A DNA stretch of 64,000 nucleotides from Microcoleus sp. bin48.metabat.b7b8b9.023 (GTDB lineage: Bacteria > Cyanobacteriota > Cyanobacteriia > Cyanobacteriales > Microcoleaceae): positions 1 through 64,000 of the forward strand of contig NZ_JAAFKG010000042.1 of NCBI RefSeq assembly GCF_013299185.1. The letters are read 5' to 3'. The translations under genes were made by a program, and so were the position numbers. The stretch's first letter is position 1; every line of letters begins with the position of its first letter. Shown piece after piece: positions 1 through 64,000 of the stretch. Under the pieces are notes generated by a model, which saw only the letters and a list, made by a program, of their open reading frames with translations, did not search any database and was not told where the DNA came from.

Positions 1-204
1 AGTTATGCAACTCAAACTATTGAGGGTACTCAGGCATGGGATACTTTTATGTCTCTTGTTGCTACTACACGTCAGTTGGGAATCAGTTTTTTTGATTATG
101 TGCGCGACCGAATTTCTCAACTTGGAGTTATTCCCTCTCTGTCCACTATTATTCGCGAAAAATCTGCTCTTTATCCGTTGGGATTGTCTTGGCAGCCAGA
201 TTAA
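1..204 (+). mobile_element. Transposase C-terminal fragment (IS66-like?)
   Basis: An open frame enters from the left edge and stops with TAA at 202-204, giving about 67 residues that include TIEGTQAWDTFMSLVATTRQ and end in GLSWQPD. The style matches the C-terminal tail of DDE transposases common in cyanobacteria; the IS66-like assignment is from memory of the family and uncertain. The rest of the gene lies outside the window. The element ends just before a remnant of an unrelated gene that begins within about 25 bp, which suggests that it interrupted that gene. An overlapping longer frame that starts at 5 is not a real gene. Confidence 0.5.
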
Positions 205-226
205 CTGCTACCCCTACTTATTGAGC

Positions 227-775
227 CGATACGAAAAAATGATTCAGCTTAATTTCTTTTTGCCAGAAAAGAATTCCAATCAAGTGACGCAAGTTTTACA
301 GAATGAACTAAACGAGTTAGTCGCTTGCAAAGACTATCCCATAGACGATAGAATGTGGAAGATGATTTTGGCAGCAACAAAAGGAAATTTTCGTAAAACT
401 AAACAGTTTGTTATTGCCTGGGCGTTAATTAGAAGTCTAGCTATATCACTTAAGGTCGCTGATGCAAATAGAATTCCTCAACTTGCAAAAATTCTTTTAA
501 TTCAAATGAATTTCCCCGAACTTTATGATGCCTTGCCCACCAAAAATTATCATTTAATTGGGCATCTCAAAGAAATAATAAATGCTCGTAGCCAGAGCAC
601 TGAAGCTGCGAAAGAAGCGTTGAGTAAATATCCAGAATGTAAAAGGTTTTTGTCAGACAGTCATTTGATCGGCTTTCTAAAAGGGAACGATCAAGACGGT
701 GCTGATTATGCAGATATCAGCGACCCCAAAGATTTAATAAAACTTTTACAGATTTTGTCTGAAACTGGAAGGTAA
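227..775 (+). pseudogene. KAP-type P-loop NTPase, 3' remnant
   Basis: This frame keeps only a C-terminal segment. RYEKMIQLNFFLPEKNS resembles the conserved YLEKxIQxPFxLP strand of KAP NTPases, and GNFRKTKQFVIAWALIRSLA resembles the following NPRxxKRFxN-like helix. The Walker A and B regions that should lie upstream are absent and are replaced by a transposase tail. If still translated, it could start at ATG 239 and give 178 residues. Its stop TAA overlaps the ATG of the next CBS-domain gene by one base, so it once led an operon with that gene. KAP NTPases are membrane-associated STAND-like ATPases often found in accessory or defence loci; that role is inferred here. Confidence 0.5.
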
Positions 776-1857
776 TGTTTAACACACTTAAAGCTTTAAT
801 ACAAGAGTTTTTGGAAAGCTTAGAAACTTTCATAAAGACTCCCAGCGATATCAAACAATGCTCGGAAGAAACAATTACCTTAGAATCTACTGCAAACCTG
901 CCACCTATTTTTGAAAGGCTAAAAAGGCTAAAAATGTTGCACAATCCTGATTTATTAACCACTAGCTTTGAAGACGCAAAAGTTATCAGTGATGACTTTT
1001 GTACCATTAAGGTTTCGGATACCTTGGCACAGGCACTTTCTTTAGTAACATTACTGAATCCAAGCGATCTTATCGTTACGGATGATGAGGGTAAATTTTT
1101 AGGAATTGTGAGTAGTTTATCAGTTTCCCTTGAATTTACGCCTCAATTACAAAATGTGCCTTTTAAATACAGACATAAAACGATCAAAACAGGTCAAGCC
1201 ACTGAGTTGATTTTGGATCAAGGAAAAAAAACAATCGGTGAAGTCTTTAGTCTAGATAAAAATTATTTTATTTTGCAAAGAAGGAAACAAGTTGACTATG
1301 CTTTGGATGAGTTTTGTAAACTTTATAGAGCACCGGATGACCAGAGTTTTATACCCATTTTGAATGACGATAGAACAATTGTAGGTGTAGTTACTTGCCA
1401 AGGAATTTTAGAATATCTTAGAAATGATCGCTTGTTGGATGAATCAAAAGTAGAAAACCTTTTAGAGAAGATGTCCTCAACAAAAACATCTCTGGATCAG
1501 CTATATACATTACTGCCAGAGGATACATTAGAATCTGCGCTCTATGCAATCAATTATTTGCCTATAGAACACATCCTAATATGCGATGCCGACAAAAATA
1601 TTTTAGGACTGCTGAATAGAGAGCAAATTAGTATTTTAGCACATCCGATGTACTACCACTTAATGAATACACTTTTAGGAGACATTATGCAGCCACTAAG
1701 TAGCTTACATCTCGTTCAACCTACCGATAATATCAAGGACGTTATTAAGAAAATTCTGGAATCAGACACAGAAGTTTCTGTTCTTATGGATAGTTCCGAC
1801 AGCCAAATTCCCAAAATGGTTATAACGCCAAGAACTATCCTACAGTTTGTAAAATAA
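775..1857 (+). CDS. Multi-CBS-domain protein (first of pair)
   Basis: The 360-residue product has recurring CBS-like units, each with a beta-strand/turn ending in a G(I/V)V or GLL motif: LIVTDDEGKFLGIVSS near residue 105, FIPILNDDRTIVGVVTC near 190, and HILICDADKNILGLLNRE near 270, with a weaker unit at the C-terminus. CBS pairs bind adenine nucleotides and usually regulate an attached enzyme or channel, but no catalytic domain is fused here. The start overlaps the stop of the upstream KAP remnant, and a second CBS gene follows closely, so the two CBS proteins may form a heteromeric sensor. No signal peptide or membrane segment is seen. The function beyond nucleotide sensing is unknown. Confidence 0.7.
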   Translation: MFNTLKALIQEFLESLETFIKTPSDIKQCSEETITLESTANLPPIFERLKRLKMLHNPDLLTTSFEDAKVISDDFCTIKVSDTLAQALSLVTLLNPSDLIVTDDEGKFLGIVSSLSVSLEFTPQLQNVPFKYRHKTIKTGQATELILDQGKKTIGEVFSLDKNYFILQRRKQVDYALDEFCKLYRAPDDQSFIPILNDDRTIVGVVTCQGILEYLRNDRLLDESKVENLLEKMSSTKTSLDQLYTLLPEDTLESALYAINYLPIEHILICDADKNILGLLNREQISILAHPMYYHLMNTLLGDIMQPLSSLHLVQPTDNIKDVIKKILESDTEVSVLMDSSDSQIPKMVITPRTILQFVK

Positions 1858-1902
1858 CTGTTCTTGAAGTATCTAACTAAAAAATCACAGGAGATCCAAA
1901 AA

Positions 1903-2892
1903 ATGCCCGAAGAATACTTTAATGAACGTCTGAAAAAACAGCTCAATCAAATCTTGCAAGGTCTGGGAGATTCAGGGAAAGTGAAAACCGTAAAAACCAC
2001 TAATACGATTGCTCACTTAACTGGTCTAATGAAGTGCTTTAAAATCAGAACGATGCCAGTTTTAGATGCGAAGACACTGGTAGGAGTAGTGAGTCTGGTT
2101 GATGTTGCCAAAGTTCTAACACCTCGAAACACTAAACTACCGATAGAGTATCTGACTCAGAAAGGTTTCGACATGACTCAGCTTCATAATGCTAATAAGG
2201 AGATGGGTAAAAAAACTGTCGGAGAAGTTTTTGACTCTATTCTCGATTTTAAACCTCCTGTTTTTTTACAAACTGAAACTTTAGAAGATGCCATTAAACA
2301 ATTAATTCGTAGGGATGAAAATCATCGCCGAAATCGAACCCTGGTTATCTTAGATGGTGTCGAGCGAGTTGTGGGAACTCTTTCCTATGTGGATGTTCTT
2401 AGAATAATACGCAAAGGGACAGGAATCGATGGATTTTTAAACGGGAGAACAGCGAATGATATATTGACATCACAAGTCGTCACGCATACTCAAATTGAGT
2501 GCCTACAAGATGCAATGTTTACTTTCGACGATGGTTTGTTTACACACATACCTATCACCACATTACAAGATGGAAACATAGTGATAGGTATTGTAGATGA
2601 TGTCGCTGTTGCAACTCTAGAGCATCAACTTCTTTTTGAGGATTTGTGTGATTATCCTCTAGGTCAAATGATGACCAAAGTATCCGATAAAAACACAGTG
2701 GAGCCAAATTGCCCAATAAAAACCTTAATCGGTAAATTTGTAGATGGGCATGAAAGACCAACCGCCATTTTAGTTGGAGACTATGAAGGCGAACAATTTA
2801 CAATGGCAGGTATCATCAGCTATGTGGATATATTCAGAAAGCTGTTAGAGTTCATAGACGGATTGAACAACCAAAAACCTGGAAATAATTAA
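1903..2892 (+). CDS. Multi-CBS-domain protein (second of pair)
   Basis: I choose ATG 1903, preceded by AGGAG at 1889-1893, over an upstream TTG at 1864; the product is 329 residues. Four CBS-like units can be seen: FKIRTMPVLDAKTLVGVVSL, TLVILDGVERVVGTLSYVDV, a third ending in IVIGIVDDVAV, and a C-terminal one ending in MAGIISYVDIFRKL. It lies 45 bp after another CBS gene on the same strand and is probably co-transcribed with it. No enzyme domain is attached. A regulatory, adenine-nucleotide-sensing role follows from the family; the partner is unknown, and the lost KAP NTPase upstream is one candidate. Confidence 0.7.
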   Translation: MPEEYFNERLKKQLNQILQGLGDSGKVKTVKTTNTIAHLTGLMKCFKIRTMPVLDAKTLVGVVSLVDVAKVLTPRNTKLPIEYLTQKGFDMTQLHNANKEMGKKTVGEVFDSILDFKPPVFLQTETLEDAIKQLIRRDENHRRNRTLVILDGVERVVGTLSYVDVLRIIRKGTGIDGFLNGRTANDILTSQVVTHTQIECLQDAMFTFDDGLFTHIPITTLQDGNIVIGIVDDVAVATLEHQLLFEDLCDYPLGQMMTKVSDKNTVEPNCPIKTLIGKFVDGHERPTAILVGDYEGEQFTMAGIISYVDIFRKLLEFIDGLNNQKPGNN

Positions 2893-2898
2893 GTATAG

Positions 2899-2945
2899 TA
2901 AAGTGCGATCGCCCTTAATGTCCAAAAGTGCGATCGCCCTTCCAT
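2899..2945. repeat. HIP1-containing direct repeat (GTGCGATCGCCCTTAATGTC)
   Basis: Two tandem copies of GTGCGATCGCCCTT separated by AATGTCCAAAA are seen. The same unit recurs at 4541-4563 and three times at 5681-5745, always between genes of this accessory region. It carries the HIP1 octamer that is highly over-represented in cyanobacterial genomes. Confidence 0.75.
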
Positions 2946-3037
2946 TCACCCAAAGTAATCTTCCATGATTTAATTAAAATAGTGAAGCCTTTTTCAGTGG
3001 CATGGTTGGGTACTTTTGATAAAGTGGGAGACATAAG

Positions 3038-3619
3038 ATGAACGTTACTCAATTAATAGAAACATTAAATGCTAATAAATTTATGCGATCTGATGAGGAA
3101 GTAATGAGTTTTGACTTCGCTTTAGCCGAACTTGCCCTACATCCTAACACCGAATATTTGCCAGCACTTTATCTAGTTTTCGATGACAGATGCGAACAAC
3201 ATGAAGTCATGTATGGTCTCATTCATTTTCTGGAGTCTTTTGAGCTAAAAGACCAGTTGCAGGCGTTTATTGATAGCATAGACCGGATGATTGTGAATGC
3301 TAAAGAATGGACAATGATTCTACTTTATGGGATTCTCAATCAGGATTTAGCCCGAAGTTTATATAGCCAGATGTTACATTCTACCCATTCTCAAAATCGG
3401 GATTTATGTACGCATTTGCTGCGCGACATAGTTGCTAATGAATCCCCTCCTTTATCTTCCCATGCTGAGTCAGTTATTTCCGGCGCAACTGCGATCGACA
3501 TTAATATTGATGAAATTCAGAGGGATCTGTCGAGCTTTCTTAAACTCATCCAAGATGGGAATATCTTGGTACTCTTGCAAGACGATCGCCCAATAGCCGA
3601 AATTAAACCTATTAAATAA
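3038..3619 (+). CDS. Imm30-like immunity protein with Phd-like antitoxin tail
   Basis: The 193-residue product starts at an ATG preceded by GGGAG. Residues 1 to about 140 match the pattern of Imm30 immunity proteins: an early LIETLNANKF helix, LPALYLVFDD, HEVMYGLIHFLESFELKD and a later EWTMILLYGILNQDLARSLY. The last 45 residues differ: DINIDEIQRDLSSFLKLIQD followed by LVLLQDDRPIAEIKPI resembles the N-terminal domain of Phd/YefM antitoxins. Imm30 proteins protect against polymorphic toxins, and Phd-type segments neutralise type II toxins, so this looks like a fusion. No toxin gene is directly adjacent; HigBA and an orphan toxin-like module lie within 2 kb. Confidence 0.65.
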   Translation: MNVTQLIETLNANKFMRSDEEVMSFDFALAELALHPNTEYLPALYLVFDDRCEQHEVMYGLIHFLESFELKDQLQAFIDSIDRMIVNAKEWTMILLYGILNQDLARSLYSQMLHSTHSQNRDLCTHLLRDIVANESPPLSSHAESVISGATAIDINIDEIQRDLSSFLKLIQDGNILVLLQDDRPIAEIKPIK

Positions 3620-3700
3620 AGCCTCTCGCCATTAGAAAGGAGCGATCGCCCCTGATGAATAACTATATCAATAAAGAGGTAGTTTGCGATTTACTGTTGG

Positions 3701-3765
3701 GTGGGGGCGGGTTTATTCAGATTTTTGGTACTTGTTAGATATTGTTGGTGAACCCGCCCCTACAG
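3701..3765. repeat. Dispersed hairpin repeat, GGGCGGGTT...AACCCGCCC type
   Basis: The unit has GGGGGCGGGTTTATT at one end and GTGAACCCGCCCCTACAG at the other, forming an imperfect inverted repeat of about 65 bp. Related copies are at 5953-6017, 42455-42522 and 43245-43308, always outside genes, typical of a small non-autonomous hairpin element. Confidence 0.75.
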
Positions 3766-3794
3766 CAATCACTATCTACCGATCGGGCATCATA

Positions 3795-4199
3795 TTAATT
3801 ACAGAACAAACTCGGCTCTACATGAAAAAAACTCCCCAGAATCAATGCCAACTCCTTACCAATATCTCCCTCGCCATTAACCACTTCAGACACTCTTGTT
3901 TCAGATCCCATAACGGGTACCAAATCCGCAGGTTGTAAATCTCTTTGTTCCATCAAAAACAGCAGTATTGAACGAGGCGTAGCTGTGGCTGCTGGTGCGT
4001 AGTATTCTTGCTCAAATTTTTCAATCAATGCAATCAGTAATTCATATAACTCATTTTCTTCAGGAGTGCGATCGCGCTGGTGCATCAACTCTTCCACCAT
4101 AGCCAGAGCTTTCTCATTATCCGCTTCGTTTCTAATTATTTTTGGCTGATACTGAGACAATAACTCTTTGTATTTATCTGGATTAAAAGTAAGGGTCAT
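3795..4199 (-). CDS. higA: HigA-family antitoxin
   Basis: The 134-residue product starts at ATG 4199 (MTLTFNPDKYKELL); an upstream in-frame extension to 4229 is less likely. It has an N-terminal helical part typical of HigA antitoxins (LIALIEKFEQEYY) and a C-terminal helix-turn-helix (LLFLMEQRDLQPADLVPVMG then SRVSEVVNGE-like residues TRVSEVVNGEGDIGKELA). The antitoxin binds and neutralises the toxin and represses the operon through the HTH. The ATG lies inside the 3' end of higB (17-bp overlap), so the two are translationally coupled in the toxin-first order typical of higBA. Confidence 0.85.
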   Translation of the reverse strand: MTLTFNPDKYKELLSQYQPKIIRNEADNEKALAMVEELMHQRDRTPEENELYELLIALIEKFEQEYYAPAATATPRSILLFLMEQRDLQPADLVPVMGSETRVSEVVNGEGDIGKELALILGSFFHVEPSLFCN

Positions 4200-4482
4200 T
4201 TTTCCATTTCTCCTTATCATACTCAGCATGGGTGAGAATATATTTGATATAAACTAATTGGCTTTCATAATCAATACTAACTATTAATCGATAATTATTA
4301 CCTTTGATATTAAAAACCGTAAATCCTCCAACAGCTTCGGCTTTAGGAAAAACAGATTGTACCTCAATTAAGTTAGACCATTTAGCCTTGCTAGTAATTT
4401 TAAACCAGTTATCCAAAGCTTCCCCGCAATCAGCATGAGTTTCGCTGTATTCACGCACCCGTCGGTAGCTGATTATGTGCAT
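4183..4482 (-). CDS. higB: HigB-family mRNA interferase toxin
   Basis: The 99-residue product begins MHIISYRRVREYSETHADC and contains WFKITSKAKWSNLIEVQSVF, FTVFNIKGNNYRLIVSIDY and YIKYILTHAEYDKEKW, the characteristic order of RelE-superfamily HigB toxins, including the GNxYRL strand and the C-terminal THAEYDK motif. The family cleaves mRNA at the ribosome. It precedes higA with a 17-bp overlap. The length is normal and no lesion is seen, so the pair looks functional. Confidence 0.9.
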   Translation of the reverse strand: MHIISYRRVREYSETHADCGEALDNWFKITSKAKWSNLIEVQSVFPKAEAVGGFTVFNIKGNNYRLIVSIDYESQLVYIKYILTHAEYDKEKWKNDPYF

Positions 4483-4567
4483 CTACTATAAGCAATTTAA
4501 ACTAAATTTCAGTTTAGCTCAACTAATTTCTTTCGTCAAGTGCGATCGCCCTTAATGTCCAAAAGTA

Positions 4568-4599
4568 CGTGAAGCGTAGCTATCCCGTAGGGAATCGCC
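4568..4599. repeat. Short palindromic repeat (CGTGAAGCG..GCTATCCCGTAGGGAATCGC)
   Basis: This unit of about 32 bp contains TATCCCGTAGGGA, an internal palindrome. It recurs in reverse orientation at 12600-12632 and 42564-42597 and in this orientation at 48400-48430. Here it lies directly before the open frame of the toxin-like gene and contributes its upstream in-frame stop. Confidence 0.8.
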
Positions 4600-4662
4600 C
4601 TCCTGAAATTAGTTAATGGTATAATCATCAATCGCATACCATCTAGAACTAAACCAATTATT

Positions 4663-5136
4663 TTGAATAATGGCAGAGATACTTCTGAAGACAGTCCAGA
4701 AGTTATAGAACAAGATATAATAGAGCAAACGATTGAAGTAGGAAGTGGTTGTAACTGGACAGGCAGTGGAGTAGAACCTCAGTGGCATAATCCAAAATCC
4801 ATCAAAGCCTACGATCATATCGATCGCCATCATGGCCCAAAACTGAAACCCCTTAATTTTAGAGGCAGGGCTGCATCTAAAAATCAGCCTCAAGGTCAGT
4901 GGCTAAATGCTCAAGACTGGGTAAAAGCTGAACAAGTGACACCGAAATATCCCGGTTGTTACATTATAAATTTTAAGCGTTCTATTGGGAAAGTTCACTA
5001 TCCCGATGGGACAATAATTGAAAATGTTACCCATGCTTTTATTAGAAGGAAACCAGATGGAACATTCAAATCTGCTTATCCTGTTCTCAATGATGCTACG
5101 CTGTCCTCATTAGAAAGGAGCGAAGAAGATGAATAA
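4663..5136 (+). CDS. Orphan polymorphic-toxin C-terminal-like domain
   Basis: The frame is open from 4591 but has no ATG anywhere; TTG 4663 is the only plausible start in the 5' part (157 residues). It has the look of a toxin cassette cut from a larger secreted protein: an acidic linker, then KAYDHIDRHHGPKLKP, FRGRAASKNQPQGQW, a midsection YPGCYIINF, and a closing THAFIRRKPDGTFKSAYPV that resembles the last strands of BECR-fold (EndoU/RelE-like) RNase toxins. His residues at the HIDRHHG motif could be catalytic. It overlaps the next gene by 8 bp, as toxin-immunity pairs do. The fold assignment is inference; I do not recognise a specific family. Confidence 0.45.
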   Translation: MNNGRDTSEDSPEVIEQDIIEQTIEVGSGCNWTGSGVEPQWHNPKSIKAYDHIDRHHGPKLKPLNFRGRAASKNQPQGQWLNAQDWVKAEQVTPKYPGCYIINFKRSIGKVHYPDGTIIENVTHAFIRRKPDGTFKSAYPVLNDATLSSLERSEEDE

Positions 5137-5677
5137 CTATAGCAATTTTACAATCCACCTAGAAGCACCTAATGGCGAAAAATATGCCGCTCCACCAGAG
5201 GACTCATTAGGAGAAATTTCGCATTTTGAATTAGGGCTGAAACTATTTTGCTTTGAATGCGATCGCCCAGTTTCAATAGAAATCGGTGAACAAAAAGTCA
5301 AAGTGTTTTTCGACCCCGATATCTGTATGCTCCTAGAAGATGAACTCCCCAAAAAACTCAGTGAGTTATCTCAAGGCAAACCCATCAAAATAGAATTTGT
5401 TGAAAGTGTGTGTCTTACTCTTGAATTGCAGCCCTTAACCAACGATAAAATTAGCTGTAATTTCAAAGAGTTTGGATATTTATCTCCAAATCAGTTTACC
5501 CTAAAATCCAGAAATCAACACTTTGAACTGAATAAAACTAAAGTTATAACAGAGTTAAAGGGATTTGTCGAACAACTCATGGAAATGGCTGTAAATGGTG
5601 GCTACATCACCGCCGATGAAAAGCAAGAATTCCTGATGCCACTCCGCGAAATTGCGCCTGCTTCGGCTATTTGTTAA
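5129..5677 (+). CDS. Unknown protein, possible cognate immunity protein
   Basis: The 182-residue product starts at ATG 5129 with AAAGGAG at 5113-5119 and overlaps the toxin-like frame by 8 bp. It is acidic, has no signal peptide or membrane helix, and alternates predicted strands (FTIHLEAPNGEKY, PVSIEIGEQKVKVFF, CLTLELQPL) before a helical C-terminal segment (ELKGFVEQLMEMAVNGG). I recognise no family. Position, coupling and the cytosolic acidic character fit an immunity protein for the upstream toxin-like domain, but that is inferred from context only. Confidence 0.5.
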   Translation: MNNYSNFTIHLEAPNGEKYAAPPEDSLGEISHFELGLKLFCFECDRPVSIEIGEQKVKVFFDPDICMLLEDELPKKLSELSQGKPIKIEFVESVCLTLELQPLTNDKISCNFKEFGYLSPNQFTLKSRNQHFELNKTKVITELKGFVEQLMEMAVNGGYITADEKQEFLMPLREIAPASAIC

Positions 5678-5680
5678 TTA

Positions 5681-5745
5681 AGTGCGATCGCCCTTAATGT
5701 CCAAAAGAGCGATCGCCCTTAATGTCCAAAAGCGCGATCGCTATT
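5681..5745. repeat. HIP1-containing direct repeat, three units
   Basis: Three successive units of the form (A/G)(G/A)GCGATCGC with the spacer CCTTAATGTCCAAAA are seen, identical in design to the copies at 2899-2945 and 4541-4563. Confidence 0.75.
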
Positions 5746-6020
5746 TTACTAAATCGCCCTTAACATACAAAGATTCTAGAAACTTAACAGATTCCTATCG
5801 TATTAGTGAGTAAACTTCCACTCGGAATTATTTAACCGCAGAGGACACAGAGAACGCAGAGGAAGAGAAGAGAGAGGAAGAATTCGGATGAATTGGGGAT
5901 TTGATATAATATCGATTTTTGAGCTGCATCGGTATTGTATGATTTTAAATGTTGTAGGGGCGGGTTCACTAACAATAATTGCCAATAATCTACAATCTCA
6001 TAAACCCGCCCCCGCCCATA
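5746..6020. other. Intergenic region with hairpin repeat
   Basis: No gene is supported here. The stretch holds an AT-rich part, a purine-rich block (CGCAGAGGACACAGAGAACG) of the kind repeated at 53100-53170 and 59320-59360, and a GGGCGGGTTC...AAACCCGCCC hairpin repeat at 5953-6017 that lies a few bases beyond the stop codon of the E2 gene on the opposite strand and could serve it as a transcription end. Confidence 0.6.
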
Positions 6021-7298
6021 CTAAAGTGTCAAAGACTGAGGATTCGTCTCGATCAATTTGGCTAAATCTTGCAAGAAAGACGCAGCGTCTGCACCGTAAA
6101 TAATTCGGTGATCGCAGGTAATATTTACCTGCATTTGCCGCTTCACTCCCATCAAACCTTCCTCGTTAGCTACGACTTGCGGCCGCGAAGAGCCGATCGC
6201 CAAAATCGAGCCTTGATTCGGCGGCAAAATCGCGTCAAACTTATCTACTCCATACATTCCCAAATTGGAAAGAGTGAAAGTTCCCGTGCTGTATTCGTCG
6301 GGTTTTAGCTGTTTGGCGCGAGAGCGATCGACTAAATCTTTCCAACTGCGGGAGAGAGAATAGATGTCCAGACGATCGGCATTTTGCAACACCGGTGTAA
6401 TCAAACCGCCGCCGTCCATCGCCACCGCTACCGCCACATTAATATCCGAACGGTGTTGAATTCCCGACTCCACATAACAAGCATTCAGCAGGGGATGTTT
6501 TTGTAAAGTTACTGCTACTGCTTTTGCCAGCATAGCCGTCATCGTGACGCCTTTTGACTTAATTTGTTTGTAGAGTTTGTCGAGATTGTCAGTAGTAATT
6601 GTATAGCCGACGCGGAAACAGGGCACGCTCAAACTTGCTTCCATATTGCGAACTACCGCATTTTGCAGCGCATTCATCGGTACTCTGTTACCGGAAAGCG
6701 CTACCGCTGGAATTGGTGCGGGTGCGGGTTTGGCTGCTGCGGGTGCGGGTGCAGGTGCTGCGGGGACTGTTACTGGTTGCTGAATCGGGGCTGGTTGGGC
6801 TTTACCGGCGGCTGCTTCCACATCTTCTGCAACAATCCGACCGTTGGGGCCGCTGCCTTTGATGGAATTTAAATCTACTTTAAACTCTTTGGCTAATTTG
6901 CGAGCGCGAGGAGAAACGACGCTGCGCCCGTTTTGGCGGCTGACGTTTTGCTGCAAACCCACTGATGCTGTAGCTGCGACAGGAACGGGGGCTGCTGGGG
7001 CTGGGGCTGCGGCTGCTGGGGCGCCGGCTCCTTGTTTCTGGGCTTCTGCGATTTCGGCTTCTGTTTCTGCTACTAGGGCGATCGCAGCTCCTACTGGGGC
7101 AACTTCGCCTGCTGGTACAATAATTATTGCTAGATAGCCTTCGTAGAAAGACTCGACATCCATGTCGGCTTTGTCGGATTCAACTACGACTACCGTTTCG
7201 CCCTTTTCTACTTTGTCCCCAGCCGATTTGACCCAGGAAACAATTTTGCCCTCTGTCATGGTAGAGCTCAGGGCTGGCATGAAAACTTCGCGAATCAT
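6021..7298 (-). CDS. pdhC: Pyruvate dehydrogenase E2 (dihydrolipoamide acetyltransferase)
   Basis: I choose ATG 7298 (MIREVFMPALSSTMTEGKIV), which puts the lipoyl domain at the N-terminus as in the family; a frame extension to 7418 is unlikely. The 425-residue protein has one lipoyl domain with lysine 43 in ESDKADMDVES, an Ala/Pro-rich hinge, a peripheral-subunit-binding domain (VSPRARKLAKEF, GSGPNGRIVAEDVE near 127-160), a second Ala/Pro linker and a C-terminal acetyltransferase domain with the catalytic His in CDHRIIYGADAA near the C-terminus. It transfers the acetyl group from lipoamide to CoA. Cyanobacterial E2 typically has one lipoyl domain and the DHRxxYGA variant of the catalytic motif. 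It stands alone without E1 or E3 neighbours. Confidence 0.95.
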   Translation of the reverse strand: MIREVFMPALSSTMTEGKIVSWVKSAGDKVEKGETVVVVESDKADMDVESFYEGYLAIIIVPAGEVAPVGAAIALVAETEAEIAEAQKQGAGAPAAAAPAPAAPVPVAATASVGLQQNVSRQNGRSVVSPRARKLAKEFKVDLNSIKGSGPNGRIVAEDVEAAAGKAQPAPIQQPVTVPAAPAPAPAAAKPAPAPIPAVALSGNRVPMNALQNAVVRNMEASLSVPCFRVGYTITTDNLDKLYKQIKSKGVTMTAMLAKAVAVTLQKHPLLNACYVESGIQHRSDINVAVAVAMDGGGLITPVLQNADRLDIYSLSRSWKDLVDRSRAKQLKPDEYSTGTFTLSNLGMYGVDKFDAILPPNQGSILAIGSSRPQVVANEEGLMGVKRQMQVNITCDHRIIYGADAASFLQDLAKLIETNPQSLTL

Positions 7299-7462
7299 CT
7301 GTAAAAATTCCTTGTGAGTTGGTAATTGGCGATCGGTAAGCTTGGAGGCATTTAAGTTGCACGATCGAAAACAGTTAAACTTTTGTGGGGTGGGCAGGAG
7401 AGCCATTTGTGTCAACAACAGGCTTAAACCTAGGATCGAGGTCGCTTTTAGTCTAGTTTCGA

Positions 7463-7600
7463 TCCCCCCTAACCCCCCTTAATAAGGGGGGGACAAGAGC
7501 ATTCTTGCGTCTTCCCTTGGGAAGAGGGAGCGGCGAGAGATGGGTACAATAGCCTTCAAAGTCCCCCTTCTTAAGGGGGATTTAGGGGGATCGAGTCTCG
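7463..7600. repeat. C/G-run hairpin repeat (CCCCCTTAATAAGGGGG)
   Basis: GATCCCCCCTAACCCCCC with TTAATAAGGGGGGG and later CCCCCTTCTTAAGGGGGATT form inverted repeats around GATC ends. Related copies are at 8445-8640 and 55487-55572. The block occupies the upstream region of the E2 gene. Confidence 0.75.
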
Positions 7601-7827
7601 GCTATAACCCTGATTTAGACCTGGTTTTAGCCTGTTGTTGACAAAAATGGCATTCTCCCCGCTCCCAAGATACAAGTTCAATGCACAACAGTTGGTTTGG
7701 CGATTGATAATTGGCGCTCGGCAATCGGCAACAATCATTATTATGCCAGCCTCTAGTCCGAAGATGTGCGACTATCAACTCAAAATTATCTACCAATTAG
7801 CAATTACCAATTACCAATTTCTAATTT
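7601..7827. repeat. AATTACC-type short direct repeats upstream of YlqD gene end
   Basis: No gene is supported. The right part contains TTAGCAATTACCAATTACC followed by TTTCTAATTTCTAA, short AT-rich tandem units related to the larger arrays at 15660-15913 and 33252-33410. Confidence 0.5.
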
Positions 7828-8268
7828 CTAAATATCACCTCGAATTTCTTCGACTATGCCGTCGCGGAGCAGAACTTCTACTTGCATTTTTTGAATCAAG
7901 TTTTCTCCCACCCCGACGGTGAACGTGCCGTCAATTTGACCTTGACTCACTTCTTGTTCGAGGTCTAGCACCTGCACTTGCTGAAGCTGTTGCAGGTTTT
8001 GGTTTTTCTGTTCTAGCAGTTCGCTCTTTCTTTGATTCACCTGCACTTGAATGTTTTCTATTTGCTGCATTACTTGCGGCCCGGGGGGTTGCAGGCTTTG
8101 CTTTTGGATTTCTGAAACCATCCGCTGCCCTTGCATTTCTAGCTGTTGTAGCTGAGAATCTATTTGATTGATTTGGGCTTGGAGTTGCTGTTGAGCTTCT
8201 TCTTTCCAGCGGGGAGTAACGACGACTTTTACATTAATCGATCGCTTCAAGAGTAATTGTGGTTCCAT
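7828..8268 (-). CDS. YlqD-family protein
   Basis: I choose ATG 8268 (MEPQLLLKRSINVKVVVTPR), giving 146 residues. The protein starts with a short strand segment VKVVVTPRWKEEAQQQLQAQ and continues as a long Gln-rich coiled coil (QINQIDSQLQQLEMQGQRMV, VNQRKSELLEQKNQNLQQLQ), ending in VGENLIQKMQVEVLLRDGIV. This is the layout of the YlqD family, which is widespread in Firmicutes and cyanobacteria and has no established function. No membrane segment is present. It is flanked on both sides by hairpin repeats and appears to be transcribed alone. Confidence 0.8.
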   Translation of the reverse strand: MEPQLLLKRSINVKVVVTPRWKEEAQQQLQAQINQIDSQLQQLEMQGQRMVSEIQKQSLQPPGPQVMQQIENIQVQVNQRKSELLEQKNQNLQQLQQVQVLDLEQEVSQGQIDGTFTVGVGENLIQKMQVEVLLRDGIVEEIRGDI

Positions 8269-8444
8269 AAATTTGTTGCTTGTCAATTGCGAATTAGGCA
8301 TTAGTTATTAGTCATTAGTCATTAGTTGGTAAATATTTCCTAATGACTCAGGACTCAGGAATCGGGACTCGGGTGTTGGTGTCAACTGAACGTCAAACCT
8401 ATTATCAGTCTTATGTCTGGCGATTCAGGCAAGATCGCCCCGAA

Positions 8445-8640
8445 TTCTTGCCCCCTACTCGACCCCTACTCCCCTTCAGAAGGGGGGGATAAGAATCTTC
8501 TCAAAGTCCCCCGACCTAAGGGGGATTTAGGGGGATCGGGCCTCTGCTATAAACGAGAGATACAGGGGATAAGAATCTTCTCAAAGTCCCCCTTATTAAG
8601 AAGGATTTAGGGGATCTTGCCTCTGCTATAAACTAGAGAT
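8445..8640. repeat. C/G-run hairpin repeat cluster
   Basis: Tandem variants of CCCCCTTATTAAGAAGGATTTAGG-type sequence with AAGTCCCCC and GATCGGGCCTCTGCTATAAAC are seen at least twice, so the unit has been duplicated (AAGAATCTTCTCAAAGTCCC occurs at about 8490 and 8570). It is related to 7463-7600 and 55487-55572. Confidence 0.7.
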
Positions 8641-8730
8641 ACAAAGGTTTTGAGGCTTAAGTTGACACCAATCGGGACTTGGGTGTAGGGATAATTTTTT
8701 CTTCTCCATTCCCCAAGTCCTCCGAATATT

Positions 8731-10680
8731 TCAAAACATCCCGTCAATCATATCGCGGTAGTGTTCCGTCACAACCGGGCGCTTAATTTTCAGGGTCTGG
8801 GTCAACATTCCATTTTCCATCGAAAATGGCTCCTGAATCAACCGGAATGGGCCGATGCGATCGTCCGCGCGGTATCCGGGGCGATTTTGCACCTCCCGGT
8901 TCAATTCTTGACGGAATAAGTCTTGAATTTTCTTGCTATTCCAGTCAATTTCGTGTATTGGCGGATTCTGAGTTTCTGCCCATTTCTGCACGGCTTCTGA
9001 ATTGGGGACAATTAAGGCGCCGATCGACTTTTGGTCTTGACCTACTACCATAATTTGGTCGATGTAGGGGCTGCGGACGCAGGCATCTTCGATCGGCTGG
9101 GGTTCGATATTTTCGCCGTTGCTGAGGACGATCGTATCTTTTGCCCGCCCAGTCAAAATTAAATCGTTTCCCAGTGTCAGCCAACCCAAATCGCCGGTAT
9201 CGAACCAGCCTTCGGAGTCAATGGCTTTGGCGGTAGCTTGCGGATTGAGATAGTAGCCCTGCATGATTTGCGGCCCGCGTCCCAAAACTAAACCGCGCTG
9301 GCCTGTTGGCAGTTGCTGTTTAGTTTCGGGGTCAACTATTTTAATTTCAGTATGGGCGATCGGCTGTCCGGCAGAACCTTTAAGATTGTGCCAAGGGCGG
9401 CGGACTGTTAAAACCGGAGAAGTTTCAGTTAAACCGTATCCCACCAACAAACCGATATTCGCGATTTCAAAGAAATTGTCTAAATGCGCGGCCAAAGAAC
9501 CGCCGCCGCTAATTGCCCACTTAAAACGGCCTCCGGTAGCTTCCCGGACTTTTTGATAAACGAGTTTTTCGGCGATCGCGTGGACGGGAGATAACAGAAT
9601 ACTTTTGATGCGGGCGATCAGTTTTTCCGAATCAGAAGCAGGTTTCAAATTGAGAGTTAAACCTTGAAAAATGCGGCGGGCTTCAATGTATTGCTGGCTG
9701 GCAGATAACAGGAAATTCACCAATTTTTGTTTTTTGGGTGGCTGTTCTCTAAATTGCTTTTGTACAGCCTCGTAAATCGATTCCCAGATGCGCGGAACGC
9801 TCACCATGTACTGGGGCTTGCAAGTTTTAAAGTCTTGTTTGAAATAGCGAATATTGGTGTAAATTTGCGTGCATCCTTGGGAAAGCAAGAAGTATTCGAC
9901 TGTGCGTTCGTAGGCGTGCCAACTGGGCAGGATGCTGAGGGCTGATTCGCCCGGTTCGGGTTGCAAAATTGTGCCGAAGGTGGTGAGTTGGTGCAGCAGG
10001 TTCCCGTGAGTCAGCATGACGCCTTTGGGTTTGCCGGTGGTGCCGCTGGTGTAGAGGAGGGTGGCGAGGGTTTGGTGGTTGTGGTTGGCGGGTTTGAAGG
10101 GGCGGTTGGCGCCTGTGGCCATGACTTGGGAAAATTTGACTGTGGTTAGGGTGAGGCTGGTTTCTGGTTCTTCGTCGGAGAGGAGGACGATAAGTTCGAT
10201 CGGCAAATCGGGGAGGCGCGCTTGCAGTTTTTTGAGTAATGCCAGATTTTCGACTACTAAAGCGGTACTGCCGCTGTCTTGGATGATGTAAAGGAGTTCT
10301 TCGGGATCGGCGGTGGCGCCTCTAACGGCGTTGGCGGCCCCAGCAGTCATGATACCTTGATCGGCTATCAGCCACCGGGGACTGTTGTCGGCGAAGAGGG
10401 CGACGCGGGGAGGGATTGTGTCTGTTGGGTTTGGATTGATGCCGAGGGCCTGCAATCCGCTGGCGAATTGCTGGATTTGTTGGTAGAGGTCGGTATAGGT
10501 GAGTTTAATTTCCGGTGTCGTGTGGGGATCGTGGAGGGCGACGGTTTGGGGAAATCGCTGTTTGACGATCGCCCAAATTTCAGGTATCGATCGAATGCCA
10601 CTATAGTCGATCGTGCGGCTGAGGTTGGCGAGTTCAATGTCGCTCATTTGGGAGGCGGCGCCCGGTGCGGAGTGGTTCAT
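8731..10680 (-). CDS. aas: Long-chain acyl-[ACP] synthetase (AMP-binding)
   Basis: The 649-residue product has the full adenylate-forming enzyme motif set: YTSGTTGKPKGVMLTHGN (P-loop-like A3), YGLTETSPVLTVRR (A5), GWFDTGDLGWLT (A7) and ILTGRAKDTIVLSNGENIEP (A8/A10 region). Length and motif spacing fit the cyanobacterial Aas enzyme, which activates free fatty acids with ATP and loads them on acyl carrier protein (or CoA), recycling fatty acids released from membrane lipids. There is no signal peptide. The gene stands alone, between repeat-rich spacers. Specificity for ACP rather than CoA is inferred from the cyanobacterial background. Confidence 0.9.
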   Translation of the reverse strand: MNHSAPGAASQMSDIELANLSRTIDYSGIRSIPEIWAIVKQRFPQTVALHDPHTTPEIKLTYTDLYQQIQQFASGLQALGINPNPTDTIPPRVALFADNSPRWLIADQGIMTAGAANAVRGATADPEELLYIIQDSGSTALVVENLALLKKLQARLPDLPIELIVLLSDEEPETSLTLTTVKFSQVMATGANRPFKPANHNHQTLATLLYTSGTTGKPKGVMLTHGNLLHQLTTFGTILQPEPGESALSILPSWHAYERTVEYFLLSQGCTQIYTNIRYFKQDFKTCKPQYMVSVPRIWESIYEAVQKQFREQPPKKQKLVNFLLSASQQYIEARRIFQGLTLNLKPASDSEKLIARIKSILLSPVHAIAEKLVYQKVREATGGRFKWAISGGGSLAAHLDNFFEIANIGLLVGYGLTETSPVLTVRRPWHNLKGSAGQPIAHTEIKIVDPETKQQLPTGQRGLVLGRGPQIMQGYYLNPQATAKAIDSEGWFDTGDLGWLTLGNDLILTGRAKDTIVLSNGENIEPQPIEDACVRSPYIDQIMVVGQDQKSIGALIVPNSEAVQKWAETQNPPIHEIDWNSKKIQDLFRQELNREVQNRPGYRADDRIGPFRLIQEPFSMENGMLTQTLKIKRPVVTEHYRDMIDGMF

Positions 10681-10815
10681 AGGGTATTTTCGGGGGTTTT
10701 GAAAGATAAAGTTATTGGGTACAAGTTTAATATCAGAGTTATTTTAGACCTTCGTGGCAGTGTGGTGACAGTTTGTCAACCTGCCGTTGTCTATTTAGAA
10801 AATTAGGGATATTAG

Positions 10816-11061
10816 ATGATGAGATTTATATTTCGACAGAAACACAGGATTTTATCAAGGTTGATAGTAGTTACTTGTTGTGCGATCGTAGGGTTATCTG
10901 GAAACACACTGTCTGTGAATGGTGCAGAAGTGCGATCGGCAAACAAAACATTTGCTGATTGGTGTCGCCAAAAAGCCGATTTGAGTCCTGAAACTAAACA
11001 TACTGTTGAAGTGTTCTCGAAATTTATCACGTGCACGAAGGACTATAAATCCTCCTTATGA
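10816..11061 (+). pseudogene. Secreted LRR-protein N-terminal remnant
   Basis: This 81-residue frame has an N-terminal signal-like stretch (RLIVVTCCAIVGLSGNTLSV, then NGAEV) and then NKTFADWCRQKADLSPETKH followed by TVEV. That second motif is what I recall at the start of cyanobacterial secreted leucine-rich-repeat proteins, before the repeats. Here no repeats follow: the frame stops after KDYKSSL. It therefore looks like the 5' fragment of such a gene. A complementary fragment, repeats without this N-terminus, lies at 45038-45823. It could alternatively be a short secreted protein in its own right. Confidence 0.4.
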
Positions 11062-11167
11062 CTCAGTTGAATGGCTCCGTTGGAAGGATTTTTTCAGGGA
11101 GTATGCGAATTCAGGGGAGGTTGGGGAGTCATATCATGTCCGCTGGATTGCCATAACAAACGCGGTT

Positions 11168-11240
11168 CGTAGTGCAGTTCGTAGTGCGGACTGAAGTCCG
11201 CTCTCAAACTGCGGACTGAAGTCCGCACTACAAACCGATC
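11168..11240. repeat. GTAGTGCGGACTGAAGTCCGC hairpin repeat
   Basis: Several inverted copies of GCGGACTGAAGTCCGC are flanked by GTAGTG and CACTAC. It belongs to the same broad GGACT-GAAGTCC hairpin family as the arrays at 17745, 35067 and 49924. Confidence 0.8.
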
Positions 11241-11416
11241 GCACTTTGCTCTCGGGCTAGTTGCTCTGTCAACCACTGGATTTCTAGCTGGATGGTGTCT
11301 GTACACCTTTCCCAGGATGCTGCTTGATACGAGTCAACAGGATTTTCCTGTTCAGCTTGTTGGCTCTCTAGATAGTCTTGGCGCAGGTAACAGACTCTCA
11401 AGCGGTGTTCGAGCAA
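11228..11416 (-). CDS. Small helical protein of unknown function
   Basis: The frame encodes 62 residues from a TTG start (LEHRLRVCYLRQDYLESQQA, later SYQAASWERCTDTIQLEIQW). It is strongly helical with heptad-like spacing and shows no frame damage. I do not recognise a family, and the 3' end runs into a repeat. It may be a genuine small protein or the surviving end of a longer gene; there is no ribosome-binding site that would settle it. Confidence 0.3.
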   Translation of the reverse strand: MLEHRLRVCYLRQDYLESQQAEQENPVDSYQAASWERCTDTIQLEIQWLTEQLAREQSAIGL

Positions 11417-11430
11417 CTTGATTCTTTAGC

Positions 11431-11470
11431 AGAAAGCCGTCCTTGAAGGGCGGGGTTTTAAACCCAAATT
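11431..11470 (+). mobile_element. Isolated IS200/IS605-type end hairpin
   Basis: AGCCGTCCTTGAAGGGCGGG followed by GTTTTAAACCC forms a hairpin plus a TTTAAA end. It is nearly the same as the hairpin at 23752-23785. Such sequences cap IS200/IS605-type elements. No transposase remains here, so this is a solo end. Confidence 0.4.
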
Positions 11471-12379
11471 TCTGATAAGAGTAACTGTTGTTGTTTTAGC
11501 CGATAGCCGTGCAAGGGTTGCCGCTTTAGCAGCCCTAGGGCTGATAATTCAAGCATTTATATCAAAGTGATATTATAGTCTGGATTATATGACTGTATGC
11601 GATTTAAGGGCGATCGGGCAAATAGCTAGTTTTAAAGAATTTTGAAATTTAAAACACACATTTAAAAAATATTGTCAAGTCTCTTCAGATATATATTGTT
11701 TTAAAGTCAAGAAAAAGCGATCGCTTGATAAACTACCACTGCGTTTATTTGCGATCGCCCGCTCGCGTGAAATTTTAGTAAAAAACCGGGCTTGTCCGCT
11801 GCAAAGTTGATACGCCTGTGGGCGATGAGTTTCCCACTAAAAGGAAACTCCAAATTCTTTGATTGAATCCCGTTAAATACGCCTACTCAATTCTCAATTA
11901 ATTCCTGGAATTCCTGCTACAAATTAGCAACATTTCTTTACATCAATCCTTCTGGAATGCACAACTTATAGAGAATTGAAATGTTTTAATATTTAATTAA
12001 GCTGTCTCCGTGTATTTACGGATGCAGGGCGGAAGCCTGCTGGGCTTTACTTCACAGAATCTTCACAATACTCCGCGACAATACGGGTGATTTATAAAGA
12101 TTGTGTAAAGATGACCCTATAACTGTAGCCATACGAGCCATTTTGTAAGTTATGATTGGAACCAGCGAAAACAATACTTACGCAATCACAGCACTTTCTA
12201 AAAAAACACCGAATTCCGACATCTCAAAAGTTGCCAAAAATGTTGGAATATGAGGTTTTCGCCGCAAAACTCAAGAAGCATTTTTCAGCCTCCTAGGTGG
12301 AACTAAAAAATAAAAGATCGGCCCAGTCTGGTTAATTATCTGTCAATAAAATTGACACAAAAATTTAACAGGGAAAGCT
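11471..12379. other. Long noncoding region upstream of the peptide exporter
   Basis: No gene of credible length is visible in these 909 bp. The stretch is AT-rich with two HIP1 sites near 11720 and 11750 and a hairpin around 12027-12042 (GCAGGGCGGAAGCCTGCTGG). A partial match to the palindrome used by the precursor genes, TGCCAAAAATG, lies at 12232-12242. The exporter promoter is presumably here but I cannot place it firmly. Confidence 0.5.
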
Positions 12380-15300
12380 ATGAAAAAAAGTTTAGGGGTA
12401 CAAAATTACTTCGAGCGCTCCCAAGCCTCATTGCCAACAGTTCCAGCTCTTGAGAAACTCTTGGAGGAAATCAGTCCCGAACCGACATTAATTGCCAAAT
12501 TAAATACAGCCTGTGAAATTTGCGAGTTTCAACTCGGAGATGAAATCACCCAATATCAAACCCCGGATAATACCAAGAATTTAGTTGAACAAACACAGAG
12601 CGATTCCCTACGGGATAGCTTCGCTTCACGCAATTTTTATTTAGTCTGCCAGGGAAGAGTCAGGCTGCTAGCAATAGAAGCCTCTCAACAGCAAGAAGTT
12701 TCGGTGACGGTACTGGAACTCGGAGCAGTATTTGGGACAGACGACGTATTTATTGCCAGCGGACTGCCTTACAGAGCAATTGCGGCCGGCACTTGCCAAC
12801 TCGCTTGCATAAATGCAGCCAAATTACAGCTTGTTATAGAGGAATTCCCCCAACTGCAACAGCACTTGCAGCAAGAATTCCAACAGATCCAGCAGTTAAT
12901 TTTTTTCAAGACGCAAACAGATTTGCGATCGCTAAAATCCCACCAACAACAACTTCTGTGGCCGCACTTACTTCCTTCTCTAGAAGAAACCCGAATTGCG
13001 GCCGGAGTTTCCCTCGTGGAACACTGCCAAAAAACCACCAATCATTTTTGGCTCCGCAGCGGTAAAATTCAAGGTCAAGCACCGCCAATTATTGGGAGTC
13101 ACTGGGGACATTCAGATGTACCGAACGACTGGAAAGCAGCAACAGACTTGCTAATTTACCAGATCCGCTCAAAACAGTGGGAAATGGCAAAAGCCACAAT
13201 TGGTTCCGACAGCAATGCCCGTCCCAAAATTATCCGCAAACCTCCGACTTTAACCTTAGTAAGTGCGCCAAAAGATGCTTCGTCTACCTCAAAAGCTGAG
13301 CCGTCAAAACTAACCGCAGTCGAGTCTCCCAAATCGGCATCCGGAATCATCAGTTTCCCAAAACCCAAGCGGCGCAGATGGTTGAGCAGCGGACACCCAT
13401 TCATTCAACAACAGAGTACAGCAGATTGTGGAGCTACCTGCTTGGCGATGATTAGCGAATATTGGGGTAAGAAATTCAGCCTGAATTACTTGCGCGAATT
13501 GGCAGAAATCGGCCGCAGTGGCGCGTCTCTCAAGAGTCTGGCAAAGGCAGCGGAAAGAATGGGGTTTCAAACCCGTCCCGTGCGAGCTTCTTTAACTCCG
13601 CTCCGCAATCAAAATCCCTGGATAGCTCACTGGCAAGGCAATCACTACGTTGCAGTTTACCGCTTTAAAAATCAACAGGTTTTAGTTGCCGATCCGGCGG
13701 CGGGCAAGCGGTGGATGAGTCTTAAAGATTTTACCGACAGTTGGACTGGTTACGCCCTAATTTTAGACCCGACAGCGGAACTATACCGCAATCACAGTGC
13801 CGAACATAAAGGTATCAAAGTTAAGAATTTTCTGGGCATAATCTGGCCCTACCGCGCTACGATCGCCCAAATTTTGGTAATCTCTTTGTTGATCCAACTG
13901 TTTGGGATCGTTACTCCCCTGTTTACTCAGGTAATTCTCGACCAAGTAGTTGTCAGCAAAAGCATCGTTACTCTGCACGTTTTCGCGATCGGACTGCTGA
14001 TGTTTAGTGTTTGGCGATCGCTCTTGGGGGCAACGAGACAGTATTTGCTGGATTACTTGTCCAACCGCATTGACCTGACTTTAATTAGCGGGTTTATCAG
14101 TCACACTCTCAGTTTGCCGATCAAATTCTTTGAATCTCGTCAGGTGGGCGACATCTTGACGCGGGTTCAGGAAAATCAAAAAATTCAGTCGTTTTTGACT
14201 CGCCAAGCAATTACGGCTTGGTTGGATGCTTTGATGGCTGTGGTTTACATCGGACTGATGTTTTACTATAACTGGCGTCTGGCTTTTTTGGTGCTGGCTT
14301 TGATTCCGCCGATCGTGATTTTGACTTTGGTGGCAACTCCGTTTCTGCGCCAAGTGTCGCGGGAGGTTTTTAACGAAGGTGCCAAGCAAAATTCCTCTTT
14401 GGTGGAAATGATTACTGGAGTGGCGACGATTAAGGCAACTGCTGCCGATCGCGAAATGCGCTGGCGCTGGGAAGATCAATTAACTTGCATGATTAATGCT
14501 AAATTTCGGGGCCAGAAGTTGGCGAACTCTTTGCAGGTAGTTGGGGGCGGGATTAATACTTTGGGTAGCACGGCTTTGTTGTGGTACGGGGCCATGCTGG
14601 TGATTCAAGACCAATTGACGATCGGTCAATTTGTGGCTTTTAATATGATGATTGGCAGTGTGATTTCTCCTGTGCTTTCGGTGGTGGGACTTTGGGATGA
14701 GTTTCAAGAAGTTTTGGTATCGATCGAGCGTTTGGATGATGTATTCTCGGCAGAACCTGAAGAAAGCCCTTACAAACCAATGCTGGTGCTGCCTCGCATT
14801 CACGGAACCATCAAATTTGACAATGTTTCTTTCCGCTATGCTCAGGATGAGGAACGCAATACGCTGCAAAATCTTTGCTTTGAGGTGCAAGCTGGAGAAA
14901 CTGTGGCAATTGTCGGCCGCAGCGGTTCCGGTAAGAGCACTTTGGTGAAGCTGCTGCAAGGTTTCTATTATCCAGAAAAAGGGCGGCTGACGATCGACGG
15001 CCACGATATTCGCCACATTTCTTTGCAGTCGCTGCGAGTGCAGTTGGGTGTTGTCCCTCAGGATTGTTTCTTGTTTTCGGGAACGATTTTGGAAAATATC
15101 ACGCTGTACAAAAATTTGGAAACCCCCGCCAGTCATGGCGAAGAAGGAACCTTTGGTGATTCTGCAACCTTGGAAGAGGCGATCGAAGTGGCAAAGCTAG
15201 CAGAAGCTCACGCTTTTATTCAAGATATGCCGCTTGGTTATCAAACTCCTGTGGGGGAGAGGGGCACGAGTTTGTCTGGGGGCCAGCGCCAGCGAATTGC

Positions 15301-15580
15301 GATCGCCCGTGCTCTGTTGGGCGATCCGCGAGTTTTGATTTTGGACGAAGCAACTTCTTCGCTGGATACCGAGTCTGAGCGCAGGTTCCAGCAAAATCTG
15401 GCTCGCATCAGTCGCGATCGCACTGTGTTTGTAATCGCTCACAGGTTGTCTACAGTACGCAATGCCGATCGCATTTTGGTTCTAGACAAAGGCATTTTAG
15501 CCGAACAAGGCAACCACGACCAATTGATGGCTGAACGTGGACTCTACTATCACCTTGCTCAACAACAACTCGATCTTTAA
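12380..15580 (+). CDS. C39-peptidase ABC exporter with N-terminal CNB-like domain
   Basis: The 1066-residue protein is a peptidase-containing ABC transporter. Order: a cyclic-nucleotide-binding-like domain (about 25-165, with LEKLLEEISPEPTLIAKL and FYLVCQGRVRLLAI); a linker; a C39 peptidase with the catalytic Cys in QQSTADCGATCLAMI near 349, His in GNHYVAVY near 421 and Asp in VADPAAG near 437; a transmembrane domain (about 480-770); and an NBD with GRSGSGKSTL near 848, LSGGQRQRIAIARALL, VLILDEATSSLD and the AHRLST switch. It should cut leader peptides after a double glycine and export the cargo. A dispersed repeat is inserted in frame at 12600-12632 and encodes DSLRDSFASR. The HlyD partner follows. 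The CNB domain may gate export; whether it binds a nucleotide is not known. Confidence 0.93.
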   Translation: MKKSLGVQNYFERSQASLPTVPALEKLLEEISPEPTLIAKLNTACEICEFQLGDEITQYQTPDNTKNLVEQTQSDSLRDSFASRNFYLVCQGRVRLLAIEASQQQEVSVTVLELGAVFGTDDVFIASGLPYRAIAAGTCQLACINAAKLQLVIEEFPQLQQHLQQEFQQIQQLIFFKTQTDLRSLKSHQQQLLWPHLLPSLEETRIAAGVSLVEHCQKTTNHFWLRSGKIQGQAPPIIGSHWGHSDVPNDWKAATDLLIYQIRSKQWEMAKATIGSDSNARPKIIRKPPTLTLVSAPKDASSTSKAEPSKLTAVESPKSASGIISFPKPKRRRWLSSGHPFIQQQSTADCGATCLAMISEYWGKKFSLNYLRELAEIGRSGASLKSLAKAAERMGFQTRPVRASLTPLRNQNPWIAHWQGNHYVAVYRFKNQQVLVADPAAGKRWMSLKDFTDSWTGYALILDPTAELYRNHSAEHKGIKVKNFLGIIWPYRATIAQILVISLLIQLFGIVTPLFTQVILDQVVVSKSIVTLHVFAIGLLMFSVWRSLLGATRQYLLDYLSNRIDLTLISGFISHTLSLPIKFFESRQVGDILTRVQENQKIQSFLTRQAITAWLDALMAVVYIGLMFYYNWRLAFLVLALIPPIVILTLVATPFLRQVSREVFNEGAKQNSSLVEMITGVATIKATAADREMRWRWEDQLTCMINAKFRGQKLANSLQVVGGGINTLGSTALLWYGAMLVIQDQLTIGQFVAFNMMIGSVISPVLSVVGLWDEFQEVLVSIERLDDVFSAEPEESPYKPMLVLPRIHGTIKFDNVSFRYAQDEERNTLQNLCFEVQAGETVAIVGRSGSGKSTLVKLLQGFYYPEKGRLTIDGHDIRHISLQSLRVQLGVVPQDCFLFSGTILENITLYKNLETPASHGEEGTFGDSATLEEAIEVAKLAEAHAFIQDMPLGYQTPVGERGTSLSGGQRQRIAIARALLGDPRVLILDEATSSLDTESERRFQQNLARISRDRTVFVIAHRLSTVRNADRILVLDKGILAEQGNHDQLMAERGLYYHLAQQQLDL
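12600..12632 (-). repeat. Dispersed palindromic repeat inserted in frame in exporter gene
   Basis: GCGATTCCCTACGGGATAGC followed by TTCGCTTCACG is the reverse complement form of the repeat at 4568 and 48400. It lies within the CNB-like domain coding sequence and keeps the frame open, adding about 11 residues. Confidence 0.85.
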
Positions 15581-15583
15581 AGT

Positions 15584-15650
15584 CAGTTGACAGTTGACAG
15601 TTGACAGTTGACAGTTGACAGTTGACAGTTGTCAGTTGACAGTTGACAGT
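15584..15650. repeat. Heptameric GTTGACA tandem repeat (STRR type)
   Basis: Nine or so copies of the heptamer CAGTTGA are seen in tandem. Short tandemly repeated heptamers of this kind are characteristic of filamentous cyanobacteria. Other arrays are at 20897-20928, 23830-23894, 33844-33875, 34154-34190 and 62564-62599, in either orientation. Confidence 0.9.
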
Positions 15651-15659
15651 CATTGGAAG

Positions 15660-15913
15660 CAATTACCAATTACCAATTAATTCCCAATTCCCAATTACCA
15701 ATGCCCAATTCCCAATTACCAATGCCCAATTCCCAATTCCCAATGCCCAATTCCCAATTCCCAATGCCCAATTCCCAACTCCCAATGCCCAATTCCCAAT
15801 TACCAATGCCCAATTCCCAATTCCCAATGCCCAATTCCCAATTACCAATGCCCAATTCCCAACTCCCAATGCCCAATGCCCAATGCCCAATGCCCAATTC
15901 CCAATTCCTAATT
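15660..15913. repeat. CCCAATTCCCAATGCCCAATTACC degenerate tandem array
   Basis: About 250 bp made of CCCAATTCC, CAATGCC and CAATTACC units in mixed order. All frames on both strands are open through it, so it generates spurious reading frames rich in NSQLPM or GIGNWE peptides. The HlyD ribosome-binding site (GGAG at about 15914) begins right at its end. Confidence 0.9.
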
Positions 15914-15926
15914 TGGAGTAAATATC

Positions 15927-17729
15927 ATGCTTTCAGAAGACGCCCAAAAAATATGCGCCGATCCTGATGAGATAGCTGAAGTCTATGGCGGCGTAGCTTT
16001 AAGGCAAGAAAACGAAGCCAGAAAAACAGACCGCTCTTTAGAAGTAGTTGAATCTCAAAATCGCTCTTCTAAAACTAATGACTATATCTATCCGGCGAAG
16101 TTCCGGCAGCCTGAGGCTGATAATTGGTCTACTTCTTTGCACTCGGTACTAGACCAACCGCCAGTATCTTTTCCTCAGCAGTTGATCTTAGGAGGTCTGG
16201 TATTTTCCATAGCTTTTGTAGCGTGGGCAACTTTGGGAAAAATAGATCAAGTCGGTCACGCTCAAGGCAAATTAGTTCCCAAAGGTGATGTTTACAAAAT
16301 TCATCCGACGGAGCCGGGAAAAATTATTAACCTCGCGATTAAAGAAGGTCAAAAGGTCAAAACTGGACAGTTATTGGCGGAATTAGACCCGGAAAATGCT
16401 TCGAGCGAGGTGGAGCGTCTAGATAAAATTCTGGATGCTTATCAGATTCAATTGGTGCAGCAAATTAGTTCGATCGAGAGAACTCGACTGGAAGCTCAGG
16501 CGAGCCAAGCTATTGCTGCTGCCGACAAACGGGGGGCTCAAGCTGCGATCGACAGATCTCGCGCTTCAGCAGCCACCACGCAGTCTCAAATCGAGCAATT
16601 GCAAGCAGATGTAGTCTCTCAGAAAGCGCGGCAGGAACAGATCAAACCTCTGGAAAAGCAGGCACAAAATCTGTTGTCGCAACTGAAAACAGATATCACT
16701 TCTCAAGAGGCGAGGCGCGATCGCGTGAAGCCACTGCAAAATAAAAGTCAAGATTTGCTAGCACAACTGCAAGCAAAAGTGGCAGCCCACAAAGAGCGGA
16801 TCGGGCGGCTCAAACCTTTGGTAGATGAGGGAGCCCTATCCAAAGATGTACTATTTCAAGCTGAAGATGCTCTGCGGGAAAGCCAAAATGCCGTCATTAG
16901 AAGCCAGTTGGGGGAAAAAACTCAGGCTGACGATCGAGTATTTGAGGTCGAGCAAACCGTGCGCGACAGACAAAGTGCTGCGATCAGGAGTCAACTGTCT
17001 GAGGCGACTCAGGTTAAGGAAAGGCTGTTTGAAGTCGAGCAAGGTTTGCGCGATCGCGCCAGTTCGATCGACAAAATGCAAGGCCAATTAGCCGAACAAC
17101 TCGCAGAAGTCGATCGACTGCAAGCCGAAGCCGACAGCAAACAAGCAGCAGCGCGCCAAATGCAGTTAGAAAAACAGCAAAAAATTCAGCAGTTGGAAAT
17201 GGAATTAAACCAAATCAAATCCAAAATTGCCGAAACCCAAACCCTGCTCGCTCAAGCCAAAAACAAGCTCAAACAAAGATTTCTCTACGCACCAGTCAGC
17301 GGAGTAATTTCCGCCCTCAACATTCACAACACCGGCGAAGTCGTGCAACCGGGCCAAACTATTGCAGAAATGACCCCCAATCAGGCTCCGCTAGTGCTCG
17401 AAGTCAGTTTACCGAACCGAGAAGCGGGATTTGTCAAAATCGGAATGCCGGTACAAGTCAAATTCGATGCTTTTCCCTATCAAAATTATGGCGTGATGCC
17501 GGGAAAAGTTGTATCGATTTCGCCAGATGCCAAAACCGACGAGCGATTGGGTGTTGTTTACCGGGTGGAAGTGAGTATCGATCGAGACTCAGTGAAAGCC
17601 AACAATCAAACCTGGAAACTCAAAGCGGGCCAGACAGCCACGGCGGAAATTGTCATCCGCCAGCGCAGCATAGCCGACATTTTGCTCGATCCGCTCAAGC
17701 AACTACAAAAAGGCGGCATGAGTTTGTAG
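15927..17729 (+). CDS. HlyD-family periplasmic adaptor for the C39 exporter
   Basis: The 600-residue product starts at ATG 15927 after GGAG. It has a cytoplasmic N-terminal segment, one membrane helix ([19 protein letters not shown] near 88-106), a lipoyl-like half-motif ([20 protein letters not shown]), a very long coiled coil (about 150-440), the second lipoyl half ([20 protein letters not shown]) and a beta-barrel ([20 protein letters not shown]). This is the membrane-fusion protein of type I secretion. The coiled coil contains internally duplicated segments. It is co-directional with the exporter; no TolC-like outer-membrane gene is nearby, so a TolC from elsewhere would be needed. Confidence 0.93.
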
Positions 17730-17744
17730 GAATTCCTCAAAAAC

Positions 17745-18134
17745 AGGTTTGTAGTGAGGACTTCAGTCCTTCTTTCTGCGGACTAAAGTCCTCACTACAA
17801 ACCGCAGTCCACAGTCAGTTAACTTACAGGTTTGTAGTGAGGACTTCAGTCCTTCTTTCTGCGGACTAAAGTCCTCACTACAAACCGCAGTCCACAGTCA
17901 GTTAACTTACAGGTTTGTAGTGAGGACTTCAGTCCTTCTTTCTGCGGACTAAAGTCCTCACTACAAACCGCAGTCCACAGTCAGTTAACTTACAGGTTTG
18001 TAGTGAGGACTTCAGTCCTTCTTTCTGCGGACTAAAGTCCTCACTACAAACCGCAGTCCACAGGTTTGTAGTGAGGACTTCAGTCCTTCTTTCTGCGGAC
18101 TAAAGTCCTCACTACAAACCGCAGTCCACAGTCA
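17745..18134. repeat. Five-copy tandem hairpin array, 83-bp period
   Basis: Copies of AGGTTTGTAGTGAGGACTTC start at 17745, 17828, 17911, 17994 and 18062. Each contains a long inverted repeat (TTTGTAGTGAGGACTT with AAGTCCTCACTACAAA) around TCTTTCTGCG. The first three periods are 83 bp and the last is 68 bp. The array lies between hlyD and the HetP-like gene. Confidence 0.95.
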
Positions 18135-18162
18135 ATTAATTTACGCAAAATAGGATAAAACG

Positions 18163-18618
18163 ATGAATTCGCAATTTAACCATTCTGCCAATCATTCCCA
18201 AATTGGAATTAAACCCGAACAATTGGATGAGATAATTTCAGCGATTCTGGCAGGAAAGTATTCTTGGGCTTGTTTTTTACTTTTGCGGTGCACGGGTTAC
18301 AACCCTCTCGACTATATCCCCTACCGCACTTCTAACCGCTTGCTCAAGGAAAATACCCAAATGAGAAAATCGGAAACTCAGCCGCCGCTTAGCAAAATTG
18401 CGGATTTAGATTATGTGGAAGTCGTGAGGGAAAAACGAGCCGGAGTTCGAGGTGGTTGTGTAATTGAGGCTGTTAGCGAGTTGCACTCAGATACCGCAGG
18501 TTTTGTCGCCCAAGTCGGCGGCGAAGGTTCCAATATCTTGGCGCCGGCGGTTGATGTTCCAAATCAAGGATTTTTTGCAGGATTTAAGGCGCGCTGGTTT
18601 AATTTGGCGGGCAATTAA
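18163..18618 (+). CDS. HetP-family protein with double-glycine leader-like C-terminal part
   Basis: The 151-residue product has the HetP signature at residues 21-64: [20 protein letters not shown] then [20 protein letters not shown]. HetP and its paralogues control commitment to heterocyst formation in heterocystous cyanobacteria, but homologues occur in non-heterocystous filaments with unknown roles. Residues 80-98 ([19 protein letters not shown]) have the spacing of the leaders of the neighbouring precursors (SDLNYLE...VVGG), followed by a 53-residue tail. The C39 peptidase might cut after GG98 and release the tail; that is my inference. AGGA precedes the ATG. It lies 430 bp after hlyD. Confidence 0.8.
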
Positions 18619-18734
18619 TTTAGTCGATCGCCCGATCGCCCGATCGCTAGCCTTGAGTGTACCTGTTTTTTTGGTGGAAGGAGCGGCGGGCGATCGGGTT
18701 TTTCAGTAGCCAACATCCGCGCTTCAGATAAATC

Positions 18735-18775
18735 TGCCAAAATGGCAACATTAGCCAAATTAATTACTTTATACT
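18735..18775 (+). promoter_or_regulatory. Palindrome plus -10 promoter, copy 1
   Basis: TGCCAAAATGGCA (18735-18747) is followed after exactly 22 nt by TATACT (18770-18775). It lies upstream of the copy that serves the first precursor gene and may be an additional or degenerate promoter for the same gene. Confidence 0.55.
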
Positions 18776-18920
18776 CAGAAACCAGATTTCAGCTATTGTG
18801 GACTTATAGTCTTTTTTAATCAAAAATAACCCATTATTTCCATGAGTGAGCCATGCCCGCCCTACTCAGATTGATGGAGTTGTCTACTTTTTTTGTTGGT
18901 GGTTCGAGTCAAAATTAATC

Positions 18921-18961
18921 TGCCAAAATGGCAACACAGGTCTGAATCACCAAGCTATATT
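18921..18961 (+). promoter_or_regulatory. Palindrome plus -10 promoter, copy 2 (precursor 1)
   Basis: TGCCAAAATGGCA (18921-18933), 22 nt, then TATATT (18956-18961). If the hexamer is the -10 box the palindrome is centred near -41, the place of a class II activator. The predicted start lies about 55 nt before the ATG of precursor 1. Confidence 0.7.
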
Positions 18962-19023
18962 AAATACAGAACAACCACAGGTTGCTGCGAGCGATCAACT
19001 CACAAACAAAAAGGATAAAAGCC

Positions 19024-19281
19024 ATGATCATTTCTGACCTCAACTACTTGGAAACTGCTGAAACTTCTGTTGTTGGTGGATTCAACCGAGGCTATGACTT
19101 TAGCAAGATCTATTTCTCCGAGTATTTTTCCATCAAGAAGGATGTTCTGTCGAAGACCTATGTAAAAGGTAATTTGGCTACTGCTGAAGCTGATGCTTAT
19201 GGTTCAGATACTTTGACCCAAACCTTCGCTACTGTCACTCCATACTCTTCTAATAGCGTCTCGATCGCTGCCACTAACTAA
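19024..19281 (+). CDS. Double-glycine precursor peptide 1
   Basis: The start is ATG 19024 after AAGGATAAAAGCC. The 85-residue peptide begins MIISDLNYLETAETSVVGG, a double-glycine leader for C39 peptidases, leaving a predicted 66-residue core that begins FNRGYDFSKIYFSEYFSI. The core has no cysteine, is rich in Ser, Thr, Ala and aromatic residues and has paired YFS motifs. It is one of three near-identical tandem paralogues and is served by its own palindrome-containing promoter. The likely fate is cleavage and export by the upstream ABC-HlyD pair. Activity (bacteriocin, signal or surface peptide) is unknown. Confidence 0.85.
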   Translation: MIISDLNYLETAETSVVGGFNRGYDFSKIYFSEYFSIKKDVLSKTYVKGNLATAEADAYGSDTLTQTFATVTPYSSNSVSIAATN

Positions 19282-19322
19282 TCCTTGGCAGTTGAATGCT
19301 TCGATAATGAAATTAACTGCAA

Positions 19323-19359
19323 AAATAGAGGGCGTCTTAGCTGATGATGTCCTCTATTC
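19323..19359 (+). terminator. Hairpin after precursor 1
   Basis: AATAGAGGGCG and CCTCTATT form a stem with a loop of about 18 nt in the 3' region of precursor 1. The same hairpin follows precursor 2 at 19823-19859. The U-tract is short. Confidence 0.5.
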
Positions 19360-19419
19360 TCATGGCTATCCATCCCCGCAGTCAACTTTATTTGGTGAGT
19401 TAGAAAGTCAAAATTAATC

Positions 19420-19460
19420 TGCCAAAATGGCAACACAGGTCTGAATCATCTAGCTATATT
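19420..19460 (+). promoter_or_regulatory. Palindrome plus -10 promoter, copy 3 (precursor 2)
   Basis: TGCCAAAATGGCA (19420-19432), 22 nt, TATATT (19455-19460). Within the spacer ACACAGGTCTGAATCA is shared with copies 2 and 4. Confidence 0.7.
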
Positions 19461-19522
19461 AAATACAGAACAAGCGCAGGTTGCTGCGAGCAATTAACTC
19501 ACAAACAAAAAGGACAAAAGCC

Positions 19523-19780
19523 ATGATTATTTCTGACCTCAACTACTTGGAAACTGCTGAAACTTCTGTTGTTGGTGGATTCAACCGAGGCTATGACTTT
19601 AGCAAGATCTATTTCTCTGAGTATTTTTCCATCAAGAAAGATGTTGTGTCGAAGACCTATGTCGAGGGCAATCTTGCGACTGCTGAAGCTGATGCTTACG
19701 GCAAAGATAGTTTGACCCAAACTTTCGCTACAGTCTATCCGTGGTCTTCTAATAGCGTCTCGATCGCTGCTACTAACTAA
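19523..19780 (+). CDS. Double-glycine precursor peptide 2
   Basis: The start is ATG 19523. The 85-residue peptide has the same MIISDLNYLETAETSVVGG leader as precursor 1 and a core that differs from it at a handful of positions (for example VVSKTYVEG, YGKDSL and YPWSSN in place of VLSKTYVKG, YGSDTL and TPYSSN). It lies on the second unit of a roughly 499-bp tandem duplication that includes promoter, gene and terminator hairpin. Confidence 0.85.
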   Translation: MIISDLNYLETAETSVVGGFNRGYDFSKIYFSEYFSIKKDVVSKTYVEGNLATAEADAYGKDSLTQTFATVYPWSSNSVSIAATN

Positions 19781-19822
19781 TCCTTGGCAGTTGAATGGAT
19801 CGAGAATGAAATTAACCGCAAA

Positions 19823-19859
19823 AATAGAGGGCGTCTTAGCTGATACTGCCCTCTATTTT
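19823..19859 (+). terminator. Hairpin after precursor 2
   Basis: AATAGAGGGC and GCCCTCTATTTTC form a 10-bp stem followed by a short T-rich run, better than the copy after precursor 1. It may end the precursor 2 transcript. Confidence 0.55.
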
Positions 19860-19917
19860 CATTGCTTTCTATTCCATGAATAATTTGATTTGGCAAGTTA
19901 GAAAGTCAAAATCAATC

Positions 19918-19958
19918 TGCCAAAATGGCAACACAGGTCTGAATCACTCAGCTATATT
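19918..19958 (+). promoter_or_regulatory. Palindrome plus -10 promoter, copy 4 (precursor 3)
   Basis: TGCCAAAATGGCA (19918-19930), 22 nt, TATATT (19953-19958), again with ACACAGGTCTGAATCA between them. Confidence 0.7.
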
Positions 19959-20024
19959 AAATACAGACAGGACAAGCACAGGTTGCTGCTGGCAATTAAC
20001 TCACAAACAAAAAGGATAAAAGCC

Positions 20025-20282
20025 ATGATCATTTCTGACCTGAACTACTTGGAAACTGCTGAATCTTCTGTTGTTGGTGGATTCAACTTGGGAAAAGATT
20101 ATAGCAAGATCTATTTCTCTGAGTATTTTTCCATCAAGAAAGATGTTTTCTCGAAGACCTATGTCGAGGGCAATCTTGCGACTGCTGAAGCTGATGCTTA
20201 CGGCAAAGATAGTTTGACCCAAACTTTCGCTACAGTCTATCCGTGGTCTTCTAATAGCGTTTCGATCGCTGCTACTAACTAA
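20025..20282 (+). CDS. Double-glycine precursor peptide 3
   Basis: The start is ATG 20025. The 85-residue peptide has the leader MIISDLNYLETAESSVVGG and a core that starts FNLGKDYSKIYFSEYFSIKK. It is the third copy of the tandem unit; changes cluster right after the GG site, while the rest of the core equals precursor 2. The downstream region no longer has the AATAGAGG hairpin and instead carries a different inverted repeat. Confidence 0.85.
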   Translation: MIISDLNYLETAESSVVGGFNLGKDYSKIYFSEYFSIKKDVFSKTYVEGNLATAEADAYGKDSLTQTFATVYPWSSNSVSIAATN

Positions 20283-20304
20283 TCCTTGGTTGTTGAATTG
20301 TCTG

Positions 20305-20376
20305 GCTATATCGACTTCATCCACTCAGTCCAAACAAAACAAAATTTAATAACCGAGTAGATTAAGTCGATATAGC
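20305..20376. repeat. Inverted repeat GCTATATCGACTT / AAGTCGATATAGC
   Basis: Perfect 13-bp arms (20305-20317 and 20364-20376) are separated by 46 bp, just after precursor 3. It could fold in RNA as an end signal or mark a recombination scar. Confidence 0.6.
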
Positions 20377-20433
20377 AATTCTTGAAAACAGCCAGAAATC
20401 AACCGATCTAGACAGAGTTTGTTAGTCTCTTTT

Positions 20434-20459
20434 TCAAATGACTATTTAAAGTCATTTGA
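20434..20459. promoter_or_regulatory. Palindrome upstream of precursor 4
   Basis: TCAAATGACT and AGTCATTTGA form 10-bp perfect arms around a 6-bp A/T centre, 40 bp before the ATG of precursor 4. It is a candidate operator or mRNA hairpin; it differs from the TGCCA-TGGCA palindrome of precursors 1-3. Confidence 0.45.
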
Positions 20460-20498
20460 AATTAATTTAGTTTGCTGAAAACTTCTGGTGAGATACCC

Positions 20499-20819
20499 AT
20501 GAAAAATTCATTAATCATCTCAGACTTAAGTTATTTAGAACCGATTGACGAAAGTAGCATTGTAGTAGGTGGTCGCAAAGTTTCCGCTAGTACATACGGC
20601 ACAACAGAAGCAGGGCCTGGATATGCCATCGCTGTTGTAGGTGCATTTGCCACTGGTGATGATACTTATACAAATACTGGAGCCAACACAACGGTTCAAG
20701 ACTTTGGTAGTCTTCAGTTTAGTAGAGCCAAGGCAACAGGCACAGCCTATGGAACAAATGGAGACCAAACTGCTTCATCTACATTTCGCAGCACTTCTAT
20801 TTCGTTTTTTGGGCGTTAA
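20499..20819 (+). CDS. Double-glycine precursor peptide 4
   Basis: The start is ATG 20499 (MKNSLIISDLSYLEPIDE), 106 residues. The leader ends SSIVVGG at residue 25, with the same SDLSYLE motif as precursors 1-3. The predicted 81-residue core (RKVSASTYGTTEAGPGYAIA and on) is rich in Gly, Ala, Ser and Thr, lacks Cys and ends STSISFFGR. It is unrelated to the cores of precursors 1-3, so one exporter seems to handle several cargo types. A stray upstream start at 20472 is unlikely. Confidence 0.8.
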   Translation: MKNSLIISDLSYLEPIDESSIVVGGRKVSASTYGTTEAGPGYAIAVVGAFATGDDTYTNTGANTTVQDFGSLQFSRAKATGTAYGTNGDQTASSTFRSTSISFFGR

Positions 20820-21112
20820 TTTTTTTGGCGTTAATAGTCTCATCCAATCAGAAGGCGATCGATACTGAGAATTTGATGTTGTACAAGATACTTTTCAACA
20901 GTTGACAGTTGACAGTTGACAGTTGACCATGGGAGAGCGACCTCTACCTAGAAGGAAGATGATTGGAGTAATGAATAGTCTGATTTTAATTTCTCCCTCA
21001 AAGCCAGAGGCTTTCAAGCAATTCTTTATGGTCATAAATCCTCTCATGATGCTTGGGGAGGCTCTAGTCTTAACCGACAAGTATCGAAATATTTTGCTAA
21101 GGATAAAATGAT
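20820..21112. other. Intergenic region with STRR heptamers
   Basis: GTTGACA heptamers are at 20897-20928. The rest shows no supported gene; AAGGATAAAATGAT before 21113 is the ribosome-binding site of the next gene. Confidence 0.55.
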
Positions 21113-22882
21113 ATGCAGATTGAGAAAATTGATGATTTTGAAACATTTAAGAAAATCCGAGAAAATTGGGATTATGTATACGCTGCCGATTGTCAAGCTC
21201 AGTTTTTCTTATCCTGGATTTGGTTGTCTGGATGGTTGGAGGTGGTGCATGAGCCGTGGTTCATATTAGCTGCAAAACCAGATACCGATGATCCATCTGA
21301 TTCATCCTATGTTGCCTTTTTTCCTCTGAAAATTTTATTAACACACCAGGATGGAGGCGGCTTTGAAACAGAAATTTGCATGGCAGGAAATAGTATGGCA
21401 GATTACACAGGACTTATTTGCCTGCCTGGTTATGAAGAAGAGGCAGTTCCTGCTTTTGCTGCTTACATCCAGCAACAGTTAGCATGGTCTACTTTCAATG
21501 TAAAAAGTATTCTAGAAACGGATACGCGGATGTCTCTCTTCTTGAGTAGTTTCTCAGAAGATAGTTTCGATCTCAGTCAACTGTGCGTTAAAAGTGTGAA
21601 GGAAGAAGATCCAGATCTTTATCTTTCCCCTTATGTTTCATTACCAGATGACTGGGATGAATATCTGCAAAATTATGTCGGTACGAATACCCGCCAAAAA
21701 ATCAGACGCTTTTTAAGGCAGGTTGAAAGTTCTGACGAGCTTTCTATCACCTACGCTAACTCAGAGAATTTGGATTCTCATATTGAGATACTACTCAACT
21801 TATGGGAGGCAAGATGGAAAAAGCAAAAAGGGGATACCTTTGAGTCGGTCATGGCTTACAATCGCCTGATTTTACATCATTGTTTTGAACATAACTGTCT
21901 GTATCTTTCGGTTCTGTGGAAGGGAGATAGACCTTTAGGGGCGATCGCCAATTTTATGGATTTTCCGCAAAAATCCATGCTATTTGCGATTGCGGGTCGC
22001 GATCAAACCTTTAAAAATCCTCCACCTGGACTGATCCTCCATGCTGATGCGATCCGATACGCGATTCAAAATGGCTTTAAAGTGTACGACTTCTTAATGG
22101 GGAATGAGGAATACAAGTATTCTTTTGGAGCTAAAGATCGCCAGATTCAACATATCGTAGCCCAGTACAAGCATAACAGACAACAGGATGTTGAAAATAT
22201 TATTCCTTTAGCGCTTCAGCTAGCTATTCGGGATCATCGCTCGAACCGACTCACCAAAGCTGAACAGGGATACTGTCAGATTCTGAAAGCTCAGTCAAAT
22301 CACCCAGAGGCACTTTACGGACTGGGGGTGTTGATGAGGCAAAAAGGCGAGTATCAAACTGCCGAAAATCTGTTCAAAGATTTACTGGAAATTCAACCCA
22401 ATTCTATCAAGGCTTTATTTAGTTTGGGGAATTTATATCAAATTCAGGATAGGTTGCCCGAGGCGATAGAAGCGTATCATCAACTCCTAGTTTTGCAGCC
22501 TGATGCGATCGCTGCATACAATAACCTTGGCTATGCTCTACAGCAGCAAGGCAAATGGGAAGATGCGATCGCCTGTTATCAAAAAGCACTTGAGCTACAG
22601 CCTAATTGCGTTGAAGCTGAGGTGAGCTTAGCCAATGCACTTCACGCTCAAGGAAAGCTTTCCCCAGAGAAACAAGCTCATTACGCGGCACTGAACAATG
22701 ATTTCGGCTCCAAATGCAAACAAGTGGGTGATTTGAAAACTGCGATCGCCTACTACCGACAGTCTATCTCTATGAAACCAGATTTGGCAGAGGCTCACTA
22801 TAATTTGGCTCTGGTGCTGCAACAACAAGGTCAAGATAAAACAGTAATTACTTCGGAACAAAAAACTCCCATACCTGCTTAG
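21113..22882 (+). CDS. BioF2/FemAB-like acyltransferase fused to TPR repeats
   Basis: The 589-residue product has two parts. Residues 1-370 resemble the GNAT-fold Acetyltransf_6 (CelD/BcsL, BioF2-like) proteins: FFLSWIWLSGWLEVV near the N-terminus, TRQKIRRFLRQVES, LHHCFEHNCLYLSVLWKGDR then a core ending in FKVYDFLMGNEEYKYSFGA. Residues about 385-575 are TPR units (ALYGLGVLMRQKGEYQTAEN, AYNNLGYALQQQGKWEDAIA, AHYNLALVLQQQG). Such enzymes move acyl or aminoacyl groups; TPRs bind proteins. Set between precursor genes, it may modify a precursor or its carrier, which is inference. There is no signal peptide, so it acts in the cytosol before export. Confidence 0.75.
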   Translation: MQIEKIDDFETFKKIRENWDYVYAADCQAQFFLSWIWLSGWLEVVHEPWFILAAKPDTDDPSDSSYVAFFPLKILLTHQDGGGFETEICMAGNSMADYTGLICLPGYEEEAVPAFAAYIQQQLAWSTFNVKSILETDTRMSLFLSSFSEDSFDLSQLCVKSVKEEDPDLYLSPYVSLPDDWDEYLQNYVGTNTRQKIRRFLRQVESSDELSITYANSENLDSHIEILLNLWEARWKKQKGDTFESVMAYNRLILHHCFEHNCLYLSVLWKGDRPLGAIANFMDFPQKSMLFAIAGRDQTFKNPPPGLILHADAIRYAIQNGFKVYDFLMGNEEYKYSFGAKDRQIQHIVAQYKHNRQQDVENIIPLALQLAIRDHRSNRLTKAEQGYCQILKAQSNHPEALYGLGVLMRQKGEYQTAENLFKDLLEIQPNSIKALFSLGNLYQIQDRLPEAIEAYHQLLVLQPDAIAAYNNLGYALQQQGKWEDAIACYQKALELQPNCVEAEVSLANALHAQGKLSPEKQAHYAALNNDFGSKCKQVGDLKTAIAYYRQSISMKPDLAEAHYNLALVLQQQGQDKTVITSEQKTPIPA

Positions 22883-22909
22883 TAGTTTAGTTTGAAAATA
22901 AGGAGCATT

Positions 22910-23233
22910 ATGTGGCTATCTGATTTGTCCTATCTCGAAAATGTTTCAGAAAATGACTTAATTTTAGGTGGTGCTTTATTGGCGTTGGATGCTTTTGCAT
23001 CAGTGGATAGTGGAAACACTTTGACGGCTACAGACGTTATTTTTGGCAACCACGGTAAAGTTACGAAAGCAAGGGGTACAGGAACAGCTATAGCGAGCGG
23101 TACTAATCCTCTAGCTGGTGTTGATGTTTACTACGCAGGCTTTGATAAAGTGAAAGTAAAATTTCATTCTGGAACAGGAGCAAACTATGCTTTTGAGACT
23201 GTTAGTGTAAAGGCGATGGACTTGCCACACTAA
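22910..23233 (+). CDS. Double-glycine precursor peptide 5
   Basis: I choose ATG 22910 with AAGGAG at 22899-22904, over an upstream TTG. The 107-residue peptide has the leader LSDLSYLENVSENDLILGG ending at residue 21 and an 86-residue core (ALLALDAFASVDSGNTLTAT and on), Gly/Ala/Thr-rich, without Cys. It follows the acyltransferase-TPR gene by 27 bp and is probably translated from the same mRNA, linking the enzyme with this precursor. Confidence 0.8.
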   Translation: MWLSDLSYLENVSENDLILGGALLALDAFASVDSGNTLTATDVIFGNHGKVTKARGTGTAIASGTNPLAGVDVYYAGFDKVKVKFHSGTGANYAFETVSVKAMDLPH

Positions 23234-23280
23234 CTTGCAAATCTGGTAGTCAGGACTTCAGCCTTTTTTAGTATCGAGTT

Positions 23281-23404
23281 GGGTGCAGGGCGATCGCATC
23301 GCGATCGCCCTGCACCCGCGTCCGCATCCATGGGAGTGCGATCGATCCACAGTCTGCACCGCCGTCCGCATCCATGGGAGTGCGATCGAGCCACAGCCTG
23401 CACC
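23281..23404. repeat. HIP1 cruciform plus 45-bp direct repeat
   Basis: GGGTGCAGGGCGATCGC (23281-23297) and its exact reverse complement (23301-23317) are separated by 3 nt. Next come two copies of a unit with CGTCCGCATCCATGGGAGTG then CGATCGA and CCACAG. It lies directly downstream of precursor 5 and may end its transcript. Confidence 0.8.
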
Positions 23405-23431
23405 CACATCCCAAAGCAACTCAGACAATTC

Positions 23432-23472
23432 TGCCAAATTGGCAACACAGGTCTAATTAGTCCAGATATATT
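23432..23472 (+). promoter_or_regulatory. Palindrome plus -10 promoter, copy 5
   Basis: TGCCAAATTGGCA (23432-23444), 22 nt, TATATT (23467-23472), with the ACACAGGTCT spacer motif. The next gene downstream is the RTX gene at 24079, but an insertion begins at about 23482, at the predicted transcription start. Confidence 0.6.
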
Positions 23473-23481
23473 TAGGTCATT

Positions 23482-23795
23482 GACACTCCTCGACCTAAAG
23501 GTGCGAGGATTCTTAAGACTTTTCAGTCTTAATATCCCTATTTATAGGGTTCCCAGGCTGACTACATTTGCACAAAAGAGCACGCTTAAGTGCGTAGTCA
23601 TATCTCCTTAAAAGTGTTTTGAGCGTAGACTTTCCCCCAGTCCGGGGGTAGGTTTTTACATCTTGTCTGATGCCTTTATTCTACCACATATTTGTCCGGG
23701 AAGATGTCTACCAAATACATGAGAATTCCTGACAGAGCACTTTTCGGGAAAAGCCGTCCTATAAGGACGGGGTTTTAAACCCCGATGTCCTAATA
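23482..23795 (-). mobile_element. tnpB-less IS200/IS605-type MITE with omega-RNA-like end
   Basis: Read on the minus strand, the element begins with GGGGTTTAAAACCCCGTCC plus hairpin TTATAGGACGG, has a short internal part, and ends with three hairpins (CCCTATAAATAGGG, AAGACTGAAAAGTCTT, CCTCGCACCTTTAGGTCGAGG-type arms) and GAGTGTC. The closing hairpin plus GAGTGTC is what I recall at the right end of IS200/IS605 elements, where the TnpB guide RNA is made. No transposase or tnpB frame is present, so it would be a non-autonomous derivative of about 310 bp. Confidence 0.5.
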
Positions 23796-24078
23796 ATATC
23801 GTTTCCGGTTGCATCGGTATTGTTTAAACACTCAACTGTCAACTGTCAACTGTCAACTGTCAACTGTCAACTGTCAACTGTCAACTGTCAACTGTTGTTT
23901 CCCCTCCAACTTTCGGGATAGATCGAGATTCATTTATTAAAAACATTTCAGTCTTTAGTCAGAAGTCAAAAGCAATTGCTTCGCACTCTTCAAAATCATA
24001 CATTTTCATTGGAAATTGGCAGTATCGGTGTTCGCGCAAGTGCTTTTCGTCTTTATAGCTAAAAGGAGATAAATCGCG
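23796..24078. other. Intergenic region with STRR array upstream of RTX gene
   Basis: CAACTGT heptamers fill 23830-23894. TATCGTTTCCGGTTGCATCG at about 23808 is related to the repeat at 63202. AAAAGGAGATAAATCGCG before ATG 24079 is the ribosome-binding site. Confidence 0.6.
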
Positions 24079-25755
24079 ATGCCTTCCTTAGATTCATCTG
24101 ATCCATTAAAAAATATTGTTGGAAACAACAATAGTTTAAACACCTTGAATTCGCAGGTGGCGAATAACTCTGGTACCGGCAGCACCAGCGCTTCCAGCAA
24201 GTCTAGTTCCTTTGTAAATAACAGCGGTGCGGGCAGTACCAGCACTGCGACAGCCACTTCCCCGATGGGAAACAGTACAAGTAGCGAGACTGCTTATGCT
24301 CCCGGGGCTACATCAAGCAGTGGTAGCGCGACAGCGAGTGCTTCTACTGTCGCGCCCCCAACTACTAGCGCCACTGCTTCGGCCCCAGCAGCAACACCTG
24401 CGCCTGCGCCAACACCAACACCAACACCTGCGCCAACGCCTGCGCCTGCGCCAACACCTGCGCCAACACCTGCGCCTGCGCCCGCACCAACACCTGCGCC
24501 AACACCAACACCAACACCTGCGCCGTTAGGAGACGGCAGCGGTGCGAGCAGCACCAGCAGCGCGACAGCGACTTCTCCGACTGGGAGCAGCACCAGCACT
24601 CAGACAGCATGGAGTCCCGGTGGCACTTCTAGTAGTGCGATCGCCTCAGCTAGCAGTGGTTTAGAAACTCCGCCGGCTGCGATCGCCACTGCTTCGGCTC
24701 CAGCGCCAACACCAGCGCCAACTCTAGCGCCGACTCCAGCGCCGACTCCAGCGCCGACTCCAGCGCCAACTCCAGCGCCAACTCCAGCGCCAACTCCAGC
24801 GGCGGCTGCTACAGACTCTGCACCGGCAATTAATATCACAGCGCCAACACCAACACCAACACCAGCGCCAATACCAACACCAATACGGCTAACACCTGCG
24901 AAAGCTCCAACACTAGCACCAGCGCCAACTCCAACACCGTCAAATAATAATGATGGTGCGCCGCTTGATTCGGTGACTGACGGAACTTCTAGCAATTCAA
25001 GTCCTTCTAATTTGCCTCCAGACAGTACGGGTGCTGGCGGTGACAGTACGATAATTGCTGAGCCAACAGATAACAGTACCAGCAATTTGTCGATCGCACT
25101 TCCCGATAACAGTACCAACAACAGCAATGCTGATACAACTCCAGCCCCAGAAAACAATCCTGAGGTAGTAGCGGAATTAACTGTTACCTACGACAGCAAC
25201 GGTGACGGATATTGGCAGGGAACCAGCGACATTGATGTGATTACTTGTGGTAGCGGGTTCGATCGAATTATCGCAGGAGGTGGCGACGATTTTGTCAAAG
25301 GTAACAGAGGTAGCGATACGATCGAAGGAGGCGATGGAAACGACACTTTGCGGGGAGGAAGAGGTCAAGATTTGCTGATTGGCGGCAACGGCGACGATTT
25401 TCTGTGTGGCGACTTCGGCATCGATACATTGATTGGAGGTACCGGCGCTGATACCTTTGCATTTAGACCTGAAACAGCGAGTTCAGTGGCTAATCTATTT
25501 TTAGCCGATATACTGCTTGATTTCAATGCCGCTGAAGGTGATAAAATCGGGCTCACAGGCGGACTTTCTGCCACAGATATTGCACTGGTGGCGTTTGATA
25601 CTGACGGTAACGGTACCGCAGACGCAACTCTGGTCAAGTTTAGTTCCAATAATGGCGATCGAATTTTAGCCGTTGTTTTGGGAACAATAAACCCAGCAGG
25701 TGCAACAACTTTAACCAATGCTGATTTCATCAGTTTGCCAAATCAAACCTTGTAG
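24079..25755 (+). CDS. RTX calcium-binding secreted protein with PT/PA-rich linker
   Basis: The 558-residue protein has a Ser/Asn/Gly-rich N-terminal part, two long Ala-Pro-Thr linkers (about 98-155 and 210-275), another Asn/Ser stretch, and a C-terminal RTX block from about 375 to 465 with nonapeptides such as [29 protein letters not shown] and [13 protein letters not shown] repeats bind calcium after secretion through a type I system, whose signal is C-terminal and uncleaved. The HlyD and ABC genes upstream could export it, but the C39-type exporter normally handles double-glycine leaders, so a separate pump is possible. The repeated linker codons may cause length changes. Confidence 0.85.
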
Positions 25756-25772
25756 CTAGCCGTTAACGCGAA

Positions 25773-25800
25773 CTCCCCCGCAGGAAGCCTCGGGGGCATG
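25773..25800. terminator. G/C hairpin after RTX gene
   Basis: CCCCCG (25775-25780) pairs with CGGGGG (25791-25796), flanked by weaker pairs, 20 bp after the RTX stop. There is no clear T-run, so an intrinsic end is possible but not proven. Confidence 0.45.
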
Positions 25801-25834
25801 AGTTCAATCAACTTCTATAGCTTGAGAGAGAAAG

Positions 25835-26575
25835 ATGAAAGACTTTTACCAGCCATTGATTGAATCAAGTGAAATTATCAAACTACTCAGAAAAGAACGG
25901 CAATTAAAGCAATTTTGTCAACAAGTTTTGCAGAAAAAAGTTATTGACAAAGCAGCCGAGGAACGGGGGTTAACTGTGACTCCCGAAGAAATCCAAGTTG
26001 CGGGCGACAAGCTGCGGCGCGAGAAGCGTCTGGAGAAAGCCTCCGATACGATTGCTTGGCTGGCGGAGCAGATGATTTCGGTAGAAGACTTAGAGGCCGG
26101 AATTTGCGATCGAATTCTCTGGCAAAAATTAGCAGAACACTTATTTGCCAAAGACGTAGAAAAGATTTTCGTGCAAAGCAAATTGCAATTCGATCAAATA
26201 ATTCTTTATCAAATAATTGTTGCCAACATACAACTTGCCCAAGAAATATTTTATGAAATTCAAGAAGGAGAAATCAGCTTTTTTGATGCTGCCCATCTTT
26301 ACGACATTGACGAAACTCGCCGGCATTTATGTGGTTGCGAAGGCCAGGTTTATCGGTGGGCTTTAAAACCAGACATAGCCGTCGCCGTATTCAGCGCTAA
26401 ACCCGGAGAAGTGATCCGTCCAATTGAAACAGAGCGAGGATATCACTTGTTCATGGTTGAAAAGTTTATCCCAGCGGAATTAACCCCTGAACGCTATCAA
26501 GAAATATTACACAATCTGTTTAACGAATGGCTGGCTAATGAGGTTAACTATTTATTGTACAATTGTAAAGTGTAG
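25835..26575 (+). CDS. PpiC/SurA-type peptidylprolyl isomerase
   Basis: The 246-residue product has a helical N-terminal part (LRKERQLKQFCQQVLQKKVI, TVTPEEIQVAGDKLRREKRL) like SurA/PrsA chaperone domains and a parvulin-like C-terminal part with CGCEGQVYRWALKPDIAVAV followed by FSAKPGEVIRPIETERGYHL, the typical end of PpiC domains. No signal peptide is seen, so it would act in the cytosol on an export substrate before or during secretion. Such foldases are often found next to cyanobacterial C39/HlyD loci. It follows the RTX gene by 79 bp and likely belongs to the same unit. Confidence 0.8.
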   Translation: MKDFYQPLIESSEIIKLLRKERQLKQFCQQVLQKKVIDKAAEERGLTVTPEEIQVAGDKLRREKRLEKASDTIAWLAEQMISVEDLEAGICDRILWQKLAEHLFAKDVEKIFVQSKLQFDQIILYQIIVANIQLAQEIFYEIQEGEISFFDAAHLYDIDETRRHLCGCEGQVYRWALKPDIAVAVFSAKPGEVIRPIETERGYHLFMVEKFIPAELTPERYQEILHNLFNEWLANEVNYLLYNCKV

Positions 26576-26644
26576 AGTGCGAACTCCGCACAGATAAGTC
26601 TAATATCGTTTCTCGCTTAGTACATGGACTTATATATATACCGA

Positions 26645-26736
26645 TTCTCAAAAAGATGAGGTACGTTGTTGGGCTTTAGCCCTCTTTAGTCTAAGCGGTT
26701 ATACAACCTGCAAATTATACCTCATCTTTTTGAGAA
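26645..26736. repeat. Inverted repeat element between convergent genes
   Basis: TTCTCAAAAAGATGAGGTA (26645-26663) and its exact reverse complement (26718-26736) enclose GTTGTTGGGCTTTAGCCC. Related copies are at 28674-28777 and 46610-46718; shorter relatives are at 45775-45830 and 50486-50530. It sits between two convergent genes and could act as a bidirectional end. Confidence 0.8.
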
Positions 26737-26774
26737 AGGCTATAGCTGTTCTGCGTAATTTCTGTAATTGCCAT

Positions 26775-27461
26775 TTAATGCTGCAATTTGGATTTAACTA
26801 TATTGCAAAAATTGATAAACTGGCGAAAAGTAGTCAATTGTTCTGGCTGCACTTGAATTCTTGTCAATAGCTGTTCCAAATAAAATGGCTGGAGTACATC
26901 TCCGGGTCGTTTCTTAGAATACGTAATATTTTTAGCTTCAAATAAGGCTCTCAAATAAGCTCCGTGAAACTGAGCGTGAGTATTAAACTCTTGATAGCTG
27001 CCCATATTTTCAGGACAGTTAACTGAAACATCATAATATCTAGTATAATCTAATAAAGGTTTGTCTTGAGGATTTTTAGAATAAATCTTCCGATTGCCTA
27101 GCAGCCAACTTTCCAAGCATCGATTCTGAAATATCAGCACAAGTTCTGCATTGTTTAATTTCAATTTTTGCTGACTTAAAAACTCATCAATTTCAGTTGC
27201 GAGTTCAGGAACAGTATTTTCCTCGGCATCCAGACACACTACAAAATAGCTATATTTTCCGTTTGAGTTGATTTCTGCGATCGCAGGCGGGATAAAATTA
27301 TATAAGGAAGGATATCCTTCCCCGCTAATCAAGTAATAATTTTTTTCGTTCACATCATCGCAATTGTCAACTCGCTGCAATTCCGGTAAAAGATGAGCCA
27401 GCCAAGCAGGATAAACTTTTCTCTCCGATTGTGTTCCTTCGACTAAAAAATACAGATTCAT
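26775..27461 (-). CDS. TOPRIM-like nuclease subunit, putative defence gene
   Basis: The 228-residue product starts MNLYFLVEGTQSERKVYPAW; the Glu in VEG and the later acidic YFVVCLDAEEN fit the two acidic motifs of the TOPRIM fold seen in RloB/DUF4276/DUF4435-like proteins. The remainder includes VLIFQNRCLESWLLGNRKIY, also common in this group. Its ATG overlaps the stop of the ATPase gene (TAATG), so both are translated as a pair. ATPase plus TOPRIM pairs include PARIS-like and split OLD-type phage defence systems; assignment to one of them cannot be made from sequence alone. Confidence 0.6.
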   Translation of the reverse strand: MNLYFLVEGTQSERKVYPAWLAHLLPELQRVDNCDDVNEKNYYLISGEGYPSLYNFIPPAIAEINSNGKYSYFVVCLDAEENTVPELATEIDEFLSQQKLKLNNAELVLIFQNRCLESWLLGNRKIYSKNPQDKPLLDYTRYYDVSVNCPENMGSYQEFNTHAQFHGAYLRALFEAKNITYSKKRPGDVLQPFYLEQLLTRIQVQPEQLTTFRQFINFCNIVKSKLQH

Positions 27462-28630
27462 TAAACTTTGATTCCCTCGCTGTATTCTTCTAGATTAATC
27501 AGTTGCATAAAAGCTTGATGCCTTGATTTTCCCAAGTTCAAATCTTTAGCATCTATCGCAGTTACAACCCCACCTTTGCGAGTGACTATTTTCCAGTGTT
27601 CCATCCCAATATTATTGATTATGTAAGGATGGTGGCTGGTAAGAATGAATTGTATATTTCGGTTTTCCACAATCAAATCTGTCACCACATCGATACAGTT
27701 AATTCCCAAGCTATTTTCAAATTCATCGATTAAGATTACAGTGCCTTCTGGCGACAAGTATAGTTCGGCAATATGAATGAGAGTCTTCAGCATTCCTGAA
27801 GAAATGTTATTTTGAAAAATCCAATCGTTAACACCCTTTTCTTTGATTTGAATTGGAAAGCTTGGAGATGATGAATTTTTATCATTCTCTACAGCTTCTA
27901 TTCTAACATCTTCAATTTGAGGAAATACATCAACAAATTTTCGCTTAATTTTATTTAAAACTTCTGGGTAATAGCGAGCGATTAAAGCCATTTTAATAAA
28001 AATTGGCAAATTACTTGATTTAACACTATCTAATGAAGAATCACTTGTTGAAAACATTGACATTAAGCTTTGAGGTATACCTAAGACGGTATTAATTGAA
28101 ATTAAACTTTGAGGTAGACCCAAAAATACATTGAAAGAGCTTTTAAAATTAAAGTTATCGCTGTAGATGATTTTATTTAACCCTTGTTGAACTGGTGAAA
28201 TATCTTCTTCTGGATTAAAAATTTGAACAGCACTTTGAAAAGGTGATAATTTTGGAGTGGTGTTTCCTTTGAATTTTATTTCTGTCGAATTTCTTTCTAT
28301 AATTATATCTCCATTCTTGAATATTTTTTCTTGAACAATCCTAAAATTATTGGATTCATCTTCGTCAGGCATTAGTACCGGATTTTTTCTTGTTTCAAAT
28401 TCGCCTTTCCAGCGATATTCTACATCATTGATTGTGGAAAATGTAATATCCCACGCTAAACCGTTTAGCGAAAAACCATTTGCTATCTTTTGTAAATTAA
28501 AAATCCCTTTCAAAATTTGTGTTTTGCCGACACCGGAGACACCAACTAATAAAGCCAAATTGGAAAAGTCGATCGGTTCAAAACGCCACTCTCGTAAATT
28601 ATCCCAAAAAGCTAATTTCTTAATTCTCAT
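27461..28630 (-). CDS. OLD/RloA-like ABC-type ATPase, putative defence gene
   Basis: The 389-residue product has Walker A GVSGVGKT at about 30-37, Walker B TVILIDEFENSL near 300 and an H-loop-like QFILTSHHPYIINNI after it, the arrangement of the AAA_15/AAA_21 (OLD, RecF-like, RloA) ATPases. The start region IKKLAFWDNLREWRFEPIDF is typical for the group. The last base of its stop is the first of the TOPRIM start. In the related defence systems the ATPase senses the invader and activates the nuclease partner. No other defence gene flanks the pair; RecQ lies upstream on the same strand. Confidence 0.75.
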   Translation of the reverse strand: MRIKKLAFWDNLREWRFEPIDFSNLALLVGVSGVGKTQILKGIFNLQKIANGFSLNGLAWDITFSTINDVEYRWKGEFETRKNPVLMPDEDESNNFRIVQEKIFKNGDIIIERNSTEIKFKGNTTPKLSPFQSAVQIFNPEEDISPVQQGLNKIIYSDNFNFKSSFNVFLGLPQSLISINTVLGIPQSLMSMFSTSDSSLDSVKSSNLPIFIKMALIARYYPEVLNKIKRKFVDVFPQIEDVRIEAVENDKNSSSPSFPIQIKEKGVNDWIFQNNISSGMLKTLIHIAELYLSPEGTVILIDEFENSLGINCIDVVTDLIVENRNIQFILTSHHPYIINNIGMEHWKIVTRKGGVVTAIDAKDLNLGKSRHQAFMQLINLEEYSEGIKV

Positions 28631-28673
28631 TTTGCCCTCCCATTAATTATCTGCGTCCATCAGCGTTAATCAA

Positions 28674-28777
28674 CATATAGCCTTTATCGATGAGGTATAA
28701 CTGACGGCTTATATAACCACTTAAACCAAGAAGGGCTGAAGCCCAACAACGTACCTCATATTTGTTATAACCGCTAT
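28674..28777. repeat. Inverted repeat element, TATAGC...GCTATA type
   Basis: TATAGCC at the left and GGCTATA-like CCGCTATA at the right enclose GATGAGGTATAACTGACGGC and AGAAGGGCTGAAGCCCAACA then ACGTACCTCAT. It is the same family as 26645-26736 and 46610-46718. Confidence 0.75.
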
Positions 28778-28787
28778 ACATCTGCGG

Positions 28788-30980
28788 TTAAAAACTGACA
28801 TAATTTTGCCGCCACCAAGCACGCACAAATTTAATTTCCTCAAACGTATAACGTTCTTGCAAATATTCATAAATCGCTCTCAATCTTTCATCTCCAATAA
28901 CTTCAATTGCTTGGACAATTGCCTGTTGGCTTTCCGATTCTACCAACAAATTTATATCAACTTCCTTGCCCATATCCATCAATTCTACCAGATGTCCCGC
29001 AATAGTAGTGGGACTCATGCCCCGCGCATTGGCTATGGCTTGAACCGTTAAACCTTGGCGGTACAATTCCCAGGTTTGCATCTGCGAATAAGAGGGAGCA
29101 TTAGCAAGAGTGGGAAGATTGGCGGCAGCAGATGCTGCACCTGTTGGCAATCCTTGTTCTTGGCAAAAAGCGTGAATTGCCTCTAAGAAAACTTTGCCGT
29201 ACTTATCTCGCTTGTTGCTACCGACGCCGTAAACTTCCTCAAATTCGGTGAGATTTTGCGGGCGTTTTTCTGCCATGTCTCGCAAGCTTCTATCGGCAAA
29301 AACTACGTAAGGCGGTACGAATTGTTCGTCGGCAATTTGTTTGCGGAGACTTCGTAATATCGAAAATAAGCCTTCGACTTCTACGGCTAAAGAGCGAGTT
29401 CTTCCCTGTACTTCCCGCTGGGCTTCGATGGCGATTTCGACTGTGCGCTGGCGTTTCATGATTTCCCAACTTTTCTCGTTGAGTTTTAAAATGGGAAAGC
29501 CGTCTGTTTTTTCATCTAAAAAACCTTGGTTGATCAGCGAACGGCTTAACCTTTTCCACTCGTCTGGACTTCTATCTTTGCCAATGCCGTAGGTGGAAAG
29601 TTGGTTGTGCTGGTATTGCAATATTTTTTGATTTTTTGAGCCGCGCAGCACGTCTATAATATGATTCATCCCGAATTTCTCTTGACATCTGGCGATGCAG
29701 GAAAGAAATTTCATGGCTTCAAGCGTCCAGTCTTCTACGGGTTTTTTGTTGCAACAGTTGTCGCAGTTGCCGCAATCGCCGGGAAATGAATCGCCGAAAT
29801 AACTTAATTGGACTGTGCGGCGGCAATTGGTGGATTCTGCATAGTTGATTACTCGCCTTAACTGTTGGCGGGCTATTCTTTGTTCTTGTTCGTCGGGTTT
29901 TTGTTCGATGATGTATTCGATGGTTTTGACATCGCCGAATCCGAAAAATAAGGTGCAGTGGGATGGTTCGTTGTCTCTGCCTGCGCGGCCTGATTCTTGA
30001 TAGTATCCTTCTAGGTTTTTGGGTAAGTCGTGGTGAATTACAAACCGCACGTCGGGTTTGTTGATTCCCATTCCGAAGGCGACTGTTGCTACCATTACTT
30101 GTACGTCGTCGCGGATGAACCGGGTTTGGTTGGTCGATCGATCGACATCGCTCATTCCGGCATGGTATGGTAAGGCTTGGATGCCGTTTTGCTGCAATTT
30201 GTAGGCAACTTCGTCAACTTTTTTGCGGCTGAGGCAGTAGATGATTCCTGAACCGCCTTTTTTTTGGATGATTTGCAAGACTTCGGCAAAACTGTGCTTG
30301 TGTTTTTGGCGGACTTCGTAGTATAGGTTGGGGCGGTTGAAGCTGGCGACGTGGATGTAGGGATTTCGCAGGTTTAGCTGCTGGATGATGTCTTGGCGGA
30401 CGCGTTCGGTGGCGGTGGCGGTTAGTCCCATAATGGGGATGTCTGGATAGCGATCGCGCACTCGCTCCATTTGCCTGTATTCTGGTCGAAAGTCGTGCCC
30501 CCATTCGGAAACGCAGTGGGCTTCGTCGATCGCAAATGCCGAAATTCCTAACTTACTTGCAACTATATCTAAAAACGGTAAAAATCTCTCGCCCAGCAAC
30601 CTTTCCGGGGCAACGTACAGCAGTTTAATTTTACCTTCGAGAATTGCTGTTTCGCGCGATCGGGTTTCCATCGCGCTCAAAGTGCTGTTGAGAAAAGTCG
30701 CCCCAATCCCATTATCCTGCAAAGCTTCCACCTGGTCTTGCATCAGGGCAATCAGCGGCGAAACCACCACCGTCAATCCCGGTTTCAACAAAGCCGGTAA
30801 TTGAAAACACAAAGATTTGCCACCGCCAGTCGGCATGACAATCATCATATCGCGTTGTTGTAAAGCAGCTTCGACAATTTCCCGCTGCCCGGGGCGGAAA
30901 GAGTCATAGCCAAAGAAATGTTTGAGGGATTGTTCGAGGGATGAGGGCGCGAGAGATGTTGGCGGATTCGACCCTGACAT
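28788..30980 (-). CDS. recQ: ATP-dependent DNA helicase RecQ
   Basis: The 730-residue protein has helicase motif I (MPTGGGKSLCFQLP), motif II DEAH in AIDEAHCVSEWGHDFRPEY, motif VI in YYQESGRAGRDNEPS, a zinc cluster with CGNCDNCC, an RQC/winged-helix region, an HRDC domain (VVFADRSLRDMAEKRPQNLT) and a C-terminal HTH segment (QGLTVQAIANARGMSPTTIA). This is a complete RecQ, a 3'-5' helicase for recombination and fork repair. It starts at ATG 30980. It is transcribed toward the ATPase-TOPRIM pair but is separated from it by a repeat element. Confidence 0.96.
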   Translation of the reverse strand: MSGSNPPTSLAPSSLEQSLKHFFGYDSFRPGQREIVEAALQQRDMMIVMPTGGGKSLCFQLPALLKPGLTVVVSPLIALMQDQVEALQDNGIGATFLNSTLSAMETRSRETAILEGKIKLLYVAPERLLGERFLPFLDIVASKLGISAFAIDEAHCVSEWGHDFRPEYRQMERVRDRYPDIPIMGLTATATERVRQDIIQQLNLRNPYIHVASFNRPNLYYEVRQKHKHSFAEVLQIIQKKGGSGIIYCLSRKKVDEVAYKLQQNGIQALPYHAGMSDVDRSTNQTRFIRDDVQVMVATVAFGMGINKPDVRFVIHHDLPKNLEGYYQESGRAGRDNEPSHCTLFFGFGDVKTIEYIIEQKPDEQEQRIARQQLRRVINYAESTNCRRTVQLSYFGDSFPGDCGNCDNCCNKKPVEDWTLEAMKFLSCIARCQEKFGMNHIIDVLRGSKNQKILQYQHNQLSTYGIGKDRSPDEWKRLSRSLINQGFLDEKTDGFPILKLNEKSWEIMKRQRTVEIAIEAQREVQGRTRSLAVEVEGLFSILRSLRKQIADEQFVPPYVVFADRSLRDMAEKRPQNLTEFEEVYGVGSNKRDKYGKVFLEAIHAFCQEQGLPTGAASAAANLPTLANAPSYSQMQTWELYRQGLTVQAIANARGMSPTTIAGHLVELMDMGKEVDINLLVESESQQAIVQAIEVIGDERLRAIYEYLQERYTFEEIKFVRAWWRQNYVSF

Positions 30981-31077
30981 TTGCAGTAATTGGTTGTTGA
31001 CTTCTACCTTATTCTAGGTCTTTTGAGCACAAATACAGTTACAATATTTGAGAATCTCAATTTAAGCAGATAAACCG

Positions 31078-31362
31078 ATGCCGAAAGCAATTTGGAATGG
31101 TGCCGTTTTGGCCGAGAGCGATAAGTGCGAAATGGTAGATAATAACTATTATTTCCCGGCGGATGCCATCAACCGCGAGTATTTCAAAGATAGCAGCACT
31201 CACACTACTTGCGGTTGGAAAGGTGTTGCTAGTTACTACAGTGTTGAAGTCGCCGGACAAGTTAATAAGGATGCTGCTTGGTACTATCCTACTCCGAAAG
31301 ATGCTGCTAAAAATATTGCAGGATATGTTGCTTTTTGGAAAGGAGTTAAGGTGGAGGCTTAA
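31078..31362 (+). CDS. DUF427 domain protein
   Basis: The 94-residue product MPKAIWNGAVLAESDKCEMV with NNYYFPADAINREYFKDSST, HTTCGWKGVASYYSVEVAGQ and a C-terminal AWYYPTPKDAAKNIAGYVAF matches the DUF427 family (small beta-rich proteins of unknown function, common in bacteria and fungi). Length is normal for the family. It stands alone, divergent from recQ. Confidence 0.88.
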   Translation: MPKAIWNGAVLAESDKCEMVDNNYYFPADAINREYFKDSSTHTTCGWKGVASYYSVEVAGQVNKDAAWYYPTPKDAAKNIAGYVAFWKGVKVEA

Positions 31363-31456
31363 GGTTTTTTCCGCAGGTTTGTTAGCCGCGATTTAGACGA
31401 GTCAAGATAGAGGACACAACGTTGTTGTGTCCCTACGGGTTATTTGAATTAAATTT

Positions 31457-31588
31457 GATATAATACCGGGCGGTTGAAACCGCGTCTATACAAACCAAAC
31501 CCACCTCCGTGGGTTGAAGAATGATATAATACCGGGCGGTTGAAACCGCGTCTATACAAACCAAACCCACCTCCGTGGGTTGAAGAAT
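31457..31588. repeat. Two-copy 66-bp direct repeat
   Basis: Exact tandem copies (31457-31522 and 31523-31588) contain the hairpins GCGGTTGAAACCGC and CCCACCTCCGTGGG. No gene is present between 31363 and 31644. Confidence 0.9.
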
Positions 31589-31644
31589 GGACGGAGATTA
31601 ATTCAAGATAATTTGCGAATTTTGCAATTCAAGTCTAATTCCTC

Positions 31645-32313
31645 TTAAATTTTAATCTTCCAAGCGGCGGCCGCTTCCCATCCCAAGCCGCGACGAACCA
31701 CAATTGGTTCGCTTTCTGTTAAATCGAGAATGGTAGAAACTTGATATCCTGGATCGGAATCATCATCGACAATGATATCTACTAACTTTAAAAAACAGTC
31801 AAATAGTTCGGCTTTGCCAAAGCTTTCTGTTTTTGCAGCAGGTACTGGTGCAGCACCTTCATCATCAGTGGTAATGTGAGCAGATGTGGAAATAATCGGA
31901 TTTCCCAAAGATTCTAGAAGTGTAAAACAAAGCGGGTGGTTGGGAACGCGAATTCCTGTGGTTTTGCGTTTTGGGTTCATTACCAATTTGGGCACTAACT
32001 TGGTAGCTGGTAGCAGAAATGTATAGGGCCCGGGGATTAACCGTTTGATGATTCTGTATGCTTCATCGGTGACGGCAGCATACTCGGTGATATTTGACAA
32101 TGAGGAACACAAAAATGTTAAAGGCTTATCATTGGATAGTTGCTTGATCCGCCTGACTCGTTCTACGGCAGATTTGGAGTTGAGATCGCAGCCGATCGCA
32201 TAAACTGTATCTGTGGGATAAAGCATCACTGCCCCATCTTTGAGAGCTTTTGTAATCTTCTCGATCCGGTCTTTCTGGGGTGCAACTGGATGCAGTCCGT
32301 AAATAATTGCCAT
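31645..32313 (-). CDS. Sua5/YciO/YrdC family protein
   Basis: The 222-residue product has the family core: DGAVMLYPTDTVYAIGCDLN, RRIKQLSNDKPLTFLCSSLS, PGPYTFLLPATKLVPKLV and KTTGIRVPNHPLCFTLLESL, then NPIISTSAHIT. The KRSxxKP-like KQLSNDKP and the STSA motif are present, as in enzymes that make threonylcarbamoyl-AMP for tRNA t6A. YciO-type members with less certain function look alike, so I do not name it tsaC. There is no fused domain. Confidence 0.85.
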   Translation of the reverse strand: MAIIYGLHPVAPQKDRIEKITKALKDGAVMLYPTDTVYAIGCDLNSKSAVERVRRIKQLSNDKPLTFLCSSLSNITEYAAVTDEAYRIIKRLIPGPYTFLLPATKLVPKLVMNPKRKTTGIRVPNHPLCFTLLESLGNPIISTSAHITTDDEGAAPVPAAKTESFGKAELFDCFLKLVDIIVDDDSDPGYQVSTILDLTESEPIVVRRGLGWEAAAAWKIKI

Positions 32314-32388
32314 GTTAATATATTCCAGGCTAAGTGGGCGATCGACAAATGTGCTAAAACAATCAATGTTGAAAATTAATTGCTAATA

Positions 32389-33843
32389 ATGAATAAAATA
32401 GCTTATTTTGACTGCCCAACCGGCATTGCTGGCGATATGTGCCTCGGAGCTCTTGTACACGCGGGCGTTCCCTTAGAGTACCTAATCGAAAAACTCCATT
32501 TACTAGGCATTTCGACTGAATACCAATTGCGCGCCGAATTAGTTCACCGCAATACTCAACAAGCAACTAAATTTTATGTGGATTTAGCTGCCGATTTGCC
32601 TTTAAAATCAAACAATCTGGCTGCTGACTCCGCCCTCGATCCCTCGGAAACTGAATCGCCGACTTTCGATGCGCGCCACCACCACCATCACGGGGAAGAA
32701 CATTCTCACAGTCACGGCGAAGCTGATGCGGAAATTAGCCACACTCATCACCGCCACTTACCAGAAATTGAGCAGATTATCGTCGCTGCAAAATTGCCTC
32801 AGCGCGTGCAAGCGTGGAGTTTGGCTGTATTTGGCAAATTAGCAGATGCAGAGGCTGCCGTGCACGGTATTCCCCCCAGTGAGGTTCACTTTCACGAGGT
32901 GGGGGCTGCGGATGCAATTATTGATATTGTCGGTACTTGTTTGGGTTTGGATTGGTTGGATATTCAGGAGTTTTACTTTTCGCCGATGCCGACTGGTGGG
33001 GGTACGGTGAAGGCGGCCCACGGTAGGTTAGCTGTGCCGACGCCTGCTGTGATGCGGTTGTGGGAAACGCACCGAGTACCGGTTTATAGTAATGGAATCG
33101 ATCGCGAATTGTGCACTCCTACGGGTACTGCGATCGCCTGTACTCTCGCCTCTGCTTTTGGCCCGCCGCCGCCGATGCAAGTTGAGTTAATTGGTTTGGG
33201 TGCAGGTTCGCGAAATCTGGCAATTCCTAATATTTTGCGCCTCTGGATTGGGGAGAAATCAGAAGGGGAGAGGGGGAGATTGGGAGAGGGGGAGAGTGGA
33301 GGAAAGACGGGTAGTCATTCCCAATTCCCGATGCCCAATTCCCAATTCCCGATGCCCAATGCCCAATGCCCAATTCCCAATGCCCAATTCCCGATGCCCA
33401 ATTCCCAAGAAACAGTCTGTGTTTTGGAAACGCAAATTGATGATTTAAACCCGCAGGCGATCGGCTATGTTTTTGATGCTTTGTTTCTCGCGGGAGCTCT
33501 GGATGTTTTTACTACACCAATTGTGATGAAAAAGTCGCGCTTGGGGGTTTTGTTAAGTGTGATTTGTCATCCCGAATTTCAGGATGCTTGCGAAGCTGTG
33601 ATGTTTCGAGAGACTACTACTCTGGGAATTAGGCGATCGACTCAACAGAGAACTATTTTGGATCGAGAAATTCAGAAGGTTCAAACAGAGTACGGCGAAG
33701 TGCAAATAAAAGTTGCTAAGTCAGGAGAAACGATTGTTAACGTGCAGCCGGAATACGAAGATTGTGCGGAAATTGCCCGACTTAAAAATGTTAGTTGGCG
33801 CGAAGTTCATCGGTTGGCGCTGCAACTTTGGTACGATCGTTAA
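32389..33843 (+). CDS. larC: LarC-type nickel-pincer nucleotide protein (DUF111), with in-frame repeat insertion
   Basis: The start ATG 32389 gives 484 residues beginning [20 protein letters not shown], the conserved start of LarC. A His-rich loop ([19 protein letters not shown]) at about 98-125 is typical for cyanobacterial members. The first half holds [20 protein letters not shown] and the second [20 protein letters not shown]. Between the two domains, about residues 289-341, lies a low-complexity insert from dispersed repeats ([10 protein letters not shown], then [17 protein letters not shown]). LarC inserts nickel into the pincer nucleotide. The insertion falls at the junction where some bacteria have separate LarC1 and LarC2. 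The frame is intact. Confidence 0.88.
33252..33410 (+). repeat. Repeat insertion inside larC
   Basis: A purine-rich part (GGGGAGAGGGGGAGATTGGG) is followed by CCCAATTCCCGATGCCCAA units, the family found at 15660-15913. It keeps the larC frame and adds about 53 residues. Confidence 0.9.
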
Positions 33844-34197
33844 ACAGTTGACAGTTGACAGTTGACAGTTGACAGTGGGTGCATCTGGTTTTGACAAATA
33901 TATCCGTAGGGGCTATAGCATCACCTCCGTGAATATGGGATTATAACTAATAACTTATATGCGGTGATGCTTCTTCAGGCTTCAAAAACTAGATCCACCC
34001 TTGACAGTTGATTTGAGTAGGTGCGAAATGCGTACCTTACATAAAAGTTTTTTATCAAGAAGAATGGGTTTAAAGTCTCCTCCTTCGAGGGGGAAATAAA
34101 ACAAAATTATTCACTGTTTCAATCCTCGGACTTATAGGTAGAGGTCGCTCTTAAACTGTCAACTGTCAACTGTCAACTGTCAACTGTTGAAAGCTTT
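33844..34197. other. Intergenic region, STRR arrays on both sides
   Basis: GTTGACA heptamers lie at 33844-33875 and CAACTGT heptamers, inverted, at 34154-34190. Between them an imperfect inverted repeat with GCATCACCTCCGTGAATATG and TATGCGGTGATGCTTC is seen. No gene is supported. It separates two convergent genes. Confidence 0.65.
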
Positions 34198-35046
34198 TTA
34201 CAGCAGTCTGCGGGTTTGTAAAATTTGTTGTTGCAATTCCTCGAAAGCGGGCATTTTTGAGTTAGGATTTTTTTCAATGAGATCCTTTATTTGGTCGATT
34301 AGCTCGATCGCCAGCGGTACGCCAAGTTGCAATTGTTCCAAGACATCCCGCTGGGCAAAAACCGTTTCCGGTGTCCCTTCTAGAATCAGTTTTCCGCAAT
34401 CCATCACAAACACCCAATCCGCCCAGCGGTAGATGAAATCGAGGTCGTGACTTGCTAAAAGTATGGTGGTTCCGGCTGCGTGAATTTGTTGCAGCAAACC
34501 GATCAGTTGTTTGGTGTGGCGCGGATCGAGATAGGCGGTAGGTTCGTCTAGCAGCAGCAGTTTGGGTTTGAGTACCATGATATCGGCGATGGAAACGCGC
34601 TTTTTTTGTCCTAAACTAAGGTTGTGGATTGGTTCGCGGGCGAGTTCGCTTAAGTTGAATTCCTCGATCGCTTTTTCTACCTGTTGAGCAATTTCCGATT
34701 CTGGCAATCCTAGATTGTACAATCCGTAGGAGATATCTTCTTCGACTGTGGAAGCAACTAGCTGATGTTCGGGATTTTGAAAGACGAGTCCGATTTGTTG
34801 GCGCAGTTTCATGAGAGATTTGCGATCGTAACGAAACGCTTCCCCTTCCCAGCTAATGATGCCCTGTTGCGGTTGGTACAAGCCGTTTGCTAGCAGAAAC
34901 AAGGTGGTTTTGCCGCAGCCGTTTTGACCGATGAGTCCGCAGCGCTTCCCCGCGGGGATTTTGAGGCTTAAATCACCAATTGCTACTCGCGAAGTGCACG
35001 GATATGAGTAAAAAGTGCGATCGAATTCTAGAATTGATTGAGACAT
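34198..35046 (-). CDS. cbiO: CbiO-type energy-coupling factor ATPase
   Basis: The 282-residue product has Walker A IGQNGCGKTTLFLL, a Q-loop VFQNPEHQLVASTVEEDISY, signature NLSLGQKKRVSIA, Walker B KLLLLDEPTAYLDP and the switch LASHDLDFIYRWAD. The FQNPEHQL and EDxxxG elements are hallmarks of ECF-type ATPases for cobalt, nickel or vitamins. The CbiMNQ membrane parts at 53436-55406 lack an ATPase, so this is the likely partner, 18 kb away. It lies downstream of a cobalamin riboswitch, an unknown gene and a methyltransferase gene on the same strand, after a 0.9-kb repeat array. Another ECF transporter could use it too. Confidence 0.88.
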   Translation of the reverse strand: MSQSILEFDRTFYSYPCTSRVAIGDLSLKIPAGKRCGLIGQNGCGKTTLFLLANGLYQPQQGIISWEGEAFRYDRKSLMKLRQQIGLVFQNPEHQLVASTVEEDISYGLYNLGLPESEIAQQVEKAIEEFNLSELAREPIHNLSLGQKKRVSIADIMVLKPKLLLLDEPTAYLDPRHTKQLIGLLQQIHAAGTTILLASHDLDFIYRWADWVFVMDCGKLILEGTPETVFAQRDVLEQLQLGVPLAIELIDQIKDLIEKNPNSKMPAFEELQQQILQTRRLL

Positions 35047-35066
35047 ATATTGATAATTTGTAAAAT

Positions 35067-35946
35067 AGGTTTGTAGTGAGGACTTTAGTCCTCGGAAAGA
35101 AGGACTGAAGTCCTCACTACGAACCTGTAAAATAGGTTTGTAGTGAGGACTTTAGTCCTCGGAAAGAAGGACTGAAGTCCTCACTACGAACCTGTAAAAT
35201 AGGTTTGTAGTGAGGACTTTAGTCCTCGGAAAGAAGGACTGAAGTCCTCACTACGAACCTGTAAAATAGGTTTGTAGTGAGGACTTTAGTCCTCGGAAAG
35301 AAGGACTGAAGTCCTCACTACGAACCTTAATCTGTAAAATAGGTTTGTAGTGAGGATTTTAGTCCTCGGAAAGAAGGACTGAAGTCCTCACTACGAACCT
35401 TAATCTGTAAAATAGGTTTGTAGTGAGGACTTTAGTCCTCGGAAAGAAGGACTGAAGTCCTCACTACGAACCTGTAAAATAGGTTTGTAGTGAGGACTTT
35501 AGTCCTCGGAAAGAAGGAATGAAGTCCTCACTACGAAGCTGGTTTGTAGTGAGGACTTTAGTCCTCGGAAAGAAGGAATGAAGTCCTCACTACGAAGCTG
35601 GTTTGTAGTGAGGACTTTAGTCCTCGGAAAGAAGGAATGAAGTCCTCACTACGAACCTGTAAAATAGGTTTGTAGTGAGGACTTTAGTCCTCAGAAAGAA
35701 GGAATGAAGTCCTCACTACGAAGCTGGTTTGTAGTGAGGACTTTAGTCCTCGGAAAGAAGGAATGAAGTCCTCACTACGAAGCTGGTTTGTAGTGAGGAC
35801 TTTAGTCCTCGGAAAGAAGGAATGAAGTCCTCACTACGAACCTGCGAGGATTTTAGTCCTCGGAAAGAAGGAATGAAGTCCTCACTACGAACCTGCGAGG
35901 ATTTTAGTCCTCGGAAAGAAGGAATGAAGTCCTCACTACGAACCTG
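35067..35946. repeat. Fourteen-unit hairpin repeat array
   Basis: Units of AGGTTTGTAGTGAGGACTTT then AGTCCTCGGAAAGAAGGACT and GAAGTCCTCACTACGAACC repeat about every 56-76 bp; twelve are full and two lack part of the left arm. Sub-types (AGGACTGAAG versus AGGAATGAAG; CCTGTAAAATA versus AGCTGG linkers) occur in blocks. The array separates cbiO from a methyltransferase gene and overlaps its stop codon. Confidence 0.95.
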
Positions 35947-36823
35947 TCAATTTATTAACACTTTTATCTCTTTCTATTAACTGCCAAAGTTGAATCTCAT
36001 AACAAAGATGCTTTTCAAATAGTTGACTCGCCTCCAATCCTTCAACCACCAATTTCTTAAACCAGCGGCGAAATATCCAACGCAGAATTTTATGGATCGG
36101 CGGAACCGCGATCGAAATTAAATCCGCAACATAAATCATTGTGTTCAATCCATACCTGCGGAAACTATCGACATATAAATCAATTGTTGGTACAATATGA
36201 GCAGAAATATCCTCAGCTTTTACTAAATTAAAGCCCGCTTGCATTAATGCAGCTTCCAGTTCTTCCACTACATGACAGTTAGAAAACATTCCTTCTGTAT
36301 AATCAGGATTAGAGCGCAACATATCCGCAAGCAGTACGTAGCCTCCAAGATTGAGCACCGCCGCCGCACCTTTGGCTATATCGACAGCAGACATATATTG
36401 GCTGCTTTCGCTAAAGAGGACTAAATCGTAGGAATGGGTGGCTTGGAAGTCTTCAAATTTGGTGAGGTGGAAGATGGCGCGATCGCCTGTACACTTGAGA
36501 AAGCGCTGTTGTTGGAACGGATCGGGCGCGAGGCCTTCGACTCCAAAAGCGCGATCGAGCAAATAAGCCGCATTTCCCCCAATCCCGCATCCTACATCCA
36601 GGATAGTCTTAATGTCTTTCGGGATAAAATCTAACAACTTATCCGTATAAGCTTGCTGGGCGATTCGCAGCCGCGCCAGTGTTAATTCATCAGCAGGCAC
36701 AGGTAGACTTTCCCAATAACCATAGTGAAGATAGGGAGATTCTGTCAGGCCGAGATAGTAATTAAGCGCTGCATTTTGGTAACGAGTTACGTTGGATATT
36801 TCGATTGATTTTGGCTGTGACAT
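35936..36823 (-). CDS. SAM-dependent methyltransferase (class I)
   Basis: The 295-residue product has the SAM motif DIKTILDVGCGIGGNAAYLL, then VEGLAPDPFQ, YDLVLFSESSQYM and LNLGGYVLLADMLRSNPDYT, the motif order of class I methyltransferases of the UbiE/Methyltransf_11 type. The substrate is not evident. The start ATG 36823 follows the unknown gene by 19 bp, both after a cobalamin riboswitch, which hints at a cobalamin- or corrinoid-related role; inference only. The last residues and the TAG stop come from the adjacent repeat unit (…NKLTGS then stop), so the C-terminus was changed by the repeat. Confidence 0.8.
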   Translation of the reverse strand: MSQPKSIEISNVTRYQNAALNYYLGLTESPYLHYGYWESLPVPADELTLARLRIAQQAYTDKLLDFIPKDIKTILDVGCGIGGNAAYLLDRAFGVEGLAPDPFQQQRFLKCTGDRAIFHLTKFEDFQATHSYDLVLFSESSQYMSAVDIAKGAAAVLNLGGYVLLADMLRSNPDYTEGMFSNCHVVEELEAALMQAGFNLVKAEDISAHIVPTIDLYVDSFRRYGLNTMIYVADLISIAVPPIHKILRWIFRRWFKKLVVEGLEASQLFEKHLCYEIQLWQLIERDKSVNKLTGS

Positions 36824-36842
36824 TGGGAAAATTTAGTAAGTT

Positions 36843-37283
36843 TTAGGATTTCGGGCAAGGTTGAAATTCTTCCCAGCGTTTGCATACCTGTTCATAGCAC
36901 TCAACGGGCGAAACTGCCAAGCTCTGCAACAAATTGATATCAATCTGACCATTGGCAAGCAGTATAAAAATAATAGCTTTTTCAGGTTCGTAGCTATCAA
37001 TAACTCCCAGGATACTGGCAACAGTGTCTTCCTCTAGTTCTAATTGTTGTAAATAAGCAGTTGCGTGCGATCGCGAAATAAACTGCAAGTCATGCTCTAC
37101 ATTATCCACGCTCCAATTGATCGAGCCATTAATGGGAGTATCTATTTGGCAAACAACAATACCTCTTCCTAAGTGCCAAAAGCCATTCCAAGCAGTATAT
37201 CCGATGGACAAAATATTCTGGTGAATAAACAAGTTCTGCCAGTAGCCAAAACTGCCCTGCCAAACACTATCTTTGATTCGCAT
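36843..37283 (-). CDS. Protein of unknown function downstream of cobalamin riboswitch
   Basis: The 146-residue product (MRIKDSVWQGSFGYWQNLFI, HQNILSIGYTAWNGFWHLGR, later IFILLANGQIDINLLQSLAV) shows no membrane segment, signal peptide or motif that I recognise. It has six tryptophans spread over the first two thirds and ends in a helical part (SPVECYEQVCKRWEEF). It is the first full-size gene after the cobalamin riboswitch and lies 19 bp before the methyltransferase gene, so the two likely form an operon controlled by cobalamin. The start ATG has no clear ribosome-binding site. Confidence 0.65.
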   Translation of the reverse strand: MRIKDSVWQGSFGYWQNLFIHQNILSIGYTAWNGFWHLGRGIVVCQIDTPINGSINWSVDNVEHDLQFISRSHATAYLQQLELEEDTVASILGVIDSYEPEKAIIFILLANGQIDINLLQSLAVSPVECYEQVCKRWEEFQPCPKS

Positions 37284-37288
37284 TTGTT

Positions 37289-37402
37289 TTAGTTTCCCGT
37301 GGCGCCGACGAAAAGCGGTTTTAACTCAAAATTGCGTTTTTGTCGATCGCCCAAGGGAACCCAACAGCAGATTAACTCTAAAAATACTGAACTAACCATC
37401 AT
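37289..37402 (-). CDS. Short ORF directly after riboswitch
   Basis: ATG 37402 follows GAGG of the riboswitch expression platform by 5 nt and opens a 37-codon frame (MMVSSVFLELICCWVPLGDR and on) that ends 5 bp before the next gene. In the second riboswitch of this window the same GAGG serves cbiM. The short peptide may be a leader or the remnant of a formerly regulated gene; I recognise no family. Confidence 0.35.
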   Translation of the reverse strand: MMVSSVFLELICCWVPLGDRQKRNFELKPLFVGATGN

Positions 37403-37404
37403 CC

Positions 37405-37555
37405 ATACCTCGCAGATGAAAACACGATCGCAAACAAATCGGCGGGCATTCTGACTCAGAGATGGAATCATCTCATTACAGTTGCGGGACAGCGCCGGAT
37501 TTGCACCGAACTTTCCCCCTTACGTCTGATGTGTGTTTGTCATCAGAGCCGATCG
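37405..37555 (-). promoter_or_regulatory. Cobalamin riboswitch
   Basis: On the minus strand the aptamer shows GGGGAAAGTTCGGTGCAAAT then CCGGCGCTGTCCCGCAACTG, a variable hairpin (GAGATGATTCCATCTC), and GAGTCAGAATGCCCGCC, the conserved core of the AdoCbl aptamer including the B12 box. TCATCTGCGAGG downstream is shared with the riboswitch at 53266 and contains the likely Shine-Dalgarno sequence, so translational control is likely. It precedes a short ORF, an unknown gene and a methyltransferase gene. Confidence 0.93.
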
Positions 37556-37625
37556 ATATACTGGGATATTACCACTATTTTAGATATTTGACAAAAATAG
37601 GTCTTAAAAACTCAGCAGGCGGACT

Positions 37626-38177
37626 TCATACAGCGTTTGCTGTTTCACGTACAGATTGCAAAAAATGAGCGATCTCCTGCATAACAGAAGACGATCGTAA
37701 AATCTCAATCTCTTCCTTAGTCAATCGATCGATAATTTCTGAGGAATTGTGAATTATTTCCGATCGAGAAATCAATTGCTCTAAAGCTTTTCTAGGTTGA
37801 TAAACTGCCATATCAAGTATATCTTTAGGAGGTATGTATCCTAGCAACCGCGAAAGCAAAGAGACATCTTGAAAAAAGATAATTTCTATTTCAGGAACAG
37901 CCATGACTACTTTTACTGGTGTATTAGCTGCTACGCCTCCAACTATTTCCTCAATATCTTTGAGACGTTGTTGAACTAACTCTGGTTCTACTGAATCCGC
38001 ATCAACCACAATCATAACAGGTACTTGCCGACGTACAACTAAAGAACGAGCCAGTGAATTGATAGCATATCCTCCACCAGCAGCAACAACTTCGACATCA
38101 TTAAGTAATTTTTCTGGGATCGCAATTTTAAGTAATTGTGCATCGAAATTTCCTTCACAGACAATGTAAGTAATCAT
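37626..38177 (-). CDS. TOPRIM-like protein of a two-gene nuclease module
   Basis: The 183-residue product starts MITYIVCEGNFDAQLLKIAI; the Glu at 8 and the DxD at about 59-61 in PVMIVVDADSVEPELVQQRL are the TOPRIM acidic residues. VEVVAAGGGYAINSLARSLV lies between, as in ATP-dependent nuclease and primase-type TOPRIM proteins. AVPEIEIIFF is a third acidic element. Its start overlaps the stop of the upstream restriction-nuclease-like gene by 4 bp (ATGA). There is no known family name that I can assign. A defence function is inferred from the partner and from the layout. Confidence 0.6.
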   Translation of the reverse strand: MITYIVCEGNFDAQLLKIAIPEKLLNDVEVVAAGGGYAINSLARSLVVRRQVPVMIVVDADSVEPELVQQRLKDIEEIVGGVAANTPVKVVMAVPEIEIIFFQDVSLLSRLLGYIPPKDILDMAVYQPRKALEQLISRSEIIHNSSEIIDRLTKEEIEILRSSSVMQEIAHFLQSVRETANAV

Positions 38178-38728
38178 GGGATATCTCGCTCTCTAACGTC
38201 GTAATCAGGCAATCCGTGTTCTACACATACACGGTATTTCAAAGTCAACAGTTCGCAAATTGTTTCATTATCCAAGGCATATTTTATTTCTTTTCCACTC
38301 CATAATAAAATTGTTTGCGGTAGAGAAAAACATGAAAGATACCGAGCAGGTTCTGTGAATTCAGTTCGGCTGAATACTAATCCAACAGTGGCTGCGGGAC
38401 GGCGTAAAAGTTGATTGCGAAGTTTGGCAATAGGAGCAATATCAACGTTTGTTTGATCTCGAAAGTCTTTGCTTTCAACCAAACAGGAAAGTCCAGATGA
38501 ATAGACGACACCATCAATTTGTTCGACTTTTTCCCCAAAGAGTTCCACGCTATAAGGCCATTTTACCTCTGCGCCATCAAGTTGAAATGCTCGTAGAACG
38601 AGGTACTCAAAGGCTTTGCCCGCGTCCCATCCTGGGGTGCTACGATTCTCGATATTGTCCCATAGCGTTCGCAATCCATCCCATTGTAGCGACTGAATCA
38701 TCCTTTCGTAATCTTTTGCCACAACCAA
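38174..38728 (-). CDS. PD-(D/E)XK restriction-endonuclease-like protein
   Basis: The 184-residue product has the Mrr-like nuclease pattern: an early Glu in GKAFEYLVLRAF (E41), Asp in QIDGVV (D72) and E-x-K in LVESKDF (E85, K87), with a short hydrophobic strand before each. These are the catalytic residues of the PD-(D/E)XK superfamily. The C-terminal half has SCFSLPQTILLWSGKEIKYA. There is no methyltransferase or DNA-recognition gene beside it; its neighbour, overlapping by 4 bp, is a TOPRIM-like protein. That pairing suggests a small phage- or plasmid-defence unit, unproven. Confidence 0.65.
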   Translation of the reverse strand: MVVAKDYERMIQSLQWDGLRTLWDNIENRSTPGWDAGKAFEYLVLRAFQLDGAEVKWPYSVELFGEKVEQIDGVVYSSGLSCLVESKDFRDQTNVDIAPIAKLRNQLLRRPAATVGLVFSRTEFTEPARYLSCFSLPQTILLWSGKEIKYALDNETICELLTLKYRVCVEHGLPDYDVRERDIP

Positions 38729-38877
38729 TTTTTATACTCCAACAACTACACGCTTCTAGGTAAGCGATCTATTTAAGTTTATCATAAAACTAGATTATAA
38801 TTGATTGCTGCCACCAGTCACAAATCGTCTCAAATGCAGAATATATTGGTTTTACACGATCGGGTGAAATCCAATTT

Positions 38878-39123
38878 TTATGCTGGCGGTAACTCGTCAT
38901 AGAGTTCTGGTTCAACATCTGGCACTTTAGCTAAAACTGCGTCGTACTTCTGGCGAATTCCTTGCTTGGCTAAATCTTCTAAATAGCTTTCAGTCATTAG
39001 CGCTGACAGCTTTTCTGCAACTGCTGTCGCTATAAATTGATCGATAGAAATTCCATCTTTCAAGGCTAACGCTTGCAAATCTTTGTACAATGAGTCAGGA
39101 AGTTGAACGTTCAAATTACTCAT
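38878..39123 (-). CDS. Ribbon-helix-helix-like antitoxin for PIN toxin
   Basis: The 81-residue product MSNLNVQLPDSLYKDLQALA followed by LKDGISIDQFIATAVAEKLS is a typical RHH (CopG/HicB-like) DNA-binding head, with an acidic C-terminal tail (DVEPELYDELPPA) that would bind the toxin. It overlaps the PIN gene by 4 bp and follows it, the reverse of the common antitoxin-first order. Confidence 0.8.
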   Translation of the reverse strand: MSNLNVQLPDSLYKDLQALALKDGISIDQFIATAVAEKLSALMTESYLEDLAKQGIRQKYDAVLAKVPDVEPELYDELPPA

Positions 39124-39548
39124 AGCAAGGCTCCAATAGCTCTTAAAAACTCACCAGGTGCGATCGCTCTTATTCCAAACCGCTCAATACCAAAAAAGTC
39201 ACGGATGTTGTACGTTACTACATTATCACATCTTGCTGTAACCGCTAGTTCCAGTACCATGTCGTCTTTCGGATCGGGTAGATAGGGTTGCCAGAGAAAG
39301 AATATGCGATGTCTTGTGGCGACGGAGCAGTGAAATTCTATGAAATCTTCAATATCTGTGGCACTGACATAAAGATTCGGCAACTCTCTCAACAATACCT
39401 CTCGATATTCTAGCACCAATGGTACGGAAAGATGGATATCAAATGCCCCTGTATCCACTAATTCCAGTAAACGAAAAGCACTGCCTTGCCTAGAGCGCAA
39501 GCCAGCAATAATGATGTTGGTATCAATAACAATCTGTGGAATTGGCAT
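39120..39548 (-). CDS. PIN-domain toxin
   Basis: The 142-residue product has PIN-domain acidic residues: Asp in PQIVIDTNIIIAGLRS (D9), Glu in LVLEYREVLL and Asp in LPDPKDDMVLELAV. This is the COG1569-like type, a predicted RNase toxin. It is the first gene of a pair with the RHH-like antitoxin, overlapping by 4 bp. No lesion is seen. Confidence 0.82.
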   Translation of the reverse strand: MPIPQIVIDTNIIIAGLRSRQGSAFRLLELVDTGAFDIHLSVPLVLEYREVLLRELPNLYVSATDIEDFIEFHCSVATRHRIFFLWQPYLPDPKDDMVLELAVTARCDNVVTYNIRDFFGIERFGIRAIAPGEFLRAIGALL

Positions 39549-39733
39549 GAGAGTCTGATAATTGACTACAGTATAACTTTCCAGCAGTCAAAATTGCCAC
39601 TCTGAATACAAAGAGCTCCTTCACACCTTGCTCTAGGCATTGCCGATCGCCAATCCCTCCCCCTTTCATAATCTTTTCATTATTTCTACTTTTATGCTAA
39701 ATTAAAACAATGAAAGAATTATAAAAAACCACA

Positions 39734-40756
39734 ATGAGTAATACCGATCGCCCCAGTGCCTCGTTAGCGCAGCCCTCGCAGAGGATCGCCTGGAAACCCT
39801 ATCAAATTGGTATATTCGGGCTATTGCTGGGAATTTGGCTCAGCGGGTGCAACACTCAGACGACAGCGGAGCCTCAAACCAAGCAAAATGGGGATTCTAG
39901 CTCAACTGCCGGTGATTTGACCCGAAAAGACCAAAAAGTCATTCTTACCACCTTTACGGTGTTGGCAGACATGGCACAGAATGTCGCTGGTGACAAGCTA
40001 ACTGTTCAATCCATCACAAAGCCTGGGGCGGAAATTCACGGCTATGAAGTCACTCCTAGCGACTTAAAACGAGGGCAAGGTGCTAGTCTAATTTTGGATA
40101 ACGGATTGAATTTAGAACGCTGGGCAACTCGATTTTATAACAGTTTTCCCAAAGTTCCCCGCATTACCTTAACTGAAGGAATTAAACCGATTAATATTGC
40201 CGAAGACTCCTACAAAGGTAAACCGAATCCTCATGCTTGGATGTCCCCTAAAAATGCTTTAATTTACGTTAGAAATATTCGCAGAGCTTTGTCAAATATC
40301 GATCCAGCTAATGCTGCAACCTATGAAGCGAATTCGACAAAATACAGTGACGAAATTCAGGCGATAGATGAAAAGCTCAAACAAGCTATCTCAGCGATTC
40401 CGCCAGACAAACGCTACATAGTAAGTTGTGAAGGCGCATTTTCTTACATTGCGCGCGACTACGGCTTGAAAGAAGTTTATATTTGGCCTGTAAATGCCGA
40501 ACAACAATCTACACCGAAACAAGTTGAACGGGTGATTAATACAGTCAAAGCAAACAAAATCCCCGCCGTATTTTGCGAGAGTACCGTCAGCAACGAAGCA
40601 CAGCTTCAGGTAGCAAAGGAAACCGGGGCAAAATTTGCCGGGGTGTTTTATGTCGATTCCCTCTCTCCATCGGAAGGCCCTGCATCAACCTACCTTAAGA
40701 TGCTTGAATACAACGTCAATACTTTGATAAAAGGACTACAGGGTAATGGGGGATAG
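39734..40756 (+). CDS. mntC: Manganese-type ABC substrate-binding lipoprotein
   Basis: The 340-residue product has a lipobox LSGC at about residue 39, preceded by a hydrophobic stretch, so it is a lipoprotein. It is a cluster A-I metal-binding protein with likely ligands in GAEIHGYEV (His 102), KPNPHAWMSP (His), IVSCEGAFSYIARDYG (Glu) and FYVDSLSPSEG (Asp). The His-His-Glu-Asp set is that of manganese binders such as MntC; zinc binders have a third His instead of Glu. ATPase and permease genes follow, in the order C-A-B known from Synechocystis mntCAB. It delivers Mn for photosystem II. Confidence 0.88.
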   Translation: MSNTDRPSASLAQPSQRIAWKPYQIGIFGLLLGIWLSGCNTQTTAEPQTKQNGDSSSTAGDLTRKDQKVILTTFTVLADMAQNVAGDKLTVQSITKPGAEIHGYEVTPSDLKRGQGASLILDNGLNLERWATRFYNSFPKVPRITLTEGIKPINIAEDSYKGKPNPHAWMSPKNALIYVRNIRRALSNIDPANAATYEANSTKYSDEIQAIDEKLKQAISAIPPDKRYIVSCEGAFSYIARDYGLKEVYIWPVNAEQQSTPKQVERVINTVKANKIPAVFCESTVSNEAQLQVAKETGAKFAGVFYVDSLSPSEGPASTYLKMLEYNVNTLIKGLQGNGG

Positions 40757-40797
40757 GGCCTTGGGCATTGGTAATTTGGTAATTTGGAGAAATTGGT

Positions 40798-41574
40798 ATG
40801 GATAGAATCAGTATTGACATTGAAAATGTCACGGTTGCGTATCATGGTAAAGTAGCCTTGCACAGAGCCTCTCTGCAACTTAAAGCGGGGACAATTTGCG
40901 GTTTGGTGGGGATGAATGGTGCGGGAAAATCAACCCTGTTTAAGGCAATTATGGGGTTTGTGAAGCCAAACACCGGACGAATTTTAATTAATGGCTTGCC
41001 GATCCGTCAAGTGCAAAAAAGCAATCTGGTTGCCTATGTGCCTCAGTCGGAAGAGGTAGATTGGAATTTCCCGGTGAACGTTTATGATGTGGTGATGATG
41101 GGGCGCTACGGCTACATGAATCTGTTACGGATTCCGCGATCGATCGACAAACAAGCGGTGCGAGAAAGCTTGGAAAGGGTGGAAATGTGGCCCATGGGCG
41201 ATCGCCAAATCGGAGAGTTATCCGGGGGACAAAAGAAACGCACCTTTTTTGCGCGGGCTTTGGCGCAACAAGCAAAGGTTTTACTGCTAGATGAACCCTT
41301 CGCCGGAGTTGATATCAAAACCGAAAAAATGATGATTGATTTGCTGATGGAATTGCGGCAAACAGGCCATACAATTCTCGTGTCAACTCACGATTTAGAA
41401 TCCATTACTACATTTTGCGACCAAGTAGTATTAATTAATCGCAGTATTCTCGCCTACGGCAACACCTCAGAAGTGTTTACTGAGGAAAATCTTTCCCGCA
41501 CCTTTGGCGGTGCGATCGGTGATTTATCCTTTGCAAAAAGTCGGTTAACTCAAGTGAATCGGGAGAAGCAATAA
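40798..41574 (+). CDS. mntA: Manganese ABC transporter ATPase
   Basis: The 258-residue product has Walker [18 protein letters not shown], a Q-loop [20 protein letters not shown] (the DWxFPV motif is typical of Mn/Zn/Fe transporters), signature [18 protein letters not shown] and Walker [14 protein letters not shown]. It overlaps the permease gene by one base (TAATG) and follows mntC by 41 bp. Confidence 0.9.
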
Positions 41575-42431
41575 TGGACTTAATTCAGTGGTTTGCCACA
41601 CCGTTGCAGCATGAATTTATGGTGAAGGCGATTTTAGTCAGCGCCTTAGTAGGGATTGTTTGTTCGGCGCTTTCGTGCTATATGACTTTGAAGGGATGGG
41701 CATTGATGGGTGACGCGGTTTCCCATGCGGTGATGCCGGGGGTTGTGATTGCTTATGTGCTGAATATTCCTTTGGCGGTGGGGGCGTTTTTGTTTGGCGT
41801 GGGCTCCGTAATTGCGATCGGCTTTATCAAAGCAAAAACTCGCGTTAAAGAAGATACAGTGATTGGTTTAGTGTTTACCGGATTTTTTGCCTTTGGTTTG
41901 GTGTTAATTTCTAAAGTCAGAAGTTCGATCGACTTAACGCATATCTTATTTGGCAATGTCTTAGGTATTTCCGATTCGGATATTGTTCAAACTGTGATTA
42001 TTAGTGCCATCACCCTAGTGACTCTGGCAATTTTACGCAAAGATTTAATCTTGTTTTGTTTTGACTCGACTCACGCGCGATCGATCGGTTTAAATATCAC
42101 TTTCCTGTATTACGTGTTGCTGTCTTTGCTATCGCTGACAGCAGTTGCGGGACTTCAGACAGTCGGCATTATTTTAGTCGTAGCAATGTTGGTAACTCCG
42201 GGGGCAACCGCCTATTTGTTGAGCGATAATTTTGACCATATGATGCTAATTGCGATGACTTCGGGAGTATTTTCTAGCGTAATGGGAACTTATATCAGCT
42301 ATCACATTGATGGTTCGACAGGCGGATGTATTGTGGTGCTGCAAACGCTGCTGTTTGTGTTGGCGATGGTTTTTGCCCCCAAATATGGTTTGTTGGTGAG
42401 ATCTAGGGACTCGCAAACTATTAACGAATAA
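41574..42431 (+). CDS. mntB: Manganese ABC transporter permease
   Basis: The 285-residue product is an ABC-3 family permease with about eight membrane helices: AILVSALVGIVCSALSCYMT, LKGWALMGDAVSHAVMPGVV and others. GDAVSHAVMPG is the conserved cytoplasmic loop of this family. It forms the channel with MntA. It is the last gene of the operon and is followed by a hairpin repeat. Confidence 0.9.
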   Translation: MDLIQWFATPLQHEFMVKAILVSALVGIVCSALSCYMTLKGWALMGDAVSHAVMPGVVIAYVLNIPLAVGAFLFGVGSVIAIGFIKAKTRVKEDTVIGLVFTGFFAFGLVLISKVRSSIDLTHILFGNVLGISDSDIVQTVIISAITLVTLAILRKDLILFCFDSTHARSIGLNITFLYYVLLSLLSLTAVAGLQTVGIILVVAMLVTPGATAYLLSDNFDHMMLIAMTSGVFSSVMGTYISYHIDGSTGGCIVVLQTLLFVLAMVFAPKYGLLVRSRDSQTINE

Positions 42432-42454
42432 ACAATATTCCTGTTATTTTGTCG

Positions 42455-42522
42455 TTGGGCGGGGGCAGGTTTATGAAATTATTTGTTTGAGGCGATTATT
42501 GTCGGTGAACCTGGCCCTACAG
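42455..42522. repeat. Dispersed hairpin repeat GGCGGGGGCAGG...GAACCTGGCCC
   Basis: Same family as 3701-3765, 5953-6017 and 43245-43308, with base changes in the arms. It lies just after the mntB stop. Confidence 0.7.
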
Positions 42523-42563
42523 GAATTATAATCGATTCACCGGAGATGATATTATTTAATAAT

Positions 42564-42597
42564 CGCGATTCCCTTCGGGATAGCTTCGCTTCACGGA
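42564..42597. repeat. Dispersed palindromic repeat GCGATTCCCTTCGGGATAGC
   Basis: It is followed by TTCGCTTCACGG. It is the same element as 12600-12632, located 9 bp before the stop of the Uma2 gene on the minus strand. Confidence 0.8.
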
Positions 42598-42605
42598 CTT
42601 TTCGC

Positions 42606-43184
42606 CTATTCACTAAACTCAATATTTTCATACAAATCTGCTACCGAAATTTCCACCTGCACAGACGTTAACATCAGCCGATCGCCCGCACAGCTATATT
42701 CCGAAAAAATCCATTTATTCGCTTCAGTTTTGGAATATTGTTCTACCTGTACGCGATATTGGTCGATTAATAGATACTCCTGAAAACTCGGAATACTGCG
42801 ATAAGCTGCAAACTTGTCATCGCGATCGTAAGCTCTAGTACCCTTAGATAGCACCTCGGCAATCAACAGAGGATTGGTAATTGTATCGGTACGTCCCGGT
42901 TGAAGTTCGATCGGTTTTGCAACCACCATCACATCTGGATAAGTGTAATTATTAAGTTGCGGAATCCAAAGCCGCTGATTTGTAACAAAAGTCCGATAGG
43001 GTTTCCCTTTTAAGGCTAGTTTCAGTATCACCATTAAACTACTGGTAATTTCATTATGATTCAATGAACTACCAGCCATCATAACAATCTCGCCATTGAT
43101 AAATTCATGCCGATCCAGAGAATTAACTTCAGCTTCTAGATATTCCTGGGCCGTGTAGGTTTTGGTTTCAACTTGCGCGATCAT
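42606..43184 (-). CDS. Uma2-family endonuclease-like protein (1)
   Basis: I choose ATG 43184 (MIAQVETKTYTAQEYLEAEV), 192 residues, with AGGAG 13 nt before. The protein has the Uma2/DUF820 pattern: an early EYLEAE...RHEFINGEIVMMAGSSLNHN, then PDVMVVAKPIEL and NPLLIAEVLSKGTRAYDRDD followed by FAAYRSIPSFQEYLLIDQYR. Uma2 proteins have a PD-(D/E)XK-like fold and are very abundant in cyanobacteria; the function is not established. Two other members are at 45857 and 52362. Confidence 0.88.
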   Translation of the reverse strand: MIAQVETKTYTAQEYLEAEVNSLDRHEFINGEIVMMAGSSLNHNEITSSLMVILKLALKGKPYRTFVTNQRLWIPQLNNYTYPDVMVVAKPIELQPGRTDTITNPLLIAEVLSKGTRAYDRDDKFAAYRSIPSFQEYLLIDQYRVQVEQYSKTEANKWIFSEYSCAGDRLMLTSVQVEISVADLYENIEFSE

Positions 43185-43244
43185 ATACAAGGCTCTCCTT
43201 TAATCTACTTATTTTAGTATATCTTAAAAATCGCTTAAAAACAG

Positions 43245-43308
43245 GCCGGGGCGGGTTTATGAGATTGTCGGTTTTTGGCCAATATTGTTGGTGAACCCGC
43301 CCCTACAG
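43245..43308. repeat. Dispersed hairpin repeat GGGCGGGTTTATGAG...GAACCCGCCCC
   Basis: A good copy of the family at 3701, with GGTGAACCCGCCCCTACAG at the right end, between two minus-strand genes. Confidence 0.75.
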
Positions 43309-43319
43309 TCCGAATAAAT

Positions 43320-44738
43320 TTACCGCAACAGGGAAAAGTTATACCCAGTTTTTCCTACTGCTTTAACTTGTACTAAAATTGGCGAACCCGCCCGATCGCC
43401 ACTTGGCAAAAACTTCACATCCTCGCTAGCTCCCGGTGCCGAGAAATTCGGGCTTTTGAGTGCTTGCTGCAATCCTTCCCGCGTATTACTTTGCTGCAAG
43501 CCAGCGATGATAGCTTGAGCCGCATCATAACTCGTTGCAGTACGCCAATTTACTACTCCTCCCCAGCGCTGACTGGCATTTTTTGGGAAAGTGCTGCCGG
43601 GATTCGTTTCAGGATGCCAGGGAACAGGCAAAACAAGCCCGTCAACGCTCTTTTGTCCATCTTTTAGCGTTTGAAAGGTGTAAAGAGTTGAACTGCTGTA
43701 GAGCGCTAATTTGCCTTGATTGGCACGGGCTAGATCGATCGCGCGATCGAGGCGTTCGATGTAGGGTGCTAGCATCAATCCTTCTGCTCCTTTGCTAACA
43801 GCATCGGCAATGGCATTGTTGGGATTAAATGTCGGCGCTGACAAGTCGCAGACAATAGGAACTAATCTGCCGGCTGATGCTGAAAGAGATGCAATAAATT
43901 CATCCTTAAATGAAGCGCTGCCAGCAGCTTGAGAGTCATAGCAGAAGGCAATATTGGCTTTGCCTGCTTGTTTGACGATATACTCTGCTAAAGGAGCAGT
44001 CGTCGAGCCACTATTTAGGACAGTCCGAAAAATATAGCTGCCAAAACCTGACAAATTATTCGTACTGCTGGTAGGCGTAATCATCACCAGTTTCTTTTCC
44101 TGATAAATTGGAGCGGCTGCTAAAGACGCAGTGCTGTCATTGTGTCCGATTACTGCTAGAATTTTCTGGTCGTTTGCTAATGCTGCTGCAACTTCTTTGG
44201 CGACTTCTGGAAGGTTGTTGTCATTGACAATTTCAACTTGCAAACCGGCACTATTAATTCCTCCCCTAGTGTTGATTTCATCTTGAGCTTGGGCGACACC
44301 TCGGAGAATTTCTTGGGCGATGTTGGGGTTGCTGCCGCTGGGCACGCTGACGGCAATTTTCAAAGAAGTGCGATCGCTTACTCTCGCATTATTCAAATAG
44401 ATTACCGTTTCCGGATCGTTGCGATTTTGTTGCAGCGAAGCCTGAAATCTTTGCACGGCTTCTTTGTAATCTCCTTTAGCAAAAGCTGTAACGCCTGCTT
44501 GTTTTTCAGGTGTTGTTTGCGATGTCACCAATATCTGATTTCCTAAACTGATGCGAGTTGCGATCGCCCCCGATGGACTCGCACCCGGTGTGGATGGAGA
44601 TCCAGGTGTAGGTGTAGATGTATCTGAACTTTTGGATGCGAATAAACCGGGAAGGAATTTGAATACACCAAACCCAATTAAGCCGAGGGCAATAATAAAA
44701 ACAATGGGCGGCGGGCTTTTCCTTTTATCTTGGGACAT
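43320..44738 (-). CDS. Leu/Ile/Val-type ABC substrate-binding protein
   Basis: The 472-residue product has one N-terminal membrane helix (PPPIVFIIALGLIGFGVFKF), a Pro/Ser/Thr linker, a short TPR-like part (FAKGDYKEAVQRFQASLQQN) and a Peripla_BP_6 domain (LKIAVSVPSGSNPNIAQEIL, GHNDSTASLAAAPIYQEKKL, YIFRTVLNSGS). This is the type I periplasmic-binding fold of amino-acid or amide receptors. No permease or ATPase gene is adjacent, so it may be a sensor or use a remote transporter. No lipobox is present. Confidence 0.82.
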   Translation of the reverse strand: MSQDKRKSPPPIVFIIALGLIGFGVFKFLPGLFASKSSDTSTPTPGSPSTPGASPSGAIATRISLGNQILVTSQTTPEKQAGVTAFAKGDYKEAVQRFQASLQQNRNDPETVIYLNNARVSDRTSLKIAVSVPSGSNPNIAQEILRGVAQAQDEINTRGGINSAGLQVEIVNDNNLPEVAKEVAAALANDQKILAVIGHNDSTASLAAAPIYQEKKLVMITPTSSTNNLSGFGSYIFRTVLNSGSTTAPLAEYIVKQAGKANIAFCYDSQAAGSASFKDEFIASLSASAGRLVPIVCDLSAPTFNPNNAIADAVSKGAEGLMLAPYIERLDRAIDLARANQGKLALYSSSTLYTFQTLKDGQKSVDGLVLPVPWHPETNPGSTFPKNASQRWGGVVNWRTATSYDAAQAIIAGLQQSNTREGLQQALKSPNFSAPGASEDVKFLPSGDRAGSPILVQVKAVGKTGYNFSLLR

Positions 44739-45037
44739 AATCTTTTCTCCTTATATAATTTCTACAGAAAAGTTGTTAACTACAATCAGTATTCAAAAGA
44801 TTTTGGTCAAAGTCAATTCATTAAATTCACTAATTAAACTCATAAAAGTCATATTTGTATTCTTAGGGCGGGCAAGATGCCCACCCCACAGGGGTTTCAG
44901 GAATTTTCGGCGTGCATTTTCAGGTAATGCTAGGATCGTAGAACAAGTAAGTGCGATCGGCTTTGGTAAATTCATGTGTTTGTGTGCAAATGTAAGTGTC
45001 ATGATTTTGTGCTTCTAATTTTCCGAACAGTAAAGTT
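44739..45037. other. Intergenic region
   Basis: A short hairpin-like block, GGGCGGGCAAGATGCCCACC, lies at about 44867. TTGCACAAACACATG-type sequence follows. No gene is supported. Confidence 0.5.
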
Positions 45038-45823
45038 TTATGATTTAGGTAGTGATACCCAATTACAGATAGACTCTGGTTTGAGAGGGCAAGTTTTGGG
45101 GGCGATCGGATTTCCGCCGAGACCGATCCCAGTTAGCTTAGTCAAAGATTGCAACGGTTTGATGTCACTAATTTTATTGTTTTCGAGACCTAGGCTAGAT
45201 AGTTTAGTCAAAAATTGCAACGGTTTGATGTCACTGATTTTATTGTTGCCGAGTCCGATCGAAGTCAGGTTAGTCAAAGATTGCAACGGTTTGATGTCAC
45301 TAATTTTATTGTTGCTGAGATGGATCCCAATCAGGTTAGTCAAGGATTTTAGCGGTTTGATATCGATGATTTGATTGCTGTAGAGTTCGATAAAAGTCAC
45401 GCTAGTCAAAGATTGTAACGGTTGGATGTTTCTGATTTGATTGTCGCTGAGGCTGAGATAATCCAGTTCAATCAAGGATTGTAAGGGTTTGATGTCACTG
45501 ATTTGATTGTTGGAGAGAGTGAGAAAAAACAGCTTAGTCAACGACTGTAACGGTTTAATGTCATTAATTTGATTGTTGGAGAGGGAGAGCGAAGTCAGTT
45601 GAGTCAAAAATTGCAAAGATTTGATGTCGCTGATTGTATTTCTGCTAAGACCTAGTTCAGTTAGTTTAGTCAAAGATTGCAATGGTTTGATGTCGCTGAT
45701 GTCATTGTTATCGAGGTCGAGTTGTGTGAGACTTGAAAGTTTCCGATCGGCAGCATCGCATAACCGTACTGCTTGATATATAAGAAAGAGGGCTGAAGCC
45801 CAACAACATACCTTGATGTGCAA
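45038..45823 (-). CDS. Leucine-rich-repeat protein, 5' end replaced by repeat DNA
   Basis: The 261-residue frame consists of about ten 22-residue LRR units of the type SLTKLTELGLSRNTISDIKP with L and N at the usual positions, as in internalin-like proteins. The first 20 residues (HIKVCCWASALFLIYQAV) come from a dispersed repeat also seen at 60545-60805, and no signal peptide remains. A genuine N-terminus would carry a signal and a motif like that at 10816-11061, so the gene is probably 5'-truncated. DAADRKLSSLTQLDL is the first family-typical part. If expressed, the product would stay in the cytosol. Confidence 0.65.
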   Translation of the reverse strand: MHIKVCCWASALFLIYQAVRLCDAADRKLSSLTQLDLDNNDISDIKPLQSLTKLTELGLSRNTISDIKSLQFLTQLTSLSLSNNQINDIKPLQSLTKLFFLTLSNNQISDIKPLQSLIELDYLSLSDNQIRNIQPLQSLTSVTFIELYSNQIIDIKPLKSLTNLIGIHLSNNKISDIKPLQSLTNLTSIGLGNNKISDIKPLQFLTKLSSLGLENNKISDIKPLQSLTKLTGIGLGGNPIAPKTCPLKPESICNWVSLPKS

Positions 45824-45856
45824 GTTATAATAAAGTCATATAAATCGGAGGTTGAA

Positions 45857-46504
45857 ATGGTAACGCTGCAATTAAGACAAATCAGTGTGCCGCCAGGACA
45901 TAGACTGCTGTTGAATGATGTCAACTGGCAGGAATTTGAAGCAATTCTAGAGGAGTTGGGAGAACACCGCGGCTCTAGAATAGCTTACAGTCAAGGAACT
46001 TTGGAGATTAGGATGCCCCTACCAGAACATGAGAAGGCTAAAATTATTATTGGCTATTTAGTGAAAATTTTGTTTGAGGAACTTGAAATAGACTTTGAAC
46101 CATTTGGATCGACTACTTTTAAAAGAAAAAGTATGTTGCAAGGAATTGAACCGGATGAATGTTTTTATATCCAGAATTACGCTCTAATGATTGGCAAAAA
46201 ACGCATAGACTTAACAGTCGATCCGCCGCCGGATTTAGCAATTGAAGTCGATCGCACTTCCAAGACTCAACTGGATGCTTACGAGGCGCTGGGAGTACCT
46301 GAGATTTGGCGCTATGAAAATAAAAGGCTTCAGATTAATGTGCTTGAAGATGGGAAATATGTTGCATCGGAATTTAGTCCGATATTTCCCAATCTGCCAA
46401 TTATTGAAGCGATTTCTCAATATTGCGAACAAAGTCAAACGGCGGGGACGAGTGAAACTCTCCGATTGTTTCGCAAATGGGTGAGAGACTCAATACAAAA
46501 TTGA
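45857..46504 (+). CDS. Uma2-family endonuclease-like protein (2)
   Basis: The start ATG 45857 has GGAGG at 45847-45851, 215 residues. The Uma2 features are GSRIAYSQGTLEIRMPLPEH, DLTVDPPPDLAIEVDRTSKT and YEALGVPEIWRYENKRLQIN. PPDLAIEVD is the conserved acidic strand of the nuclease-like fold, EIWRY the last core helix-strand. Activity is not shown for the family. The 5' flank overlaps the repeat that truncates the LRR gene, so the two divergent genes share a repeat between them. Confidence 0.88.
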   Translation: MVTLQLRQISVPPGHRLLLNDVNWQEFEAILEELGEHRGSRIAYSQGTLEIRMPLPEHEKAKIIIGYLVKILFEELEIDFEPFGSTTFKRKSMLQGIEPDECFYIQNYALMIGKKRIDLTVDPPPDLAIEVDRTSKTQLDAYEALGVPEIWRYENKRLQINVLEDGKYVASEFSPIFPNLPIIEAISQYCEQSQTAGTSETLRLFRKWVRDSIQN

Positions 46505-46609
46505 GGTGAAATCCCTAGCAAATAAAATTGCACTCATGCCCAAATTATCTTCAAATTATTTGGGTTAATCTGCCCTAAATCGGCAGTTGACTGGCTCTTT
46601 TTAAAATTT

Positions 46610-46718
46610 ATATAGCCTTTCTCAAAAAGATGAGGTATAACTGACAGCTTATATAACCGCTTAAACCAAGAGGGCCCAAGCCCAACAACGTCCGCGAATC
46701 TTTGTGAGAACCGCTATA
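46610..46718. repeat. Inverted repeat element TATAGCCTTTCTCAAAAAGATG
   Basis: TATAGCCTTTCTCAAAAAGA and CTTTGTGAGAACCGCTATA form imperfect ends, with AGAGGGCCCAAGCCCAACAA inside. It is the same family as 26645-26736 and 28674-28777. Confidence 0.75.
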
Positions 46719-46823
46719 CTATTCAAGTTTAGTATGGGACGCACTTGCTGTCAGAAATTTGGCGGGTTTTCGATCGCAAATACCCAATTTTCTAACAGCA
46801 AACGCCCTAATCTCGTTGTACTG

Positions 46824-47273
46824 TTAATTTCGCTGTTGGGAAATTGAGAGAGAATAAGGGTGTTGACCTTGCGATCGATCGCCCACGAAAATCACATAAG
46901 TCCCCTTGTCTCCATAACCGGAAAATTCTACAATCCCCGCAGCAGCATTCGCCGGTAGGACGCAGAAACGACCCCTCGGCCCCTGAATCATCAAACTGGG
47001 AGCTCCCGCAGTTTGTACTGCAATCCGCCAGTAAGGCAAATCCTGCGTTACTTCGATGACTTGGTTCGGGCCTTGGGCCACGAAACCGCAGTCGCCACTA
47101 TTGTTCGGGCCGCCGGAAACTCCCGAAACTCTCAGCGGTTCGGGAAATCCTGGAGCAATTTGCAACGGTTGGCTCCGAATAGCTCCGGCAGCAGTTAAAA
47201 TCATTCCTAGGGCTAGGATTGCGATCGAGCCAAAGCGCAGTCTGGGGCGATCGCACGGATAGCATATCTTCAT
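46824..47273 (-). CDS. Secreted protein of unknown function
   Basis: ATG 47273 gives 149 residues: a positively charged start, a signal stretch (GSIAILALGMILTAAGAIRS), then SQPLQIAPGFPEPLRVSG and a Gly-rich beta-type domain (DLPYWRIAVQTAGAPSLMIQ, VEFSGYGDKGTYVIFVGDRS). It has two or three Cys (CGFVAQGP, FCVLPANA). I recognise no named family, but the pattern is common among cyanobacterial periplasmic or surface proteins. It is divergent from the small membrane-protein gene at 47424. Confidence 0.65.
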   Translation of the reverse strand: MKICYPCDRPRLRFGSIAILALGMILTAAGAIRSQPLQIAPGFPEPLRVSGVSGGPNNSGDCGFVAQGPNQVIEVTQDLPYWRIAVQTAGAPSLMIQGPRGRFCVLPANAAAGIVEFSGYGDKGTYVIFVGDRSQGQHPYSLSISQQRN

Positions 47274-47423
47274 TTTTATCCTTGTTGATCCGAACACAAT
47301 GGCGGAAGGTTCTACTTATTTGACGGTAGAGGATAATTAACGGTTCCGAACAGGGTAATGTGACTCTTATTAATGTGACCGTCCTAAAACGATGTACAGC
47401 TAAACTAACTCCCAAACTTTTTT

Positions 47424-47738
47424 ATGAATCCTCAAAATAACTTCAATTGGCAGCAAGCGATCGGAGAACTGAAAGCTAAACTAGAACGATCGCCTCTTGT
47501 CCAACAAAATCCAGACAGCTATCAAGCGATCGGAACCTTATACAATCAATTTTTGGACAAGTTTCAAAAACTCCCGAAACCTGGGCAGGTGGCAGTCTTT
47601 GCCGTCGGAGCGATCGTTGTTCTGACAGTCTTCAATAGCATAGTACAGCTACTTTCCGCCGTGATGACTCTTGGCGTTCTCGGAGTGCTAATCTACATAG
47701 CATATAAATTGGCAATATCTCCTGATTCCTCCAACTAA
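47424..47738 (+). CDS. Small membrane protein of unknown function
   Basis: The 104-residue product has a soluble helical N-terminal part (NWQQAIGELKAKLERSPLVQ, SYQAIGTLYNQFLDKFQKLP) and two close membrane helices (VAVFAVGAIVVLTVFNSIVQ, MTLGVLGVLIYIAYKLAI). I do not recognise a family. It precedes the RDD-pentapeptide gene by 25 bp and is probably co-transcribed. Confidence 0.7.
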   Translation: MNPQNNFNWQQAIGELKAKLERSPLVQQNPDSYQAIGTLYNQFLDKFQKLPKPGQVAVFAVGAIVVLTVFNSIVQLLSAVMTLGVLGVLIYIAYKLAISPDSSN

Positions 47739-47763
47739 GGATTAACAATAGGAAATTATAAAT

Positions 47764-49920
47764 ATGTCTAACCCAACTGCACCCGGTGATATTAATCAAC
47801 CCGATCCGTCTTGGCCGACACAATCCCAGCAAATGCCACTGCTGGTTCGCCGCTGCGGCGCTTGGGCAGTTGAAATTTCGTTAATTGCAGTTAGCGCCCT
47901 GGTTCCCTTCAGTATCGGGGCCGTGGTTAACAAAGAAGCTCAAACCGTGCCACTCAATCCCTCGGTAGCAGCAGCATCGGAAACTGTTGCCCGTGTTTTG
48001 GCTATCCCCGTGCGCGATCGCAACCCCAGAGTTGCACCCCTAACTAATCTATTCTGGTCGGGGGCGCTGCTGGCACCGGCAGCTTTGGCGGCGTGGCAGT
48101 TGTTTTTGCTCGCCAGAACCGGTCAAACTCTTCCGAAACGTTGGTTTGGGGTGAAAGTTATCACAGCCTCGGGCAATCCTCCGGGTTGGGCGCGAGTGCT
48201 GGTTCGCGAAAGTTTGGGGCGCTGGGGAGTGCCTCTGGGCGTCGCTTACGGGGTTTGGCGCTTGACTGGCGCGTTTCCAGATTTAATCATTTTAGGGGCG
48301 TTGAGCGGCTTGGCAGTCCTCGCAGATGGCGCTTTTGGATTGCGCTACAAACGGCAATCCGGACACGATCGCCTCGCGAATACTTTGGTGGTCAATAGTC
48401 GTGAAGCGAAGCTATCCCGTAGGGAATCGCACCAACCGTCGCCCAATCCTGTCGGGAGTCAAGATTGGACTGAGGAAGACGCGCAAATTGCGGCTTTGGT
48501 TTTGACTCCGGAAACCAATATCAAAGAAGATCCCAGTCTGTGGAATTGGATTCGCCAACATCCAGGCACAACTTTAGTGATAGTTACTATTGGCAGTGCG
48601 GGAGTGATTTTAAGTTTGTTTGTTGGCACTCTAATCTACACTCAAAGTCAAGCTAATTTGCGGGATTCTCGGCAGCGGAATGACGAATTATTTGTAGCTT
48701 TAGTGAGCAAATTGTCTCCTGCTTCGGGTAGCGGAACATCGGGGAGGCGATCGGCTATTTTGGCTTTGGGGGCGGTGGATGACTCCCGCGCCGTACCTTT
48801 GCTAGCGGATTTGCTGGCCCAAGAAGACAGCAAGGCGATGTTGGATGCGATCCAGCAAGCTTTAGTCAGTACCGGGCCGAAAGCTTTACCTGACTTGCAG
48901 CGGTTGAACCAAGCCCTCAGCAATGAGCTCGAATCCCTGCGCTACGGGGGGAAGACAGCGGAACGCGAGTTAGCGGCTACCCGTCAGAGAACAGTGCAAA
49001 GGGCGATCGGCAAAATTCTCACAGTGTATAGCAGCCAGCTCAACGGCGCCGATCTGAGCCGCACAGATTTAGGTCAAAGTCCTGCCAGCCCGGGTCAGTT
49101 TACTTTAGTATTAGACAAAGTTGACTTATCAGGAATTAAGCTGAGAAAAGCCAATTTAACCAATGCCAGCTTGCAGGGGATTCGCTTTTACGGCACTGGC
49201 GAAGACAGGCGTCCGGGGACATTTGACGATTGGATTTCTGACTTAAGCGAAGCTAATTTTGAAGGAGCAAATTTAACCGGAGCATCTTTTAACAGCGCCG
49301 TAATGAACCGCACTACTTTTGTGCGCGCTGTCCTGAGCAAAGCTAATTTGTCAAATGGAAATTTGAATGGAGCTAATCTTAGCAACAGTCTTTTGATTGG
49401 GGCAAATTTGCAGCAAGCAATGTTAAAAGAGGCAAGCTTTACCGGGGCAGATATCGGCAGCGCCAATTTTTCGGGCGCCAATTTAGAAAGTGCGCGTTTG
49501 GGCAAAGTCAAGGCTCAAGGTACTCAGTTATCCTTAACAAATTTGTCTAAATCGGAATGGCAAGGTGCGGATTTGTCCGGTGCGGATTTGAGCGGCGCTA
49601 ACTTACAAAATGCTGATTTGAGTTCGGCTAAACTCGCTAACGCGAATTTAAAAGATGCTCGGTTGCAAGATGCTAATTTGCGGAATGCAGATGTAAGTTC
49701 AGTAGATTTTAGAGGTGCGAATTTAGCGGGAGCTAATTTTCAAGGTGCTGTTTTCCTGGGGAAGGGGACTTCGGATCAGTTTATTCAAAGTCAGGCCGGT
49801 AGTAAATCTGGTCGCTTCCAAGGTGTTAATTTTTCCGAGGTTAAGAATTTAGATCAAAGTCAAATTGCTTACATTTGTTTGCAGGGAGGGATTCATCCGA
49901 AGTGCCCGCCCAAGAATTAA
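47764..49920 (+). CDS. RDD-domain and pentapeptide-repeat membrane protein
   Basis: The 718-residue product starts with an RDD domain (LVRRCGAWAVEISLIAVSAL, later RTGQTLPKRWFGVKVITASG and LAVLADGAFGLRYKRQSGHD) with several membrane helices. A further helix is at about 274-298 (TTLVIVTIGSAGVILSLFVG), then a HEAT-like part (DDSRAVPLLADLLAQEDSKA), and the last 280 residues are A(D/N)LXX pentapeptide repeats (ADLSGADLSGANLQNADLSS). This combination is known in cyanobacteria without a fixed function. A dispersed repeat is inserted in frame at 48400-48430, adding about 11 residues (SREAKLSRRES) after the RDD part. Confidence 0.85.
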   Translation: MSNPTAPGDINQPDPSWPTQSQQMPLLVRRCGAWAVEISLIAVSALVPFSIGAVVNKEAQTVPLNPSVAAASETVARVLAIPVRDRNPRVAPLTNLFWSGALLAPAALAAWQLFLLARTGQTLPKRWFGVKVITASGNPPGWARVLVRESLGRWGVPLGVAYGVWRLTGAFPDLIILGALSGLAVLADGAFGLRYKRQSGHDRLANTLVVNSREAKLSRRESHQPSPNPVGSQDWTEEDAQIAALVLTPETNIKEDPSLWNWIRQHPGTTLVIVTIGSAGVILSLFVGTLIYTQSQANLRDSRQRNDELFVALVSKLSPASGSGTSGRRSAILALGAVDDSRAVPLLADLLAQEDSKAMLDAIQQALVSTGPKALPDLQRLNQALSNELESLRYGGKTAERELAATRQRTVQRAIGKILTVYSSQLNGADLSRTDLGQSPASPGQFTLVLDKVDLSGIKLRKANLTNASLQGIRFYGTGEDRRPGTFDDWISDLSEANFEGANLTGASFNSAVMNRTTFVRAVLSKANLSNGNLNGANLSNSLLIGANLQQAMLKEASFTGADIGSANFSGANLESARLGKVKAQGTQLSLTNLSKSEWQGADLSGADLSGANLQNADLSSAKLANANLKDARLQDANLRNADVSSVDFRGANLAGANFQGAVFLGKGTSDQFIQSQAGSKSGRFQGVNFSEVKNLDQSQIAYICLQGGIHPKCPPKN
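48400..48430 (+). repeat. Dispersed palindromic repeat inserted in frame in RDD gene
   Basis: CGTGAAGCGAAGCTATCCCG then TAGGGAATCGC is the same element as at 4568-4599, in the same orientation. The frame stays open. Confidence 0.85.
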
Positions 49921-49923
49921 GAG

Positions 49924-50433
49924 TTGGTTCGATCGTTCGGACTTTAGTCCTTCTTTTTCTGCGGGCTAAAGCCCTCACTACGAACAATAATTAAAAGTTG
50001 GTTCGATCGTTCGGACTTTAGTCCTTCTTTTTCTGCGGGCTAAAGCCCTCACTACGAACAATAATTAAAAGTTGGTTCGATCGTTCGGACTTTAGTCCTT
50101 CTTTTTCTGCGGGCTAAAGCCCTCACTACGAACAATAATTAAAAGTTGGTTCGATCGTTCGGACTTTAGTCCTTCTTTTTCTGCGGGCTAAAGCCCTCAC
50201 TACGAACAATAATTAAAAGTTGGTTCGATCGTTCGGACTTTAGTCCTTCTTTTTCTGCGGGCTAAAGCCCTCACTACGAACAATAATTAAAAGTTGGTTC
50301 GATCGTTCGGACTTTAGTCCTTCTTTTTCTGCGGGCTAAAGCCCTCACTACGAACAATAATTAAAAGTTGGTTCGATCGTTCGGACTTTAGTCCTTCTTT
50401 TTCTGCGGGCTAAAGCCCTCACTACGAACCTTT
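49924..50433. repeat. Seven-copy 74-bp tandem hairpin array
   Basis: Copies start at 49924, 49998, 50072, 50146, 50220, 50294 and 50368, each 74 bp, and look identical. The unit carries TTCGGACTTTAGTCC and CTGCGGGCTAAAGCCC hairpins. Near-perfect identity suggests recent expansion. The array follows the RDD gene stop; 50434-50531 holds a partial repeat of another family (AGAAGGGCTGAAGCCCAACA). Confidence 0.95.
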
Positions 50434-50531
50434 ATTTTTCTGTGTTTTTTTGGTATGAGGGATGGCTCCACACTTACCAATTAGATAAGAAGGGCTGAAG
50501 CCCAACAACGTACCTTGGTTTTTTAGAAGTG

Positions 50532-52118
50532 CTATAATGATGCAATGGCATCGGCACTGATAAGAGTCTCGAATTGTGCTAATAACATTCCATCAGTATT
50601 GTTTGCAACTCCAAAAATTTTAGGTAACTGGCCTGTTTCAACTAGAACTTGTCTGACTTCTCGGTTAGATATATCGGCTAAGTTTTTGTTATTGAGAATG
50701 GCATTAACGGCTGCAATACCGACACCTTGACCAACTGCTACATTGAATTCTACAATTCTGCCTACAGAACAAGCTAGCCCTTCAAATCCAGAACAGGGAC
50801 TAACAACTGCCAGGTTAGGAACAGTTTTCATTAATGCGTGGCGGATGCCAATATTGAAGGTAGGCTGTTGGAACATCAGACTTTTAAACCACCCTCGACT
50901 CTTTGCTTTCTCGCCAATCCCCGAAATGCCTCCCCGAACATCAAAATGATAGCTAAATGTTGCCAGTGCTTCGGTAGCTGGTACGCCACCGCGCAGCATT
51001 TGTGCGCCTGTTAAAGGTTCTACAACTCCCGTCACGTTTCCGGCGTGTCTGATATACAATTCTGAAGCCGGAGTAACAGATGTAGCCCCCAAACTTTTCA
51101 GCCAAGTGGTTACAAATGATATCTCTTTTTGCATATTAGCTGTGGGTTTGCTCCCATTTCTGGCTAAGGCTTCTGCTTCGCTGCTGGTAACTGCAAATAA
51201 CAGTGCATTCCACGAAAGTCTTTCATCTGGAAGTATGGCGATATTTCCTTCATCTAAAATTATGCCGGTTTCAGGGAAAGATAGCTTTCTGCCTCTAAAA
51301 GAGTGGTATGCTACAGATAGCGCAGGCGATCGCACATCTATGTAATCTTTGCCCGCCCACAGAGTTTTGAGATTGCCTCTGGTATCGATCATTTCCAGGC
51401 GGAGTTCTTCTGCTAGTTTGGCATCTTTCCCCGCTGCGGACAGCAAAAATTTTTGAGCTTCGGAATCGGCACGGTTTGTAAAGCGTTTTAGATAGATATA
51501 ATCGAGTTCTTTCAGTCTTCTGACACTGAGTCCTTGGGTTTCAAAACTGAGAGTGACAGGAAGTTCTGAGTTAGGCAAACCAAAGGTTTCAAATCCATTC
51601 AGCTTTCGCACACCTGCTGCTTGAGCTAATTCGCCATTGACAGTGGCATCAATAAATTGTTTTGCTACATAAACTGTCCCTTTTGAGGTAATTATGCTAG
51701 TAATTTTTTGGCCTTCTTTATTGATTGATTTAATTTCTACTTTGCTGAGGAGTGCGACTCCTGCTTGTACCAGCATTGCTTTCAAAGCTGCCGTGGCTTT
51801 GCTGGGTTCAAGGGCGATCGCGCTGACACCTGATTTTTGCAGGAATTCTTTATAGATTGTCGGCGGTGAACCAAAGGGGTCTAAATTTAAAGATTGTTGA
51901 AGTTCTTGACTAACTTGACTTCGATCTAAATAAGCGAGGCCGCCTCTGACTAAATGTCCGCCAATTCCTTCTTGCAAGCTTCCTTTAGACATCAGCAAAA
52001 CTCGCGGATAAAGCTTTGTCCGGCGACGGTATTCTCTGGCTGCTGAGATAACAGCTAGCACTCCTGGAACTTCATCACCAAAGCAGATGATATCGTAAGA
52101 ACGCAAATCCATGAACAT
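50532..52118 (-). CDS. FAD-dependent oxidoreductase
   Basis: The 528-residue product begins MFMDLRSYDIICFGDEVPGV, a variant dinucleotide-binding start (GDEVPGVLAVISAAR), followed by VLLMSKGSLQEGIGGHLVRG and later QFIDATVNGELAQAAG, GNVTGVVEPLTGAQMLRG and VVSPCSGFEGLACSVGRIVE, the layout of the FAD-dependent oxidoreductase (FAD_oxidored) family. The substrate is unknown. It lacks a membrane segment. A repeat array lies immediately beyond its stop. Confidence 0.8.
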   Translation of the reverse strand: MFMDLRSYDIICFGDEVPGVLAVISAAREYRRRTKLYPRVLLMSKGSLQEGIGGHLVRGGLAYLDRSQVSQELQQSLNLDPFGSPPTIYKEFLQKSGVSAIALEPSKATAALKAMLVQAGVALLSKVEIKSINKEGQKITSIITSKGTVYVAKQFIDATVNGELAQAAGVRKLNGFETFGLPNSELPVTLSFETQGLSVRRLKELDYIYLKRFTNRADSEAQKFLLSAAGKDAKLAEELRLEMIDTRGNLKTLWAGKDYIDVRSPALSVAYHSFRGRKLSFPETGIILDEGNIAILPDERLSWNALLFAVTSSEAEALARNGSKPTANMQKEISFVTTWLKSLGATSVTPASELYIRHAGNVTGVVEPLTGAQMLRGGVPATEALATFSYHFDVRGGISGIGEKAKSRGWFKSLMFQQPTFNIGIRHALMKTVPNLAVVSPCSGFEGLACSVGRIVEFNVAVGQGVGIAAVNAILNNKNLADISNREVRQVLVETGQLPKIFGVANNTDGMLLAQFETLISADAIASL

Positions 52119-52361
52119 GATTTAATCGCGTCTCCCGATCGCCATTTTGTCGATCTGCATCTCCATTTTTGCCATCAAACTCTCTGTCTGTTCCAAATAA
52201 GGCCGCATCTTTCCTAATTTTTTTGATAATTTTCACACATTTCGGGATGCAGAAACCGGGTTTGTCCCGAAGATTGTCGGTTGAGGGCGATCGCAATTGG
52301 TGGACTAACTAGATTGGCGATCGCCCGCAGGCTAAGTCATTCTGGCACTCTTTCCTCTCAA

Positions 52362-53039
52362 TTAGCTTATAGTATCAGGATCTATCCCCAACTCGCGCAA
52401 TCGTTCAGCTAGTCGATCGGCGCGTTGCGCTGATTCCTTAACCTGTTCTTCAGGAGTCAGATAGCGTTTGCCATCAGCATCGTACCAATACAACCATTCC
52501 CTTGTCACCCCAGAATAATTTCCCCTTTCACAACCAATTCCCAAACCTATTTCTGGCATCCAAACATAATTTCCTGGCTGTAACTCGTATTTCCCATTGA
52601 CTAACTTGTGTACTTCCAAACGAGGTTTACGACGGCGACGCGAAGAATAAATGACGTAATAAAGTACGCCTAAATCTTGATAAATGTCTAATTTTGTGCT
52701 GTATTCCTTGCGATAGGTTGCGGAAACAACTTCTAGCACGAACTGTGGTATGACATTCTCATCCCATAGCACGTAACTGGGACGCAATTCTTCATCGTAA
52801 AACCGTTGTACACCTAAACTTAAGAAAGCATCTGGCACAATGATGGGTTTGTTGAGGTGATGGTAAATAGCCATATCTATGCCAAAAAACCAGTCCATGC
52901 GTTCTGCCCAAAGTATGAGCAATATTGCTTTTAGCAATCCTGGGATTAATTCTTGCAGTTCGTTATCCACTGGTGTTTCATCTGAGTCTGGTAGTTCGTC
53001 GGCTGAGGGCCAGTGCCTAGGGAAGTTGTAATTTAACAT
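52362..53039 (-). CDS. Uma2-family endonuclease-like protein (3)
   Basis: ATG 53039 (MLNYNFPRHWPSADELPDSD) gives 225 residues. The Uma2 pattern is in PIIVPDAFLSLGVQRFYDEE, VLWDENVIPQFVLEVVSATY and YQDLGVLYYVIYSSRRRRKP. The C-terminus has a short heptad segment (KESAQRADRLAERLRELGID) common in a subgroup of long Uma2 proteins. The function of the family is not known. Confidence 0.88.
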   Translation of the reverse strand: MLNYNFPRHWPSADELPDSDETPVDNELQELIPGLLKAILLILWAERMDWFFGIDMAIYHHLNKPIIVPDAFLSLGVQRFYDEELRPSYVLWDENVIPQFVLEVVSATYRKEYSTKLDIYQDLGVLYYVIYSSRRRRKPRLEVHKLVNGKYELQPGNYVWMPEIGLGIGCERGNYSGVTREWLYWYDADGKRYLTPEEQVKESAQRADRLAERLRELGIDPDTIS

Positions 53040-53265
53040 GGCGGCTTTTCTCAAAACTCATTAATATTATACCGTTTATTTATTTAGATATAATTTTTTA
53101 TTTAGTTAAGATTTTGACGAACCGCGAAGACGCTAAGGACGCGAAGGAAGAGAAAAAAAGAGAAGAAAGAGAAGACGATCGCTATTTTTGATTTAATTAA
53201 GCTGAAATAATTTTTGTAAAATATCAGTCTAGAGTTGCGCGATCGACTATACTCAATCTAACAAC
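53040..53265. other. Intergenic region
   Basis: No gene is seen. The stretch is AT-rich, with a purine-rich AGAGGAAGAGAAAAA-type block and two GATCG sites. The promoter for the riboswitch transcript should lie here. Confidence 0.45.
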
Positions 53266-53430
53266 TCGGTTCTAATGGGGAGCAGCCATTAGAGGAAACG
53301 GGGAAAGTTTGGTGCAAGTCCAACGCTGTCCCGCAACTGTAATGAGGTTTGTAGTAAGGACTTCAGTCCTCAACCTCTTAAGTCAGAATGCCCGCCGATG
53401 CGTTAGTTTAGATTGTCTCATCTGCGAGGT
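53266..53430 (+). promoter_or_regulatory. Cobalamin riboswitch of cbiMNQ
   Basis: The aptamer shows GGGGAAAGTTTGGTGCAAGT then CCAACGCTGTCCCGCAACTG, then a variable arm, AGTCAGAATGCCCGCCG and TCTCATCTGCGAGG with the likely Shine-Dalgarno sequence 7 nt before the cbiM ATG. The core is almost the same as the riboswitch at 37405-37555. The variable arm between CAACTGTAAT and AGTCAGAATG holds a dispersed hairpin repeat (53344-53377). Confidence 0.95.
53344..53377 (+). repeat. GGTTTGTAGT-type hairpin inside riboswitch loop
   Basis: GAGGTTTGTAGTAAGGACTT followed by CAGTCCTCAACCTC belongs to the same hairpin family as the arrays at 17745, 35067 and 49924. It replaces the short hairpin GAGATGATTCCATCTC of the other riboswitch. 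Confidence 0.85.
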
Positions 53431-53435
53431 TCAGT

Positions 53436-54194
53436 ATGCAGGCCAGAAATCGGAAATTAGTCAGCCTGGGATTGATGGCTGGCTTGAGTTGTTATCTTGT
53501 CTTAGGTTCGGCAACGCCCGCCGCAGCTATGCACATTTCGGAAGGTTTTTTGCCGGTGCAATGGGCTGTGTTTTGGTGGATGGTGGCGTTGCCTTTTTTT
53601 GTCTTGGGTTTGCGATCGATCGCCCGAATTACCAAAGAACACCCGGAACTTAAATTATTACTAGCTTTAGCAGGTGCGTTTACTTTTGTGCTTTCTGCTT
53701 TAAAAATTCCCTCGGTAACGGGGAGTTGTTCTCACCCAACGGGTACGGGTTTGGGTGCAATTTTGTTCGGCCCTTCGGTGATGGCTGTACTCGGCGCTTT
53801 AGTGCTGTTGTTTCAAACGTTATTGTTAGCGCACGGCGGGCTGACAACGTTGGGGGCGAATATGTTTTCGATGGCGATTGTTGGCCCGTTTGCTGCGTAT
53901 TTTATCTATCAATTGCTGATGCGAACTGGTAAACAAAGGTTGGCAATTTTTTGTGCGGCTGCTTTGGCAGATTTGCTGACTTATGTGGTGACTTCGATGC
54001 AGTTGGCATTGGCTTTTCCGGCAGCGAGTGGCGGTTTTATGGCTTCGTTTCTCAAGTTTGCTGGCATCTTTGCGATTACTCAAGTACCTCTGGCGATTAG
54101 TGAGGGATTGCTGACTTTATTGGTTTGGAATTGGCTGCATTCTTACGGGAAACCAGAGTTAGAAATTCTGAAATTATTGAAACAGGAGTCATAA
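53436..54194 (+). CDS. cbiM: CbiM cobalt/nickel ECF substrate-capture permease
   Basis: The 252-residue product has an N-terminal cleavable signal ([18 protein letters not shown], ending near residue 31) directly before [20 protein letters not shown], the metal-binding N-terminus of CbiM. Later blocks are [20 protein letters not shown] and [20 protein letters not shown] with conserved His residues. CbiM captures cobalt. Extended signal forms are known in cyanobacteria. It is under the cobalamin riboswitch and precedes cbiN by 4 bp. Confidence 0.95.
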
Positions 54195-54198
54195 AGTC

Positions 54199-54531
54199 GT
54201 GAATCAAAAACCTACAAAAAATCAGCAAGCTAGTTCGCAACAAAATTGGATGTTAGTAATTGGAGTTGTCGCCCTTGCGGTGATTCCCCTAGTTTTTGTG
54301 CGGGGTGAATACGGCGGATCGGATGACCAAGCTAAGAAAGCAATTACGGAAATTCAACCGAGTTATAAGCCTTGGTTCAATCATTTGTTTGAGCCTGCTA
54401 GCAGCGAAATTGCCAGTCTATTGTTTGCGTCTCAAGCAGCGGTGGGGGCGGGGGTAGTTGGCTATGCGATCGGGCTTTATAAAGGCCGATCGCAATCTCA
54501 GCAATCTGATGATAAATCGCCGCTGGAATGA
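54199..54531 (+). CDS. cbiN: CbiN cobalt transport subunit
   Basis: The 110-residue product starts at GTG 54199. It has two membrane helices (MLVIGVVALAVIPLVFVRGE, SLLFASQAAVGAGVVGYAIG) with the typical GSDDQAKKAI and YKPWFNHLFEP periplasmic loop. CbiN stimulates the CbiM-CbiQ core. It is encoded between cbiM and cbiQ. Confidence 0.93.
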   Translation: MNQKPTKNQQASSQQNWMLVIGVVALAVIPLVFVRGEYGGSDDQAKKAITEIQPSYKPWFNHLFEPASSEIASLLFASQAAVGAGVVGYAIGLYKGRSQSQQSDDKSPLE

Positions 54532-54605
54532 ATGATGAATAAACGGCGAATAGAATTCGCTTCTACACACACGAAGTCCGCCTGCGCGGACTGGAAGACT
54601 TTGGA

Positions 54606-55406
54606 ATGAACCATCAGATTGATAGTCTCGCTTATACAAATCGCTTGCGTGGGTTGCCGCCAACTCACAAGCTATCCTTTGCGATCGCCCTATTAATCCT
54701 GTCTCTAGTTTCCCATGCAGCGGTGCAGTTGTCGATCGGGCTTTGGTTGACAATCTGGATCGTCGTCTATGCGGGAATTCCGGCGAAACTCTATCTGCGC
54801 TTGCTGTTGCTACCGCTGATGTTTTTGCTGGCGAGTGTGCCTGCGTTGGCGGTGGGTGCGGTTGCGGGCGATCGAATCTCGGCAATTCAATGGGATATTT
54901 GGCAAGGTTGGGGCATTCACACCGGCAGTTTTTATCTGTATGTGAGCCGTACTGGAATATACCAAGTGAGCTTGCTGTTAGCCCGCGCCTTCGCATCGAC
55001 AAGCTGTATGTACTTCATCCTGTTGACAGTCCCGTTTACCGAAATCTTGCAAATCCTCCGAAAATTAAGGTGTCCAGAGTTAGTCACAGAACTGCTATTA
55101 CTAATGTATCGCTTTATTTTTAGCTTATTGGCGATCGCAGATGAAATTTGGATAGCCCAAAACTCGCGCGGCGGCTATCGCACTTGGAAATTAGGAATGC
55201 GAAGTTTGGGCATTTTAATCGGACAATTGCTTCAGCGGACTTTGGTAAACTACCGTCAAGTTTCGTTGAGTTTAGCATCGCGCGGCTTTAATGGAGAATT
55301 GCGCGTTTGGCATTCTTCCCCTTACAAACCTTCGCGAAGATATACATTTGAAGCGCTGTTTGGATGCACGATTTTAACTTTGTTAAGTGTGGTATTTCAA
55401 AGTTGA
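54606..55406 (+). CDS. cbiQ: CbiQ ECF transmembrane subunit
   Basis: The 266-residue product has several membrane helices (SFAIALLILSLVSHAAVQLS, LYLRLLLLPLMFLLASVPAL) and the ECF-T motifs, including SLASRGF at the C-terminal coupling helix, preceded by an ARGxQ-like NSRGGYRTWKLGM region. It couples CbiM to the ATPase. No ATPase gene follows; CbiO is at 34198. A 75-bp gap with an inverted repeat separates it from cbiN. Confidence 0.93.
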   Translation: MNHQIDSLAYTNRLRGLPPTHKLSFAIALLILSLVSHAAVQLSIGLWLTIWIVVYAGIPAKLYLRLLLLPLMFLLASVPALAVGAVAGDRISAIQWDIWQGWGIHTGSFYLYVSRTGIYQVSLLLARAFASTSCMYFILLTVPFTEILQILRKLRCPELVTELLLLMYRFIFSLLAIADEIWIAQNSRGGYRTWKLGMRSLGILIGQLLQRTLVNYRQVSLSLASRGFNGELRVWHSSPYKPSRRYTFEALFGCTILTLLSVVFQS

Positions 55407-55486
55407 AACAAAATTAAGAGACGGCAGTGCCAAAGGCGTGTCAAATTAAGCCTAAAGCCTTTATAAATCTCGTTTTTACCCCAGTC

Positions 55487-55572
55487 TAGATCCCCCTAAA
55501 TCCCCATGATAGTCGGGGGACTTTGAGAAAACTCTTGTCCCCCCCTTATTAAGGGGGGCTAGGGGGGATCTA
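55487..55572. repeat. C/G-run hairpin repeat
   Basis: GATCCCCCTAAATCCCCATG and CCCCCCTTATTAAGGGGGGC then TAGGGGGGATC form GATC-bounded inverted repeats, the same family as at 7463 and 8445. The rest of 55407-55713 shows no gene. Confidence 0.8.
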
Positions 55573-55713
55573 GACTTTGATGCAAACAAGAGAGACAGAA
55601 GGGCTTTCTGCCATAAATATGACTTTTATGAACACAATTAATGAATTAAATGAATTGACTCCAAAAGAAACCTGTTGAATAATTGTAGTCAACAGTTATC
55701 TCGTGAAAATCCT

Positions 55714-56637
55714 ATGATAAGTAAACGAATCCTCAAAAAAATAGCTTTTGTCTTACTAGCATCATTAAGCCTATTCTTAGTCACAGTAACTCATGCAGCG
55801 GCCCAACAACTACCATTCTACTGGGATAACATCAATGTCATCATCGACGTTCAGACCAACGGAGATATGTTAGTCACTGAAACGCAAAAATATGTGTTCA
55901 CAGCAGCATACAACAATGAACGGTATCGCTACATTCCGTTAGATAAAGTCGATGCAATTAAAGATGTCACCGTTGCCGAAAATAATCAAATAATTCCGAG
56001 TAGCACTGGAACAGAAAACAATCAACTTTGGATTCGCTGGCAACATGAATTAAAACCGCCAGACTCACATACTTTTGTCATCAAATATCGCGTGGTAGGT
56101 GGATTGCAGCTAGATGGTGGAAATACTCAAGTTTATTGGAAAGCGATTGCAGCGGGTCGAAAAGCGCCAGTTAATACTGGAAAAGTTACGGTGAAATTAC
56201 CCGAAGCTTTGTCAGGGAAAGTTCTCTCGTTTACAAATTTTGGTACGGCCGCAGTTCGTCGTCAAGTAGATCCTAAAACATTTGAATTTGTGGCAAGTCA
56301 GGCTATTCAGCCGGAACAGGAATTAGAAGTGCAGATTGCATTTCCGCAGGCAATTTTGAATGTACCTCAAGCTGGTTGGCAACAAAATGGTAAGTCATCT
56401 CAATCTACTCCGGGACAAAGCTCTTTTACAAAACCCAGACTTCCTTCTCCAGTGCTTTGGATATTTGGAATAATCATTACTATATTCATGATTAATGGCG
56501 GTAGCGGTAGCGATGGCAGTGGCGGTAGTATCGGTGGTGGTAGTTGGGGTGGTGGTGGTGGTTGGGGTGGTGATGGCGGTGGTGGTGGGGATGGCGGTGG
56601 TGGTGGTGATGGCGGTGGTGGTGGTGATGGCGGTTAA
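55714..56637 (+). CDS. DUF2207-type secreted/membrane protein
   Basis: I choose ATG 55714 (MISKRILKKIAFVLLASLSL), 307 residues. It has a signal peptide ending near HAAAQ, a DUF2207 domain (WDNINVIIDVQTNGDMLVTE, YVFTAAYNNERYRYIPLDKV), one membrane helix (VLWIFGIIITIFMINGG) and a C-terminal tail of Gly, Asp and Ser repeats (GGGDGG). DUF2207 proteins are membrane proteins of unknown function and in many species have a Gly-rich tail. The repeat tail is prone to length change. Confidence 0.82.
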   Translation: MISKRILKKIAFVLLASLSLFLVTVTHAAAQQLPFYWDNINVIIDVQTNGDMLVTETQKYVFTAAYNNERYRYIPLDKVDAIKDVTVAENNQIIPSSTGTENNQLWIRWQHELKPPDSHTFVIKYRVVGGLQLDGGNTQVYWKAIAAGRKAPVNTGKVTVKLPEALSGKVLSFTNFGTAAVRRQVDPKTFEFVASQAIQPEQELEVQIAFPQAILNVPQAGWQQNGKSSQSTPGQSSFTKPRLPSPVLWIFGIIITIFMINGGSGSDGSGGSIGGGSWGGGGGWGGDGGGGGDGGGGGDGGGGGDGG

Positions 56638-57002
56638 TATCAACGCCCCTGGACGCATCACAATCAAAGAAACCGGGTTTTACTTAATCTGTTGGCTATA
56701 CCGAAGTATTGTCGCAAAAAAACCGGTTTCTGAACACTCGTTGATATATTGATCTCACCCAAATTCAGGAGACGGCAGTGCCGTTTACCTACAAATAATT
56801 GGGTAGGGAAACGGCATTGCCGTGTCCAAATTTGCTAGATTTTGAGATAAACCGATCGCACTTCATGACAAATCACATCCCAAATATGACTTTTATGAAC
56901 ATAACTCATGACTTTAATGAATTGACTTAAACAGAAATATATTGAATACTGATTGTAGTTAAGAACTTTTCAGTACATTTCCACTTAAAGCAGGTTAAAA
57001 CT
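56638..57002. other. Intergenic region
   Basis: Two copies of GACGGCAGTGCCGT-type sequence lie near 56770-56825 in inverted relation (GGAGACGGCAGTGCCGTTTA and GGAAACGGCATTGCCGTGTC), a hairpin-like repeat. AAATATGACTTTTATGAACA at 56882 is shared with 55616. No gene is seen. Confidence 0.55.
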
Positions 57003-59129
57003 ATGACTAAATCACCTTGGCTTCGCAAGCTTTTACCCTTAGCAGCATCTTTCGCAACCACGATCGCACTAGCAGGCACTTTTGCCCCACCAACTCCCGC
57101 ACAAACCAATCCGCCACCGACCCAGCCCCAGCAAGTCGAACCAGCGCCGGAAGAAGGTTTCAGCATCCCGATTTGGATCTATCCCGTAGGCACAATGTTC
57201 GTAATTTTCATCTTTATCCCCAAAATTGGTTGGACTTTGGGCTTAATTGCGATCGGCGAACGAGAAGTAGGAATTGTAGTCAAGAAATTCTCCAGCAAAA
57301 ACTTGCCATCCAGTAGATTGATTGCCCTCGATGGTGAAGGAGGTTTGCAAGCGGATACCCTGCCTCCCGGCTGGCATTTTGGTTATTTTCCCTGGCAATA
57401 TAGTGTTCGCAAAGAACCTGTTGTTGTAGTTCCTCAAGATGAAATTGGTTTGATTATTGCTAATGACGGAGCAACCATTCCCTCCGATCGCATTTTAGGC
57501 AAAGTCGTCGATTGTGACAACTTCCAAAATGCCCGCAAATTCCTCACCGACGGCGGCGAAAAAGGACGACAACTAGCCATTATCACCACTGGTACTTATC
57601 GGATTAATACGGCTGTATTTGAGGTGATTACTTCAGCCAATGCCGCTGCAAAAGGTATGCAGCCATCGGAACTTCACCTATACAAACTTGCTCCCGATCG
57701 CGTGGGAATTGCCAACGTGCTCGACGGAGTTCCGATTGATGAAGGTGAAATCGCTGGGCCGATTATTCCCGGTCACGACAACTTCCAAAAAGCGCAATCC
57801 TTCATCAAAGGTGGCGGGCGCAGGGGTTTGCAAGAACAGGTAATTTTATCCGGTTCTTGGAACCTGAACCCTTGGTTTGTGCAGGTTGAAGAGGTGAAAA
57901 TGACCGAAGTGCCGATCGGCTATGTCGGCGTAGTCATTTCCTATGTAGGGGAATCGCACAAAGATGTCAGTGGTGTAGCTTTTACCCACGGAAATCTCGT
58001 CAAAAAAGGTGATAAAGGTGTGTGGATTGAACCGCTGTATCCCGGCAAACATCCGATCAATACAAAGGTGATGAAAGTCGAACTTGTTCCCACCACCGAT
58101 GTTGTTTTAAACTTCACATCGCGGTTCAGTGGAGAACACGGCTATGACTCGAAACTAAGCGCTTTGAAATTACTTTCTTTTGACGGATTTACCTTTGAGT
58201 TGGAAATTTTTCAAATCATTCATATCGGTACTTTGGATGCACCGAGAGTCATTTCGCGGCAAGGTTCCATGCAAAATCTCATCGACCAAGTGTTGCGTCC
58301 AATTGTCGGCAATTACTTTCGGAATTCGGCTCAAGAATATACAATTCTCGACTTTTTGATCGCACGCAGCGAACGCCAAGCAGAGGCCGCCGAACACGTC
58401 CGTCAAGCCCTACGTGCCTATGATGTGCAGGCTGTGGACACGCTGATCGGTTTGATTTCGCCGCCAGCGGAGTTGATGCAAACATTGACCGATCGCAAAA
58501 TTGCCCAGGAACAAGAAAAAACCTACGAAGTGCAGCGGATTTCAGAGTCGCAGCGTCAGGAATTAGTGCGCGCAACTGCGATCGCCAACATTCAAAATCA
58601 GGTGGTGGCGGCGGAACAAGGGGTGAAAATTGCTCAATTGAGTGCAACTGCTGCGATCGAACACGCAAGTGGTGAAGCAGAAGGGATTCGGTTGATGGGA
58701 CAAGCAAAAGCCGATGCTTATCAAGTTGGTGTCAACGCTCTTGGTACGCAGAGTTATACGCTACTGCAATTGATGCAAGCTGTCTCGGATGGTAGCGTTC
58801 GCGTTGTTCCCGATGTCACAGTCAATGGTAACGGTGGTAGTGGGGGTTTGTTGGACGGTTTGATGGCAATGTTGCTGCGGAATGAAACCAGTAAAAATGG
58901 TGAAAATCCAGCACATTCACCTGTAATTAATGTCAAGAAATCTAAGTCTGTTGTTGTGGAAGATGTGCCAGAATCACCAGTAGCAAAAGTGCGATCGGTG
59001 GAGTCGGTGGAGTCTATGAATTCGGTGAAGTCGCAGGAGTCTCCTAATGATTCACCATTTCCTCAGTATGAGCCTGTTGTGAAGTCTGATATTGATGCGC
59101 TATTTGATGAATTGTCTGAGGATGTTTGA
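57003..59129 (+). CDS. Flotillin-like SPFH/band 7 protein
   Basis: The 708-residue product starts MTKSPWLRKLLPLAASFATT; a signal-like stretch is followed by a Pro-rich linker and a membrane helix (IWIYPVGTMFVIFIFIPKIG near 55-80). The SPFH domain includes IGEREVGIVVKKFSSKNLPS, VVPQDEIGLIIANDGATIPS and VPIGYVGVVISYVGESHKDV. A long helical part (LVRATAIANIQNQVVAAEQG) is typical of flotillins, and the C-terminus is acidic with VESVESMNSVKSQES. Flotillins organise membrane microdomains. Confidence 0.85.
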   Translation: MTKSPWLRKLLPLAASFATTIALAGTFAPPTPAQTNPPPTQPQQVEPAPEEGFSIPIWIYPVGTMFVIFIFIPKIGWTLGLIAIGEREVGIVVKKFSSKNLPSSRLIALDGEGGLQADTLPPGWHFGYFPWQYSVRKEPVVVVPQDEIGLIIANDGATIPSDRILGKVVDCDNFQNARKFLTDGGEKGRQLAIITTGTYRINTAVFEVITSANAAAKGMQPSELHLYKLAPDRVGIANVLDGVPIDEGEIAGPIIPGHDNFQKAQSFIKGGGRRGLQEQVILSGSWNLNPWFVQVEEVKMTEVPIGYVGVVISYVGESHKDVSGVAFTHGNLVKKGDKGVWIEPLYPGKHPINTKVMKVELVPTTDVVLNFTSRFSGEHGYDSKLSALKLLSFDGFTFELEIFQIIHIGTLDAPRVISRQGSMQNLIDQVLRPIVGNYFRNSAQEYTILDFLIARSERQAEAAEHVRQALRAYDVQAVDTLIGLISPPAELMQTLTDRKIAQEQEKTYEVQRISESQRQELVRATAIANIQNQVVAAEQGVKIAQLSATAAIEHASGEAEGIRLMGQAKADAYQVGVNALGTQSYTLLQLMQAVSDGSVRVVPDVTVNGNGGSGGLLDGLMAMLLRNETSKNGENPAHSPVINVKKSKSVVVEDVPESPVAKVRSVESVESMNSVKSQESPNDSPFPQYEPVVKSDIDALFDELSEDV

Positions 59130-59235
59130 GTAAGTTTGTTCAGTTTGTAGAGAGGATTTTTGTCCTCTCTGAAGGCTTTTTGTCTAAAACTTTACTGTTC
59201 AGGGAATTAGAGGTGCAAAAATATGAAGTTTATGG

Positions 59236-59515
59236 TTCAATACGGTTTACTTAACGCTTTTGATGAATTTCATCTGACGATTTTTGGATTATAAAGAGGT
59301 GAAGTAGATATTAAGAAGATTTTACCGCAGAGAACACAGAGAACACAGAGAGGGGAGGGATAAAAGGTTTTTTTACGACATCCAAAACCCTCGCAATACT
59401 CTTCCCTCTGCGCCAAAAGCGCCCCAATACGGTTCAAAACTCTTCTCTTGATGGAGTGGATTGTATTTCAATACGGTTTACTTAATGCTTTTGATGAATT
59501 TCATCTGACGATTTT
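59236..59515. repeat. Pair of 48-bp near-direct repeats
   Basis: TTCAATACGGTTTACTTAAC with GCTTTTGATGAATTTCATCT and GACGATTTT occurs at 59236-59285 and again, with one change, at 59467-59515. Both translate as QYGLLNAFDEFHLTIF in their frame. The 180 bp between them carry a CAGAGAACACAGAGA-type block. Confidence 0.75.
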
Positions 59516-60530
59516 CTGGCAATATAGCCATTTTGGTCAAGTCATATTTTTCTTAAGTCAACTGTATTGGGCCAAGAAATTGGTTTTTTTTGATCGAAGA
59601 AGCAACAGGAACAGAGCAAGGACGACCGCGCACAGTAAAAAGCTGTATTGGTGAACTAAGAATTACTGAAAAACAGGCCGAAAAATTAGAGGTCAAGAAA
59701 TCTACTCGATTATCTCCATTATTTGAAAAATGCTGTTTGCGTCAAATAGCTAATCTTTCCTACGAAAAAGCTGCCCTGTGAAATGGAAGTTCAGACAGGA
59801 GTAAAGATAGGACATACTTGTTTACATCGATTGGTAGAAAAACAAGAATCGTCAGAACCTCGTGCCAAAATAGAGGTCAAAGAAACAAGCATAGATGGAG
59901 GGAAAGTCCGTCTCAGAGGGAAGTTGGGCGAAGGGTCTCATTGGCAAGATTATAAAGCCGTGCGGTTACATGAAAGTTATTATGGGGCTTTTTATCAAGA
60001 GAATGAAGAGTTAATTAACTATATAAACCATCAGCCATTAGCCGATATATTAACTTGTTTGGGTGATGGGCATGATGGAATATGGAATATTATAAGCCAG
60101 TTAAATCCTGGTAAAAACCGACGAGAAATATTAGATTGGTATCATTTAATATAAAATTTATATAAAGTGGGAGGATCGTTGAAATCTCTAGCCAAAGCCA
60201 AGGAATTTTTGTGGCAAGGTCAGGTCGAATCCACCCTAAATTTATTTAAAAATTGTCGCAAAAAAACCGCTAAAAACTTTTGTAAGTATCTAGAAAAGCA
60301 TCGTTCTAGAATTGTTAACTATGACCAATTATCATCAGACAAGATTTGTTCCATTGGCTCGGGCGCGGTGGAATCGACTGTCAAACAAATAGATAGAAAG
60401 TTGAAAATCTCCGGAACTCAATGGTTGCAAAAAAATGTCATAACAAGATGCTAAAACTTCGTTGTGCTGGACGACACGACCTCTTGGCTATTTGAGGCTT
60501 TTGCAAAACCGGGATGCTCCAGTACGGTTA
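59448..60530 (+). pseudogene. ISKra4-family transposase pseudogene
   Basis: Three frame fragments together resemble an ISKra4 transposase: LYWAKKLVFFDRRS-type and KSCIGELRITEKQAEKLEVK, then KIGHTCLHRLVEKQESSEPR with ETSIDGGKVRLRGKLGE and LTCLGDGHDGIWNIISQLNP, then SLKSLAKAKEFLWQGQVEST and SSDKICSIGSGAVESTVKQI. Lesions: a frame change near 59765-59783, an in-frame TAA at about 60152-60154 (in the WYHLI segment where a Glu codon is expected) and a shift after NVITRC near 60450, after which MLKLRCAG continues. No functional product remains. Confidence 0.8.
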
Positions 60531-60544
60531 ACTTAAGATGGCTA

Positions 60545-60805
60545 GTCAATGGTACGTAGTTGCGCTTGAGCGCTCTTTCTTATATATCAAGCAATACAGT
60601 TAACTGAAAACTGGTAGTCAATGGTACGTAGTTGCGCTTGAGCGCTCTTTCTTATATATAAAGCAATACGGTTCGCTCATATACTGCTACTCGTGAAACT
60701 TCTATGAAAAATAGATACAGTTTGCTTCGTTCCTCTCGAAGGACAATCTTAAGTAAACCTTATTGATATATAAAGAGCGCCCAAGCGCAAATACGTACCT
60801 AATAA
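60545..60805. repeat. Two-copy element with inverted copy (GTACGTAGTTGCGC)
   Basis: AGTCAATGGTACGTAGTTGC followed by GCTTGAGCGCTCTTTCTTAT occurs at about 60549 and 60613, and an inverted form (TATAAAGAGCGCCCAAGCGC) lies at about 60770-60800. It looks like a small hairpin-ended element of about 250 bp between the transposase remnant and phr. Part of it also gives the false 5' end of the LRR gene at 45780-45830. Confidence 0.6.
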
Positions 60806-60858
60806 CGAACACCTATAAGAAGGACTGAAGTCCTCACTACAAACCAAAAATCATTTAC

Positions 60859-62310
60859 TTACTCAACGATTTTTTGCTGCTTGAAAAGTTCCTTAAACTT
60901 GCGCTGCTGCTGATTGTGATCTACAATTGGATCGGGATAATGAAGCAGCCGACGTTCTATAGGCGAAATATTTCCAGTTAGCAAAAGCTTAGTATCCACT
61001 CGGCGCAATTCTGGAACCCAGTGGCGAATATATTCCCCTTCCGGGTCAAATTTTTGAGCTTGACTGGCGGGATTGAATATTCGCAAAGGTTTCGGATCCA
61101 TGCCACTCGATGCACTCCACTGCCAGCCGCCATTGTTAGCAGAAAGGTCGCCATCAATCAATTTTTGCATGAAGTATTTTTCGCCCCACTGCCAGTTAAT
61201 AATTAAATCTTTCGTGAGGAAACTAGCAACTATCATCCGACATCGATTGTGCATCCAACCTGTTTGATTTAACTGCCGCATTGCCGCATCAATAATTGGA
61301 TAGCCAGTTTTGCCCCTGCACCAAGCTTGAAACAGCTTTTCATTGTTATCCCAGGGAAAGTCTTTGAATGCTTTACGGTAGGGCCCATCTGCTAATTCAG
61401 GGAAGTTGTACATGGCGTGTTGGTAAAATTCCCGCCACGCTATTTCCTGTTGCCAAGTGCGGATACTTGTGCAGGATTCTTCGCTGTGACAACTGTCCAT
61501 CACTGTCTGGATAGCTTGCCAAACAGTGCGGATGCCTATTGCACCAAATTTGAGGGCGGCGCTGAGTTGGGATGTGCCGCTAACTGCGGGGAAATTGCGC
61601 TGTTCTTGATATTCGTAAATTGCGTTTTCGCAAAATTCTTCTAATTTTTTGTGTGCGGCCTCTTCTCCGGGTTCTATTACTAATGGATTTTCCCAAATAA
61701 ATCCCAAACTCAAGGCCGTTGGCAGGGTTTTTGTTACACCTGTTTGGTTGGCTATTTCTTGTTCTTCTGCGGTTAATCCGGTCATTAATTCCGGATAATT
61801 TATCGGTAGTGTCTCTACAGGTTGGGCTTTTGGTTGGCTGTTCCATTTTTTCCAAAATGGTGTATAAACTGTGTAGGGATTCCCTGTACCAGTCCGGATT
61901 TCGTCGGGGGCGTGCAGAACTTGATCCCAGAAGTTTTTAACTTGTATTCCTGCTTGTTGGAGGGCGTTTGATACTGATATATCGCGCTCATTTGCATAGG
62001 GTTCTACATCTCTGTTCCAAAATACTGCTTTAGCATTGAGTGCCGCGGCTAATTTCGGTATTCCCATACGCGGGTCATCTTGAATTATTAGTAATTGGCT
62101 GCCTGATTCGCTGTAACGTGAGGAGAGTTTTTCCAAGCAACCTATCATGTAGGTAACTCTGGCGGGCGCTATGTCATCGCGATCGAGTATATTGCGATCG
62201 AGACAAAAAATCCCGACTACTTTCGGACTTTGCTGGCGCGCTGCTGCTAGTCCAATGTTGTCAGAAATACGCAAGTCGCGACGGTGCCAAAATAAAATTA
62301 AATCAGACAT
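60859..62310 (-). CDS. phr: Deoxyribodipyrimidine photolyase
   Basis: The 483-residue product starts [20 protein letters not shown], the Rossmann-type antenna domain, and has the FAD domain motifs [20 protein letters not shown] and [20 protein letters not shown] then [20 protein letters not shown]. It splits cyclobutane dimers with light. The cofactor set and length fit class I CPD photolyases of cyanobacteria. No other repair gene is close by. Confidence 0.96.
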
Positions 62311-62357
62311 TAGATTTTAGATTTTAGATTTTAGATTTTAGATTTTAGATTTTAGAT
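62311..62357. repeat. TTAGATTTTAGATTTTAGATT short tandem repeat
   Basis: About six 8-bp units (TAGATTTT) lie directly upstream of phr. Between 62358 and 62612 there is an inverted pair (CGAGCCGGGGATTG with later CCGGGGG...) and CAACTGT heptamers at 62564-62599; no gene. Confidence 0.85.
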
Positions 62358-62612
62358 TGACTCCCACGGATCGAGCCGGGGATTGTTAGAATGCAGAGCT
62401 TTTTATAGTCTCCATCCCGCTCGTTCCCCCGGTTAAAGATGCGAATCAATGAATCCGGGGGCTGGTTACCAGAAAGAATTGGTTGAAAGCCGGAACCCCG
62501 ATCGGGAGAAATTCAAATCAGACTATTTATTAGTCCAATCCTCTTCCTTCCTTTGTCAAGTGCTGTCAACTGTCAACTGTCAACTGTCAACTGTCAACTG
62601 AACAACTTTGCT

Positions 62613-63161
62613 TTAAGTCAAAAAAGGACGGGCTAAGAAAAAGCTAGAAATAGATTTCGCATCAATTGGTTCCCCGGCTAAGATGGCTTTTTCTAATTCT
62701 TCTGGAGTGAATAAAACTGTCTCCATGTCTTCATCGTCGTCTTGTTCTGGCGGCTGTTCTAGTTTGACCAAATCTTGTGCTAAAAAAGCATAAATGATTT
62801 CGTCAGAATAACCGGGTGCTAGCATGAATTTGCCTAATTCCCGCCATTTTCCGGCGCGATATCCGGTTTCTTCTTCGATTTCCCGTTTGATAGTTTCGGC
62901 GGGGTTTTCATTGATTTCGACTGTACCTGCGGGAAATTCTAAAATCCGCCCTTTGGCGGCGAAACGGTATTGTCGCACCAAGACGAGTTTACCTTCGGGG
63001 GTAACGGGAACTGCTAGTGCTCCGCCTGGGTGGCGAATACATTCCCAATCGCCTTCGGAACCGTTGGGAAGGCGGAGGCTGGCTACATCAAAGTTGAATT
63101 TGCGCCCTTGGTAAAATAGGCGCTGTTTGAGCAGTTGGGGTAGTTCTTGACCGATCGACAT
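62613..63161 (-). CDS. Nudix hydrolase, ADP-ribose pyrophosphatase-like
   Basis: I choose ATG 63161 (MSIGQELPQLLKQRLFYQGR), 182 residues. The Nudix box is GTVEINENPAETIKREIEEE followed by TGYRAGKW, with the correct acidic residues. KLVLVRQYRFAAKGRILEFP precedes it as in ADP-ribose pyrophosphatases. The C-terminal part is acidic (EQDDDEDMETVLF). It hydrolyses a nucleoside diphosphate derivative; ADP-ribose is the likely substrate by family. Confidence 0.88.
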   Translation of the reverse strand: MSIGQELPQLLKQRLFYQGRKFNFDVASLRLPNGSEGDWECIRHPGGALAVPVTPEGKLVLVRQYRFAAKGRILEFPAGTVEINENPAETIKREIEEETGYRAGKWRELGKFMLAPGYSDEIIYAFLAQDLVKLEQPPEQDDDEDMETVLFTPEELEKAILAGEPIDAKSISSFFLARPFLT

Positions 63162-63201
63162 AAGTGAGAAGCGAATAATGTTTGATTGCACCGATTTAAG
63201 A

Positions 63202-63330
63202 CATGATATCGTTTCCGGTGGCATCGGAATAATAATTTGGATGCTGTCAGTGCGAGCGTCCGGCTCGCTACCCAAATCGCGAGCGGGACGCTCGCACTAC
63301 ATAATTCCGATGCCAACGGATTTGACATCA
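63202..63330. repeat. Nested inverted repeat with GTGCGAGCGTCC arms
   Basis: Outer ends: TGATATCGTTTCCGGTGGCA and TGCCAACGGATTTGACATCA, imperfect. Inner: AGTGCGAGCGTCCGGCTCGC and GCGAGCGGGACGCTCGCACT. Outer-end relatives are at 23808. It lies upstream of the Nudix gene. Confidence 0.75.
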
Positions 63331-63363
63331 TAGGCGATCGCCGCCCTGAATTTTGCTCATTTT

Positions 63364-63852
63364 CTACACTTTCATTTTTTGGACTCCGGAACAGTCTGCT
63401 GTTTTGAGGATTTGGTCGATCGCACTTTTGGTCACAGGATGCACCCAATCCGGCGCAATTTCTACCAAAGGTACTAATACAAAAGCTCTTTCCGCCATCC
63501 GGGGATGAGGTAAAGTCAGTGTCGGAGTTTCTAGGATTAAATCATCATAAAGCAGCAAATCCAGGTCGAGGGTTCTCGGCCCCCATTTTTCGCGGCGAAT
63601 CCGATTAAATTTTATTTCAACTTCTAATAAAGTTGCTAGCAATTGTTGTGGTTGTAGCGTAACTTCTAGGATGGCACAGGCGTTAATGTAATCGGGTTGC
63701 GGTGGCCCGACGGGGGCGGTTTGATACCAGCTAGAATGGGATTTTACGGCGATTCCTGGGGTGTTGTTGAGAGTTGCGATCGCGCTTTTGAGCGTGGCTA
63801 GGGAGTCGCCTAGGTTGCTACCAAGGGCGATCGCACATTTTGTTGATTTCAT
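63364..63852 (-). CDS. folK: HPPK, folate biosynthesis pyrophosphokinase
   Basis: ATG 63852 (MKSTKCAIALGSNLGDSLAT) gives 162 residues. The motifs are ALGSNLGDS at the start, EVEIKFNRIRREKWGPRTLD then LDLLLYDDL (the metal-binding DLDLL) and LTLPHPRMAERAFVLVPLVE, all typical of 2-amino-4-hydroxy-6-hydroxymethyldihydropteridine pyrophosphokinase. It makes the pyrophosphate substrate for folate synthesis. A Nudix gene follows on the same strand after 202 bp. Confidence 0.95.
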   Translation of the reverse strand: MKSTKCAIALGSNLGDSLATLKSAIATLNNTPGIAVKSHSSWYQTAPVGPPQPDYINACAILEVTLQPQQLLATLLEVEIKFNRIRREKWGPRTLDLDLLLYDDLILETPTLTLPHPRMAERAFVLVPLVEIAPDWVHPVTKSAIDQILKTADCSGVQKMKV

Positions 63853-64000
63853 TGGGAATTTGGAATTGGTCATTGGTCATTGGTCATTGGGCATTGGGCA
63901 TTGGGCATTGGAGTTACAAACGAGTAGTTAGAAACCGTTTTTTTTCTAACAATACTTCGTTACAGTTTGCAAAAATTCCAAACACTTCGATTTTGCTCAG
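63853..64000. repeat. TTGGTCATTGG/TTGGGCATTGG tandem repeats, then AT-rich end
   Basis: About seven units at 63868-63911 are related to the CCAATGCCC array at 15660-15913 in reverse orientation. The last 85 bp to the window end show no gene. Confidence 0.75.

Follow-up and report, generated by a model that had tools for sequence, protein, structure and literature searches.

HetP-family proteins as putative double-glycine precursors of C39 peptidase exporters, with HetP as a candidate substrate of HetC

HetP-family proteins are chiefly known for their part in cyanobacterial cell differentiation. Wang, Fewer and Sivonen (2011; PMC3140520) found 290 putative precursors, 13 of them HetP proteins, described the motif KIxDLxYLEx10GG for HetP-like proteins encoded next to bacteriocin clusters, named these proteins putative precursors and tentatively proposed an M16 peptidase as the enzyme that cuts them; the HetP-type motif and the precursor idea were used again in 2015 (PMC4558948). 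The first-pass annotation of the DNA studied here had treated HetP processing as undescribed, a claim of novelty that these two papers overturn for both the motif and the precursor idea. The motif is thus known, and what is new is the comparative evidence on motif, tail and exporter; our search of the open-access literature, in the partial texts available, found no report of a co-loss of the HetP tail and HetC or of HetP cutting. C39 domains cut leaders ending in GG, and the peptidase residues of the exporter HetC are essential for heterocysts (PMC10986499). The same 2024 study gives the HetC substrate as unknown and, in the text available, states that no double-glycine-leader gene was found near hetC (PMC10986499). 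In Anabaena, HetP carrying a C-terminal GFP yielded polar cytoplasmic GFP that was the same whether or not HetC had its peptidase domain, and HetP over-expression compensated for a missing functional hetC or a peptidase-less HetC (PMC4133259).

We analysed a Microcoleus DNA stretch of 64,000 nucleotides, hereafter the window, in which the forward-strand ORF at 18163–18618 encodes a 151-aa protein. Its assignment to the HetP family at first pass was confirmed by the NCBIfam model HetP_family (NF037966), which matches residues 4–64 (18172–18354) with 102.5 bits against a curated cut-off of 45; the named close relatives belong to Microcoleus, Tychonema and further Oscillatoriales. A Pfam scan of the protein returned no family at E values up to 1, a PDB sequence search no relative at E values up to 0.1 and a fold comparison of its model no significant match, while the single PHROGs family that was matched (E 0.28) was set aside. 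AlphaFold2, supplied with 59 aligned sequences, predicted three high-confidence helices within residues 18–70 (18–29, 33–43 and 54–70) and low confidence past residue ~70; the model of the whole protein (m1ea98c99ae35) has a mean pLDDT of 65.8 and a pTM of 0.42, and its residues 81–100 average a pLDDT of 59–61 and contain no helix. We propose that the HetP domain is the folded part of a leader. Further along the chain, ADLDYVE starts at residue 80 and a GG ends at residue 98, both within the sequence KIADLDYVE-x10-GG (residues 78–98; 18394–18456), which differs from the published motif by a single change, V for L. A cut after G98 would detach a 53-residue tail (18457–18615) of low predicted confidence, the proposed exported cargo. 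In the predicted structure, GG98 sits outside the confidently folded residues 18–70 and not inside a folded HetP domain. Several copies of a repeated unit, aggtttgtagtgaggacttcagtcc..., occupy positions 17800–18130, directly upstream of the HetP gene.

Two genes for export components lie upstream on the same strand, as had been noted at first pass: a long-type C39 peptidase ABC exporter (12380–15580), recognised by domain matches and carrying Walker A and LSGGQ, and an HlyD-type membrane fusion protein (15927–17729), also recognised by domain matches. The exporter has what we take to be a catalytic triad at Cys350, His422 and Asp438, and its N-terminus gives a cyclic-nucleotide-binding match of 27.0 bits, just below Pfam's 27.5. 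The interval between the two genes contains, at 15643–15921, a short tandem repeat reading NAQFPI/T. Downstream, again on the forward strand, five precursor peptides are encoded, of which the first (19024–19281) and second (19523–19780) have the leader MIISDLNYLETAETSVVGG, the third (20025–20282) a near-identical one (TAESSVVGG), the fourth (20499–20819) DLSYLEPIDESSIVVGG and the fifth (22910–23233) DLSYLENVSENDLILGG. An RTX-repeat protein with a long Pro/Ala/Thr-rich stretch is found within the cluster at 24079–25755, followed by a forward-strand rotamase (PpiC/SurA-like by domain matches; 25835–26575); SurA is a member of bacteriocin cluster groups I, II and VI (PMC3140520).

Scanned in all six frames (ORFs of at least 40 aa) for a strict motif, D[LIVM]x[YFH][LVIM][ED]x6-12GG, the window returned six matches, namely the HetP-family protein and the five precursors, which bears out the proposal of a common leader-like motif. 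The accompanying statement that they share spacing holds roughly: the key residues agree, but the E-to-GG distance is 10 residues in the HetP-family protein versus 7, 7, 7, 9 and 9 in precursors 1–5. Upon shuffling of residues 65–151, the strict motif arose in 24 of 200,000 sequences and a looser counting pattern in 14,310 of the 200,000 (~7%). The GG of the HetP-family protein is preceded by a hydrophobic residue at −4 (V95), in a leader common to the cluster precursors, whereas Lys91 (−8) and Arg92 (−7) mismatch the classic leader consensus of Glu at −8 and Ile/Leu at −7 (quoted in PMC3140520).

Across the class, NF037966 matches occurred in 96 of the 388 sampled genomes. We scored 148 proteins at NF037966 loci with flanks, 147 of them distinct, one protein of genome G057 having entered twice; 16 rows were dropped, i.e. 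15 organism-named loci that possibly duplicate sampled genomes and one duplicate. With a relaxed motif, chosen after the sequences had been inspected, 57 of the 147 distinct HetPs combine the motif with a same-strand syntenic C39 exporter and 67 have neither, the discordant rows being 8 with the motif only and 6 with C39 only, with 9 further rows at contig ends. Over all 148 rows, with the G057 protein counted twice, the relaxed motif gives 57 both, 8 motif only, 6 C39 only, 68 neither and 9 not assessable (Fisher 5e-23), and the strict motif, on the same double count, 39, 6, 24, 70 and 9 in the same order (Fisher 6e-12). Outside Nostocaceae, 52 HetPs have both, 5 the motif only, 5 C39 only and 12 neither (13 when the G057 protein is counted twice), 8 being not assessable. 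Among 29,600 shuffled C-termini of the scored proteins, the relaxed pattern appeared in 429. The co-occurrence of motif and C39 exporter, proposed as a check at first pass, is borne out, and the motif is conserved in close homologues.

The discordant rows are of several kinds. Five of the eight motif-only rows can be accounted for by a nearby exporter, by ORFs that are short or split, or by a relic: C39 is on the opposite strand in L063 and L065, L121 has a short C39 ORF and a split HlyD, L148 a short C39 ORF downstream, and L163 a HetC relic at the locus. In L083 the contig ends 1.3 kb downstream, and L172 and L184 are HetC-less Nostocaceae loci with GS in place of GG. As for the C39-only rows, an LGG variant is found in L117 and L118, and a contig end interrupts L133; in L074, L137 and L156, C39 and HlyD are present and HetP is tail-less, which counts against reading HetP as a substrate, as do three dropped named relatives (L012, L013 and L015) that have the motif and no C39 within the stretch examined. 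In the class-wide sample, each of the 65 genomes whose HetP bears the motif encodes a C39 peptidase somewhere, so that none carries the motif in a C39-free background; since 300 of the 388 sampled genomes encode one anyway, the locus-level link alone is informative. Outside Nostocaceae, every one of the 57 C39-syntenic rows, including five in which the motif is lacking, has HlyD at most 4 kb upstream of HetP.

Outside Nostocaceae we compared 58 motifs, selected with a pattern in which D and the first G are given: D is followed by L in 57, Y (or H in 11) stands at its place in 44, E is present in 47, V/I/L at −4 in 50 and GG in 56, and the E–GG gap is 10 in 41. A total of 57 further small ORFs share this leader; they are found at 30 of 50 motif-and-C39 loci outside Nostocaceae, the window included, as compared with 0 of 50 for reversed proteins, 3 of 68 loci with neither feature and 1 of 5 HetC loci. 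Outside Nostocaceae, tail length has a median of 17 residues (range 6–53; 62 tails), and 45 of the tails contain Trp versus 15.5 expected; Trp accounts for 76 of 1268 residues in these tails, 0 of 2044 in the linkers and, in the C-termini of motif-less HetPs, 20 of 3092. Pooled dN/dS among ten Microcoleus/Tychonema relatives, a rough estimate affected by some tail misalignment, was 0.10 for the domain, 0.46 for the linker, 0.22 for the motif and 0.82 for the tail, which is, in rough outline, the pattern of a conserved leader with a fast-changing cargo.

From these comparisons and those in Nostocaceae below, we consider it probable that HetP belongs to the double-glycine precursors, has a folded leader and is cut by the neighbouring C39 exporter; in heterocyst formers, HetC would be that exporter and HetP its likely substrate. 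The leader would consist of the folded HetP domain, a linker and the DLxYxE...GG signal, which the upstream exporter would bind through its C39 domain in the unstructured segment and cut after G98; exporter and HlyD would then carry the 53-residue tail out, with the HetP domain remaining in the cell. C39 cleavage and tail export had been suggested at first pass; we likewise infer both from comparison, which supports them well; the fate proposed for the two pieces, and any signalling by the tail, is putative.

In Nostocaceae, HetP was matched in 142 of 145 genomes. HetC was called from matches of at least 773 bits within the best five candidates per genome, among the matches listed, the lowest of which scored ~700 bits; a 34-candidate search agreed with these calls in 23 Nostocaceae genomes. 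The tail was scored as kept, by proxy, when the alignment reached query residue 126 without a stop. By these measures, the HetP tail is retained in 66 of the 70 genomes with HetC directly upstream; where no HetC was among the matches listed (66 genomes), it is kept in 12 and shortened or stop-interrupted in 54, and the six genomes with HetC elsewhere divide into three that keep and three that lost it. Counted by genus code, with ties scored as loss, the 45 uniform genera comprise 22 that keep the tail and none that lose it with HetC, and 5 versus 18 without HetC. We also read 88 Nostocaceae HetP sequences, a non-random set for which exceptions were fetched deliberately. A complete element (KIKD-type signal, GG and a tail of at least 10 residues) is present in 32 of 38 of the HetPs read with HetC and in 4 of 48 without it, and tails in the presence of HetC measure 27–43 residues. 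In most HetC-less lineages, GG or tail has decayed in the encoded HetP or is missing from it. Among the Nostocaceae sequences that we read, the neighbour of HetC carries a double-glycine signal, which decays where HetC is gone.

Exceptions occur on both sides. The HetC-less genomes with a complete element are G116, G375, G399 and G509, of which G116 and G375 contain HetC relics and G375 and G509 an altered DLxY; G191, also HetC-less, retains GG and tail and has lost KIKDL. Conversely, HetC-bearing G408, G418, G438, G452, G467 and G496 lack the complete element, the HetC match of G418 containing an internal stop. For G472 (Nodularia), a table in PMC3610870 bears out the absence of HetC that we scored, and hetC is reported absent from C. 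raciborskii CS-505 (PMC2821919). HetC relics adjoin HetP in 3 of 18 HetC-less loci, with the HetP tail coding still standing in L163 and L182 and stop-interrupted in L057. The relic of L163 (9844–10746; Cylindrospermum FACHB-282) keeps both gene ends and has lost the peptidase part, beside an intact HetP. DLxYLE is retained in 38 of the 48 HetC-less HetPs, and this survival of HetC loss means that the DLxYLE half may have another role. A second HetC-like exporter, ~50–53% identical to HetC, is found near a HetP-like gene in several Nostocaceae (at L074, 3902–10218, and other loci), e.g. in G381, G397, G410, G443 and G504; in G381, HlyD stands between the two genes and the HetP-like protein is devoid of the motif.

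Common ancestry and gene linkage, without any functional tie, could in principle generate such an association, and the phylogenetic tests leave some room for this. Class-wide, the HetP-domain tree, too weak for a test, provides few independent pairs (mean 2.8 same, 0 opposite, 2.2 no difference; p 0.25, not significant), and 11 independent pairs on the rest-of-HetP tree of Nostocaceae (mean 6.3 same, range 4–7, 0 opposite, 4.7 no difference) return a median p of 0.03 (range 0.016–0.125), so that tree-corrected support for tail/HetC co-loss is modest. Nonetheless, neither tree contains a single opposite pair, and HetC lies 5′ of HetP whereas HetP has lost its 3′ end, a combination that no single deletion could produce; we thus regard linkage without function as very unlikely. 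The M16 peptidase put forward as the cutter in PMC3140520 appears highly improbable to us, given that none of the nine window proteins scanned contains an M16 domain, that the association found is with C39, and that GG and tail decay upon HetC loss.

The lengths of the decayed proteins bear on what the cut would be for. Nineteen of 42 scored HetC-less HetPs end 7 residues past the GG site, and others end near it. A C-terminus of approximately REKKSA at this distance from the former GG is common to many HetC-less Nostocaceae HetPs (L055, L056, L059-L062, L071, L172, L180, L181, L184, L188, L235, L247 and L250-L253), a conservation that suggests some use or common descent. HetC and its relatives might cut HetP to release or activate its domain, the tail being inhibitory or anchoring and its export incidental, a scheme that we rate as a serious possibility, short of a probable one. 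The 19 short proteins look as if permanently pre-cut and over-expressed HetP bypasses a peptidase-less HetC (PMC4133259), two observations that favour release of the HetP domain. However, these 19 span ten genera, with eight from one genus, and probably reflect few events; the constant presence of HlyD in C39-syntenic rows and the variable W-rich tails outside Nostocaceae are as expected of an exported product; and the relics show HetC lost while the HetP tail still stands or is stop-interrupted. Because release of an active domain and processing of a precursor both include the cut, their probabilities overlap.

The C-terminal part of HetP could also dock to the exporter or regulate it and stay uncut. 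The co-loss of tail and HetC would then appear identical, and HetP-GFP does stay cytoplasmic at the poles (PMC4133259); its indifference to the HetC peptidase domain argues against complete cleavage. We nevertheless find an uncut partner unlikely, as the GG-ended leader, common to the small precursors of the same loci, is a known C39 cut target (PMC10986499). If HetP is a precursor of its exporter, as we favour, HetC in heterocyst-forming Nostocaceae would probably cut it after GG and export a tail of about 27–43 residues, leaving behind in the cell the N-terminal part of the regulator; HlyD would take part outside Nostocaceae, and not at the five hetC-hetP loci examined. Comparison strongly supports the proposed cleavage and, more broadly, HetP is the best candidate substrate of HetC. 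To our minds evenly balanced is a wider reading, in which HetP is the long-sought HetC substrate, its family first served as the folded leader of a Trp-rich peptide destined for export and was later taken over for developmental regulation, and heterocyst formers shed exporter and cargo repeatedly while keeping a HetP in permanently cut form. The result suggests a route by which a peptide-export system may have given rise to a multicellular regulator.

Three described systems invite comparison. NHLP and Nif11 leader peptides (PMC3140520) similarly join a domain-like leader, GG, variable cargo and a C39 exporter, but the window HetP-family protein matches neither leader model in NCBIfam at E values up to 1, where three other families were listed. 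The HetC-HetP pair (PMC10986499, PMC4133259) resembles the window in its long C39 exporter with an N-terminal nucleotide-binding domain, encoded upstream of HetP, and in the Nostocaceae sequences read HetP has the same motif. It differs in being needed for heterocysts and in its lack of a nearby HlyD: of the six C39-syntenic Nostocaceae rows, five have none close to HetP, and the exception, L074, is a second, HetC-like locus. The HetP-type precursors of the 2011 and 2015 papers differ in the tentative attribution of the cut to M16, and the text available from these papers contains neither HetC co-loss, W-rich tails nor HetC-less decay; in composition they are alike, with a HetP-like protein bearing KIxDLxYLEx10GG, an adjoining long-type C39 exporter, HlyD and SurA.
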